Positions 1 through 45,530 of a stretch of 45,530 bases of DNA are shown here, one piece after another. The stretch is taken from the NCBI GenBank assembly GCA_016744655.1, contig JADGDY010000016.1, forward strand, positions 1-45,530. Direction: 5' to 3'. Origin of the DNA: Bacteroidales bacterium. GTDB lineage: Bacteria > Bacteroidota > Bacteroidia > Bacteroidales > UBA12170. Below the pieces are notes generated by a model. The model made no database searches. It had not been told where the DNA came from and saw nothing but the letters and a program-made list of their open reading frames with translations. Position 1 is the first letter of the stretch. Every line of letters starts with the position of its first letter. A program made the translations under genes and the position numbers.

Positions 1-244
1 CACCTTTTGAACCTAGTCGTCTGTCAGTTAACCCTGGGCCGTTACCAGCATGAATAGGGGCTCTTCCTCTTAGATCGGGTAAGGCAAAAGTTGTTCTCCC
101 ATCTCCTCCATATGTTGTTCCCAGAAGAGAGAAAAGAGCTGAATATTGCGCAATAGGCAAGAGTTGCCCATCGCAAAAAGCAAAATTTCTAGGTGCAAAA
201 TTGCCTGCAAATAAATGAATTGTTCCAAGGTATTTTTCGTCCAT
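1..244 (-). CDS. Phage tail collar domain protein (Mdp-like), 3' end beyond the window
   Basis: The first 81 codons are present, starting at ATG 244-242. The protein begins MDEKYLGTIHLFAGNFAPRN and continues with CDGQLLPIAQ, ALFSLLGTTYGGDGRTTFALPDLRGR and a GPG turn shortly after. This pattern (F..G.FAP..W/F..C.GQ.L, SLLGT.YGGDGRTTF.LPDLRGR) is the hallmark of the tail collar domain of the microcystin-dependent protein (MdpB) family. Members are about 170-190 residues, so roughly half is missing here. In phages the domain sits at the tail fibre base; chromosomal copies in Bacteroidota often occur in small tandem groups whose role is not settled. No tail or phage genes are visible on the window side, so prophage context cannot be judged. 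Family assignment is confident; function is not. Confidence 0.88.
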   Translation of the reverse strand, partial: MDEKYLGTIHLFAGNFAPRNFAFCDGQLLPIAQYSALFSLLGTTYGGDGRTTFALPDLRGRAPIHAGNGPGLTDRRLGSKG

Positions 245-811
245 GATTAATTGATTTTAAGTTAATATTTTATTTTTTAAATTTATATTCTATTCTAAAA
301 TGTAAAACTAGACAGAATGCTATTTTTATAATAGCGTATAAATACGACATGTTTAAACTCAGTATTTATACCTAATGATTATTTTATAATAAAAATATTT
401 ATTTAATAGCAGCTTTAATTAATTAGTTACCTAATTCTAGTCTATTTAAAAATCATATAGATGGCATTAATAGTTGACCTATTATTCTTTTTTTTGAAAA
501 AAGATTTTTTTTGCACATCGATATTTTAGTTTTAAATATAAAGTTGTAATGATTCATTTTATTTTTAATTACCAAAGGTAAAAGTAGTCATATAACTATA
601 TATCAGCACATATAAAAACATATTATTAAATGATTAACGCTTAATTAACAATATATATGACAAAAAGGTGATTTAATATACCTATCTGATTACACTGTCT
701 AATGGGGGCTGCCAATTGGTTTCTGTTGAAAAATAAATTTATAATTAAGTTGGAAATATTTTTGGTATTTTTCATTATTTAGAGCGAAAAATTCTTTGTT
801 ACATATAAAAA
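245..811. other. AT-rich intergenic spacer without a recognised gene
   Basis: About 570 bases between the start of the collar-domain gene and the terminator of the lipoprotein gene. Composition is very AT-rich with frequent stop codons in all frames. I see no tRNA-like fold, no credible protein and no clear repeat. An A/T-only inverted repeat lies near 488-510 and is too weak to call. The collar gene's promoter must lie in the right-hand part of this stretch, but no exact TAnnTTTG element stands out. Confidence 0.5.
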
Positions 812-838
812 AGGCTCTGATAATATATCTCAGAGCCT
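806..838 (-). terminator. Rho-independent terminator of the three-repeat lipoprotein gene
   Basis: Perfect 9-bp inverted repeat AGGCTCTGA / TCAGAGCCT (812-820 and 830-838) with a 9-base loop. On the minus strand it is followed by a run of T (the A run at 807-812). It lies about 45 bases past the stop codon at 882-884. Confidence 0.88.
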
Positions 839-881
839 CTAAATGTAAAACAGATCAATTCGTATTATCCTTTGTGAAATT

Positions 882-2633
882 TTATCTCACATAATAATTC
901 ACACCATCTATATTTTCAAATGTGACATTATTATTGATATCTACACTAGAATCTTCATCTACGCTAATACCATGAGCAGAAACATGGGCAATATGAGTAT
1001 TGCTAAGACCTAATGGAGTGTTGGCATGAAGTAAATTAATAGCTCCCCATGGAGTTTCATGACCTCCAGCATAACTAATTATACTATGTGAGATGCTACA
1101 ACTATGTGCACCACCATAATAGAAAAGGCCATCCCAATCTCCTTTGTTAGGTACAGGATTAGTACTGGTGAAAATAATTGGATCTTCAGCAGTTCCATCA
1201 GCAACAACACTTGCTATTTTATCATCCCAATAGGCAATGTCAAGTTGACCACTATTGGTAAACTCTAATCTTACACCTGGCTCAATAGTTAGATTCACAC
1301 CGTTCCCTGGAGCTCCAATTCTCATTGTGTTTTCTACTATATAAGGAGCTGGTTGCTTGGTCCAAGTATAATCACCAGCTATATCTAATTCTTCATCATT
1401 AGCAATTAAAATTCCTAAGTCGGTATCTATATTGTTTTCCCCGATGATACTATGGACAAAGTTTGGAAAAATAGAAATAGGATAGAGGATGTTTCCAAGG
1501 AAAGTATTTCCTCCGAAATCGGTAAAATAAGCATCATGAATCAGGTTGATGGCATTAGTTTTACTGTAGTAAAATTCACAATCAGTAAATGCTACATTTG
1601 ATTCTCGAATAAAGATCATTCCTTCGTAATCTCGAGAACCAGCAAACTCAAAAGTACTGTGTTTAAATGAGCAGTTGTTGGCACCGTTATAAAAAGTAAA
1701 ACCCTTCCAATCGCCTGGAGCTGGAGAAGTACTGGCACTAGAAAAAAGTATGGGTTTATCTTCGGTTCCTTCGGCAATAATGGTTGCATATTTATTATCC
1801 CAGTAGGCAACATCCCATAATCCATCTTCCATAAATAGGATTTCGGTTCCAGGAGCAATATTTACTATGCTTCCTTCACCATCTGCTCCAAATCTGATGG
1901 TTCCTTCTTGATAAAAAGGTACTCCTTGATCTGTCCAGAAGTATTCTCCTTGCTGCTCGAAATGTTCATCGTTTTCTATCCAAATTCCGGTAGAGGTTTC
2001 ATAAACATTTTCGCCTGTGATGGTATGTACATTGTTGATGTATACAGATATTGGATAACTATCAATATTGGTAAAGAAGTTTTTATCAAAAGCACTAAAG
2101 CTACCTTCTGATTTTAATCTGATTCCCACATTGGCGGCCTCACGAATAATAGAGTTAGTGAAAGCAATTGAACTTTCTTCTATATAGACAGAACCATAAG
2201 TGTCTTTAGATCCTGCATATTCGATAATAGCAAAATTGATATTACAATCGGTTGCTCCATTATAAAAGTGTAAACCTGCCCAATCACCACTAGATGGACT
2301 GTTGGCTGCTGAAGTAAATAAAACGGGAAGTGCTGCAGTTCCTTGAACCTCGATGGTAGCATATTCATTATCCCAATAAGCAAACTCTAAAGAGCTTCCT
2401 TGGGTGAATTTAATAATAGATCCTGCTTCAAAGGTTAGTTTGGCATTTCTGATTCTAATGGTTCCGTCAAATGTATAGGTGATACCTGTTTTGAATGTCA
2501 TATCATTGCTAATATCGCCGGTGAGTTCACCACCATCCTGTTCTTGATTAATTGGATCTTCTGTTTCTTTCTCGCAGGAAACCATAGTAATGGAAAAAGC
2601 AATGAATAATAAATAAAGAAATTTCTTTGTCAT
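882..2633 (-). CDS. Surface lipoprotein with three 191-residue beta-helix-like repeats
   Basis: 583 residues. A lipoprotein signal ends at Cys20 (SITMVSC), followed by acidic EKETEDP, which suits outer-membrane lipoproteins of Bacteroidota. The rest is three copies of one unit: the motif AYWD recurs at residues 85, 276 and 467, exactly 191 apart. Each is followed by GT...P..F.S....P..GDW.G..FY.GA..C and then AG. The short repeated strands, the Asn/Gly turns and the phrasing (F...E..G...I) resemble right-handed parallel beta-helix proteins, though no catalytic residues of polysaccharide lyases are evident. No T9SS sorting domain is present, so it is probably lipid-anchored. It has its own promoter (2672-2679) and terminator (806-838) and is a single transcription unit. 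Substrate or partner unknown; adhesion or glycan binding is only a guess. Confidence 0.85.
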   Translation of the reverse strand: MTKKFLYLLFIAFSITMVSCEKETEDPINQEQDGGELTGDISNDMTFKTGITYTFDGTIRIRNAKLTFEAGSIIKFTQGSSLEFAYWDNEYATIEVQGTAALPVLFTSAANSPSSGDWAGLHFYNGATDCNINFAIIEYAGSKDTYGSVYIEESSIAFTNSIIREAANVGIRLKSEGSFSAFDKNFFTNIDSYPISVYINNVHTITGENVYETSTGIWIENDEHFEQQGEYFWTDQGVPFYQEGTIRFGADGEGSIVNIAPGTEILFMEDGLWDVAYWDNKYATIIAEGTEDKPILFSSASTSPAPGDWKGFTFYNGANNCSFKHSTFEFAGSRDYEGMIFIRESNVAFTDCEFYYSKTNAINLIHDAYFTDFGGNTFLGNILYPISIFPNFVHSIIGENNIDTDLGILIANDEELDIAGDYTWTKQPAPYIVENTMRIGAPGNGVNLTIEPGVRLEFTNSGQLDIAYWDDKIASVVADGTAEDPIIFTSTNPVPNKGDWDGLFYYGGAHSCSISHSIISYAGGHETPWGAINLLHANTPLGLSNTHIAHVSAHGISVDEDSSVDINNNVTFENIDGVNYYVR

Positions 2634-2671
2634 GAGAATTGTTTTTTGAGTGTTTTGTTATTTGTTGCTGG

Positions 2672-2679
2672 CAAAAATA
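2672..2679 (-). promoter_or_regulatory. -7 promoter element TATTTTTG for the lipoprotein gene
   Basis: Matches the Bacteroidota consensus TAnnTTTG on the minus strand and is followed by GC. It lies 38 bases upstream of ATG 2633. A TTTTG that could act as the -33 element lies slightly upstream, with shorter than usual spacing. Confidence 0.6.
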
Positions 2680-2866
2680 GATGCTATTATCAACAAAACG
2701 CTCATCCTTTAGGCTTAAATTCTGCCTTAAAAGGATTTATTTTCCTCATCCTTTAGTATGATGATGTTTGAAATATAGCATGTTGAATATTAGATTAGAA
2801 ATACTCGTTCCACTCATGTTTCACTAAATTACCAAATAGAAAAATATGTTTGGAAGACTAATTAGT

Positions 2867-5800
2867 TTAATGTTTTACTATCTTTTTATAGATGATAGAC
2901 TCCCCATTTTTAATACTTAGAATGTAAACGCCATTTTCAAAATCCCTGATATCAAATTCCTTATTCAAATGCTCCGAAGAGGTCTCTAAAAGTGTTTCTT
3001 TGATGATCATTCTTCCAGAAAAATCAATAATAGAAATTTCTATATCCTCAGAAATTTGGTCTAATGATAAAGTAAATACCCCGTGGTTAGGGTTTGGTGT
3101 CACTAGAATGTTCAAATCTGTTTGATCGGCTTCCCATACCTGTTCACATATGTCATATTCTATATTTACCGACGCAGTAGATTCACAGCCAAAAGCATTT
3201 AAAATGGTGACCTCATAATTAATGGTTTGAGGACTATCGGAGGTGACAAAAATAACTTGATCGGAGAATCCCCCTGGTTGCCATTCGTAAGAGATGGCAT
3301 AATCGGCATTGGCTTGTAAATAAATACCACTATTCACGCAATATGGGCCATTTTCAGGATTCACGGTTATATCTACAGGAGAAGCATAAGCATCTTCCAC
3401 TACTACTGGATTGTCTTCAAAAAGGATTTCACAATCGCTTCCGTCTTTTACTTTTATCAGATAATCTCCAGCATTGACTTCAGTAAAATTAGGACTTTCT
3501 TGATAATTTGCTCCATCATCGATAGAATACCATAAAATACCTTGTCCACCATTTGCTAAAATATGTATACTACCTAAATAGCCATTGCATTGTACATGGT
3601 TTACCTCTGCTGATGGAATTAGAATTTCATCATTTTGTGTGATGATGACAGGGTTATTTTCATATTCATGAATACAATTGTTGGCGTCTTTCACGAATAA
3701 AGAATAAGAGGCTGCTTCTAGGTTACTGAACTGACTATTCGTTTGATAATTAATTCCATTATCAATAGAATACAATAAGCTTCCAGTTCCGCCAAATGCT
3801 TCAATATTAATACTACCTTCATTTCCTCCAAAACACGCCACATGAGAGGAGTTTACACTTTCGAATACAATAGCATCGGGTTCTGTAATTTGAATCGGAT
3901 TATTGCTGTATGCTATAGTACAATCATAAGCATCTTTAACTATTACTTCATAGGTTCCAGATGATAGGTTATTAAAGTTTCCGTTATCGTTCCAATTGTT
4001 TCCTCCATCAATTGAGTAGGTAAAGTCATTGGCCCCACCATTTGCTTCAATATTGATGCTACCTTCATCTGCTCCATAACAAGAACTAATATTACTAGAT
4101 GAAACTGAAATAGACATAGCGCTGGGTTCAGTAATAATTACAGGATTGTTTTCATATTCTTTCTCACAGAAATTCTCATCTCTAATGATAACAGCATAAG
4201 AACCAGCTGTCAAATTGTTAAAAACGCCACTGCTCACATAATTTGTTCCATCATCAATAGAATATTGAAGTTCTCCACTTCCTCCTAGGGCCGTAATGGT
4301 GATTTTTCCATTGTCATTTCCATTACACTGACTCACATTGTTTACTTGTACATTGGCAAGTACTAAAAGGTCTGGCTCAGTTATTTGGATAGCTTCTGAA
4401 TGTTCATAAATACAATCATTAGCATCTTTTATTAATACCTGATATGTACCTGCCAATAAATTCAAAAAATCACCATTATTAGATTCATAATTGAGTCCAT
4501 TGTCTACAGAATATTGGAGGTTTCCGCTTCCGCCTTGAGCAGAGATGTGAATTTCTCCTGTTTCCTCCCCGTTGCAAGAATTGATGTCCTGGGTATCTAT
4601 TTGATTTAGGGTGATAGCTTCAGGTTCTGTGATGATGATGGTTTCATTCCAAGCTACTTCACAATTGCTTTGGTTTCGAACCACAATATGATACTCTCCC
4701 GCTACTAAACTCTCAAATAAAGGGTTTTCTGAGAAGCTACTACCGTTATTAATAGAATATTGATAATAACCGGACTCCTCATTTACAGTAATCTCTATGG
4801 ATGCATTATCATTTCCTGCACATGGAGTTATATTGGTGCTTTCCACGTTGTCAATAACTAATTCATTAGCTTCTTCAATGGTCACTACATTAGGCCACTC
4901 CTGAATACATCCATTGATGTTTTTCACATAGATATTGTAGTTTCCTACACCTAATCCATTAAAAACACCTGTTGTATTTGTGAAATCAGAGCCATCAATA
5001 CTATAAAACAAAGTAGAAGCTCCAGAAGTGATTATAGTTATACTGGCATTTTCATCACCATAACATGTCAATTCAGAGGAACTTGCATTTTCAATCATAA
5101 AATCTTCAGTATCTGAAATATTTACAACAAAATCACAATTGCTTGAGTTCCCATTACCATCATTAACCACAAAGTTTATAGTATGCATTCCTGTTTGGTC
5201 AATAGAAAATATAGTACCTGCAACTGGGGTTTGAATGATTGACTGAATGCTGCAATTATCGCTACTTTCTAATAAATTACTGTAGTTTGGTAGCACTACT
5301 TGACAATTTTCTCCTACTTGTAGGTTTTGATTGGCGGGACAAGTGATTTCTGGTGAAATAAGATCTCGTACTGTTACAATAGCAGTATTTGTTGAGACGT
5401 TATTATGGTTGTCTATTATAGAAAGAGTAACCGTGTTGTTTCCAATATTATTGCAATTAAACTGATACTTATCTAGTTGCATTTCAGCAATACCACAATT
5501 ATCATATGAACCATTATTGATATCTTCATCCGTTATATTTACGATACCTTGCTCATTAAGATCTACAATGATATTCTGGGTAATGACAACTGGGAGTATG
5601 TTGTCTCCAATAGTTAAATCTAGGGTAATAATAGAATCACAACCCGCTGCATTTTCTAAAATATGTGTTGCCGTATTATTACTAGCAGAATAGGTAAAAC
5701 CATTAATCCATGTATAGGAATCACAAGATTCAACGATATCTGTGCTTTCAGAATTCTCCAAAATGGTAAGGTTTAAGGTTATAATTGAATCACAGCCTGA

Positions 5801-7429
5801 AACATTTTGCTGAGTATATATTGCGGTATTATTATCAGAAGTATATGTTATTCCATTTCTCCAAGTATAAGAACCACATGCTTCTATTTCATCAATACTT
5901 TCTAGATTTTCGAAGATAGTAAGATTTAACGTAATCGTAGAATCACAACCTGCAGCGTTTTCAATGATATGAATAGCTGTATTATTGTTTTGTGTATAGG
6001 TATTTCCATCAATCCAGGTGAAAGACATGCATTCTTCATGGTAGTCTATACTTTCACTATCCTCTAGAATAGTTAGATCTAGAGTGATGATAGAGTCACA
6101 GCCCATGGCATTATCTATTATATGACTTGCAGTATTGTTACTTTCAGAATATGTTATACCATTTATCCAAGTATATGCTTCACAACTTGCTTGCTCATCG
6201 ATAGATTGTGTATTATGGTAAATTGTGAGATTAAGAGTAATCGTAGAATCACAACCTGCTGTATTTTCAACTATGTGAGTGGCTGTGTTATTGCTTTCAG
6301 AATAGGTGTTTCCATCAATCCAAGTATAGGATTCGCAGGCAGTATGTTCATAAGTAGCTTGCGTATTATTATTTATCGTTAAATTAAGAGTGATGATAGA
6401 ATCACAACCTGCTGTATTTTCAATAATGTGGGTCGCAGTATAATTACTTTCTGTGTAGTTATTTCCATCAATCCAAATAAAGGATTCACAAGCTTCATGA
6501 ACAGCCGTGCTTGAGGATGTTTCCAGAATAGTTAAGTCTAAAGTTACAATAGAGTCGCAACCAATGGCATTTTCTAGTATGTGAGTAGCAGTTGTATTGC
6601 TTTCAGTATAGGTGTTTCCATCAATCCAAGTATAGGTATAGCAAGCTTGGTGAGTATCAGTAGAAAAAGAGTTTTCGAGTATGGTGAGGTTAATAGTGAT
6701 GATAGAATCACAGCCTTCATAATTAGGTATGATATCTTCATAAGTTCCAGTAACATCCCAATAATAATCACCACTTGGGGAGGTGTATGAGCTACAAACC
6801 TCAGGGTTGATAGTTGACTCAGAATCTAAACAGACATCACAGGCATCATCATGACTTCCTGGACTCCCATATAATTGTTTGCCATTGATAATAACTCCAG
6901 TATTTGAAGATGAAATAGTCCAGTTGCTTCCTTCATTGTTGTCACTATTAACATCACATAAAACAAGGGAGGGACCATCACCTCCAGGCTCAGTAGGCCA
7001 AGGAGAACTTGTACCAAAGTCAACTTCATCTATTATATTATCATTATTATCTGTTAGGGTTATCGTTTCACCACCAGCATTTCTTAATCCATCAAAATTT
7101 AAGTTGTATGCGTTATCATATCCAAAATTTCTTTTTAATGCAACAGAGTCTTTTGCAATTACTATATACCCATGTGCTTCTATGGAAAGATTAGAAGGAA
7201 AAAAATAGTCATCTTGATCACTGATAATATATCCAGCAAGGTTGATAGAACTAGAAGTTGTGTTGTATAATTCAATATATTCTAAGCTATCAATACCTGA
7301 TTCTGGTGGATTATACATAATCTCAGTAATAACAATATCACCCGGTGAGACTGCAAAAATAGGTGTTACATATACAGTGCCTATGAGTAGTGATAGGGAT
7401 AATGAAAAACGTAGTAAAAGTTTAATCAT
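2867..7429 (-). CDS. Giant mosaic T9SS adhesin: lamin-tail, Cys repeats, SprB repeats
   Basis: 1520 residues from ATG 7429; a longer reading from TTG 7450 adds seven residues ahead of the signal peptide MIKLLLRFSLSLSLL and is less likely. Domains in order: signal peptide; lamin-tail domain (about 28-165: GDIVITEIMYNPPES, LEYIELYN, INLAGYIISD); eight roughly 47-residue repeats (about 205-590) with a C.SYTWIDGNTYTESNNTA core and ending GCDSIITLNLTI; an HYR-like stretch with two GNG/CPA motifs; seven SprB-type repeats of about 85 residues (C.G...GSI.I.A.GG.G.L.YSID.G..Y); an Ig-like PKD-type segment; and a type A sorting domain (TPNPNHGVFTLSL ... NGVYILSIKNG ... KKIVKH). It should be exported by Sec and T9SS and act in adhesion or gliding. 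SprB itself is a gliding adhesin, but these short repeats occur in many unrelated surface proteins. Own promoter at 7500-7530. Confidence 0.9.
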   Translation of the reverse strand: MIKLLLRFSLSLSLLIGTVYVTPIFAVSPGDIVITEIMYNPPESGIDSLEYIELYNTTSSSINLAGYIISDQDDYFFPSNLSIEAHGYIVIAKDSVALKRNFGYDNAYNLNFDGLRNAGGETITLTDNNDNIIDEVDFGTSSPWPTEPGGDGPSLVLCDVNSDNNEGSNWTISSSNTGVIINGKQLYGSPGSHDDACDVCLDSESTINPEVCSSYTSPSGDYYWDVTGTYEDIIPNYEGCDSIITINLTILENSFSTDTHQACYTYTWIDGNTYTESNTTATHILENAIGCDSIVTLDLTILETSSSTAVHEACESFIWIDGNNYTESNYTATHIIENTAGCDSIITLNLTINNNTQATYEHTACESYTWIDGNTYSESNNTATHIVENTAGCDSTITLNLTIYHNTQSIDEQASCEAYTWINGITYSESNNTASHIIDNAMGCDSIITLDLTILEDSESIDYHEECMSFTWIDGNTYTQNNNTAIHIIENAAGCDSTITLNLTIFENLESIDEIEACGSYTWRNGITYTSDNNTAIYTQQNVSGCDSIITLNLTILENSESTDIVESCDSYTWINGFTYSASNNTATHILENAAGCDSIITLDLTIGDNILPVVITQNIIVDLNEQGIVNITDEDINNGSYDNCGIAEMQLDKYQFNCNNIGNNTVTLSIIDNHNNVSTNTAIVTVRDLISPEITCPANQNLQVGENCQVVLPNYSNLLESSDNCSIQSIIQTPVAGTIFSIDQTGMHTINFVVNDGNGNSSNCDFVVNISDTEDFMIENASSSELTCYGDENASITIITSGASTLFYSIDGSDFTNTTGVFNGLGVGNYNIYVKNINGCIQEWPNVVTIEEANELVIDNVESTNITPCAGNDNASIEITVNEESGYYQYSINNGSSFSENPLFESLVAGEYHIVVRNQSNCEVAWNETIIITEPEAITLNQIDTQDINSCNGEETGEIHISAQGGSGNLQYSVDNGLNYESNNGDFLNLLAGTYQVLIKDANDCIYEHSEAIQITEPDLLVLANVQVNNVSQCNGNDNGKITITALGGSGELQYSIDDGTNYVSSGVFNNLTAGSYAVIIRDENFCEKEYENNPVIITEPSAMSISVSSSNISSCYGADEGSINIEANGGANDFTYSIDGGNNWNDNGNFNNLSSGTYEVIVKDAYDCTIAYSNNPIQITEPDAIVFESVNSSHVACFGGNEGSINIEAFGGTGSLLYSIDNGINYQTNSQFSNLEAASYSLFVKDANNCIHEYENNPVIITQNDEILIPSAEVNHVQCNGYLGSIHILANGGQGILWYSIDDGANYQESPNFTEVNAGDYLIKVKDGSDCEILFEDNPVVVEDAYASPVDITVNPENGPYCVNSGIYLQANADYAISYEWQPGGFSDQVIFVTSDSPQTINYEVTILNAFGCESTASVNIEYDICEQVWEADQTDLNILVTPNPNHGVFTLSLDQISEDIEISIIDFSGRMIIKETLLETSSEHLNKEFDIRDFENGVYILSIKNGESIIYKKIVKH

Positions 7430-7499
7430 ATTTGCATTAATTGGGCTCAATAATTTTCAGAAAATACTTCTTATATTGATAATGGTTAAATATTTATCA

Positions 7500-7530
7500 C
7501 AAAAATACATAATTATATGAGTTTCAAAAA
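7500..7530 (-). promoter_or_regulatory. Promoter of the giant adhesin gene (-33 TTTTTG, -7 TATTTTTG)
   Basis: On the minus strand, TTTTTG at 7530-7525 is followed after 17 bases by TATTTTTG at 7507-7500. This matches both elements of the primary-sigma promoter of Bacteroidota. The predicted transcript start lies about 60 bases before ATG 7429. Confidence 0.65.
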
Positions 7531-7765
7531 TTATAGGTGCTACTCATGCATTATATAACATGGATTATTATTAGGTATTATGGGATACAAAACTTGGTCA
7601 GGTCAGAATTAATACTCAAAGTATTATTTGTTTTTAAGATTAAAGAATCACTATAATAATTGTAAAAACACTGATTCTTTTGTGATTAGATGAATTTATA
7701 ATTGAATTAGCTGTTAAAAATGGCTTAATGGTGTATATCTAATTTTCTAAGGATTTAAAATTTCA

Positions 7766-7773
7766 TAGGTTTG
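7766..7773 (+). promoter_or_regulatory. -7 promoter element TAGGTTTG for the AbgT-family gene
   Basis: TAGGTTTGC fits TAnnTTTG and lies 44 bases before ATG 7818. No clear -33 TTG is seen. The rest of the stretch from 7531 to 7817 is AT-rich and holds no recognised gene. Confidence 0.5.
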
Positions 7774-7817
7774 CAAATTGTTAAAACTAAGTGTATAATA
7801 TTTAATTATTTCTTATT

Positions 7818-9356
7818 ATGAGTCAAAGCAAGCAGAAAGTCGGATTCTTTCAAAAGATGTTGAATTATACTGAAAAAGCAGGAAATGCCCTTCCTCATCC
7901 AGCTACTTTATTTGCCCTTTTCGCCTTAATTGCCTTAATTTTTTCCGCAGTAGGTCATTTTTTGGGTTGGGAAGTCATTCACCCAGGTACTGGCGAACTC
8001 ATTAAACCTGTTAACCTTTTATCACATGATGGAATTCACAGGATTTTATTAGAAATGGTAGATAATTTCACTGGTTTCGCTCCTCTAGGAATTGTATTGG
8101 TAGCAATGTTGGGTATTGGAATTGCTGAGCATAGTGGATTGATAAATGCGATTATTCGTTTATTGGTTCTTAATTCTCCAAAACATCTGTTAACCTTTGT
8201 AATGGTTTTTGCTGGAATCCTTTCTAATATGGCATCCGATGTGGGATATGTATTATTGATTCCTCTGGCAGGAGTTGTATTTATTGCAGTTGGACGACAT
8301 CCTATTGCAGGTATGGCAGCCGCATTTGCTGGGGTTTCGGGAGGATTTAGTGCCAACTTAGCCATCGGAACCATTGATCCTCTTTTGGCTGGACTTTCAC
8401 AAGAAGCAGCTCAAATTTTAGACCCAACTTATGAAGTAAATCCTACTGCTAATTATTATTTCATGGTAGCTTCAACTTTTATCATTGCTTTTGCTGGTAC
8501 TTTTATTACTGAAAAAGTTGTGGAGCCTCGATTAGGGACTTATAAGGGTGGACATGATGATTCTGAAGATAGTTTCGATACGCTCTCAAAGAAAGAAAAG
8601 AAAGGCTTGCTTTGGGCTACTGCTGTTATACTAGTTATTCTTGTGGTGACTTTAATTGGAATTATTCCTGAGGATGGTTTTTTTAGAGGAGCTGATGGTG
8701 GTGTGTTAACCAGCCCACTAATTAAAGGAGTTGTAGGTATGCTATTTGTTTCTGCTGGTGGAGCTGGCTTGGCATATGGAATTGCAACAGGCAAATTCAA
8801 AAACGATGGGGATGTGGTAGCTGGTATGTCAGCAAGTATGAAGTCGTTGGGAACCTATATGGTATTGGTTTTCTTTGCTGCTCAGTTTGTGGCTTATTTC
8901 AAATGGAGTAATTTAGGTATGATAGTAGCGGTAGAAGGTGCCGGATTATTAATGTCGTTAGATATTGGACTTGTCCCACTAATGATACTATTTATACTTC
9001 TTTCAGCTGCCATTAATATGGTAATGGGCTCAGCCTCTGCGAAGTGGGCGATTCTGGCTCCTATCTTTATCCCTATGTTTATGATTATGGGTTATTCACC
9101 TGAGTTATCTCAGGTGGTATATAGAATTGGAGATAGTGTAACCAATGTGATTTCGCCTATGATGAGCTTCTTTGCCTTGATTATTGCTTTCTTCCAAAAA
9201 TATGAACCAAAGGCTGGAATCGGAACGATTATCGCAACCATGTTACCTTATTCCATGGCTTTCCTAGTGATTTGGATTATTCTCTTAGTTGCTTGGTTGT
9301 TGATAGGTCTACCTCTTGGTCCTGATGCTGGTATTCACTATGTGATGCCTAAATAA
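7818..9356 (+). CDS. abgT: AbgT-family transporter
   Basis: 512 residues, near the family norm, with about 12 hydrophobic segments. The N-terminus (FFQKMLNYTEKAGNALPHPATLF), the GFAPLGIVLVAMLGIGIAEHSG motif at about 97-118, ASDVGYVLLIPLAG, GGFSANLAIGTIDPLLAG and NMVMGSASAKWAILAPIFIP near the C-terminus are all typical of the AbgT family (PF03806). E. coli AbgT imports p-aminobenzoyl-glutamate; other members (MtrF, YdaH) have been shown to export sulfonamides or related antimetabolites. The substrate here cannot be told from sequence, and there is no neighbouring abgAB hydrolase, so folate salvage is not supported. Monocistronic with its own strong terminator at 9403-9438. Confidence 0.95.
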   Translation: MSQSKQKVGFFQKMLNYTEKAGNALPHPATLFALFALIALIFSAVGHFLGWEVIHPGTGELIKPVNLLSHDGIHRILLEMVDNFTGFAPLGIVLVAMLGIGIAEHSGLINAIIRLLVLNSPKHLLTFVMVFAGILSNMASDVGYVLLIPLAGVVFIAVGRHPIAGMAAAFAGVSGGFSANLAIGTIDPLLAGLSQEAAQILDPTYEVNPTANYYFMVASTFIIAFAGTFITEKVVEPRLGTYKGGHDDSEDSFDTLSKKEKKGLLWATAVILVILVVTLIGIIPEDGFFRGADGGVLTSPLIKGVVGMLFVSAGGAGLAYGIATGKFKNDGDVVAGMSASMKSLGTYMVLVFFAAQFVAYFKWSNLGMIVAVEGAGLLMSLDIGLVPLMILFILLSAAINMVMGSASAKWAILAPIFIPMFMIMGYSPELSQVVYRIGDSVTNVISPMMSFFALIIAFFQKYEPKAGIGTIIATMLPYSMAFLVIWIILLVAWLLIGLPLGPDAGIHYVMPK

Positions 9357-9402
9357 AAACGTATAAGTACTCTTCTATAGTAAGAGCAATATAAAGATTT
9401 CT

Positions 9403-9438
9403 AGCCTATCGAAATAAGCATTTCGATAGGCTTTTTTT
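9403..9438 (+). terminator. Rho-independent terminator after abgT
   Basis: Perfect 12-bp stem AGCCTATCGAAA / TTTCGATAGGCT (9403-9414, 9421-9432) with a 6-base loop, followed by a T run. It starts 47 bases after the abgT stop. Confidence 0.95.
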
Positions 9439-9574
9439 ATTTTATTGGCCAACAAATGTAGATTTCAGTAACTTGAAAAAATAAATTCTTAACATCTAAA
9501 TTACAGAATACAAACATAATAGCTGTGAATTATAATTTTTTTGGAAACATATATGATGAAAAATTAAATAAACA

Positions 9575-9613
9575 TGTCATGACAAGTATAGTTTATATAT
9601 TTGTCATGACAAA
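9575..9613 (+). promoter_or_regulatory. Two palindromic operators over the MarR gene promoter
   Basis: TGTCATGACA at 9575-9584 and TTTGTCATGACAAA at 9600-9613 share the same 10-base palindrome, with centres 27 bases apart. A -7 element TATATTTG lies at 9596-9603, so the second palindrome overlaps it and the first sits where the -33 element would be. ATG of the MarR gene is at 9626, just 12 bases after the second site. The arrangement is that of autorepression by a dimeric winged-helix regulator. Sites and positions are seen directly; binding by this MarR protein is inferred. Confidence 0.72.
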
Positions 9614-9625
9614 CAAATAGATGCT

Positions 9626-10072
9626 ATGAATAAAATAAATTTAGAAACTTCAATTAATCATCACATTGCAATTAGTGCAATTATGATAAAGAGGGTGTTT
9701 TATAAAATATTAAGCAATCATGACCTTAAAATTACACCAGAGCAATGGGTTCTTCTTAATTATATTTCAGAATCGAATGGATATACTATAGGTGAGCTTA
9801 GTGGCTTGAGTGTGAAGGATTTTGCGAATACCAGTAGAATGATACAAAAGCTGGATATTGCTGGATTTATCACAAAGAAAGCGGACCCTGCCGACAAAAG
9901 GATATCTAAACTTTATCTAAGTAAAGAGGGAAAAGACCTCATAGAACAACTACATCAATGTGCTTTTGAATCGACTAATATTGCTATAGAAGGTATTGAT
10001 AAGGAGATACAAGAAATTGTATTGCACACTTTGAAAAAAGTTATTTCGAACACAAACAACTATTTAAAATGA
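9626..10072 (+). CDS. MarR-family transcriptional regulator
   Basis: 148 residues, the usual MarR length. Winged-helix pattern: ITPEQWVLLNYISE (helices 1-2), YTIGELSGLSVKDFANTSRMIQKLDIAGFI (recognition helix-turn-helix at about 55-85), then the wing DPADKRISKLYLSKEGKDLIE with the conserved D.R hallmark. It is the first gene of a two-gene operon: its TGA stop overlaps the ATG of the following membrane protein (ATGA at 10069-10072). Two palindromes on its promoter suggest autorepression, usually relieved by a small ligand or oxidation in this family. It has few cysteines (Cys110 in HQCAFES), so redox sensing cannot be excluded. Target specificity unknown; the co-transcribed membrane protein is the obvious regulated gene. 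Confidence 0.92.
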   Translation: MNKINLETSINHHIAISAIMIKRVFYKILSNHDLKITPEQWVLLNYISESNGYTIGELSGLSVKDFANTSRMIQKLDIAGFITKKADPADKRISKLYLSKEGKDLIEQLHQCAFESTNIAIEGIDKEIQEIVLHTLKKVISNTNNYLK

Positions 10073-10569
10073 AACAAATATCATTAAATCAGAAAAAATG
10101 GTTGAAATCCATTCACTTGGTTGCAGTAGGAGTATGGATTACAACAGGACTAGTCATGTTTCTTATTCATTTTTTAGCCGATGATTTTACTTCTGGAGAA
10201 CAACTTCAGCTCCTTAATGAAATCATCTATTATATAGATATGAGTATTTTAGTGCCTTCTGCAATTCTTTGTTTACTCACAGGTTGGATATATTCTCATT
10301 TCACCAAATGGGGCTATTTCAAACACGGCTGGCTTATTTTTAAATGGATAATCACTGTCTCTATTATTGTTTTAGGGACTGTTTTTTCAGAACCATGGAT
10401 AGCGAAAATGGTTCAAATATCAGGAGAATTAGGTTTAGAAGCTTTAAACGACTCCGATTATAAATTGTATGGATTATCACATAATATTTTGGGAGTTGCA
10501 ATGACAGGTACACTAATTATTGCTGTATTTATTTCTGTTTTTAAACCAAAAAAACCTGTAAGAAATTAA
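10069..10569 (+). CDS. Four-helix membrane protein, co-transcribed with MarR regulator
   Basis: 166 residues with four hydrophobic segments at about 14-34, 57-76, 89-108 and 135-157, preceded by a basic N-terminus. It resembles DUF2269-like predicted integral membrane proteins: early HLVAVGVWITTGLVMFLIHF, then LVPSAILCLLTGWIYSHFTKWGYFKHGWLIFKWI, then LSHNILGVAMTG. Several conserved-looking His and Trp residues lie within or next to the helices (His16, His85, His133), a pattern seen in membrane proteins that bind haem or metals, but this is not proof. The start overlaps the MarR stop by four bases, implying translational coupling. The stop lies one base from the stop of the convergent AEC gene, leaving no room for a terminator. 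Function unknown. Confidence 0.82.
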   Translation: MKQISLNQKKWLKSIHLVAVGVWITTGLVMFLIHFLADDFTSGEQLQLLNEIIYYIDMSILVPSAILCLLTGWIYSHFTKWGYFKHGWLIFKWIITVSIIVLGTVFSEPWIAKMVQISGELGLEALNDSDYKLYGLSHNILGVAMTGTLIIAVFISVFKPKKPVRN

Positions 10570-10570
10570 T

Positions 10571-11521
10571 TTAGAAATAGGTGAAAAATAATACGCTTAT
10601 TGTCAGTGTACTAAGAGCTAATGTTACCATGATTGAAGTGGAAACCAGATCGGGTCGGCAATTGTATTGTTTTGCAAATACAACTGTTAATATTGCAGAA
10701 GGCAGAGCTGTTTCAATAAACACGATTTCGCGCATCATGCTGGTGAACTCAGGTGAATTTGTAAATACTACAGCTAAAACGGGTTTTATTATTAATTTTA
10801 GTAGTATTGCGACTGCTATGAATAAATAAATGTGTTCTATTTTTTTGATTTCAATAATTAGCCCAACAGTGAAGCCAACCAACAAAAAGTTAGCTGCTCC
10901 TACTACACCTAAAAAATTCGAGATCGTTTTAATAGCAAATGAAGATTGGTTTAGGGGCAAAAAAGATATCCCGAAACCAAGAATCAGAGCGAAGAATATA
11001 GGAGAAGTAAAAAATTGTTTAACCGATTTTGATATAGCACTTCCTTGGATATCGGTATCTCCATAGATCATTGCAATTAATGGTCCAAGAATAAATAGGA
11101 GGAGTCCAACTCCAAATTCACTGGTTACAACGGCCGCTTCTATTGCTATGGGATTGTGTGGGAATATCTGCTGTATTAATGGGTAGCCAAGCATAGAAGT
11201 CATACCAAAGGCTGATACTAACATTAAAGCTCCTTTTTCACCTGAATTAAATTTTAATAATGTGGCAAATCCCCAAGCTAAACCAAGAATAAGTAACTCA
11301 ATTGCTGCCATTATTAAAGCCATCCATAAAAAATCGATATTAAAAGTATGGAGGGCTAGAGTAGAAAAAATGATAGCAGGAAGGGTAACTTTCAACACAA
11401 TATTAGCAAAGAACTTGCTGTCCTCTTTTTTAAGGATACCATTTTTTTTAAGAATAATGGTCAGGAAAATAATTGCAATGATTACAATGACACCTTCTAA
11501 TAAACTCGTGAATTCATTCAT
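10571..11521 (-). CDS. AEC-family permease (auxin efflux carrier fold)
   Basis: 316 residues with about ten hydrophobic segments, the AEC/PF03547 length and layout. Motifs: GILKKEDSKFFANIVLKVTLPAIIFSTLAL (helix 1-2 loop), SAFGMTSMLGYPLIQ at about 105-118, GFGISFLPLNQSSF, FLVGFTVGL and FIETALPSAILTVVFAKQYNCRPDLVSTSI near the end, where an LPS/T..V.A..Y..... motif is typical. Bacterial members move dicarboxylates such as malate or malonate, or other anions. Substrate here unknown. It converges with the preceding membrane protein gene with a one-base gap. No exact promoter element was found upstream; a near match lies around 11550. Confidence 0.9.
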   Translation of the reverse strand: MNEFTSLLEGVIVIIAIIFLTIILKKNGILKKEDSKFFANIVLKVTLPAIIFSTLALHTFNIDFLWMALIMAAIELLILGLAWGFATLLKFNSGEKGALMLVSAFGMTSMLGYPLIQQIFPHNPIAIEAAVVTSEFGVGLLLFILGPLIAMIYGDTDIQGSAISKSVKQFFTSPIFFALILGFGISFLPLNQSSFAIKTISNFLGVVGAANFLLVGFTVGLIIEIKKIEHIYLFIAVAILLKLIIKPVLAVVFTNSPEFTSMMREIVFIETALPSAILTVVFAKQYNCRPDLVSTSIMVTLALSTLTISVLFFTYF

Positions 11522-11575
11522 ATTGTAAAGATAGAAAATCTTTAAAGTGCAAAAACATATGTGAAAAGGGAAAAA

Positions 11576-13252
11576 TTAAAAATCAGCTTTTTTATGAAAA
11601 ACCATTTTCTGTTTAGTTGCAGGGTGCACAAACTCTAAAGTATCGGCATGAAGGTATAATCGGTCTGATTTTTTACCATATAAATCATCACCAATAATGG
11701 GAATATTCAAACCTAAACTATGTGAGGCATGAACCCGTAATTGGTGAGTTCGGCCGGATATAGGATAGAAATGGACTTTTGTTTTTCCCTCTTTAAACTC
11801 AATAAACTCCCATTCTGTTTTTGCTGGTTTTCCATGTTCAAAACACACCAATTGACGGGGCCTATCGTTAAGGTCTCCTCTAAGTGGTAACTCAATTGTT
11901 CCTCCATTACCCTCCACTATTCCATCTAGTAAGGCAGTATATCGCTTGGTCACCGTTTTGTTGATAAACTGAAGCTGCAGAGCCTTATGTATTCTTTTGT
12001 TTTTAGCCAAAACCAATAGTCCAGAGGTAGACATATCTAAGCGATGAACAGTAACAGGGCCGGATAAGTTTTGTACTTGTTTCTTTATTCGGGTTTGAAC
12101 AGAATCTTGAATATGAATTCCAGGAACCGTCAAAAATTCTTCGGGTTTAAAAACCACAAGGAGGTGTTCATCTTCAAAAATGGTTTCTATTTCTTTACCT
12201 ATGGCTGGATTTTCCAACATCGGATTGGCATCCATATCAATGCCTTCCAACATATGGCTTAATATGGGTTTGCACTTCCCTTGACAAGAGGGGTAGTAAT
12301 TTTGATGTTTTCGTATTTCCTTTTTGGGAGACTGTCCCCACCAAAACTCTGCTAGGGCAATGGGTTTTAAATCATTCAAAAATGCATATTGAATTAATTT
12401 AGGTGCTGCACATTCTCCAGCTCCAGCTGGAATACTATGTTCAGAGTTTTCATCAAAAACCTGAGATAAGTCTTTAACCTCTTTTTTCGAATTTAAAAAT
12501 TGGTATTGCTCGAATAAATAACCTTGTAATGCTGCCGATTTTTCTTTTCGTTGTTTTCTGAGATTATCTATTTGATTCGTATAATGTGATAGTTTATTGT
12601 TGAGGTTTTTTAGTGTATGATCCCAATAGCGTTTCACATTATTGAAAAATGATTTCGCTTTTATGCTTTCTTTATTCAATGACTCATTAAATTTCAATAA
12701 TTCATCCGTTGATAAATCAAATTGTGCTTTATCTCTTTTTACTTTACGTTCTGCTTTTCCTGTTTTAAGAACTTCCTTTTTTTCATTAATATCGATAGCA
12801 GCTTTCTTCTTTTCTGCTTTTAATTCGGTTATTAATGCAAGATATTCTATGTTATTTTCAAGGGATTCTAGGCTGCTATTAATCTCATTTAAAACCTCTT
12901 CTTCTTTTAAGAAATAGGAATCCTTAGTTAACATATCATAAACTGGAGGAACAAACATTTTATGTATGTTTTTCTCAGCCAGCTTACCAGACACTGAGGC
13001 AATATACCCAATCTCATCTTGCTGGTTCTGAACCACCAAAACTCCAAACATTTTTCCAATAGCCATCCCTGATTTAGAGGAGTCTAGACCGAAATTATGT
13101 TCAAAATCACTTTGAGTTCGTAAATATTCTTGCACTTCATTAGCAGCTAATTTGCTCAAGGCATGTGGTTCATAGTAGAATGGATAGGTAAACTTCTTAG
13201 GAAGTTGATAGTCGTTTATTGGAGAAGAAAAATATTGAAAGTAGCTGTTCAC
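11576..13252 (-). CDS. Long RluA-type pseudouridine synthase with coiled-coil N-terminal half
   Basis: 558 residues. The catalytic domain is the C-terminal part (about 355-558): FEDEHLLVVFKPEEFLTVPG, then VHRLDMSTSGLLVLAKNK with catalytic Asp406, then KRYTALLDG and SGRTHQLRVHASH...PIIGDDLYG. It should convert a uridine in rRNA or tRNA to pseudouridine. The first 350 residues hold an N-terminal FTYPFYYEPH.L...AA..VQEYL motif, a charged coiled coil (about 115-245) and a conserved-looking insert (GAGECAAPKL..YAFLNDLKPIALAEFWWG, then CQGKC). This extended form is a known subgroup in Bacteroidota and gamma-proteobacteria, but its RNA target is not clear from sequence. The start is GTG 13252: the -7 element at 13269-13276 gives a leader of about 10 bases, and the next Met (63) would remove conserved sequence. 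Confidence 0.9.
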   Translation of the reverse strand: MNSYFQYFSSPINDYQLPKKFTYPFYYEPHALSKLAANEVQEYLRTQSDFEHNFGLDSSKSGMAIGKMFGVLVVQNQQDEIGYIASVSGKLAEKNIHKMFVPPVYDMLTKDSYFLKEEEVLNEINSSLESLENNIEYLALITELKAEKKKAAIDINEKKEVLKTGKAERKVKRDKAQFDLSTDELLKFNESLNKESIKAKSFFNNVKRYWDHTLKNLNNKLSHYTNQIDNLRKQRKEKSAALQGYLFEQYQFLNSKKEVKDLSQVFDENSEHSIPAGAGECAAPKLIQYAFLNDLKPIALAEFWWGQSPKKEIRKHQNYYPSCQGKCKPILSHMLEGIDMDANPMLENPAIGKEIETIFEDEHLLVVFKPEEFLTVPGIHIQDSVQTRIKKQVQNLSGPVTVHRLDMSTSGLLVLAKNKRIHKALQLQFINKTVTKRYTALLDGIVEGNGGTIELPLRGDLNDRPRQLVCFEHGKPAKTEWEFIEFKEGKTKVHFYPISGRTHQLRVHASHSLGLNIPIIGDDLYGKKSDRLYLHADTLEFVHPATKQKMVFHKKADF

Positions 13253-13268
13253 AGATTGAAATTTTGAG

Positions 13269-13276
13269 CAAAAATA
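13269..13276 (-). promoter_or_regulatory. -7 promoter element TATTTTTG for the pseudouridine synthase gene
   Basis: TATTTTTGC on the minus strand, 16 bases before the GTG start at 13252, supports that unusual start. No clear -33 was identified. Confidence 0.55.
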
Positions 13277-13282
13277 CTTTTT

Positions 13283-13915
13283 TTAAATGGTTTTTGTAGA
13301 TTTCCTCAATGCAATAAATCGGTCTGTGATGGCTTCAATCTCAAGATTATATTTTTGGGCTATATATTCAATGGTTTCTTTTCTATAGATAAAAACATGA
13401 GTTGGATCTTTTCTATAACTCCAGTTTTTAAAATCGATGTCCTTATGGTATAAAATAGTCATAATGAGCAAACAGCCATTATCATTTAAAAGTGCTATTA
13501 ACCTTTCAATCTCAACTTTTGGATTATAGAAATGTTCAAATACTTCGCAGCTCGCTATATAATCGTACTTATTATTCAATAGCTCAGGGTGAGGAGCGAA
13601 AAAGGGATCGTACTGAACAATATTGAAATCTTTCTTTTTGAGTTCACTTGAAATCACAGGTCCTGTGCCACTTCCAAAATCTAGACCTTTGTGTTTTGTA
13701 GTGAAGTTCTCTAAGACAAAATTAGTTATGGGAGCAGTGAACTTTTGGTAACGAATATCATTCACATCATTCACATGAGCTTTATAAATTTCTTTTTCTT
13801 GTTCAGCTGTTAAATAGAGTTCCTCACTCATTACAATGGCATTGCATGTGTCGCAATTGTAATAGTTTTTGTCTATTTCGTTGGAAAGTATGGAATTACA
13901 AAGGGTGCATTTCAT
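13283..13915 (-). CDS. Zinc-ribbon class I SAM-dependent methyltransferase
   Basis: 210 residues from ATG 13915. The longer reading from TTG 13972 adds a hydrophobic stretch with no signal character and is rejected. Residues 1-30 form a small four-cysteine ribbon (CTLC ... CDTC). The SAM-binding core follows: LDFGSGTGPV (motif I, about 80), VQYDPFFAP (motif II acid), YDYIASCEVFEHFYNPKVEI (motif IV/post-I) and GCLLIMTILYHK. The pattern matches methyltransferases of the PF13489 type, including those annotated as 2-polyprenyl-6-hydroxyphenol methylase-like. Substrate unknown. It lies 30 bases upstream of the pseudouridine synthase gene's promoter region... transcription is in the same direction, so the synthase gene lies upstream of this one. 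Confidence 0.85.
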   Translation of the reverse strand: MKCTLCNSILSNEIDKNYYNCDTCNAIVMSEELYLTAEQEKEIYKAHVNDVNDIRYQKFTAPITNFVLENFTTKHKGLDFGSGTGPVISSELKKKDFNIVQYDPFFAPHPELLNNKYDYIASCEVFEHFYNPKVEIERLIALLNDNGCLLIMTILYHKDIDFKNWSYRKDPTHVFIYRKETIEYIAQKYNLEIEAITDRFIALRKSTKTI

Positions 13916-14420
13916 ATGATATCTAGCAAAATTGAATGTGGTCAAAATTACAATTAGATAAACAATATTCAAAGTTCTTATTGATCAAATCAACAGCTTC
14001 AAAATTCAATAAACGACAACTAAAGTCTGGCATAAGATAAATAACAAAGAAAAGAGCAATAAAATTCACCATTGAATGTGTTTTCAGAATAACTAGTAGT
14101 ATTTTATCTTGATAGTGCAATATATTAATCTATTTATTCCTTATTGTTGATTTGGCAATTGTAATTAAACTTAAACCATTAGATTCTGAGTCCTATAATT
14201 CCTATAGAAAACTTATAAACCTCAGTTTGACATTAAATAAGGCCACATTTTCAGCAAACTAACACAGATTGTAAACAAAATAATCCGTGGTGATCAGCGT
14301 AATTAGTGAGCAGTTTTTCTTTTTTTTATTATTAATCGTTGTTTTTTTTAATTGAACAAAAGGCTTGAGTTTTCTCTATGAATACCCTGTTGACAATAGC
14401 TTTCCAAGTGTTTTTTAAAC
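13916..14420. other. Intergenic stretch without a supported gene
   Basis: About 500 AT-rich bases between the methyltransferase start and the promoter of the next gene. A 65-codon minus-strand reading here (13923-14120) starts with TTG and has no protein-like features. Around 14260-14310 there is a segment with CACAGATTG and ATCCGTGGTGATCAGCG, which resembles degenerate intergenic repeat wording seen in many bacterial genomes. No RNA gene recognised. Confidence 0.4.
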
Positions 14421-14428
14421 TATATTTG
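14421..14428 (+). promoter_or_regulatory. -7 promoter element TATATTTG
   Basis: TATATTTGC lies 25 bases before the TTG start at 14454. Position and sequence fit a housekeeping Bacteroidota promoter with a leader of about 18 bases. A TTGAC lies at 14390-14394, rather far upstream for -33. Confidence 0.55.
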
Positions 14429-14453
14429 CAGCCGAAATTTAAAAGACTATAAA

Positions 14454-15002
14454 TTGAAGAAAGCATTTGCCATATTTCTTTTCTTTGTTTTTATATATAA
14501 CCTAGTGGGTTACTATATCGTTTTTAATATGATTCAGTTTCAGGTAAAAGATGAAGTGAAACATATACTGAAACATTCTGTTCCTCAAGAGGATTTAGTA
14601 CTGATTTCTATAAGTGATGCCGATGAATCTCAATTAATATGGACAAAACCCAATAAAGAATTCAGGTTTCAAGGCGAGATGTACGACATTGTAGATATTA
14701 TTAAAAAAGGAAACAAAACCTTATACCGCTGTCTTCACGATTTTAAGGAAAGTAAACTATTTGCCCACCTCGATGTGCACATCAACAATTATATTGCCCA
14801 CAATGCTGAACAGCAAAATAAAGCCAAGAGTTTTTTTAATGTGATGGCAAAATTGTTTTTCTTTCAGTCTGAAGAATCACAAATAGTAGGGAAAGATCCA
14901 ATTGAAAATGTTTATTATCATTATACCGAAAACTATAAATCTGTTACAATAGATCTGTTAAACCCTCCTCCAGAAAATTATATTTTACCTTCTTTAATAT
15001 AA
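14454..15002 (+). CDS. Small membrane-anchored protein of unknown function
   Basis: 182 residues if translation starts at TTG 14454, encoding MKKAFAIFLFFVFIYNLVGY, an obvious N-terminal membrane anchor or signal sequence. No in-frame ATG is nearby upstream, and the next Met (26) would remove that segment. The remainder is polar, with EFRFQGEMYDIVDI at about 70-83, a motif-like phrase also seen, to my recollection, in short proteins encoded beside TonB-dependent receptors in Bacteroidota, followed by a CLHDFKESKLFAHLD segment. It ends in a Pro-rich tail. The next gene on the same strand is a TonB-dependent receptor 257 bases downstream, so a link to uptake is possible. No family can be named. 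Confidence 0.75.
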   Translation: MKKAFAIFLFFVFIYNLVGYYIVFNMIQFQVKDEVKHILKHSVPQEDLVLISISDADESQLIWTKPNKEFRFQGEMYDIVDIIKKGNKTLYRCLHDFKESKLFAHLDVHINNYIAHNAEQQNKAKSFFNVMAKLFFFQSEESQIVGKDPIENVYYHYTENYKSVTIDLLNPPPENYILPSLI

Positions 15003-15070
15003 CCAAAATCAAGCTTTTGGTATTTGTAAGCCGGATGATTTATTCTAGCTGCTTTGTAAGCAAATATGTA

Positions 15071-15078
15071 TAAATTTG
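15071..15078 (+). promoter_or_regulatory. -7 promoter element TAAATTTG upstream of the TonB receptor
   Basis: TAAATTTGC fits TAnnTTTG. Transcription from here would give a leader of about 175 bases before ATG 15260, containing the 33-codon reading at 15100-15201. A TTTG at 15053-15056 is only 14 bases upstream, shorter than usual for -33. Confidence 0.45.
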
Positions 15079-15099
15079 CCGACTGAAATAACATTTGAA

Positions 15100-15201
15100 A
15101 TGAGATTTGATGAGAACTCATTAATCCTAAAGATTTTGGATGAATATTTAAGTTCCCTTCTTTGTGAGATAGGTTGGGAATATGAAACAGGTATTTTGTA
15201 A
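15100..15201 (+). CDS. Possible 33-codon leader ORF ahead of the TonB receptor
   Basis: ATG 15100 opens 33 codons beginning MRFDENSLILKILDEYLSSL and ending ETGIL, stop TAA 15199-15201. It starts about 22 bases after the -7 element at 15071-15078 and ends 58 bases before the receptor ATG. Composition is protein-like (alternating hydrophobic and acidic), but this length can arise by chance and no family is recognised. Either a leader peptide, a small protein, or chance. Confidence 0.22.
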   Translation: MRFDENSLILKILDEYLSSLLCEIGWEYETGIL

Positions 15202-15259
15202 AACCAAATCATCAGATGATGAATTATTTACGTGAATACATTTATTTTAAATAGATTTA

Positions 15260-17650
15260 ATGAAAAATATAATAATAGTTTTATTAATAAATTTCATCGT
15301 TTTACTTGGTCACAGCCAGACATTAAAAGTGATAGATAAAAACGATTTACAAGGTGTTGAGAATGTTTTTGTTTTCAATAAAACCAATACACTAATTACC
15401 AACGCCAAAGGAGAAGCTGATTTGAGAAGTTTTAGCAAAACCGACCCCATTAGCTTTCAACATACTTCCTATGAAACCCTAACTGTTTCCTTTGAGGAGC
15501 TCCAGAATAATAATTTTGAAATAAAATTAACAGAAAGTGTTTTAAAACTAAATGAGGTGGTAGTTTCGCAGAACAGGTGGGAACAAGACAAACGAGAAGT
15601 CCCCAATAAAATAACCAGTATTTCTGCCAAGGAGATTGGCTTTTCCAATTCTCAAACCACCGCCGATGTTCTAGGCTCCTCGGGAGAGGTTTTTATTCAG
15701 AAAAGTCAATTGGGTGGCGGTAGTCCAATGATTAGAGGATTCTCTACCAACCGTATTCTTATTGTTGTGGATGGAGTGAGGATGAATAATGCCATCTATC
15801 GATCTGGTAACCTTCAGAATGTGATTTCTTTGGATGCCAATAGCATTGAAAATATGGAAGTGATATTCGGCCCAGGATCTGTTATTTATGGTAGCGATGC
15901 TTTGGGTGGAGTAATGGATTTTCATACCCTACAATCGCGTTTAGCTGTGGATGAAAAAGTTGAGTTTTCAGCCAATGCCATGACGCGTTACTCTTCAGCA
16001 AATAATGAGAAAACAGGTCATTTCGATTTTAATATTGGATTAAAGAGATGGAGTTTTCTCACCAGTGTGACTTATAGCGATTTCGATGATTTAAGGATGG
16101 GAAGCCATGGTAATGATGAATATGTGAGACCCGAATATGTTGATCATATTAATGGAAAAGATTCCGTGATTCAGAATTCCAATGAAAACATTCAGCGTTA
16201 CTCAAATTATAATCAGGTTAATGTATTACAGAAAGTTAGGTTTAAACCCAACGAATTCTGGAATATCAATTATGGATTCCATTATTCCAAGGTTTCTGAT
16301 GTGCCTCGCTACGATAGATTGATACAATATAGCGACGATCAATTGAAATATGCAGAATGGTATTATGGTCCTCAAATTTGGATGATGAACGATTTGACTA
16401 TAGAGTATTTTAAAAGTAGTCCCATTTTTGACAAAGCCAAATTGGTTATTGCTTATCAGGATTATGAGGAAAGCAGACATGACCGTAAATTTGGTAAGGA
16501 TAAGTTAAGGGAACGTACCGAGAAGGTGAAAGCATTCTCTGCTAATCTGGATTTTGATAAGCAGTTGAGTAAAAGAGCATCTTTGTTTTATGGTTTAGAA
16601 GCGGTTTATAATCGTGTAAATTCCACCGGGCAAGAGCGTGATATTTTTACCAACGAAATCAGTCCTTATGCCAGTCGTTACCCAGATGGAAGTAATTATT
16701 CTTCCTACGCAGCTTATGTAAACTACAAGAATAACATCAATGAGCTCTTTACTTTTGTGGCAGGTTTAAGATATAGTCGAGTATTGATGGATGCAGACTT
16801 TGATACTACATTCTATCAGTTCCCTTTCGATAATATCTCTATTAACACAGGTGCTTTAAACGGAAGTTTGGGTTTGGTGTATCGTCCAACCGATACTTGG
16901 CAGTTTAATATAAATGCCTCCTCAGGATTTAGAGCGCCAAATATTGATGATGTGGGAAAGGTGTTTGACTCAGAGCCAGGTAGTGTTGTGGTACCCAATG
17001 AGGATCTAACTTCGGAATATGCTTATAGTTTTGATGTGAGTATTTTAAAGAATATCAATCAGAAAGTGAGTATTGAAGCCTCAGCATTTTACACTTTGCT
17101 GCAAGATGCCATGCTGCGTCGCGATTTTACCTTTAATGGTCAAGACTCCATACTTTACGATGGTGAGATGAGTAAAGTCCAAGCCATTGTAAACGATGGT
17201 GAAGCTTATGTTTATGGGTTTAACTTGGGAGTTTATGCCGATTTAATGAAGTATTTGAGTTTTAAAACTGTGGTGACTTATACCAAAGGCGAAGATATGG
17301 ATGGAATCCCTTTGAGGCATGTTGCTCCACTATTTGGAAGTACTCATTTTATCTTTAAAGCCGATAAATTTAAAGCCGATGTATATGCCATTTATAATGG
17401 AGAAATTTCCTATGAAAACCTTTCTCCTGAAGAACATGGAAAAACATATATGTATGCTACCGATAGCAATGGAAATCCGTATTCACCATCTTGGTTTACT
17501 TTAAACTTAAAGATGAGTTACCAAATGAATTCTTATTTGCAAGTAAATGTGGGTATGGAAAATGTTTTGGACCAACGTTACCGCCCTTATTCTTCTGGAA
17601 TTGTTGCACCAGGTAGGAATATAATTGTGGCTTTGAGAGCTAGGATATAA
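15260..17650 (+). CDS. TonB-dependent outer-membrane receptor, haem/haemoglobin receptor type
   Basis: 796 residues. Signal peptide to about 19 (MKNIIIVLLINFIVLLGHSQ); a carboxypeptidase-regulatory-like domain (about 20-90) as usual in Bacteroidota receptors; plug domain (about 105-225) with ADVLGSSGEVFIQKS, GGGSPMIRGFSTNRILIVVDG and GPGSVIYGSDALGGVM; then a 22-strand barrel with SGFRAPNIDD near 560 and a terminal LDQRYRPYSSGIVAPGRNI. The plug phrasing (NR.L.VVDGVRMNNA) is closest to haemoglobin/transferrin/lactoferrin-type receptors (TIGR01786-like). Ligand is uncertain: no haem transport genes lie nearby. Energy would come from TonB-ExbBD encoded elsewhere. Strong terminator after the stop. 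Confidence 0.92.
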   Translation: MKNIIIVLLINFIVLLGHSQTLKVIDKNDLQGVENVFVFNKTNTLITNAKGEADLRSFSKTDPISFQHTSYETLTVSFEELQNNNFEIKLTESVLKLNEVVVSQNRWEQDKREVPNKITSISAKEIGFSNSQTTADVLGSSGEVFIQKSQLGGGSPMIRGFSTNRILIVVDGVRMNNAIYRSGNLQNVISLDANSIENMEVIFGPGSVIYGSDALGGVMDFHTLQSRLAVDEKVEFSANAMTRYSSANNEKTGHFDFNIGLKRWSFLTSVTYSDFDDLRMGSHGNDEYVRPEYVDHINGKDSVIQNSNENIQRYSNYNQVNVLQKVRFKPNEFWNINYGFHYSKVSDVPRYDRLIQYSDDQLKYAEWYYGPQIWMMNDLTIEYFKSSPIFDKAKLVIAYQDYEESRHDRKFGKDKLRERTEKVKAFSANLDFDKQLSKRASLFYGLEAVYNRVNSTGQERDIFTNEISPYASRYPDGSNYSSYAAYVNYKNNINELFTFVAGLRYSRVLMDADFDTTFYQFPFDNISINTGALNGSLGLVYRPTDTWQFNINASSGFRAPNIDDVGKVFDSEPGSVVVPNEDLTSEYAYSFDVSILKNINQKVSIEASAFYTLLQDAMLRRDFTFNGQDSILYDGEMSKVQAIVNDGEAYVYGFNLGVYADLMKYLSFKTVVTYTKGEDMDGIPLRHVAPLFGSTHFIFKADKFKADVYAIYNGEISYENLSPEEHGKTYMYATDSNGNPYSPSWFTLNLKMSYQMNSYLQVNVGMENVLDQRYRPYSSGIVAPGRNIIVALRARI

Positions 17651-17671
17651 TAAGTTCTAAGATTTGAATAG

Positions 17672-17703
17672 AGCCATGGGTTTTAACTCATGGCTATTTT
17701 TTT
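17672..17703 (+). terminator. Rho-independent terminator after the TonB receptor
   Basis: Stem AGCCATGGG / CTCATGGCT (17672-17680, 17687-17695; one G-T pair) with a TTTTAA loop and a seven-T tail from 17697. The tail runs into the stop codon of the convergent radical SAM gene, so the two genes share the space tightly. Confidence 0.85.
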
Positions 17704-19537
17704 ATCGAAGCTCCACCAAAGAAACCACATTCGAAAAATCGGCATTACAATAAATTAAATAAGGTTCTTGTAGGTTCTTAAGTACAGATTTGAGCTTTTG
17801 TTTGGAAGCTTTAATGCTTTTTTCTTTTAAGGAATCATGTAATTTCTCTAGTGAGCAAACCTTTTTATATGCAGCTTTTAATACGAAAGCATAAATAGGT
17901 TCCTCAAATACTAAACTTGCTATTTCTTCTCCTTTACAATATTCCGAATAATAATATATTCCGTTATTCTCTAGCATTTTGTAGGTGAAGGTCTGAGATT
18001 TATAATACTCTTCTATCTCTTGAAGTTTTTGCCATTCTTGTAAATTAGAAGGGCTGTCTTTTTCGAAGCGGAACAATCTGAATCGGCTTTCTGAATTCCA
18101 CATGCTTTGAGGAAGCATCGATGCCAATGAATCTACTTGATATCTTGCAATTTCATCATCTGGCATGAGCGCATAGTATTTGGTCATGGACGATAATACC
18201 AAACTTACATACATATGAGAGAAATCTACTTGCTTATTATTATAGAAGAATCGGAGATAATGTAGGTTGTCAATGCATTCTTGAATGTCCTCTTCTGTTT
18301 CACCAGGAACATGTTTAATTACATTCACAACAGGATAAATGCCATTATTTATAGATTCCTTTACAAAGAAGATATTATCGGCAAAGCTATTGCTCTTATT
18401 CATTTTTTTGAGGAGGGTATCACTTAAACCATCGTAGCCAATGAATAAGTTTTTGAAGCCTGCCACGGCCATTTTCTCCATGAGCTTGCTATCGAAATGT
18501 GAGTTGGGAATCATTTCTGCCCAAAACTCAAAATCTTCCTCTTTTTGGTATTTGAGTTCAATGAGTAAGGTAAGTAATTGCTCAAAGTGTTCTTTTCCTC
18601 CAAAGGTATCACTATCCACAAAAGAGAAGGTGGTAAAGCCATATTCATTATAGATTTCTGCGATTTCATTCACCACACATTCTGGGCTTCTGGCTCTTAG
18701 TTTGTAACCTTTGTTGAAGTCGCAAAACTGGCATTTCCCCCAATGACAAGCACGGATGGTATTGATAGGGATATTGATTAAATCTTGGTTTTCTTCGTCG
18801 GGAAATTGCTCAACGAAATCGCAATAATTAGGGAAAATATAGTTTTCAAAATCTAGATATTCACTTTTATTGGTATTAGACTGTTTGAATTCTCCAGATT
18901 CCTTATACCATAGTCGAGCTAGTTTGCTATAGTTGGGATTTGCCTTTTCCAGTTCGTTGCTAAGCTCCAATAGTGGAAATTCCCCTTCACCCCAAGTAGA
19001 GAAGTCGAAATGAGGACACAGCTTCATGGCTTCTTCAGCACTATCCTTACTCCCAAAACCTCCTAAAACTATATTTACTTGTGGCGCTCTCTTTTTCACC
19101 TCTTCGGCTAATATCATTCCTGGAATCCACTGGTTATATTTAGCAGATATACCAAATATCTGGACCTCCTCAAAATTGATTTTATCCAATTCCTTATACA
19201 TGATTCGAATAATATCTTGCTTTTTATCTGCTAAGAAATCCTCATAATATTTCGGATTGATGGCCTTAAAAGAAGGGTCGAGCTTTTGTAGCAGAGATAG
19301 TATTCTTTTGTTTCCTTGAGTATTGGATTGTTTGTCGTTGAGAATAGATAGGAAGGGGAGCAATCTGATTTCTGTATCTTCGCTATTGGTATATTCCGAC
19401 ATCACCGACCATAGAAAATTCCAATATTTCACTTCTGTTTCTACTCCTTGTTTTTCCATCATCGTTTTCAAAATAGAAAGCGAAATGGATGGACTATAAA
19501 TGTCGGTAGGAGGAAGGCAGTTGAGGAGGATTTTCAT
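17702..19537 (-). CDS. B12-binding-type radical SAM protein
   Basis: 611 residues from ATG 19537. A longer reading from TTG 19558 would lie inside the -7 promoter element and is rejected. The N-terminal part (1-200) has the Rossmann-like features of cobalamin-binding radical SAM enzymes: MKILLNCLPPTDIYSPSISL, FGISAKYNQWIPG, VNIVLGGFGSKD and WGEGEFPLLEL. The radical SAM core follows with RACHWGKCQFCDF, giving Cys264, Cys269 and Cys272, i.e. CX4CX2C where CX3CX2C is normal. Next come YGFTTFSFVDSDTFG, FWAEMIPN, LFIGYDGLSDTLLKKMNKS and VVNVIKHVPGETEEDI. The HWG.C.FCD phrase is reminiscent of radical SAM proteins linked to RiPP maturation, but no precursor peptide is recognised nearby. Reaction unknown; methyl transfer is the family norm. 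Confidence 0.85.
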   Translation of the reverse strand: MKILLNCLPPTDIYSPSISLSILKTMMEKQGVETEVKYWNFLWSVMSEYTNSEDTEIRLLPFLSILNDKQSNTQGNKRILSLLQKLDPSFKAINPKYYEDFLADKKQDIIRIMYKELDKINFEEVQIFGISAKYNQWIPGMILAEEVKKRAPQVNIVLGGFGSKDSAEEAMKLCPHFDFSTWGEGEFPLLELSNELEKANPNYSKLARLWYKESGEFKQSNTNKSEYLDFENYIFPNYCDFVEQFPDEENQDLINIPINTIRACHWGKCQFCDFNKGYKLRARSPECVVNEIAEIYNEYGFTTFSFVDSDTFGGKEHFEQLLTLLIELKYQKEEDFEFWAEMIPNSHFDSKLMEKMAVAGFKNLFIGYDGLSDTLLKKMNKSNSFADNIFFVKESINNGIYPVVNVIKHVPGETEEDIQECIDNLHYLRFFYNNKQVDFSHMYVSLVLSSMTKYYALMPDDEIARYQVDSLASMLPQSMWNSESRFRLFRFEKDSPSNLQEWQKLQEIEEYYKSQTFTYKMLENNGIYYYSEYCKGEEIASLVFEEPIYAFVLKAAYKKVCSLEKLHDSLKEKSIKASKQKLKSVLKNLQEPYLIYCNADFSNVVSLVELR

Positions 19538-19555
19538 GGATTGGGTTTTAGCCTG

Positions 19556-19563
19556 CAAAAGTA
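19556..19563 (-). promoter_or_regulatory. -7 promoter element TACTTTTG for the radical SAM gene
   Basis: TACTTTTGC on the minus strand, 18 bases before ATG 19537. It makes a start at 19558 impossible if used. No clear -33. Confidence 0.6.
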
Positions 19564-19617
19564 CATAAAAGCTTTAATAGTACTTGTTGGTTGGTCAAGT
19601 ACTCAAGAGGAACATTT

Positions 19618-20133
19618 TTACTCCGCTCTTTTATATGGAAACTTCATCTCTTGTTGTTTCCCTCCATCTTCAATAATTACATAAACATTAAGCTCGTTGT
19701 CGTTGATTCTTTCAAGAGTTAGGCCTTCGAAATAGATTTTGTTTGGTGTTGTCTTGACCAATTTGAAGTCCATAGTTTCATCTTTTTCTTCCCAGCCTTT
19801 TAAATCAGCACCAAAGTGTTTGAGTTGAAAAATTAAACTCTCTTCTACTACTGAGATTATCATAATCTCGTAAAAACTCACCTTCTCGTCTACTACTAGT
19901 TTAAACGAGCCCATCATAGAATTACCAAGGGGAGGAGTCCAAAGTTCTTCTGTGATTCCTCCGAATGCTTCGCCTTGCCAATGCCCAGCTAACCACTCAA
20001 CGGCTTTTAAGTTAGACTTTGGTGATGATTCACCCTCCTCTAAATACATGATGTTGACAAATTGGCTCTGTGCCATTATAAGATTGGCAAAACCAATAAA
20101 TAGAACACTTAAAACAAAGATTATTTTTCTCAT
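19618..20133 (-). CDS. Exported DUF6265-family protein
   Basis: 171 residues with a signal peptide (MRKIIFVLSVLFIGFANLIMAQS, cleavage near 22). The mature part opens with VEWLAGHWQGEAFGGITEELWTPPLGNSMMGSF, then VSFYEIMII, LIFQLKHFGADLKGWEEKD and FEGLTLERI. This WLAG.W.G...GG..EE.W..P.G.SM.G.F pattern with KHF..DL.GWEEK is the signature of DUF6265, a predicted beta-barrel, calycin-like fold. Biochemical role is not established to my knowledge. It may share transcription with etfA upstream, but an imperfect terminator lies between them. It is followed by 80 bases and then the promoter of the radical SAM gene. Confidence 0.85.
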   Translation of the reverse strand: MRKIIFVLSVLFIGFANLIMAQSQFVNIMYLEEGESSPKSNLKAVEWLAGHWQGEAFGGITEELWTPPLGNSMMGSFKLVVDEKVSFYEIMIISVVEESLIFQLKHFGADLKGWEEKDETMDFKLVKTTPNKIYFEGLTLERINDNELNVYVIIEDGGKQQEMKFPYKRAE

Positions 20134-20143
20134 GATATAAAAT

Positions 20144-20191
20144 TAAAAAAGACCGCCCAAAATTAATGATTTGACATTATTTGAACGGCCT
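20144..20191 (-). terminator. Terminator after etfA
   Basis: On the minus strand, an imperfect 12-13 bp stem with several G-T pairs (arm AGGCCGTTCAAA at 20191-20180, arm at 20162-20151) is followed by TTTTTT (20150-20145). It separates etfA from the DUF6265 gene. The same stretch contains TAATTTTG, so it may also hold that gene's promoter. Confidence 0.65.
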
Positions 20192-20206
20192 CTTATTATT
20201 TTTTAA

Positions 20207-21181
20207 TTATAGTGAAGCTTTGTAGCTTTTAGCAGCCTCCACAAACTTTGGTAATACTTCTTTTAAATCACCGATAATACCATAATCAGCAGCACCAAAT
20301 ATTGGAGCTTCAGCATCGGTATTTACAGCAACAATTACTTTTGAAGAACTCACACCAGCTAAATGCTGAATAGCTCCTGAAATTCCAAAAGCAAAATATA
20401 AATTAGGAGCAATTACTTTCCCTGTTTGTCCAACATGCTCTTCATGCCCTCTCCAGCCTTCATCGGAAACTGGTCGTGAACATGCAGTTGCTGCGCCTAA
20501 TACTTGTGCCAACTCTTCAACAGGTCCCCAGTTTTCTGGAGCCTTCATTCCGCGTCCTGCTGATACAACTATATCGGCATCGCTTAACAATAGCTTATCG
20601 GTAACTTTATCCACAGAAACCACTTCTGTTTTAAGCTCCTCAGTTTGTATTCCTGCATCAAAATCTTCGCACGCGAATGGAAGTTCATTTTCCACAAGCA
20701 TATAGGAGTTTTGAGATAAGGTGACCACTTTGTTATTGGTATTTACTTGTTGAACTCCCTTAGCTTTTCCACTAAATACATTTTTTTGAACTTGAAAAGG
20801 CTCTATAGAAACAGGAAGACTTGTGGCACCACTTACCAATCCTGCTTTTAATCTAACAGCTATACGTGGAGCAAGCCCTTTCCCGGTATTGTTATTCCCC
20901 ATTACCACAATATTGCAATTGTTATTTTCAGCTGCAGTGGCTATGGTCTTTGAATAAATAGCGTTGTCTAAAATTTTGTAGACATCGTTTTGAGCTTTTA
21001 AGACTTTTGTAGCTCCATATTTTGAAAGCTCCTGAAGTTCGTTATCTGAAACCTCTCCAATAGAAAGAGCAATAACATCTGTCCCGGCTTTATCTGCTAT
21101 AGCTTTAGCATACGAAACCAATTCAAAAGAAGACTTCTTAAACTTTCCATCCCAATTCTCTAAATAAACTAATATTGACAT
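20207..21181 (-). CDS. etfA: Electron transfer flavoprotein, alpha subunit
   Basis: 324 residues, standard EtfA length. The N-terminal ETF domain (SILVYLENWDGKFKK, FELVSYAKAIAD) is followed by the C-terminal FAD domain with ADIVVSAGRGMKAPENW, GAATACSRPVSDEGW, EEHVGQTGKVIAPNLYFAFG, ISGAIQHLAGVSSSKVIVAVN and DAEAPIFGAADYGIIGDL. It holds FAD and passes electrons from acyl-CoA dehydrogenases towards the quinone pool through ETF:quinone oxidoreductase, encoded elsewhere. It lies 17 bases after etfB in one operon with an acyl-CoA dehydrogenase. The family identity is certain. Confidence 0.97.
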   Translation of the reverse strand: MSILVYLENWDGKFKKSSFELVSYAKAIADKAGTDVIALSIGEVSDNELQELSKYGATKVLKAQNDVYKILDNAIYSKTIATAAENNNCNIVVMGNNNTGKGLAPRIAVRLKAGLVSGATSLPVSIEPFQVQKNVFSGKAKGVQQVNTNNKVVTLSQNSYMLVENELPFACEDFDAGIQTEELKTEVVSVDKVTDKLLLSDADIVVSAGRGMKAPENWGPVEELAQVLGAATACSRPVSDEGWRGHEEHVGQTGKVIAPNLYFAFGISGAIQHLAGVSSSKVIVAVNTDAEAPIFGAADYGIIGDLKEVLPKFVEAAKSYKASL

Positions 21182-21198
21182 TTTCTTCTTTTTTAGGT

Positions 21199-21948
21199 TT
21201 ATAATACTTTGGCTTCTTCGTGTAATAATTTGAATAATTCACTCACATTTTCAGCATCCAACATTTTTACTGGAGGCTTAGCTGGTGGTAATTCAAAAGA
21301 AACGAATTCTGAATTTAAATCTGTAGTAGATTCTGACTCAACCGCCAAAGGCTTTTTACGAGCCATCATTATACCTCTCATGGCAGGGATTCGAGGATCA
21401 ATGGCAATCCCTTTTTGAACCACAGCAACTGCTGGTAGAGCGACCTTAATTGTTTCAGATCCTCCATCTATGGTTCTTTTCATCATTAGGTTATCACCTT
21501 CTAAATCTATATTTGAAACAGAAGAAACGGAGGTGACTTCTAAAAACTCTGCTAGCATTCCACCAACGGCAGAACCATTATAATCAGCAGAATCAATTCC
21601 TGCCAAAATCAGATCGTAACTATTATTCTTCACATGAGCCGCCAATTGAGCTGCTACTTGAAAATCATCATTTGGTATGCTATCAACTCTAACTGCATTA
21701 TCAGCACCAACGGCTAAAGCTTTTCTTAATGTTGGTTCCACCATTTTGTCACCAACTGTAATTACTGTGATTTTCTCAATCTTACCACCAGATTTTTCTT
21801 TTAATTCTAATGCCCTGGTTAAAGCGAGTTCATCCCATGGGTTTATTACCCATTGAACTCCATTCATATCCACATTCTTTTGATCACCGCTAAGTTTTAT
21901 CTTAGTCGTGGTATCTGGAACATTACTAATACAAACTAATATCTTCAT
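21199..21948 (-). CDS. etfB: Electron transfer flavoprotein, beta subunit
   Basis: 249 residues. Hallmarks: MKILVCISNVPDTTTKI, INPWDELALTRALELKEK, ITVITVGDKMVEPTLRKALAVGADNAVRV, LILAGIDSADYNGSAVGGMLAEFL and ALPAVAVVQKGIAIDPRIPAMRGIMMARKKPL, the C-terminal ETF beta signature. It binds AMP in ordinary ETFs and forms the heterodimer with EtfA. The upstream gene on the same strand is the acyl-CoA dehydrogenase, separated by 102 bases that include a short GAAGC heptad repeat (22012-22037). Bifurcating and non-bifurcating ETFs cannot be distinguished with confidence here. Confidence 0.97.
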   Translation of the reverse strand: MKILVCISNVPDTTTKIKLSGDQKNVDMNGVQWVINPWDELALTRALELKEKSGGKIEKITVITVGDKMVEPTLRKALAVGADNAVRVDSIPNDDFQVAAQLAAHVKNNSYDLILAGIDSADYNGSAVGGMLAEFLEVTSVSSVSNIDLEGDNLMMKRTIDGGSETIKVALPAVAVVQKGIAIDPRIPAMRGIMMARKKPLAVESESTTDLNSEFVSFELPPAKPPVKMLDAENVSELFKLLHEEAKVL

Positions 21949-22011
21949 TATATTTTGGTTTAATATTATTTACTTTTTCTTACTTATTAATACTGTGTTC
22001 TCCGTTAGTTC

Positions 22012-22037
22012 GAAGCTTGAAGCCGGAAGCACGAAGC
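22012..22037. repeat. Short heptad tandem repeat in the acd-etfB spacer
   Basis: GAAGC occurs four times at an exact 7-base period (22012, 22019, 22026, 22033), each with two variable bases between copies, followed by AAGCTGCC. Such GAAG-rich heptad arrays occur as intergenic filler in some Bacteroidota genomes. Role unknown. Confidence 0.6.
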
Positions 22038-22050
22038 AAGCTGCCTCTGT

Positions 22051-23190
22051 TTACTTAATTAATGAACGTGAAATCACAATTTTTTGAATTTCAGATGTTC
22101 CCTCATAAATCTGAGTGAGTTTAGCTTCTCTCATTAATCTTTCCACATGGTATTCTTTTACATAACCATATCCACCATGAATTTGTACTGCTTCAGTGGT
22201 TACTTCCATGGCAATATCTGCAGCATATTGTTTCGCCATTGCAGAAGCTGTTCCGTAGGCTTTTCCATTATCTTTTAACCAAGCCGCTTTTAGGCAAAGG
22301 TTTCTAGCATTTTCAATTTTCACAGCCATATCTGAAAGTTTAAATGCTACTGATTGATGATTAAAAATTTCTGTACCAAATGCTTTTCTTTCTTGTGAAT
22401 ATTGTAAAGCTCTTTCAAATGCTCCAGATGCTATTCCTAAAGCTTGAGAGGCGATCCCAATACGGCCACCTTCTAGTGTTTTCATGGCAAATTTAAATCC
22501 AAAACCATCCTCGCCAATGCGGTTTTCTTTTGGAACTTTCACATCGTTAAACATTACGGAATGCGTATCGCTACTGCGCATCCCCATTTTGTTTTCGTGT
22601 GGTCCTAAGGTAATACCAGGGCTATTTTTCTCCACAATAAAGGCATTAATTCCTTTATGGCCTTTTTCAGGATGAGTGTGCGCGATTACGATGTATGTGG
22701 AAGCAGAATTGGCATTGGTAATCCAGTTTTTAGTACCATTTAATAAATAATGATCTCCCATATCTTTTGCAGAAGTTCTTTGCATCGTTGCGTCGGAACC
22801 AGCCTCAGGTTCTGAGAGTAAAAAGGCGCCAATTTTTTCACCATTTGCTAAAGAGCGTAAATATTTATTTCTTTGATCGTCGTTACCATACTTCTCAAGT
22901 CCATAACATACCAATGAATTGTTTACAGACATTACTACAGAAACAGAAGAATCAACTTTTGAAATCTCCTCCATGGCCAATACATAGGATATGGTATCCA
23001 TTCCTCCACCATCCCATTCTTCGCTCACTAGCATTCCAAGAAAGCCAAGCTCCGAAAGGTTTTTAATGTGTTCTGTTGGGTATTCTGCTTTCTCATCTCT
23101 TTCAATAACGTCTTTAATTAACTCACGCTGAGCATAATCTCTAGCGGCCTGCTGAATCATTATTTGCTCTTCAGTAAATTCAAAATTCAT
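22051..23190 (-). CDS. Acyl-CoA dehydrogenase (short/branched-chain type)
   Basis: 379 residues, typical for short-chain acyl-CoA dehydrogenases. N-terminal helical domain (FEFTEEQIMIQQAARDYAQ), central FLLSEPEAGSDA with GTKNWITNA, and the C-terminal domain with GGRIGIASQALGIASGAFERAL, QERKAFGTEIFNHQSVAFKLSDMA and GGYGYVKEYHVERLMREAKL. The catalytic base is Glu363 in QIYEGTSEIQ, the position used by short- and medium-chain enzymes. It oxidises an acyl-CoA to the trans-2-enoyl-CoA and hands electrons to ETF, whose two genes follow in the same operon. Butyryl-CoA or a branched-chain acyl-CoA is a likely substrate; chain length cannot be fixed. A near-consensus -7 (TACTTTAG) lies upstream near 23261. 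Confidence 0.95.
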   Translation of the reverse strand: MNFEFTEEQIMIQQAARDYAQRELIKDVIERDEKAEYPTEHIKNLSELGFLGMLVSEEWDGGGMDTISYVLAMEEISKVDSSVSVVMSVNNSLVCYGLEKYGNDDQRNKYLRSLANGEKIGAFLLSEPEAGSDATMQRTSAKDMGDHYLLNGTKNWITNANSASTYIVIAHTHPEKGHKGINAFIVEKNSPGITLGPHENKMGMRSSDTHSVMFNDVKVPKENRIGEDGFGFKFAMKTLEGGRIGIASQALGIASGAFERALQYSQERKAFGTEIFNHQSVAFKLSDMAVKIENARNLCLKAAWLKDNGKAYGTASAMAKQYAADIAMEVTTEAVQIHGGYGYVKEYHVERLMREAKLTQIYEGTSEIQKIVISRSLIK

Positions 23191-23424
23191 GATATAGTTT
23201 TTTTTAGGTTTTTACTTTTATTTGGTTGAATAGGTAGAAGGTTTTTTTATTTGGAATGCTAAAGTACGAAAATATACTATGCTTGCATAATATTATATAT
23301 TTTTTATCATTTCTATTTTGGTAGAAATTAGAGGATTGTAGGTGATTTAGAGCGATGATGAGAATTAGAAATTCTATTATATCAGGTAGATAAGTGCTGA
23401 AAAGATTAGGGGATTATGGGCAAT

Positions 23425-23455
23425 AAAAAAGCCTACTTCGAAATGAAGTAGGCTG
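23425..23455 (-). terminator. Rho-independent terminator after the 225-residue exported protein gene
   Basis: Perfect 10-bp stem AGCCTACTTC / GAAGTAGGCT (23431-23440, 23446-23455) with loop GAAAT, followed on the minus strand by a T run (A run 23426-23431). It lies 38 bases past the stop. The remaining spacer 23191-23424 up to the acyl-CoA dehydrogenase start is AT-rich and holds nothing recognised. Confidence 0.93.
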
Positions 23456-23492
23456 TCTATATTATTTGAAAATATTTGTTTTCTAACAAATG

Positions 23493-24170
23493 CTATTTTA
23501 GTCGACTAGTGATTTGGTCTACTACAGTTTCGTAAGTTCTTAAAACACGGTCCCATTCTGCAAATTTATGGTCGCTTTTCACACTAACTCCAGAGTCACC
23601 AATTTCACTTACTAGTTTTACTTTATAGCTCAAAGGATCTAAGCTTCCAATTTTGATTATAATACGGGTTCTTACAGCAGCATTTGGGAATGTTTGCATA
23701 TTCCAAGCTGTTCTTAGATAACCGGTTTCACGATCGGATATTTCAATTACATCGAAATAATTTGTAACCACCTGATTTAGAATTTTCCAACTTTCCACAT
23801 TGTCTCTGTTTGGATTAAGTTCCACTTCGATATCGGTATTGGCCATATCTGTTTGGATAGAGGCGTCAAAGGCAGGATCAGGTAGCATTTCGTAATACTT
23901 GGTTTTCGGTGGTTTAGGAAACCCTTTTTTATTGCAAATGGTCTCTTCCACTTCTAGAAATCCACTACGCTCAATATTTATGGTCACACAAGCATTGCTA
24001 AGTACAATGATTTCAGCTTGACCTGTACCTACTTTTATTCCATTCGAAAAGATGGCTGCATCTGGCTCAGAACAACTGACTAGTACTTTTTTCTTTCCGG
24101 CTAATGCCGTGAAACTTAATCCTGCTATAAGGATAAAACTCAATAAAATTTTGATGCTAGTGTGATTCAT
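23493..24170 (-). CDS. Exported protein with PEGA-like N-terminal domain, unknown function
   Basis: 225 residues with a signal peptide (MNHTSIKILLSFILIAGLSFTALAG). After it, VLVSCSEPDAAIFSNGIKVGTGQAEIIV...CVTINIERSGF resembles a PEGA domain, a small beta-sandwich common in surface proteins. The C-terminal half (about 125-225) has a distinct pattern: SWKILNQVVTNYFDVIEISDRETGYLRTAW, FPNAAVRTRIIIKIGSLDPLSYKVKLVSE, ending with a helix. This half looks like a conserved domain (TGYL.T.W...F......RTR..I), similar in style to outer-membrane lipoproteins of the BamC/LPS-assembly kind, but I cannot name it. Own promoter (24185-24192) and terminator; not clearly in an operon. Confidence 0.8.
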   Translation of the reverse strand: MNHTSIKILLSFILIAGLSFTALAGKKKVLVSCSEPDAAIFSNGIKVGTGQAEIIVLSNACVTINIERSGFLEVEETICNKKGFPKPPKTKYYEMLPDPAFDASIQTDMANTDIEVELNPNRDNVESWKILNQVVTNYFDVIEISDRETGYLRTAWNMQTFPNAAVRTRIIIKIGSLDPLSYKVKLVSEIGDSGVSVKSDHKFAEWDRVLRTYETVVDQITSRLK

Positions 24171-24184
24171 AAAATAGGTTTTTG

Positions 24185-24192
24185 CAAAAATA
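24185..24192 (-). promoter_or_regulatory. -7 promoter element TATTTTTG for the PEGA-like protein gene
   Basis: TATTTTTGC on the minus strand, 14 bases before ATG 24170. Confidence 0.6.
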
Positions 24193-24239
24193 TAAAATAA
24201 GAGGGTTTGTCAGGAAATAAAGTGTTAATCAAAATTTAA

Positions 24240-24752
24240 TTAAAACTCAGATTTGATCTGTGCTACCCACTTTGTTACTCGTTCTTCACTTAATTCTGGT
24301 TGAATGTCTTCATCGAGCGCAAGTCCTACAAAAAAGTCACCATTTTGAGCTTCAGACTCCTCATGATCGTATCCTTCTACTGGCCATTTTCCAACAACTT
24401 TAGCTCCTTTGTTTAAGATTTGTTCATTAAGAACGGCCATTCCATCTACAAAGTGCATTGGCCAGCGAACTTGGTCACCTAATCCAAATAAAGCTACCTT
24501 TTTATCGTTAATTCCAACCTGATCTAATTGGTTGATAAATGCTGGCCAAGGATCTGAATTGTCTTTATTGTCCCAAGTTTCACTACCAACAGTAGAACAA
24601 CCAATAATGTATTGTTCTGCATTTTTCAAGTCTTCATTATTTACTTGATCTATAGATTTCATTTCTAAATCTTCATATTTATCTGAAATATGTTTAGCGC
24701 ATGTTTCTACATTTCCACCCTGAGGCCAATACATCAAAATTGTTTTCTTCAT
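24240..24752 (-). CDS. Flavodoxin
   Basis: 170 residues, the length of long-chain flavodoxins. Features: TILMYWPQGGNVETCAKHI at 4-22 in the place of the phosphate-binding loop, YIIGCSTVGSETWDNKDNSDPWPAFINQLD (about 48-76) for the 50s loop, and VALFGLGDQVRWPMHFVDGMAVL (about 86-108) for the 90s loop with the long-chain-specific continuation KWPVEGYDHEESEAQNGDFFVGLALDEDIQPELSEERV. Flavodoxins carry FMN and replace ferredoxin in low-potential electron transfer, often under iron limitation. The P-loop is atypical: PQGGNVE instead of T/S-x-T-G-N-T, so phosphate contacts differ. It stands alone, about 70 bases from the next gene downstream. Confidence 0.9.
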   Translation of the reverse strand: MKKTILMYWPQGGNVETCAKHISDKYEDLEMKSIDQVNNEDLKNAEQYIIGCSTVGSETWDNKDNSDPWPAFINQLDQVGINDKKVALFGLGDQVRWPMHFVDGMAVLNEQILNKGAKVVGKWPVEGYDHEESEAQNGDFFVGLALDEDIQPELSEERVTKWVAQIKSEF

Positions 24753-25009
24753 CTGATTATTTTTTTATCTATTGAAGTTGGTATGTTTACCTTAAGCCTA
24801 AAAGTCATGCCTATTTAGATCTTTTAGAAGCTTTTACCTCAACAAGTTTTTATTATTATTGTGTGTTTTAGATGCTGATCAATTCTTTAAAAAAGATATT
24901 TCGCACCAGTCTGTAAAATTATAAAAAAAATAAAATAGAGCGTCATTTTTATTTATCTCACTTTGTTTTTCGGATTTGTTATTTATATGTGACTGTTTGT
25001 TAATAATGT

Positions 25010-26032
25010 CTAGGTTAATTCTTCTTTTGTAATGACTCCCTCGTCCAGAAGTTCACGAATAACAATCTCAGTCATATCACTTTTAAATTGAAATTCATAG
25101 CGTATATCCATTACATAGGCTTTTAGTCGCATTTTTAAATAGGATCGATGCTCTTTTACTTCGTTGAAGAATAATACGTTAATGGGCTTATTTAGATAAA
25201 CGTATTTTGAAACTTGCGCACTTTCTGTAGCTATTTTTCTTACTTTTTGAGTATCCACATCTATAGGGAGATAAATTTCAGCTACTACTTGACAATTCAG
25301 TTCACCAGAGTTGGAATTAGAAACGGAGGAGTTGACTAATTCTGAATTTGGAACAGAAACCACAGAATCATCAGGAGTAACAAGTTTTGTTGCTCTAAGA
25401 CCGATTTCTAAAACTTCACCATAGTGTTTTCCACTGTCAATTTTATCACCAACTTTAAAAGGTCTGTCGAGGATTAAAGCCATTCCGCCGAACACATTTT
25501 TTAAAATATCCTGAGCCGCCAAACCAATAGCAATTCCTATGGAGGCTGTAAATGCCAATATGGTTTGAAATGGAGGATTGAAAATACCTTTAATAATTGC
25601 AAAGATGATGATGGACCACATGAGAATCCGAAAAACAGGGATAAAGCCTTTGATTGCAATTCTAAGTTTGGCAGAACGCTCCGAGATCAAAACTAAAACT
25701 TTGATCACCATCTGTATGAAATAATAGGCCAAGATGAGCACAATAACCGTCCAGAATATTTTGGAAACCGAAATAACTTCTAAAACTTCTTTTGGCTTGT
25801 CCGGCACATTCTCTCCTATATCTTTAAGTATAGTTGATTCTTCATTGTTTAAAGTTGAATCATTTTTTTTAGCCTCCTCAATAGGAGTGGATATGTTCGA
25901 TTCAATTTGAAGGCTGTCTATTAATGGTATCTGTGTTTTTGCACTGTCCCCTTGACTCATTCCAAGAATTGAAATGAGAAGAAAGCTCAAGCTAAATGAG
26001 AAAATGAGGACTATATTTTTTATCTTTTTCAT
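25010..26032 (-). CDS. MscS-family mechanosensitive channel, coupled to the coiled-coil P-loop gene
   Basis: 340 residues. A signal-like hydrophobic segment (4-24) is followed by a polar, acidic linker (27-85) presumably outside the membrane, three transmembrane segments (about 93-115, 130-150, 157-180), and the MscS beta domain. The pore-lining helix and start of the beta domain read ASIGIAIGLAAQDILKNVFGGMALILDRPFKVGDKID, typical of MscS (PF00924), with GEVLEIGLRATKLVTPDDSVVSVPNSELVNS after it. The C-terminal alpha/beta domain ends with ELLDEGVITKEEL. Such channels release small solutes on osmotic downshock. Its ATG overlaps the stop of the upstream 1013-residue protein (TAATG), showing translational coupling. 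That coupling suggests a channel tuned or assembled by the partner, which is inference. Confidence 0.93.
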   Translation of the reverse strand: MKKIKNIVLIFSFSLSFLLISILGMSQGDSAKTQIPLIDSLQIESNISTPIEEAKKNDSTLNNEESTILKDIGENVPDKPKEVLEVISVSKIFWTVIVLILAYYFIQMVIKVLVLISERSAKLRIAIKGFIPVFRILMWSIIIFAIIKGIFNPPFQTILAFTASIGIAIGLAAQDILKNVFGGMALILDRPFKVGDKIDSGKHYGEVLEIGLRATKLVTPDDSVVSVPNSELVNSSVSNSNSGELNCQVVAEIYLPIDVDTQKVRKIATESAQVSKYVYLNKPINVLFFNEVKEHRSYLKMRLKAYVMDIRYEFQFKSDMTEIVIRELLDEGVITKEELT

Positions 26033-29000
26033 TAGTTGATGAAATTATGTGAACGTAATAAATCAACCACTTGTCTGAAAATAATAGGATTGATATTGTA
26101 TTTCTCTTTAGGTTTTATGAGCAGGCCCTTTTCTAGCATCGGAATAAGGTCGTTTCTACAAATATATTCTGGAGCTTTAAAAACCTGGGCATAATCTTCT
26201 ATTTCTAATCCGTCGTGAACAAGAATGGCATGAAGAGCAAACAGATAATTCGGTGGTAAATCTTTATCGAATGACACATCAAAATCCCTTAATGATTGTA
26301 TGTGGATGGTATCTTCTGAAATACCATGAGTAGATCGGAGCCAGTACAATTGGGCCAAACTAACATTGCCATTCGACATTTGATTAAGTTCCTTGAAGAA
26401 GGCTTTTTTTAGATAGATTTGCTTGTCAGTTTCATTTAGTTTTTGATAAGATTTAGATAACAAATTGCTTTCAGAAGGCTCGAAATTTATTTTATAGCCA
26501 CTCAGATAGTTTCTTTTGAGAATGATTTCTTCTACCGTTTGATCGGTGAATTTTTGAAGATGGATTTCATTGATGAAAACAGAAGAAACCTTTAAGGTTT
26601 TCTCCAAATATTCCCATGATTTTGAAGTATAAGTGCCAATCCAAAATATTTTTTTTGAAGTGCTGGTCATTAAATCAAACAACATTTTCTGACTCCCAAA
26701 ACCCCTGACTTTCTTTAAATACAGGTGTTGGAGGTTTTCAAGGATGATGATACGTTCTTCTTTAAAATTATTGATATGATTAATGATTTCATCATTGCTG
26801 GTGAAACTATCTTGTTTAAGGACTTCGGCAAAGAAAGAATAATAGGCCTTGGTTTCGTATATTTTAGTACTGATTTCGTGCTTGATAACTGAAATTTCTC
26901 TATCAATATTTTTAAGAAAATAGAGGAGGAGTGAAGTGATACCACTACCTTTTTCACCTATCACAGCAGAAGTGATAAATCGACCTTTCTCCCAACTTTG
27001 AAATCCGTGATTTAGCTTTTCTAGTTCCGTTTTCCTGTCCACAAAAAATCGTTCTTCATTAGTAGGGGTGAGTTGATAGAGTCTTTGATAAACAAAGGGG
27101 AGCTTTTTAAGTGCTTCATCGGTTTTTCTAAGAAAATCAGATAGCTCATGGGAGATGTGAGGCTTCTCTGTGATCACACCAAGTTTCTTCTTGATCTCTA
27201 AAATGAAACTATTGGTATTGGAGAATTGATCCTTTATAAAGGTCATGGATTTAGGAATGAAGTTTACAATCCACTCCCAGGTTTCTTTGCGTATTCTTTT
27301 CGATCGCTCAATGGCTCTAATTCTTACTATTTTTACATTGAGCTCTAGAATATTATCAGTATTCTTTAGTTTTTGAATTTCAGTATTAAAATTATTAATG
27401 GTGATTTGAAGTTGCTCGAGTGGGGTCACTTTAATCTTGTCCATTAAATTGCTGGCCTCATCTAGATGAACTAAAGCCCTATCGTAACCTTCTGTTACCA
27501 CTTTTATACTTCCTTTAATAGCGTTTCTCTTTTCTTGGAGCATCATTTCAGCTGATTCCAAACTAAAGTCGCTAACTGTTCCCAAAGCAATAAGCTTTAC
27601 CCTCGATTTCTCCAAATGATCTTCCACAAAATTTTCTACTTCAAGAATAGATGCCTTGAAATGTGGTAGGGCTTCAAAGTTGAGCAAGTCACGTAATGAC
27701 AGCCAATTAATATCGCTGCTTTTTATACCAGACTCATAATTCTTGTTTTTAACGAAGCCTCTTTTGTCTGAAATCTTTTCTACCAAGTTCATGGTTTGAG
27801 CATTAAAAAGCTCTAAGTTTCTATTGATATTTCCAGATAACTTTTCAATGGTTTTTGCTAGAAGCTTTTCAATGAATTCCTCAGAATTTCTTTTACGTTC
27901 TACTTTAAGAATGTTTCTTAATTCCTTGGAAGATGAACTGTTTTCGATAATGTTTTTAGAAGAGTCTGTAATGTACTCCCTAAGTAATTCCAAATTGAAA
28001 CTGAGATTTTCGTTGATATAAAGGCTTATTTTATCATGTAGATCAGCGAAATTATCTAAAACACTTACATAGAGCAATACAATTTCCACATCCACTGTCC
28101 AGTCATCAAGTAGGGTGTTGTGTGTGTTTTTCCATCTCTCTAAACTTACATTATAGGAATTGATTGTTTTATTCTGAAGCTCTTTAATAGCTGAATTACG
28201 AAATTTACTTGTCGACAAATCGGGTGTGTCAACTATGAGTAAAGCATCATCTAATTGGGTAAATGTAGAAAATAGAGCCTCCTCAATTTTGTTTTGGATT
28301 TGATTTTTATCCTCCTTTATCTTCGATCGTAAACCTTGGATAAGTTTGTTGAAGTTCTCTTTGTTAAGTATTTCCGATATTTCCTGTGAATCCTTTTCTA
28401 ATATGCTGTTTTGTAGATCTTCTTCTAAGGCTTCGTCAAATTCCCAAACCGCCAATAATAATTGGCTTTTATGGAGCATTAATTCCTCAAGAATAGGTTT
28501 CATTATTTCATCAAAATGATGAGTGAGGTAATAACGAATCATGGAGCGATAGGGGATCTTCCTTTTTCTATAGGATTGAAGATCGAGTGGTGATTTCTTA
28601 AATATTCGCCTAAAGAAATTGTAAAACTTCTTTTTTCTTACTGAAAGCTTAATGCTAAAATTTAAGCTCAGCTTTTTAAAAAATTGGGGGATTCTTAATT
28701 TGTTGTTGATCTTATATCCTTCAAAAACTTCCTTTCGAATCAAGCTTTTCGGAAGTGTTTTTATGAGTTTTTCGAGTTCCTTATGGTAGCTGTCAGTGGT
28801 AAACTGATGTTCGTAATGTATGATAGCTTCTTGACTTTTTTGGAGCAAGTCGAGTATGCTTTCTTTAAATTCTCTTAAGTGAGAATAGCTCGCTAAATCT
28901 TTAATGTCTAATTCTTCAAGCTTTTTGTACCGCAATTCGTAGGCATCAACAAAACTTGAAAACTCTTGAATACTTTGTTGATAGTATTTAGAAATCTCAG

Positions 29001-29073
29001 TTTGTAATTCTTTTTCCGATTGTTCCCATAAATGCTTTAGTTCTTTGTTATTAAGCTTAGCAGTTTCTTTCAT
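26032..29073 (-). CDS. Coiled-coil protein with AAA/STAND-like P-loop domain, MscS partner
   Basis: 1013 residues, no signal peptide and no clear membrane segment, so likely cytoplasmic. Residues 1-640 are highly charged and helical with long coiled coils. Residues about 675-900 look like an AAA/STAND P-loop NTPase domain: FVDRKTELEKL (675-687, the Box II-like lead-in of ORC/STAND ATPases), AVIGEKGSGITSLL (703-716, Walker A position) and RIIILENLQHLYL (774-786, Walker B position, acid Glu779). A C-terminal winged-helix-like region (about 935-1013) follows. The Walker A lysine is replaced by isoleucine (G-x-x-x-x-G-I-T); the codon reads ATC. The stop overlaps the start of the MscS gene by one base. 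I recognise no named family. Possible roles include a tension or stress sensor that gates or anchors the channel. A near-consensus -7 (TATTTTTA) lies at about 29086-29093. Confidence 0.85.
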   Translation of the reverse strand: MKETAKLNNKELKHLWEQSEKELQTEISKYYQQSIQEFSSFVDAYELRYKKLEELDIKDLASYSHLREFKESILDLLQKSQEAIIHYEHQFTTDSYHKELEKLIKTLPKSLIRKEVFEGYKINNKLRIPQFFKKLSLNFSIKLSVRKKKFYNFFRRIFKKSPLDLQSYRKRKIPYRSMIRYYLTHHFDEIMKPILEELMLHKSQLLLAVWEFDEALEEDLQNSILEKDSQEISEILNKENFNKLIQGLRSKIKEDKNQIQNKIEEALFSTFTQLDDALLIVDTPDLSTSKFRNSAIKELQNKTINSYNVSLERWKNTHNTLLDDWTVDVEIVLLYVSVLDNFADLHDKISLYINENLSFNLELLREYITDSSKNIIENSSSSKELRNILKVERKRNSEEFIEKLLAKTIEKLSGNINRNLELFNAQTMNLVEKISDKRGFVKNKNYESGIKSSDINWLSLRDLLNFEALPHFKASILEVENFVEDHLEKSRVKLIALGTVSDFSLESAEMMLQEKRNAIKGSIKVVTEGYDRALVHLDEASNLMDKIKVTPLEQLQITINNFNTEIQKLKNTDNILELNVKIVRIRAIERSKRIRKETWEWIVNFIPKSMTFIKDQFSNTNSFILEIKKKLGVITEKPHISHELSDFLRKTDEALKKLPFVYQRLYQLTPTNEERFFVDRKTELEKLNHGFQSWEKGRFITSAVIGEKGSGITSLLLYFLKNIDREISVIKHEISTKIYETKAYYSFFAEVLKQDSFTSNDEIINHINNFKEERIIILENLQHLYLKKVRGFGSQKMLFDLMTSTSKKIFWIGTYTSKSWEYLEKTLKVSSVFINEIHLQKFTDQTVEEIILKRNYLSGYKINFEPSESNLLSKSYQKLNETDKQIYLKKAFFKELNQMSNGNVSLAQLYWLRSTHGISEDTIHIQSLRDFDVSFDKDLPPNYLFALHAILVHDGLEIEDYAQVFKAPEYICRNDLIPMLEKGLLIKPKEKYNINPIIFRQVVDLLRSHNFIN

Positions 29074-29235
29074 ACATTGTTTATTTCATGCTAAAAATAC
29101 AATATTTCTATAGAATAAGAAGTCATCGATCACAACAAAAGCCAACTTTTAAAGTTTATAATGGTCTTAATGGCATATCAATTATTAAAAAATTGTAAAA
29201 ACTGTTCAAGCTTTGCGATAATTAATGCATTGAGA

Positions 29236-29265
29236 TTTGCCAATGCAAATTATGGTTTATATTTG
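29236..29265 (+). promoter_or_regulatory. Promoter of the 269-residue lipoprotein gene (-33 TTTG, -7 TATATTTG)
   Basis: TTTG at 29236-29239 and TATATTTG at 29258-29265 are separated by 18 bases, close to the Bacteroidota consensus. ATG 29326 lies about 60 bases downstream. It lies inside a longer open reading from 29161, which therefore should not be translated. Confidence 0.7.
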
Positions 29266-29325
29266 CAGACTATTTTCGAGTATCAAAGAAATCAATCAAT
29301 TATATCAAATAAAAACAAAAAGTAC

Positions 29326-30135
29326 ATGAAAAAGTTTAAATTTATTTTATTATTTGTTGCTGCTTTAAGTATGGGTTTAACCTCTTGTAGCAAAGACGAT
29401 GACGAAACACCAGTAGATGTAACTCCAAACTTGGATTTTAAAGGTGGAAGCGATTATATTAGCACAGATGCTGTTGTTACAGCAGGTGAGGCCTTTAAAA
29501 TTGGAATTACGGCTTCTTCTAATGCTAACTCTGGAAAAAAATTGAAATCTGTTGTATTGACCATTACATCAAACAATGTAATTATCGGAGGAGATACTGC
29601 TGAATTTAGTGAAAGTTCTTATAATCGTGATTATGAAATTACAATGTCAGATCCAGGTGAAAGTGTTCTTAAATTTGTTGTAACAGATAAAGACGGACAA
29701 ACAAAAACTATTTCTTTAACTATTACTGCTGAATCTGCTGATACTCCACTTGGAGCTGCTGCTGATACTTATTTCGAAAGAGTAGGTGGAGCTGATGGAA
29801 CTGGCTTAGAAGCTTTTGGTTTGAAATGGGATTCTAATGTTGAAAGAGCATTTTATGCTGTTCTTTCTAAAGATGCTGCTACTAAATTAGTGACCTTAAC
29901 TGCTGCTGAGTGGACAAGTATTACTACTGTTGAAGCTTTAACAGCTGCTGTTGATGCTGCTGAAGGTATTGAAGACTTTAGGGGTATTTCAGTAACTGCT
30001 GATGGAGATTATGATGATGTTTTAGGTGTTATTTATAACGATGAATATCATATGATTCACCTAACGAGTGCTACTGTTACTGTTGATGCAGTTAACGGAA
30101 CAACTGCTAAAATTTACGGTCAGTCTAAGAAATAG
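29326..30135 (+). CDS. Surface lipoprotein, unknown function, probably well expressed
   Basis: 269 residues from ATG 29326. A lipoprotein signal peptide ends at Cys21 (SMGLTSC) and is followed by SKDDDE, which fits the acidic surface-export signal of Bacteroidota lipoproteins. The mature part is about 250 residues with an Ig-like stretch (about 35-135: NLDFKGGSDYISTDAVVTAGEAFKIGITASSN...VVLTITSNN...TDKDGQTKTISLTITAES) and then a second domain containing AADTYFERVGGADGTGLEAFGLKW, YAVLSKDAATKL and IYNDEYHMIHLTSA. I cannot name the family. Codons are strongly biased to A/T-ending forms such as GCT and ACT, as in the C25 peptidase gene, suggesting high expression. It is divergent from the P-loop/MscS operon. 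Terminator at 30154-30191. Confidence 0.85.
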   Translation: MKKFKFILLFVAALSMGLTSCSKDDDETPVDVTPNLDFKGGSDYISTDAVVTAGEAFKIGITASSNANSGKKLKSVVLTITSNNVIIGGDTAEFSESSYNRDYEITMSDPGESVLKFVVTDKDGQTKTISLTITAESADTPLGAAADTYFERVGGADGTGLEAFGLKWDSNVERAFYAVLSKDAATKLVTLTAAEWTSITTVEALTAAVDAAEGIEDFRGISVTADGDYDDVLGVIYNDEYHMIHLTSATVTVDAVNGTTAKIYGQSKK

Positions 30136-30153
30136 ACTAGAACTTGAATAACA

Positions 30154-30191
30154 AAAAAACTCCATTAGGATTAATCCTAATGGAGTTTTTT
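30154..30191. terminator. Bidirectional terminator between the lipoprotein gene and cdd
   Basis: Perfect 17-bp inverted repeat (30154-30170 and 30175-30191) with loop TTAA. The stem core is CTCCATTAGGA / TCCTAATGGAG, flanked by A and T runs of six, so it can terminate transcription from both sides. It lies 18 bases past the + strand stop and 28 bases past the cdd stop. Confidence 0.95.
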
Positions 30192-30219
30192 GTGGTCTTA
30201 TATGTGATTTAAAACAGGT

Positions 30220-30708
30220 TTATTTTTTCAAACCTTCAGCATAAAAAGTAAGTGGAAGTAAGCTGCCAATACCTTCTAGTATCTGAATGCGAGTGTGAGG
30301 GCTTCCAAGAATAATTCTCAATTTTGTTTTGTGGAGGTATTCATATTCTGCCATTACCTGTCTACAAGAACCACATGGGCTTCCTGGATCTTCGAGATGC
30401 ACAACATCTGATTTTACTCCCACAGCAATAGCTTTCATAGGAACTCCAGGGTGTTGTGAAGAGGCATAATACATGGCAACCCTTTCGGCACATAATCCAC
30501 TTGGGTAGGCCGCGTTTTCTTGGTTGTTACCACTCACAATTTCACCATTCTCTAGTAAGACTGCAGCTCCAACATTAAACCTGCTATATGGGGCATAGGC
30601 AGAATCGCATGCTTCCCATGCTTTTTTAAGTAATTCTTGATCTTGAACTTTGAGTTCTGAGATATTATCGAACTCTTCGATTTTGATATGTAGATCTATT
30701 GTTTTCAT
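30220..30708 (-). CDS. cdd: Cytidine deaminase
   Basis: 162 residues. The zinc site shows as Cys73-Ala-Glu75 (YPSGLCAERVAMYYA) and Pro111-Cys112-Gly-Ser-Cys115 (PGSPCGSCRQVMAEYE), with the N-terminal AYAPYSRFNVGAAVL loop and NQENAAYP for ribose binding. All four diagnostic residues are present. It hydrolyses cytidine or deoxycytidine to uridine or deoxyuridine in pyrimidine salvage and is cytosolic. The tetrameric Cdd type has this length range plus a short N-terminal extension. The downstream gene on the same strand, counted in transcription direction, ends at the shared terminator; the next upstream gene on this strand is the giant repeat protein, about 100 bases away. Confidence 0.97.
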   Translation of the reverse strand: MKTIDLHIKIEEFDNISELKVQDQELLKKAWEACDSAYAPYSRFNVGAAVLLENGEIVSGNNQENAAYPSGLCAERVAMYYASSQHPGVPMKAIAVGVKSDVVHLEDPGSPCGSCRQVMAEYEYLHKTKLRIILGSPHTRIQILEGIGSLLPLTFYAEGLKK

Positions 30709-30806
30709 CTAATAGTTTTTCATTTCTAAGCTACTATAAGCTCTAGATAATATGAATATACAAAGTAACGAAAGAATTTCTTAATTCTTAAAGTTTTTTT
30801 TGATGC

Positions 30807-33800
30807 CTATCTTTTGACAAGTTTGGTAGTATTGGTGGCACTTTTATTAGTTAATCTAATGAAGTATAATCCATTTGCTTGATCATGTAAATCTATTTCA
30901 GAAATTCCGGAATCTATAGTGCTTTGTTCGATGGTATTCCCTTTGGAATCAGAGATATGTACTTGGGTTTGTTCTGAAATATCGATTTTGAAATATCCAC
31001 TAGTTGGATTGGGGTAAACTAAAATTGGCGAGGATTCTAAATCATCAACGGATTCAATGATTTCAAATATGGCATGTAACTCTCGGCTGGTCCATACTGT
31101 AAAACTGTAATTCAAGTTTCCACTTACTGGTTCACCATTTTCTTCCCAACCTACAAAAGCAAAGTTGTTGTTTGGTGTAGCAGTTAAATTTGCTGTGCTG
31201 CCATAATCATACATTCCAGAGCCAGTAACATTTCCTCCATAAGCAGGAACGGCAATGGCATCTATTTCGAACTCTTGAATAAGAAAATGAGCCATTAAAT
31301 TTCTATCTGCAGTCACAGTGAAACTAAATTCAGGATCCACTGATACAACATCACCATCCTCTGTCCATTTTACAAAGTTAAACGCCGTGGAAGGATTAGC
31401 TGTAACGGTTGCAATCTCTCCATACTCATAGCTTCCGTCACCTTCAACCCCACCACCACCATCAGGGTTTACACTCGCCGTAATATTGTATTCAGCAATG
31501 ATGAAATTGGCTTGTAAAATCATGCTACTACTAACACTAAAAGTATAGACCGCTTGGTTACTCACCACACTTCCATTATGAGTCCAGCTTAAGAATTCCC
31601 AACCAGTAAATGGTTCTGCAATTACTGTGGTTTCATCACCATAGTTGTAATTGCCACCACCACTTGCAGTTCCTGCATTTTGAGGATCCACAGTTACAGT
31701 GATTTCAAAATCATAGGCTCCAAAATGAGCTTCTAAATCTCTGTCTTCGTTAACAGAGAAGTATATATGGGGGTTAGTAGAGATAACATTTCCGTTTTCT
31801 CGCCAATTGATGAAATAGAATCCTTCATTAGGAATGGCATCCATAGAACAGTTTTGACCTGGGCCATAATTTCCATTACCTTCTATAATAGCTGAACCTG
31901 AAGGAACTGCAATGGCATTTACTACATAATATTCTTCGGAGAAGTTGGCGACTAAATTTCTATTTTCGGTGATTTCAAATTCATAAATATCGTCAGAGGA
32001 TACCACAGATCCGTTTTCCGTCCAATTAATAAATTCATAATCATTTAGCGCAGTAGCTGTCATGGTGACTAAATCGCCATAGGCATATTCTCCTTCACCT
32101 GTGATGTTACCTCCATCTGCAGGGTTTGCTAAAGCTGTTACTATAAAGGCATCACCTTGGAAATGTGCAACTAAATCGGTGTTTTGAGTGACAGTGAATG
32201 TGTAATTACTATTAATGGATACTTGTTCACCATTTATTCTCCACTCCATGAAATTATAATCTGGATTGGGATTGGCTGTAACTGTTACAGATTCTCCATA
32301 TTGATATATTCCTCCGCCTTCTACACTTCCTCCACTACTAGGGGAGGCTTCTACAGTAACTGTAAATTCCTCCATGCCAAAATTTGCTTGCAGGTTGATA
32401 TCTTCTTCTACAATAAAAGTATAGGTTTCGTTGCTGCTTACTTCTGAGCCATTATTCGTCCAATTAAGAAACTGATATCCTTCATTGGCTTCTGCATGAA
32501 CACTGCATGATTCACCTTGCATGAAATTTCCATCTCCTTCAGTAATTCCTGCGCTACTTGGTGAGGAAACTGTCTCCACTTGATAATATAAATATGGTGT
32601 AATATGAACAATGAAGCTTACATTCCATACTCCTTCGTCCCCTTCCAGTTGTAGATTAAAGATCACATCCTTTTCTGGACAATCTGCAGATACCTCAAAG
32701 TCAAAATCATTATAAGACCAAGCTTGTGAGCCCTCAGAAATATCACCAAATTGTTCGTAATAATCGGTTACTGTAATATGAGGATCGTTAGTGCTTAATT
32801 GACCATATACAGAATGGACTGGTGCATTTCCAGTATTTGAAATAAGTATTGGTAGTTCAATAGTTTCATCAGGTTCTGCAAAACCATCACCATCACCATC
32901 GCTTTCCCCAATATCATCATCATCTATTTCGTAGGAATCAAAAACTAGTTGAGGACTGCCAGCTCCAACTACAGGAACAAAAAATGTACTCGTCCAGGTC
33001 CCTTCATCAGCTGTAATATTTAGAGTAAACATGATTGTTTTATCTTCACAATCCGCTGCAATATCAAAATCATAAGAATAGTTGGTCCAGCCATATTCTT
33101 GAGCATTTAAATTTTGAAAAGATTCGTTTGCGTCTGTGATATCTATATCTGAGTCTTCACAGCTTAGTACAGCAGAAATACTATGAGCTGTAGCATCCCC
33201 TAGGTTTTCAATTTCAACTTTCATTTCAATGGATTCTCCAGCCGAGGGAATACCATCACTATTGCCATTAGAAGATCCATTATCATCATCATCAATTATA
33301 TGATCGTTGTATGCTAAAAGAGGAGCGCCTTCAGTAGCATAAATATGGATGGTAAATGTATCATCCCATACTCCTTCGTCTGATTGAATATAAAGGTTAA
33401 AAGTGACATCTTTTTCAGGAGTTCCATAGCCTACAGAAAAGTCGAAATCTAAATCGCTCCATCCCAAATCATTGATCATTATTGTGCCAAAATTCTCGGA
33501 GTTATCGGTAATACTAATATCTGAGTCGGAGCAGGAGATGGTAGCTATAACACTATGTGCGATTGCGGAACCAGAATTGAAAATGGAAAGAGGCATTTCT
33601 ATGTTTTCTCCAGGTTCAGCTTTATGGTCGGCATCCCCAGAACTTGAACCATTATCATCATCGTCAATAATGAAACTAGCAAATTCCAATACAGGTGCAC
33701 CAGTAACGCTTATATGAATTGTGAAATTAGAGGTCCATATACCTTCATCAGAGGTAATGGTTAAAGTGAAAATCACATCCTTTTCAGGACAAGCAGAAAG

Positions 33801-35276
33801 CACATTAAAATCAAACTCATTATTTGACCAATCGGATGTGCCAGCAACGATACTACCATAGTTTTCATTGGCATCTGTAATATTGATAAATGGATCGTTA
33901 GTGCTTAGAACCGCACTTACATTATGTGCATTTCCTTCTCCAATATTCTGGATGAGCACTGGCAGTTCTATATGTTCTCCTGGTTCGGCTAATCCATTGT
34001 TATTTCCACTACTATTGTTTGAGTTGTCATCATCAATTGTAAATTCTTCAAAAGCCAATTGTGGCATTCCTTGTTCAGAAATATGAACCACAAAACTATC
34101 AAACCAAATACCCTGATTTGATTCAATTTCTATATTAAACACTACATCCTTATCAGGACAATTGGTATTCACTTCTATATCAAAGTCATTGTCGCACCAA
34201 GCTACTGCACCGGCAGCAATATCTGGGTAATATTCAAAATGGTCAGTAATAACAATATCTGAATCATCTGTGCTAATTGAAACAGAAATACTTGTGGCTG
34301 TTAGTACTCCAGTATTATGTACTTGAATAGGAATTTCAATGGTTTCTCCTGCTTCCGCTATACCATCTCCATCACCATCACTCGACCCAGAATTGTCATC
34401 ATCGATGTTGTGATTGGCATATTCTAGAACTGGAGAACCCGGATGAATAATTGCAACAGTAAAAATACTGGTCCATGTTCCTTCATCAGAGGTGATTTGT
34501 AAGGTGAATTCTACATCTTTATCGGGACAAGTAGATGAAATATCAAAGTTGTAATTATAATTACTCCAGGACTCTTCATTTACCAAGATATCTCCAAAAG
34601 ATTCTGAATCATCAGTAATTTCAATATCAGAATCGTTACAAGTTAATAGTGCTGTTACATTGTTAGCTGCTGCTTCACCTGTATTTTTAATACTTACTGG
34701 CAGTTCTATAGATTCACCTGATTCTGCAATTCCATCTCCATCTCCATCACTGCCATTGTTGTCATCATCATCAATTTGGTGATTGAAATAAGTAAGTGTG
34801 GGGCTTCCGGCTTCACTAACATGAACAGTAAAAGTGCTGGTCCAGGTTCCTTCGTTGGCCTGTATAGTTAGAATAAACTCTATGTCTTTCTCTGGGCAGC
34901 TAGAAGATACTTCAAAATCGTAATCATTATTGCTCCAATCTGTTTCGCCAGCAGAAACGGTTCCAAATGTTTCTTGATTATCTATGATATCAATCATGGG
35001 GTCATTGCATGATAATATTGCACTGACATTATGAGCGGTAAAATCTCCAGTATTTATAATAGATAAAGGAAACTCTACTGTTTCTCCTCCTTCTACTAAT
35101 CCATCTCCATCTCCATCACTTTCACCATTCACATCATCATCAACAAGATGTGTAGCATAGTTTAATTCTGGTGACATGACTCCTCTATTTCCTTGAGCAA
35201 TAGACTCATGTGGAATTGTGAGTAGCCAAAGCATGGCAATAAGAATCACACTAAAATTTAAAGACTTTTGTCTCAT
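30807..35276 (-). CDS. Giant T9SS protein: seven CARDB-like then seven InlB-type repeats
   Basis: 1489 residues from ATG 35276 (a TTG 35312 reading adds twelve residues ahead of the signal peptide and is less likely). After the signal peptide (ending near SIAQG), seven repeats of about 123 residues run from about 30 to 895. Each opens IDDDxxGxSDGDGDGIAExGE, an acidic calcium-type loop, followed by ELPV.I.NTG.A.AHNVSA.LS..D..I.ITD, W..N.FDF.V, CPEKDV.F.L.I and DEG.WTS.F.VHI. Seven InlB B-repeat-like units of about 73 residues follow (GG.V.G.G.Y.YGE..T..A.PN..Y.F..W..NG..VS....Y.FTV......AHF). A type A sorting domain ends the protein (VYPNPTSGYFKIDI ... NGLYFIRLTNK ... KLVKR). A long, probably calcium-stiffened surface fibre or adhesin is the natural reading; ligand unknown. 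Confidence 0.9.
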   Translation of the reverse strand: MRQKSLNFSVILIAMLWLLTIPHESIAQGNRGVMSPELNYATHLVDDDVNGESDGDGDGLVEGGETVEFPLSIINTGDFTAHNVSAILSCNDPMIDIIDNQETFGTVSAGETDWSNNDYDFEVSSSCPEKDIEFILTIQANEGTWTSTFTVHVSEAGSPTLTYFNHQIDDDDNNGSDGDGDGIAESGESIELPVSIKNTGEAAANNVTALLTCNDSDIEITDDSESFGDILVNEESWSNYNYNFDISSTCPDKDVEFTLQITSDEGTWTSIFTVAIIHPGSPVLEYANHNIDDDNSGSSDGDGDGIAEAGETIEIPIQVHNTGVLTATSISVSISTDDSDIVITDHFEYYPDIAAGAVAWCDNDFDIEVNTNCPDKDVVFNIEIESNQGIWFDSFVVHISEQGMPQLAFEEFTIDDDNSNNSSGNNNGLAEPGEHIELPVLIQNIGEGNAHNVSAVLSTNDPFINITDANENYGSIVAGTSDWSNNEFDFNVLSACPEKDVIFTLTITSDEGIWTSNFTIHISVTGAPVLEFASFIIDDDDNGSSSGDADHKAEPGENIEMPLSIFNSGSAIAHSVIATISCSDSDISITDNSENFGTIMINDLGWSDLDFDFSVGYGTPEKDVTFNLYIQSDEGVWDDTFTIHIYATEGAPLLAYNDHIIDDDDNGSSNGNSDGIPSAGESIEMKVEIENLGDATAHSISAVLSCEDSDIDITDANESFQNLNAQEYGWTNYSYDFDIAADCEDKTIMFTLNITADEGTWTSTFFVPVVGAGSPQLVFDSYEIDDDDIGESDGDGDGFAEPDETIELPILISNTGNAPVHSVYGQLSTNDPHITVTDYYEQFGDISEGSQAWSYNDFDFEVSADCPEKDVIFNLQLEGDEGVWNVSFIVHITPYLYYQVETVSSPSSAGITEGDGNFMQGESCSVHAEANEGYQFLNWTNNGSEVSSNETYTFIVEEDINLQANFGMEEFTVTVEASPSSGGSVEGGGIYQYGESVTVTANPNPDYNFMEWRINGEQVSINSNYTFTVTQNTDLVAHFQGDAFIVTALANPADGGNITGEGEYAYGDLVTMTATALNDYEFINWTENGSVVSSDDIYEFEITENRNLVANFSEEYYVVNAIAVPSGSAIIEGNGNYGPGQNCSMDAIPNEGFYFINWRENGNVISTNPHIYFSVNEDRDLEAHFGAYDFEITVTVDPQNAGTASGGGNYNYGDETTVIAEPFTGWEFLSWTHNGSVVSNQAVYTFSVSSSMILQANFIIAEYNITASVNPDGGGGVEGDGSYEYGEIATVTANPSTAFNFVKWTEDGDVVSVDPEFSFTVTADRNLMAHFLIQEFEIDAIAVPAYGGNVTGSGMYDYGSTANLTATPNNNFAFVGWEENGEPVSGNLNYSFTVWTSRELHAIFEIIESVDDLESSPILVYPNPTSGYFKIDISEQTQVHISDSKGNTIEQSTIDSGISEIDLHDQANGLYFIRLTNKSATNTTKLVKR

Positions 35277-35395
35277 GTATACAACGTTTACAACACAACA
35301 TTTGAAATTCAAAGTCTACCTTAAATTGAATTTCATCTAAAGGTTTCAGCTTTAGATAGTTCGTTATACTCGAAATGGAAGTAAAAGTTACGACT

Positions 35396-36277
35396 TTATT
35401 GGATATTTATTTTCTGGCTAGCAGACTTCTTCCCATCGCTAAGTTTCAGGATATATACCCCTTCATTTAGTTGGGAAATATTAATCTCTATTTCCTCAGA
35501 ATTAAATGTTTCAATTCTTCTATTAATAATCATCCTACCCGATAAATCAAAGATTTGGTAATTAAGCTCAGTGTCAAAATCTGAAACCTCTACCATTATC
35601 ATTTTATCTGCTGGATTAGGATAAATAAACAATGATGTAAAAGGGTTTTCTGGATTAAAGATTCCAGTGTTAGATTGTGTGTTATTTGGGTATATTGTAC
35701 TATCGGCAATAAGAATGGTGTCAATAATATCCATTGCCGAAATAATAGGCCAGATGTCTGAAATAATAATATTAGATATAATGGTGTCAGTATTATAAGT
35801 GATCGTATCTGTACCATCAAGAGAATCTGCCGTAATATAGGTAGTAAGAGTATCTAAGCCCATTAATATAACTGTTGGGAAAGATTGTATTTCATACGCT
35901 TCGGTAATTGAGTTTCCATTACCTTCTTCGCCTGAAACCACTGGAGTGGTAATATTTAAACTGTCAATAAATGATTGGCAAACTGAGCTGGAATCTCCAA
36001 TGTTGATAGAAAGAAAATGGATATCGTTCTCATTACTTCCAAAATGTTGATAAGCTGAATCAACCATAGGCGAAATTTCCTGGCAAAATTGACTTTCAGT
36101 GAAGAAAAATTCTAGAGCAACATATTTATCTGGGTTTTCGTTCCAGAATTCTACTAGGTTAAAAGTGTCATTCTCCATGGTAATAGCAGTGAAATCTGGA
36201 GAGTATTGAACATTAGATTGCCCAATAGACATCATATAAATAGTAGCAAAAAAGGCTAAAAGTAAACTTTTCTTCAT
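35396..36277 (-). CDS. Thioredoxin-fold T9SS protein with degenerate active site (SxxC)
   Basis: 293 residues. Signal peptide (MKKSLLLAFFATIYMMSIGQS), then a TlpA/thioredoxin-like domain (about 28-180) and a type A sorting domain (about 220-293: FIYPNPADKMIMVEV ... FDLSGRMIINRR ... NEGVYILKLSDGKKS). The active-site position reads Ser62-Gln-Phe-Cys65 instead of CxxC, so it cannot form the usual disulfide. A cis-Pro-like QSFPTVIL follows. Residues 60-80 align well with the neighbouring protein at 38009-38791, including C65..I.PM.DS.Y..FG, but that protein has an intact C62GPC65. It may be a redox-inactive binding paralogue or act through a single cysteine. Single gene; no clear terminator seen. 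Confidence 0.85.
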   Translation of the reverse strand: MKKSLLLAFFATIYMMSIGQSNVQYSPDFTAITMENDTFNLVEFWNENPDKYVALEFFFTESQFCQEISPMVDSAYQHFGSNENDIHFLSINIGDSSSVCQSFIDSLNITTPVVSGEEGNGNSITEAYEIQSFPTVILMGLDTLTTYITADSLDGTDTITYNTDTIISNIIISDIWPIISAMDIIDTILIADSTIYPNNTQSNTGIFNPENPFTSLFIYPNPADKMIMVEVSDFDTELNYQIFDLSGRMIINRRIETFNSEEIEINISQLNEGVYILKLSDGKKSASQKINIQ

Positions 36278-36359
36278 GATATTGTTTTTTCAGGCGGTAA
36301 AGATAATAGAATGTGTGAAATGAGCCTATAATAAATTAGTGTGGAATTCTTAAAAAAGC

Positions 36360-37091
36360 TTATTGAAATATATCAGCTATTTCATTTAAAAAAGAGGGGT
36401 CATTTTCGATAGCGGTTCCAATGACGATTAAATCGGCTCCAGCATCAAATTTTTCTTTGGCTACTTTAGCGCTTCTTATGCCTCCACCCACCATTAAAGG
36501 TAGTTTAGTGATGGCTCTAACTTTTGCAACCATTTCTTTTGAAACGCTATTTGTGGCTCCACTTCCTGCGTCCAAATATATCATCTTCATGCCAATCATT
36601 TCACCTGCTTTGGCAGTTAGTGCTGCAATGCTAGGTTTGTTAGCTGGAATGGGTAAGGTGTTAGAAATATATTGAGCAGTGGTCATACTTCCACCATCTA
36701 CAAGGATATATCCAGTAGAAATAGGTTCTATTTTAGCTTGTAATATATAAGGTACCGATTCCACTTGTTTGCCAATGAGAAGTTCTGCATTTCTGCCAGA
36801 GATGAGTGAGAGGAATAACAAAGCATCTGCTTTTGAATTGATTTGCATGACCCCGCCTGGGAATATGATTAACGGAATATCAGAAACCTCTTTAAAGGCT
36901 TGAAGACACTCGTCCAGCAAATCTTTGCTTAATAGACTTCCTCCGATTAAAAAATAATCAATAGGAAAAGCTGAAAGCTTCTTTGCTAGTGGAAGAAAAT
37001 CTGATATTTCATGTTTATCAGGATCCACTAGAACAGCTAATTGCTTTTTACCTTCTTTCGATTTTTCTTTGATGCGGGAATAAATATCCAT
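36360..37091 (-). CDS. Geranylgeranylglyceryl phosphate synthase-like enzyme
   Basis: 243 residues, as expected for the GGGPS/PcrB TIM-barrel family. Motifs: LAVLVDPDKHE at 19-28, DYFLIGGSLLS, PLIIFPGGVMQI, ADALLFLSLISGRNAELLIGKQVE, TGYILVDGGSMTTAQYIS, MIYLDAGSGATNSVSKEMV, LPLMVGGGIRSAKVAKEKFDAGADLIVIGTAIENDP. The set matches bacterial group II GGGPS, found in Bacteroidota, which joins sn-glycerol-1-phosphate with a prenyl diphosphate to make an ether bond. PcrB of Firmicutes is closely related and uses heptaprenyl diphosphate. The prenyl length cannot be read from sequence here. The final membrane product in Bacteroidota is unclear. The neighbour across the divergent spacer is inorganic pyrophosphatase, which would remove the PPi product, though this may be coincidence. 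Confidence 0.92.
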   Translation of the reverse strand: MDIYSRIKEKSKEGKKQLAVLVDPDKHEISDFLPLAKKLSAFPIDYFLIGGSLLSKDLLDECLQAFKEVSDIPLIIFPGGVMQINSKADALLFLSLISGRNAELLIGKQVESVPYILQAKIEPISTGYILVDGGSMTTAQYISNTLPIPANKPSIAALTAKAGEMIGMKMIYLDAGSGATNSVSKEMVAKVRAITKLPLMVGGGIRSAKVAKEKFDAGADLIVIGTAIENDPSFLNEIADIFQ

Positions 37092-37273
37092 TATTCTATT
37101 TTGGACTTCAAAATTATTAATAATGCGGGATTTATCATAACATTAGTATTGATTTATGAAAAAAGCTTCGTATTTTCTGTTGTCTTGTCTTTGTAAATGC
37201 AAGTTTTTAAGTAAAACCACATTATTATGTTCCGATTATAATCTCACTTAAACGAATGGTGTAGATAATTACC

Positions 37274-37281
37274 TATTTTTG
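37274..37281 (+). promoter_or_regulatory. -7 promoter element TATTTTTG for ppa
   Basis: TATTTTTGC lies 46 bases before ATG 37327 in the divergent spacer shared with the GGGPS gene. No clear -33. Confidence 0.6.
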
Positions 37282-37326
37282 CAACTCAATACCTAAATAT
37301 ACGTAACATATAAAAAAATATAATAA

Positions 37327-38001
37327 ATGGCTAATTCATTAATGGATCCTATTGGGAAACTAATGGGACTAAGATATAAATCACACCCTTGGCATGGGGT
37401 AGATGTTGGAAAATCAGCTCCAGAAGTCTTAACATGTTATATTGAAATGGTTCCAACTGATACCGTAAAGTATGAGGTAGACAAGGAATCAGGATATTTA
37501 AAGCTTGATCGTCCTGCAAAATATTCCAATACTGTACCTGCTTTATATGGATTCATCCCTCAAACCTATTCAGCAGAAAATGTAGCTGAATATTGTAAAA
37601 AAATGACGGATAGAAAGGGAATTGTTGGGGATGGTGATCCAATTGATATTTGTGTTTTAACAGAGAAAGAAATCACTCACGGAGATATTCTAGTTAGAGC
37701 AAGACCGATAGGTGGATTTAGAATGATAGATGGTGACGAGGCTGATGATAAGATTATTGCAGTTCTTGATGGTGATGTGGTTTATGGAGATATGAGGGAT
37801 ATTCATGATGCACCTGCACTCATTATTGAAAGACTAAAGCATTACTTCTTAACTTATAAAGATATGCCAGGTGAAAATGAGCTTAATGTTGAGATTACTC
37901 ATACCTATAATGCAGAAGAGGCTCAAGAAGTAATCAAAAGATCTATGAAAGATTATCAAAATAAGTTTGAAACTTTACAAACTATTTTGTCAGGATATTA
38001 A
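37327..38001 (+). CDS. ppa: Inorganic pyrophosphatase, family I
   Basis: 224 residues; family I enzymes range from about 170 residues in E. coli to longer forms such as this. The signature GDGDPIDICVL gives Asp102, Asp104 and Asp107, the metal-binding D-x-D-P-x-D motif. Others are KYEVDKESGYLKLDR, ALYGFIPQTY (E/P.NYGFIP type), RARPIGGFRMIDGDEADDKIIAV with Asp140-Asp141-Lys, and KHYFLTYKD near the end. It hydrolyses pyrophosphate in the cytosol, pulling biosynthetic reactions forward. The length and the missing N-terminal E. coli features are normal for Bacteroidota. Convergent with the next gene, with only seven bases between stops and no terminator there. Confidence 0.96.
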   Translation: MANSLMDPIGKLMGLRYKSHPWHGVDVGKSAPEVLTCYIEMVPTDTVKYEVDKESGYLKLDRPAKYSNTVPALYGFIPQTYSAENVAEYCKKMTDRKGIVGDGDPIDICVLTEKEITHGDILVRARPIGGFRMIDGDEADDKIIAVLDGDVVYGDMRDIHDAPALIIERLKHYFLTYKDMPGENELNVEITHTYNAEEAQEVIKRSMKDYQNKFETLQTILSGY

Positions 38002-38008
38002 ACAGGCA

Positions 38009-38791
38009 CTATTTTTTGATGAATGTTCTTGAGAATCTGTCTCCAGATTTAAATTCAACAGAAATAAGATAAACACCGTTTTGAAAATCATTCACATCGA
38101 TAGAAATATCTAATGTGGATGATTTTTTGCTTTCTGACCATATTTCATGACCTGTGATAGAATAGATTTTTACGTTCTTAATATTTGAATTGTTCGAAGT
38201 TTTAATGTTTATGTAATCGGTACTTGGATTTGGGTAAACTGCAAATTCTTCTTGATGATCCATTTCACTAGTATTACTGGACACCAATCCATATTTTGTT
38301 TCTAATAAAGAAATAATTTCCATGGCTGACTGAGGAACAGGAATAGCTTGTTCAACAATCGAATGGTCAGGAGCAATTAAAATGATACTAGGATAATATG
38401 GGATTTTGAAGGTTTCATACACAAAACTTCCACCTCCATCAAGTCCCGAAATTGTTGGGTAATGTGTACCATATTCTTCTTCAAATTCGATAACCATATC
38501 ATTATTAAATGTTTTGTCTATTGCCAAAACATATAAGCCATGTTCATTTTGACCAAAATAACGATAAACTGAATCCATCATTGGCGCTATTGTTTGACAT
38601 GGTCCACATGTAACACTAAAAAAGTCAATCAATACATATTGTTCGTAATCATCTAGGATAGTATATAGATGTTGCATATTGCCATGTACGTCTTTAGCAG
38701 TAAAATCTATGGCTTCAGTAAGGGGAGTTTGTGCTGTTAGACCAATGTTGAAAATTAAACTTATAATAACAATGTAGATTGATTTCTTCAT
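38009..38791 (-). CDS. TlpA-like thioredoxin-fold T9SS protein with intact CGPC
   Basis: 260 residues from ATG 38791. A longer reading from 38818 would start inside the -7 element and is rejected. Signal peptide MKKSIYIVIISLIFNIGLTAQ, then a thioredoxin/TlpA domain with IDFFSVTCGPCQTIAPMMDS (Cys62 and Cys65), DGGGSFVYETFKIPYYPSIIL containing the cis-Pro, and a C-terminal type A sorting domain (about 190-260: FAVYPNPSTDYINIKT ... YSITGHEIW ... FQNGVYLISVEF). It should be exported through T9SS and attached to or released from the surface. The redox site appears functional; partners unknown. Close relative of 35396-36277. Confidence 0.9.
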   Translation of the reverse strand: MKKSIYIVIISLIFNIGLTAQTPLTEAIDFTAKDVHGNMQHLYTILDDYEQYVLIDFFSVTCGPCQTIAPMMDSVYRYFGQNEHGLYVLAIDKTFNNDMVIEFEEEYGTHYPTISGLDGGGSFVYETFKIPYYPSIILIAPDHSIVEQAIPVPQSAMEIISLLETKYGLVSSNTSEMDHQEEFAVYPNPSTDYINIKTSNNSNIKNVKIYSITGHEIWSESKKSSTLDISIDVNDFQNGVYLISVEFKSGDRFSRTFIKK

Positions 38792-38815
38792 AATTTGTGA
38801 TGATATTGTGTAAGA

Positions 38816-38823
38816 CAAAAGTA
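38816..38823 (-). promoter_or_regulatory. -7 promoter element TACTTTTG for the CGPC protein gene
   Basis: TACTTTTG on the minus strand, 24 bases before ATG 38791; it supports that start over 38818. Confidence 0.6.
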
Positions 38824-38970
38824 TGCAATTTTCATGCCGTTTGCTTGTTAAAAGAAACTAAAGGTAATGATTATCTTTCTGGAGATCGGTGGAATCATCT
38901 GGATCAACGAGTGACTCTATCATAAAGGAAATAATTCTAAATCCAGTTTCATCCCCATCTTCAAAATCCC

Positions 38971-38978
38971 TATTTTTG
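38971..38978 (+). promoter_or_regulatory. -7 promoter element TATTTTTG for the PKD/thioredoxin-like gene
   Basis: TATTTTTGC lies 19 bases before ATG 38998, giving a leader of about 12 bases. -33 not clear. Confidence 0.6.
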
Positions 38979-38997
38979 CAGAAATAGCTTATTATTT

Positions 38998-40464
38998 ATG
39001 AGAAAAAGCCTGTCATTTCTATTGTTTATTATTGTATTGTCTTCGTTTAGTCAGGTAACTATGGAATCTGTACTAATAGAAATGGGGACGGCAACATGGA
39101 GTTCTGCCTGTTCCAACGAAGCCCAATTAATTGAGCAAATGGAAGCTGATGGATATGAAATTAGTGTGATTAATTATCATTTAAACGATCCATTTTCAAA
39201 TATCTTTGCAAACCAAAGAGCAGGATATTATCAAATACAGAATATTCCATACCCCATAGTAGGAGGGCAAACCATAGATGCAGGAGATTATGACGAGTAT
39301 GTAGCTGCTTACCAACAATCAAATAATACACCCTCCTCATTTACCATTACTGCTACAGGAGAATTTTTGAAAGATACTCTCTCTTTAGAATTAGAAATTT
39401 ATAAAGTAGCTGATTATGAGAGTGATTCCATTAGTCTATTTCTAACACTTACAGAATCAAGTATAGAATTCGATTGGCAAGGAATGACAAGCTTAAATAG
39501 TGTTGAGAGAAGTATGTCTCCTAGTGCATCAGGTATTCCATTAGATTTTTCAGAATCGAATTATCTGGAGATTGAAGCCAAGTTTCTTTTCGAAGGCGAA
39601 TGGAACCCTGAGAATATGGAACTGGTCAGCTTTATACAAAATGATACTACCAAAGAAGTTCTACAATGTCACTCTGAAAATATCAATACTTTTGCTCCAT
39701 TACCTGTTCATGCTTTTTTTCAAGTGGAAGATACCTTAGTCTGTCGCAAAGAAATAGTAATTTTCCAGAATCATAGTACAGGAGATGCGGATCAAATACA
39801 CTGGTATTTGGAAGGTGGAGACCCAGAAGAGTCTTTTGAGGAACATCCAAATGTAAGGTATCATGAATCAGGTGAATATAATGTAAAACTTATAGTCAGT
39901 AATGCCATAAGTTCAGATACATCTTCGATAAATGAATATATTCATGTGCAAGAATTACCTGAATTATCATTTTCAGTTCTTCCTGAATTTTGTGATATTC
40001 ATGTTGCATATTCTTTAACTGAAGGAGAACCAGAGGAGGGGCAGTATTTTGGACTATTTGTTGACACTGGATACTTTCATCCTGAAGCCGCTGGTATAGG
40101 TAGCCATTATGTTTATTTTACTTATCAAGATTCCGAAACTTTATGTTCAGATACATTAGGACAAGAAGCCTATGTTGACGTGTGTGAAGCGCTTGAAGAG
40201 TCGGACAAGTATGATCATTCCTTTCCCATTCATGTCTATAAGAAATCTAATCGCCGAATACAAATAGAAAGGACTTCCACTTTATTTAATGAAAATGTCA
40301 AGGTGCAATTGTTTGACATCAACGGACAAGTTTTGTCTCAAATTTTCGAATTAAATAATACAGCGCCCAGTAAAGCGTTTTCTATACCTAATAATTGTCC
40401 CATAGTTATTATTCGGTGCTCCAACGCGAACCATTTTTTTGTGAAGAAGTATGAGACTTTTTAG
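38998..40464 (+). CDS. Exported Omp28/thioredoxin-like protein with PKD domain
   Basis: 488 residues. Signal peptide (MRKSLSFLLFIIVLSSFSQ). An Omp28- or thioredoxin-like domain follows (20-115): VLIEMGTATWSSACSNEAQLIE, VINYHLNDPFSN and ANQRAGYYQIQNIPYPIVGGQ. The usual WCxxC is WSSAC, giving Ser35 and Cys38, so the first cysteine is lost. A beta-sandwich region comes next, then a PKD domain (about 240-320: CRKEIVIFQNHSTGDADQIHWYLEGGDPEESFEEHPNVRYHESGEYNVKLIVSN), then a C-terminal segment (about 410-488) with VQLFDINGQVLSQIF and FFVKKY that looks like a divergent T9SS sorting domain lacking the clear PNP motif. The last 14 bases overlap the next gene, implying co-expression. Role unknown. Confidence 0.82.
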   Translation: MRKSLSFLLFIIVLSSFSQVTMESVLIEMGTATWSSACSNEAQLIEQMEADGYEISVINYHLNDPFSNIFANQRAGYYQIQNIPYPIVGGQTIDAGDYDEYVAAYQQSNNTPSSFTITATGEFLKDTLSLELEIYKVADYESDSISLFLTLTESSIEFDWQGMTSLNSVERSMSPSASGIPLDFSESNYLEIEAKFLFEGEWNPENMELVSFIQNDTTKEVLQCHSENINTFAPLPVHAFFQVEDTLVCRKEIVIFQNHSTGDADQIHWYLEGGDPEESFEEHPNVRYHESGEYNVKLIVSNAISSDTSSINEYIHVQELPELSFSVLPEFCDIHVAYSLTEGEPEEGQYFGLFVDTGYFHPEAAGIGSHYVYFTYQDSETLCSDTLGQEAYVDVCEALEESDKYDHSFPIHVYKKSNRRIQIERTSTLFNENVKVQLFDINGQVLSQIFELNNTAPSKAFSIPNNCPIVIIRCSNANHFFVKKYETF

Positions 40465-41260
40465 TTCTATTATTCTAATTGTTGGCATGGCTTGGTACAC
40501 TACTATTCATGCTCAAGAAACCACTATTAACAATCCTCTTGAATGGATCGATTTTGAGTTTGGTGAGCATGGCATATGGCAATCTAAAAATGGTACTCAT
40601 GGCCCTGGACCCAAAATTCCAAATCAGTGGGATAAAAGCAATGTTATTGTAAATGAAAATGGGGAGCTGTTACTAAAAATATCAAATCACAAAGGGCAAT
40701 GGTATTCTTCTGAGGTTAGAACCAAAGAATGTGCTAAATATGGAACATATATTTTGGATATGGTTTTATTAGATTCCATTCACCTCGATGTGCTTGATGC
40801 TAATATTATAATTGGAGTATTTTTTTATGAAGGTATTAATGAAAAAGAATTCGATATAGAATTTGCCAAATGGGGTTATCCTAATGAAATAAGAAATACT
40901 GAATGTTCTATCCATTCTCCATTAGGTTCGTATAGTTCCTTATTTCATACTGGATCTGTTAATGATACAAATGAGGAGCTTATTTATAGAAAACTTCGTG
41001 CCCAAATATTATGGACTGCAAATCAAATTACTTATAAAGTATTTCGAACGATCGTTGGAGATGCAGGTATGGGTAATTGGGAGTTGCAAGGAGAATGGAA
41101 ATTTAGTTCTAATTATGAAAATTATGATTCAAATTTTATTCCGAAAGAAACAGATAATATGCATTTGCATTTTAACTTCTGGCTAATGAATGGTTTAAAA
41201 CCTACTAATAATAAGGAATCAAGAATTATGATTACAAATTATCAATATTTACCACAATAG
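40451..41260 (+). CDS. Exported GH16-like (laminarinase/lichenase fold) protein
   Basis: 269 residues. Signal peptide (MRLFSSIILIVGMAWYTTIHAQ). The domain reads like glycoside hydrolase family 16: WDKSNVIVNENGELLLKISNHKGQWYSSEVRTKECAKYGTYILDM (the N-terminal strand set W....V...G.L.L......W.SGEVRT....YG..E) and EKEFDIEFAKWG, which holds the catalytic E-x-D-x-E motif as Glu133, Asp135 and Glu137. Later WELQGEW and MHLHFNFWLMNG fit the C-terminal strands. GH16 enzymes cut beta-1,3 or beta-1,3-1,4 glucans, agarose, carrageenan and others. At this divergence the substrate cannot be assigned, and no carbohydrate-binding module or T9SS domain is visible. Its ATG overlaps the previous gene by 14 bases. 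Confidence 0.72.
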   Translation: MRLFSSIILIVGMAWYTTIHAQETTINNPLEWIDFEFGEHGIWQSKNGTHGPGPKIPNQWDKSNVIVNENGELLLKISNHKGQWYSSEVRTKECAKYGTYILDMVLLDSIHLDVLDANIIIGVFFYEGINEKEFDIEFAKWGYPNEIRNTECSIHSPLGSYSSLFHTGSVNDTNEELIYRKLRAQILWTANQITYKVFRTIVGDAGMGNWELQGEWKFSSNYENYDSNFIPKETDNMHLHFNFWLMNGLKPTNNKESRIMITNYQYLPQ

Positions 41261-41343
41261 AAGATGCCTCAGCAATTAATGCAATGTAGCTTATAGAAAA
41301 GCACTAAATTTTTTTGTTAAAAGCAACTTTAGCAAAATCCATC

Positions 41344-41403
41344 ATGTCAGTTATAAGAAAAGTAATACAAGTATTTAAACAAAATCTAAAGAAGAAACGG
41401 TAA
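41344..41403 (+). CDS. Possible 19-residue basic peptide upstream of the C25 peptidase
   Basis: ATG 41344 opens MSVIRKVIQVFKQNLKKKR and stops at TAA 41401-41403. The peptide is strongly basic (seven Lys/Arg in 19) and amphipathic in helical projection. AACTTTAGC about 20 bases upstream resembles a degenerate -7. Such short frames can be chance; no homologue is known to me. It lies between the GH16-like gene and the peptidase gene, about 90 bases ahead of the latter. Confidence 0.25.
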   Translation: MSVIRKVIQVFKQNLKKKR

Positions 41404-41492
41404 TATCAATAATTAACGTGTTCATTCATAATTTATTAGTATACTTGCGCTACCTTTTGAAAAATTTTTACAAACTCAAATAAAACTCAATC

Positions 41493-44400
41493 ATGAAGAA
41501 AATTTTACTAATTGCTATGGCTGTAATGATAGGCTTTGCCTCCTTTGCAGATGGTAGCTTTTCTGTGAATTATTCACAGAGCTCTGATAGTGAGAGACAA
41601 CTGTCATTTACACTTGGTAACTACAGTATTGAAAACACTGTAATTAATGGCCAAAACTTTTCTAAAATTGTTTTTGACCATAGTGTAGTTACTAACCAAA
41701 AAGGATGGGCTGAATTACCTTTTTTAAATAGTTCCGTTCAAATCTCGAATCAAAAGAATGTAACTGTTGATGTTGCGAATAGTGATTTTATCGATATCAC
41801 TTTAGATTATCCTTTAGTACCTTCTAGAGGTACTATATACAGAAACCAAGATCCTAGCACACTTCCTTATGTTATTGATCCTGCTTCTGTTAATGATACT
41901 TGGTATCCTAAATCAATTACTAGCTCTGAAGAGCCATTTATCTTAAGAGACGTTCGTGGTGCAAATGTGAAGGTTTATCCTTTTCAATATAATGCCGCTA
42001 GTAATACATTAAGAGTTTATACTCAGGTTACTGTAAATGTTAATGATAACAACAGCCCTGCTATTAATCCAAAAACTCGTACTTCAGTTAAAGTTTTACA
42101 AGAAATGGATGCTATGTATAATAGTATTTTTGTTAACTATGCTAGTCATACACGCGAAGCACTTCCTATTGGAGACTTTGGTGATATTTTAGTGGTTACC
42201 ACTGAAAGAGATGAGGTTGCTTTACAACCATTTATCGATTGGAAAATGGAAAAAGGATTTAATGTTTTTAAAGAAGTTGTTGCTACTGGAACAAACGTTA
42301 AGACTCTTATTCAAGAAGCTTATGATAATAATCCTAATATCATGTATGTTCAGCTTTCAGGTGACTGGGCTGATATTAAATGTGACCTAGGTGGTGGAGC
42401 AAATGCACCAATGGATCCTATGTTGGGTTGTGTTGAAGGTACTGATGTTTATCCTGAAATTGCTATTGGTCGTTTCTCTGGATCTTCTCCAGCTCATATC
42501 ACTGTTCAAGTTGATAAAGCTATTAATTACGAAAAGAACCCTGAAGTAGATGGTACTTGGTATAGCAAATCTTTTGGTTTAGCTTCTGATGAAGGTGCTG
42601 GAAGTGGTGATGATGGTGAGCAAGATAAAGTTCATGTTCAAAATATTTTCGATTATAGACTAGAACCATTTACCTATGATGAACATTATGGTGTTTATGC
42701 ACCAAGTGCAAATGTTGGACAAGTTATTGACGCTATTAATAGTGGTGTAAGTATTGCTAACTATACTGGTCATGGTTCAGAAACTACTTGGGTAACAACG
42801 GGTTTCTCAAATTCTAACATTGCGAATCTTACTAACGAAAATAAACTTCCTTTTATTTTTTCTGTAGCTTGTGTTAATGGTGCTTTCCATTCTGGGGAAT
42901 GCTTTGGTGAAGCTTGGTTGAAAAAAGAAAATGGTGGTGCTGTAATGGCATTAATGGCAACAATTAATCAACCTTGGCAACCACCAATGCGTGGTCAAGA
43001 TTATTTCAATGATATTTTAACAGGAGGTTATGATTACACAACTAATACTGGTAATGGAACAAGTACTGAAGAAGGTAGAACTTTCTTAGGAAGTATTGTA
43101 GTTAATGGATTAAACTTAATGTATGCAGAATCTTCTGGTGGAGATGATTTAGAAACAATTCAAACTTGGACTACTTTTGGTGACTGTTCATTACAACCAA
43201 GAACTATTGCTCCTATGGAAATTAGTTTAAGTAATGAGACCATTATTAGTGGAATTGATTTTACAACAACAGTTACGGTTGATGGTAATACAATGCCTGG
43301 TGCTATGGTTGCGCTTTCTCAAGCAGGTAATGATCTTTATTACAGTGCTATTGCTGATGAGAATGGAGAAGTTACTATTGAACATGAATTAACTCCTGGT
43401 GATGCGAAATTCGTTGTTACAGCTATGAATACTCAGACTATTTACGAAACTGTTCAAATTATTTCTCCAGAAGGTCCTTATTTGGTTATTGATGATTTTG
43501 AAGTGAATACTGCTGATGGTTTGGTGATATATGATTCTGAAATCTCTATGGATGTTGCATTTAAAAACTTAGGTGCTGATCCTGCAACTGGTGTTACAGT
43601 GACTATTACTTCTGATAATAGCGATTATTGTACATTACTAAGTGGTACTACAATCACTATTGGTGATGTTGATGCTGATGAAATGATTACCATGGAAGAT
43701 GCATTTAGCTTTGCTATTGCTGATAATACTCCTGACCAATTTCTTGAGACTTTAACTTTTGAAATCAATGGTGCTGACGAAATGTGGGAAGACAATGTAA
43801 GTTTCAAAATTAATGCTCCTGCATTAAATATTGTTTTTGCTGAAATTGATGATGCTACTGGTGACGGAAACGGTCGCTTAGATGCTGGTGAAACTGCAAT
43901 CTTAAAATTTAATGCTAATAATGATGGTCATGCTGCTTCTCCAGAAGCTAATATGACTATTGCTACTTCAAGCCCTTATATCACATTAAATGCTACAACT
44001 GCTAATATTGGTTTATTAGATGCTGAAGGTACTGCAATGGCTGAATTTGAAATTACTGTTGCTGATGATGCTCCACTTGGAGAATTAGCTAACTTCTCTA
44101 CTGATATGGCTGCTGGAAATTACTCAACAAGTAATTCTGTAATGCTTCCACTTGGTTTGGTTATCGAGGATTGGGAGTCTGGTGATTTCGCTCAGTATGA
44201 TTGGGCTTTCAGTGGGAATGCTGACTGGACAATTATTGAAGGTTCAGATGTTTATGAAGGAACTTATTCTGCTAAATCAGGTGTAATTACTCATAGTCAG
44301 AGCTCTATTATGCAGATAGATGTTACTGCTGCTAGTGAAAGTTTGGTTAGTTTCTATAGTAAAGTGAGTTCTGAAGGTGGATATGATTACTTGAAATTCT

Positions 44401-45086
44401 TTATCGATGGTGATGAAATTGAAAAATGGTCTGGTACAGAGGCGTGGGCAATGCATGAATACACATGTCCTGCAGGAGAACATACCTTGAAATGGGAATA
44501 TTATAAAGATAATATGGTAAGTAGTGGTAGTGATTGTGCTTGGGTTGATTATATCGTTCTTCCTGGTGCTAGCTCTTCAGCTCCTTTATTTGCTGATTTT
44601 GCTGCTGACCAACAAGATATCTGTGATGGTGAGATGGTTGAGTTTACATCTAATTCTGTTGGAACTGTAACTACTTATAACTGGACTTTTGAAGGTGGAG
44701 AACCTGCAACTTCAACTGAAGAAAACCCAACTGTAGTTTATGCTACTGCTGGAACTTATAATGTAAGCCTTACAATTGGTGATGGAACTAACGAAAACAC
44801 TATGACTAAAGAAGCTTATATTACAACTCATAACTGTACTGGTTTAGGTGACGTTCAAGCTTTCAATATGGAAGTTTATCCTAATCCTAATAATGGTCAA
44901 TTTACTATTAAATTGAACCAGTCAGCTAAAGTTGAAATTATTAGTGCAGTTGGACATACTGTTTATTCTAGCCAATTAATTGGTAAAGAAACTATTGATT
45001 TATCAAGTCAAGCTGAAGGTGTATACTTTGTAAAAGTAGAAACTGAAACAGAAAGTAAAGTAGAAAAAGTAGTTGTTAGAAAATAA
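41493..45086 (+). CDS. Gingipain-like C25 peptidase with T9SS sorting domain
   Basis: 1197 residues. Signal peptide (MKKILLIAMAVMIGFASFAD), a prodomain (about 21-220) with the C25-propeptide phrasing (VPSRGTIYRNQDPSTLPYVIDP, PFILRDVRGANVKVYPFQYN), then the catalytic domain (about 225-570): DILVVTTERDEVALQPFIDWK, MYVQLSGDWADI, YPEIAIGRFSG, His427 in NYTGHGSET and Cys460 in FSVACVNGAF. After it come Ig-like domains; a CARDB-like unit at about 785-870 with IDDATGDGNGRLDAGE; a jelly-roll, cleaved-adhesin-like domain (DWESGDF...WAFSGNADW...WVDYIVLPG, about 893-1025); a PKD domain (about 1035-1115) and a type A sorting domain (VYPNPNNGQFTIKL ... EGVYFVKVETE ... VVVRK). It should be secreted by T9SS and digest proteins at the surface; Arg/Lys specificity of gingipains should not be assumed. 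Codons are strongly biased, suggesting high expression. Confidence 0.95.
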   Translation: MKKILLIAMAVMIGFASFADGSFSVNYSQSSDSERQLSFTLGNYSIENTVINGQNFSKIVFDHSVVTNQKGWAELPFLNSSVQISNQKNVTVDVANSDFIDITLDYPLVPSRGTIYRNQDPSTLPYVIDPASVNDTWYPKSITSSEEPFILRDVRGANVKVYPFQYNAASNTLRVYTQVTVNVNDNNSPAINPKTRTSVKVLQEMDAMYNSIFVNYASHTREALPIGDFGDILVVTTERDEVALQPFIDWKMEKGFNVFKEVVATGTNVKTLIQEAYDNNPNIMYVQLSGDWADIKCDLGGGANAPMDPMLGCVEGTDVYPEIAIGRFSGSSPAHITVQVDKAINYEKNPEVDGTWYSKSFGLASDEGAGSGDDGEQDKVHVQNIFDYRLEPFTYDEHYGVYAPSANVGQVIDAINSGVSIANYTGHGSETTWVTTGFSNSNIANLTNENKLPFIFSVACVNGAFHSGECFGEAWLKKENGGAVMALMATINQPWQPPMRGQDYFNDILTGGYDYTTNTGNGTSTEEGRTFLGSIVVNGLNLMYAESSGGDDLETIQTWTTFGDCSLQPRTIAPMEISLSNETIISGIDFTTTVTVDGNTMPGAMVALSQAGNDLYYSAIADENGEVTIEHELTPGDAKFVVTAMNTQTIYETVQIISPEGPYLVIDDFEVNTADGLVIYDSEISMDVAFKNLGADPATGVTVTITSDNSDYCTLLSGTTITIGDVDADEMITMEDAFSFAIADNTPDQFLETLTFEINGADEMWEDNVSFKINAPALNIVFAEIDDATGDGNGRLDAGETAILKFNANNDGHAASPEANMTIATSSPYITLNATTANIGLLDAEGTAMAEFEITVADDAPLGELANFSTDMAAGNYSTSNSVMLPLGLVIEDWESGDFAQYDWAFSGNADWTIIEGSDVYEGTYSAKSGVITHSQSSIMQIDVTAASESLVSFYSKVSSEGGYDYLKFFIDGDEIEKWSGTEAWAMHEYTCPAGEHTLKWEYYKDNMVSSGSDCAWVDYIVLPGASSSAPLFADFAADQQDICDGEMVEFTSNSVGTVTTYNWTFEGGEPATSTEENPTVVYATAGTYNVSLTIGDGTNENTMTKEAYITTHNCTGLGDVQAFNMEVYPNPNNGQFTIKLNQSAKVEIISAVGHTVYSSQLIGKETIDLSSQAEGVYFVKVETETESKVEKVVVRK

Positions 45087-45110
45087 TAACTCCTCTATGA
45101 TATTTTTATA

Positions 45111-45137
45111 ACCTCGACTTTTAGTCGAGGTTTTTTT
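45111..45137 (+). terminator. Rho-independent terminator after the C25 peptidase gene
   Basis: Perfect 9-bp stem ACCTCGACT / AGTCGAGGT (45111-45119, 45123-45131) with loop TTT, then a seven-T run. It starts 25 bases past the stop. Confidence 0.95.
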
Positions 45138-45530
45138 GTGTGTTGTTGCTAAATTAATATGAAATTAGGCTGTTAAAGTAAAGCGAAAAACAATTTCGCT
45201 AGAGTGATTTGAATTGGAAGCAATAGAATTGGATAGCTTTAACGAATTTGCAATCCGGTGCCACTTATAAGTGTTTTATTCTTTTTGAAGGGCTTGGTGA
45301 TAAGCACGCATTTTGAAATCCGCGCTAGCTGTTTTTATAAGTATTTACTTTTATAGGATAGCAGAAAATATTTCCGCTAGAACTATACGATTTCGAATAT
45401 CTCATTCGTGAAAATTTATCTAAGTAGAATTCTCTTTTTATACCATTTAAATATCCGTATGATGGATAAACAAATTGAATTATATTTTTCTTAATTGAGA
45501 AATAAATTCTTTGCATAGCCATAGCTACGG
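45138..45530. other. Non-coding right edge with three related hairpin units
   Basis: About 390 bases to the window edge without a supported gene. A 65-codon minus-strand reading at 45325-45522 covers one hairpin and has no recognisable protein features. Three imperfect hairpins of similar make lie here: 45182-45200 (AGCGAAA/TTTCGCT), 45303-45326 and 45360-45378. Each ends in GCT followed by AG. There is also ATTTGCAATCCGGTGCC near 45250, which echoes ATTTTGAAATCCGCGC near 45310. No transposase fragment is recognised. Confidence 0.5.
45182..45380. repeat. Three imperfect hairpin units ending in GCTAG
   Basis: Units at 45182-45200, 45303-45326 and 45360-45378. The first and third share the layout AGC(A)GAAA ... 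TTTC(C)GCT; the second pairs AGC.CG.ATT with AAT.CG.GCT. All are followed directly by AG. They resemble decayed REP-like palindromes. Only copies within the window were compared. Confidence 0.4.

Follow-up and report, generated by a model that had tools for sequence, protein, structure and literature searches.

A conserved gene pair encoding an AAA+/winged-helix protein and an MscS-family channel in Bacteroidales, with relatives fused to ion transporters

Two overlapping genes

The window analysed here is a stretch of 45,530 nucleotides from a Bacteroidales bacterium (assembly GCA_016744655.1, contig JADGDY010000016.1). It carries a gene for a large soluble protein directly followed by a gene for an MscS-family channel (Table 1). 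A sequence-only reading of this DNA had described the larger gene as encoding 1013 residues and as overlapping the MscS gene at its stop codon, and the open reading frame coordinates confirm both. The smaller product matches the beta domain PF00924 well above the cut-off (E 1.2e-19, 70.6 bits versus 20.2), which establishes the MscS-family assignment, and its profile matches include the MscK, YnaI and MscS structures.

Table 1. Coordinates in the window of the two genes and their predicted parts
Feature	Position	Strand	Description	Basis
Large partner protein gene	26032..29073	(-)	Soluble protein of 1013 aa; extended helical region at the N-terminal side, then AAA+/winged-helix module	ORF, model, homologues
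Helical/coiled-coil region, residues 10-630	27184..29046	(-)	Least conserved part; missing in a group of short AAA-only members	DSSP on model, segment identity
AAA+ domain, residues 643-935	26269..27147	(-)	Orc1/Cdc6-like fold	Sub-threshold Pfam, model, Foldseek
Degenerate Walker A, residues 706-714	26932..26958	(-)	GEKGSGITS, Lys to Ile	Sequence
C-terminal winged-helix-like domain, residues 941-1013	26035..26253	(-)		Model, Foldseek
Stop-start overlap TAATG	26030..26034	(-)	One base common to both genes	
MscS-family channel gene	25010..26032	(-)	340 aa; subtype occurring beside the module	PF00924, model, reciprocal census, tree
Hydrophobic N-terminal helix of MscS, residues 1-24	25961..26032	(-)	Signal-peptide-like by eye	Hydropathy, model
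TM3 pore helix of MscS, residues 155-189	25466..25570	(-)	Gly/Ala-rich like ordinary MscS	Model, Gly+Ala count
Cytoplasmic alpha/beta domain of MscS, residues 244-330	25043..25303	(-)	Strong conservation among linked MscS; candidate surface for docking	Model, segment identity

Conservation of the pair

Among 80 loci from named genomes that carry a homologue of the large gene, MscS adjoins it in all 79 that are testable, the contig of the remaining locus stopping within the large gene. In a second set of homologue loci, MscS is adjacent in 31 of 34. Counted from the channel side, across 395 genomes of the phylum, the module is adjacent to 62 of the 64 MscS genes of the window's subtype, and in the other two it is cut by the contig end. 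Only six MscS-domain genes, the window's own counted, are present in the 5.2 Mb host assembly; with this number and near-universal adjacency in relatives, the association goes well beyond what chance would give, and the pairing is not incidental. The sequence-only reading had proposed a fixed partnership, to be doubted if homologues of the large protein usually lay away from MscS genes or if this MscS subtype mostly occurred without the large protein. Neither is the case, and adjacency in both census directions supports the partnership.

Exceptions are few. MscS is absent from the examined stretch of one soluble relative (L046/L027) and of one SLC12 fusion (L053/L014), and in two loci (L212 and L213) a membrane protein of 185 or 187 amino acids takes the place of MscS, that of L212 giving no Pfam MscS match. 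Neighbour clustering of the 80 loci revealed no constant third partner for the soluble class: MscS alone occupies a constant place, and the cluster next in size involves 12 loci, its position differing among them. An assignment of the proteins recurring upstream of soluble members to TrkA or TrkH was rejected, those scanned being adenylosuccinate lyase, peptidase M3, AstE/AspA, RimK and others.

We compared 154 pairs of module and non-identical MscS, comprising 124 soluble members with MscS downstream, 13 soluble members with MscS upstream, 10 SLC12 fusions and 7 CPA fusions. The gap is 15 bases or less in 105 of the 124 soluble pairs having MscS downstream. Distances between modules correlate with distances between their MscS partners (r 0.78; largest of 2000 permutations 0.23), also within the 124 soluble-downstream pairs (r 0.77 versus 0.18). 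For the ten SLC12 pairs alone, the observed r of 0.50 was beaten by at least one of the 2000 permutations. Shared descent would likewise produce such correlated divergence. In the tree, MscS linked to the soluble form is a single group (SH-aLRT 99), within which gene order has changed at least two times while the pairing was kept.

Architecture of the large protein

In the predicted structure of the large protein (mean pLDDT 85.7), residues 10-630 form helices and precede an alpha/beta domain; the C-terminal end resembles a winged helix. The protein shows no transmembrane segment by hydropathy, hence no SLC12 or CPA2 transporter domain. No specific Pfam or NCBIfam model was matched; AAA_22 and AAA_16 both fall below their cut-offs, and nSTAND1 appears only below threshold, in two relatives. 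A sequence-profile search of solved structures gave weak matches, mostly to coiled-coil and P-loop proteins (best E 9.7e-5). In Foldseek comparisons the C-terminal part groups with AAA+ proteins of the Orc1/Cdc6 type, which have a C-terminal winged helix (best E 1.5e-7 to an ORC/Cdc6 chain, all matches being partial), followed by RuvB, TnsC and MuB (TnsC 7plh, TM-score 0.59, target-normalised). The predicted structure and these matches bear out the arrangement read from the sequence, namely a long helical part, an AAA+-type domain and a winged-helix-like C-terminus.

Since Orc1/Cdc6, RuvB, TnsC and MuB all act on DNA, the winged helix might bind DNA and let the pair couple tension in the membrane with transcription or the anchoring of the chromosome. 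Such matches are, however, expected for any AAA+ protein with a winged helix, and in STAND proteins winged helices also serve as protein-binding modules. We regard a DNA-binding role as very unlikely.

The window protein departs from both nucleotide-binding consensus motifs. Its Walker A stretch is degenerate relative to GxxxxGK[ST], and IIILEN stands where Walker B would read hhhhD[DE]. With isoleucine in place of the Walker A lysine, it is doubtful from its sequence that this protein hydrolyses nucleotide. The lysine is present in 82 of the 168 members in which the position is readable and absent in 86, and it is kept in all 11 SLC12 fusions and all 7 CPA fusions. Of the earlier description as a signalling ATPase, the AAA+ fold thus stands, whereas the catalytic lysine is missing. 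The same substitution bears on the proposal that, instead of being a gating subunit, the large protein acts as a chaperone in the assembly or insertion of MscS, or serves in its quality control. AAA+ folds often remodel proteins, and overlapping genes would suit co-translational assembly; however, the Walker A lysine is lacking in the window protein and, overall, in 86 of the 168 readable members, which ill suits ATP-driven chaperone work, and the fusion of the module to whole transporters (see below) would be left unexplained. We therefore consider this role improbable.

Transporter fusions and the MscS pore helix

In other loci the module is fused to SLC12 cotransporters or to CPA2-type antiporters, with an MscS-like neighbour for nearly all. 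The SLC12 part of one such fusion (L047) matches NKCC1 (E 1.2e-82) and KCC4 (E 2.6e-79), and TIGR00930 at 1.8e-122, which is below the curated cut-off of that model. All seven CPA2-type fusions found have MscS, TrkH and TrkA in their cluster; the CPA part of one of them (L045) matched no solved structure by sequence. Genes for Na+/H+ exchangers lie immediately upstream of a few soluble members.

The MscS partners differ in their pore helix. The window MscS has the Gly/Ala-rich TM3 of an ordinary channel, with 7 Gly+Ala among 19 positions, and the Gly/Ala-rich pore helix is mostly lost in the partners of SLC12 and CPA fusions. Mean counts are 6.4 and 8.5 in the soluble classes, 7.4 and 7.5 in other MscS, 2.1 with CPA and 2.9 with SLC12, although the ranges overlap slightly (3-8 for soluble downstream, 0-4 for CPA and 1-8 for SLC12). 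In linked MscS, identity in the cytoplasmic alpha/beta domain is 0.68 versus 0.73 in the beta domain; in other MscS, a control that mixes subfamilies, the values are 0.21 versus 0.33.

These observations bear on the idea that transporters are the main target of the module and that members of the window's clade have the transporter gene at another place, MscS being a sensor and not an efflux valve. The two transporter-fused classes with their mostly Gly/Ala-poor partners and the exchanger genes upstream of a few soluble members argue for it. However, the window MscS has a normal pore helix and no transporter gene immediately flanks the window pair, and we judge this reading unlikely for the window.

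Defence or osmotic function

The sequence-only reading had left osmotic stress and a suicide, defence-like function side by side. An AAA+ or STAND-like sensor beside a membrane pore is an arrangement known in defence, in which the large protein would sense infection, open the channel and kill the cell, and the soluble form is patchily distributed, being carried by only 3 of the 10 other genomes from the same genus as the window. However, neither protein matched any PADLOC family at E values up to 1, and searches with the soluble form found no relatives in viral contigs, 72,556 plasmids or 50,697 phages. Within L165-L189, a group of loci made up largely of one family, an upstream neighbour was called in 24, and in 16 of these it belongs to a single neighbour family. 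The locus is therefore stable in this group, which also argues against defence, as do the transporter fusions and the clustering with TrkH and TrkA. An abortive-infection role is thus highly improbable. The osmotic branch is favoured because fusions join the module to transporters of the SLC12 and CPA2 types and because it clusters with TrkH and TrkA; this support comes from neighbours and fusions in other clades.

Proposed function

The large protein and MscS probably form one functional unit of osmotic and ion homeostasis, with the large protein as cytosolic partner. Physical contact between the two, gating or assembly by the partner, the direction of control and the ligand are inferred. The MscS protein would be an inner-membrane channel, and the AAA+/winged-helix end of the large protein a conserved core working with it. 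This core might dock onto the cytoplasmic cage of the MscS heptamer, the helical arm extending outward or oligomerising, and could alter the tension threshold or open time of the channel in response to crowding, ionic strength or the binding of a nucleotide. For the partner in the window's clade, the role of a binding switch or adaptor is more probable than that of an ATP-burning motor. In related clades the module fused to a cotransporter or antiporter may regulate salt flux, with the MscS-like partner, its pore helix mostly lost, as a membrane sensor.

More tentatively, we suggest a new regulatory module (helical arm, AAA+ domain and winged helix) with a near-constant MscS-type partner, which might govern the volume and salt balance of bacteria in three modes: encoded separately and regulating a real MscS channel, as a tail of NKCC/KCC-type cotransporters, and as a tail of CPA2-type antiporters near TrkH and TrkA. 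In the fused modes the MscS fold, with its pore helix mostly lost, would have changed from a channel to a sensor of tension or crowding, driving the transporter via the module.

In the titles and abstract openings covered by our literature search, mostly outside subscription journals and without bioRxiv, neither the pair nor the module fusion is named. The preservation of the pair together with the transporter fusions points towards a control unit of cellular salt and pressure balance that has so far gone undescribed. MscS channels are textbook self-gating membrane proteins responding to tension, and a cytosolic protein dedicated to them and retained in several phyla would put one whole MscS lineage under intracellular control. 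How volume sensing is linked to cation-chloride cotransport has been hard to settle in animals; bacterial relatives of NKCC and KCC would offer a prokaryotic setting that joins the two in neighbouring genes or one polypeptide.

Relation to known systems

The window channel resembles the MscS family (MscS, YnaI, MscK and MscM) in its PF00924 beta domain, TM3 pore helix and profile matches. Unlike the known members, which have been studied as stand-alone tension-gated channels, its subtype comes with a partner gene of its own and a strongly conserved C-terminal domain. The large protein shares an AAA+ core and winged helix, as well as the sub-threshold AAA_22 and AAA_16 matches, with Orc1/Cdc6-type AAA+ proteins and STAND ATPases, but it lacks the Walker A lysine, has a long helical arm and is paired with a channel. 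Some relatives carry the transporter domain of SLC12 proteins (L047) and those of seven loci an antiporter part of the Na+/H+ exchanger/CPA2 type, whereas the window protein has neither.

RCK/KTN modules (TrkA, KtrA and the KefC domain) are cytosolic nucleotide-fold modules that occur as separate partners of, or fused to, different ion transporters. The likeness is in logic only, since the module described here combines AAA+ and winged-helix domains unrelated to the Rossmann fold of RCK. In the CPA cluster, a genuine TrkA is encoded close to the module.

The gene pair in the window

The two genes are joined by a one-base overlap, TAATG, and the ORF coordinates confirm the stop-start coupling described in the sequence-only reading. 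PF00924 scores far over its cut-off in the MscS protein. The large protein matches AAA_22 and AAA_16 in Pfam only below cut-off, has no match in NCBIfam and shows no transmembrane segment in a hydropathy scan. Its AlphaFold2 model (62-row alignment, mean pLDDT 85.7) predicts nearly continuous helix over residues 10–630, then an alpha/beta domain and a winged-helix-like end. Foldseek places an Orc1/Cdc6-type AAA+ protein on top (7jgr, E 1.5e-7), with RuvB, TnsC and MuB lower in the ranking, all as partial matches.

Scanned neighbours in the window are unremarkable: flavodoxin, cytidine deaminase, acyl-CoA dehydrogenase, ETF subunits, T9SS-sorted surface proteins, a TonB-dependent receptor, an AbgT transporter and a radical SAM protein. 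One of two large T9SS-sorted proteins carries InlB B-repeats and CARDB, the other SprB repeats and a lamin tail domain.

Features of the window and of loci (L numbers) carrying relatives of the large protein
Feature	Stretch	Positions	Strand	Basis
Large gene, 1013 aa	window	26032–29073	-	ORF
MscS gene, 340 aa	window	25010–26032	-	ORF, PF00924
ORF with internal likely true start; lipoprotein starting MKKFKF, divergent from pair	window	29161–30135		by eye
Large T9SS-sorted surface protein	window	30807–35312		
Large T9SS-sorted surface protein	window	2867–7450		
MscS gene, one side of SLC12 fusion	L047	4015–4869		
MscS gene, other side of SLC12 fusion	L047	10127–10876		
Unrelated AAA-like gene in MscS position	L053	2237–3628		
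SLC12 fusion, seemingly split	L054	7717–11313		
1465-aa member, multi-pass membrane N-terminus	L192	6062–10459		
185/187-aa-type membrane protein in MscS position	L212	6175–6729		

Conservation of the pairing

Among 99 related genomes 21 carry relatives of the large protein, and among 198 of the order 29 do. From these overlapping sets 34 loci were kept, the window itself included. MscS is the next ORF downstream in 31 of them; another gene follows in two (L014, L027), and one stretch ends (L015). A scan of named genomes reduced 399 candidate stretches to 129 relatives, the best 80 of which were retained. MscS is the next same-strand downstream ORF in 75 of these best 80, counting one locus with MscS split over two ORFs (L058) and two with MscS truncated by the contig end (L102, L131). 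Elsewhere the large gene is broken and MscS begins 129 bases on, with a small opposite-strand ORF called in between (L103), the contig holds just the first 95 codons of MscS (L059), or MscS lies directly upstream (L126, L133); in L065 the contig stops inside the large gene. Homologues of the large protein do not usually lie away from MscS genes, the case in which the sequence-only reading would have called the pairing incidental: all 79 testable loci among the best 80 of 129 adjoin one. No other neighbour cluster reaches more than 12 of the 80 loci, and the positions vary. Record titles of the 80 are mostly Bacteroidota; the others are Ignavibacteria and relatives, KSB1, Calditrichaeota, Gemmatimonadetes and Proteobacteria, all MAGs.

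Two exceptions are L046 (soluble, 994 aa) and L053 (a fusion to an SLC12 transporter), whose fetched stretches lack MscS; they come from the genomes of L027 and L014, respectively. By eye, response-regulator-like genes lie upstream in L046. Downstream of the L053 fusion is an unrelated AAA-like gene, and a second ATPase-like gene close to it, again by eye, may hint at an insertion.

The converse also holds. Across 395 genomes of the phylum, where up to five first-look candidates per genome were scored in both this search and that for the module, 64 have a single MscS gene each that matches the window MscS at E 1e-30 or better. The weakest of these matches has E 1.5e-55, which gives the subtype a sharp boundary. 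Far from mostly lacking the large protein, 62 of the 64 genes sit no more than 4.5 kb from a module match and share its strand (48 downstream, 14 upstream). In the remaining two genomes (G536, G443) MscS and module are on separate contigs; the module contigs, of 3.6 and 3.8 kb, start within the large gene, so that an upstream partner would be lost. The large protein and MscS are thus a fixed, co-inherited pair.

A quick tree was built from 78 MscS proteins, with the soluble-downstream class represented by 22 random picks plus the window. In it, soluble-linked MscS form one group (SH-aLRT 99) that leaves truly unlinked MscS outside; partners of CPA fusions (99) and SLC12 fusions (98) form separate groups. 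Three MscS labelled unlinked yet inside the soluble group (L166, L168, L172) adjoin module ORFs below the 350-aa filter. The L192 MscS has a very long branch outside this group. Gene order switched at least twice within the soluble-linked group, and the pair was kept together. Module and MscS distances correlate (r 0.78, n=154; highest of 2000 permutations 0.23), as they do for 124 soluble-downstream pairs (r 0.77; highest permutation 0.18). For seven CPA pairs r is 0.94, equal to the top permutation, and for ten SLC12 pairs it is 0.50, beaten by at least one.

Fusions of the module to transporters

With a threshold of E 1e-3, the module search gave matches in 106 of the 395 genomes. The weak matches look like generic P-loop ones, and 79 at 1.6e-13 or better became the working set. 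It comprises the 62 subtype MscS pairs; six CPA and three SLC12 fusions with MscS; L192 with MscS; L209 and L210, with a short neighbour matching our own MscS profile (that of L209 without a Pfam match); L212 and L213, with another membrane protein; and three members truncated by contig ends (L201, L206, L208).

Two larger architectures hold the module at the C-terminus. The SLC12 type is about 1700 aa, with AA_permease in both members scanned; the SLC12 domain of L047 matches NKCC1 (E 1.2e-82), KCC4 (2.6e-79) and TIGR00930 (1.8e-122, yet under the curated cut-off). An MscS-like gene of 237–252 aa follows in 10 of 11 loci. L047 has a further MscS upstream, which sits among ordinary MscS in the tree, and L054 has a 514-aa SLC12-like ORF followed by a 1198-aa ORF with the remainder. 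The CPA type, about 1495 aa, carries a Na+/H+ exchanger domain (in L045, PF00999 at 1.8e-15 and the CPA2 model TIGR00932 at 1.6e-7, under cut-off) and is followed by a 334–355 aa MscS. All seven CPA loci, of which L190 and L191 are near-copies, have a 414-aa-type membrane protein upstream (no Pfam match in four scanned) and TrkH and TrkA downstream on the same strand, assigned by Pfam in three loci and one locus, respectively, and by BLAST to those in the others. A core module is common to the pair, to ion cotransporters and to antiporters, and one cluster type has K+ uptake genes. A Na+/H+ exchanger gene also lies just upstream of some soluble members, by Pfam in L062 and L070, by clustering in L077 and L089 and by eye in L063.

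Eight short members (L166, L168, L169, L172, L177, L184, L219, L220; called ORFs 298–433 aa) have the AAA+/winged-helix part only and still adjoin MscS, so that part looks like the core; the helical arm was not called upstream. The membrane N-terminus of L192 matches no Pfam transporter family at E 0.001; farther upstream is a protein weakly related to the 414-aa one. In L212 and L213 a 749-aa relative precedes a membrane protein of 185/187 aa, possibly a further degenerate MscS; that of L212 has no MscS match in a Pfam scan.

Nucleotide site and pore helix

The proposed P-loop domain and winged-helix-like end stand as a predicted AAA+ fold, but the window protein has isoleucine for the Walker A lysine (GEKGSGITS). 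With IIILEN at Walker B, this makes ATP hydrolysis doubtful. Of 171 members, 168 can be read at this site, and 82 of those have the lysine: all 11 SLC12 fusions, all seven CPA fusions and 64 of 150 others.

Counted over 19 pore-helix positions of MscS, Gly+Ala averages 6.4 in the soluble-downstream class (n=125 including the window, range 3–8), 8.5 in the soluble-upstream class (n=13, range 6–10), 7.4 in other MscS of the window's own genome (seven rows, five distinct) and 7.5 in MscS counted as unlinked (22 rows, L166, L168 and L172 among them). By comparison, CPA partners have a mean of 2.1 (n=7, range 0–4) and SLC12 partners one of 2.9 (n=10, range 1–8, L171 having 8). On these counts the window MscS resembles a true channel, unlike the majority of partners in the fused classes. 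Identity among linked MscS is 0.68 in the cytoplasmic alpha/beta domain versus 0.73 in the beta domain; a mixed and not clean control gives 0.21 versus 0.33. The well-kept alpha/beta domain would fit a docking surface.

Possible function and distribution

The core may dock on the MscS cage and adjust gating in response to a ligand, crowding or ionic strength, in which case the pair would be an osmotic valve whose opening is regulated; the MscS-like protein of the fused classes would serve as a sensor subunit. RCK/KTN domains are likewise one cytosolic module, separate or fused to several transporters; the logic of use is alike, whereas the fold differs. Of the osmotic and defence roles first considered, the fusions and TrkH/TrkA favour an osmotic or ion-related one. 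Against defence, neither pair protein matches in PADLOC, and soluble-form queries found no relatives in viral contigs, plasmids or phages. Among loci L165–L189, an upstream neighbour was called in 24, and in 16 of these it belongs to one and the same family, which points to a stable place on the chromosome.

Ion channels under the control of cytosolic partners with a nucleotide fold are already known as a class. This module, the channel paired with it and its fusions to SLC12 and CPA2 transporters appear not to have been described so far: literature titles and the opening parts of abstracts yielded no description of pair, module or fusions. No specific Pfam or NCBIfam model for the module was found among members scanned, where generic AAA models exceed cut-off solely in L049. 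Within one family the module occurs in 47 of 92 genomes, with 10/10, 7/8 and 0/9 in three of the genera. In the window's genus, three of 10 other genomes have the soluble form and one has the SLC12 fusion.
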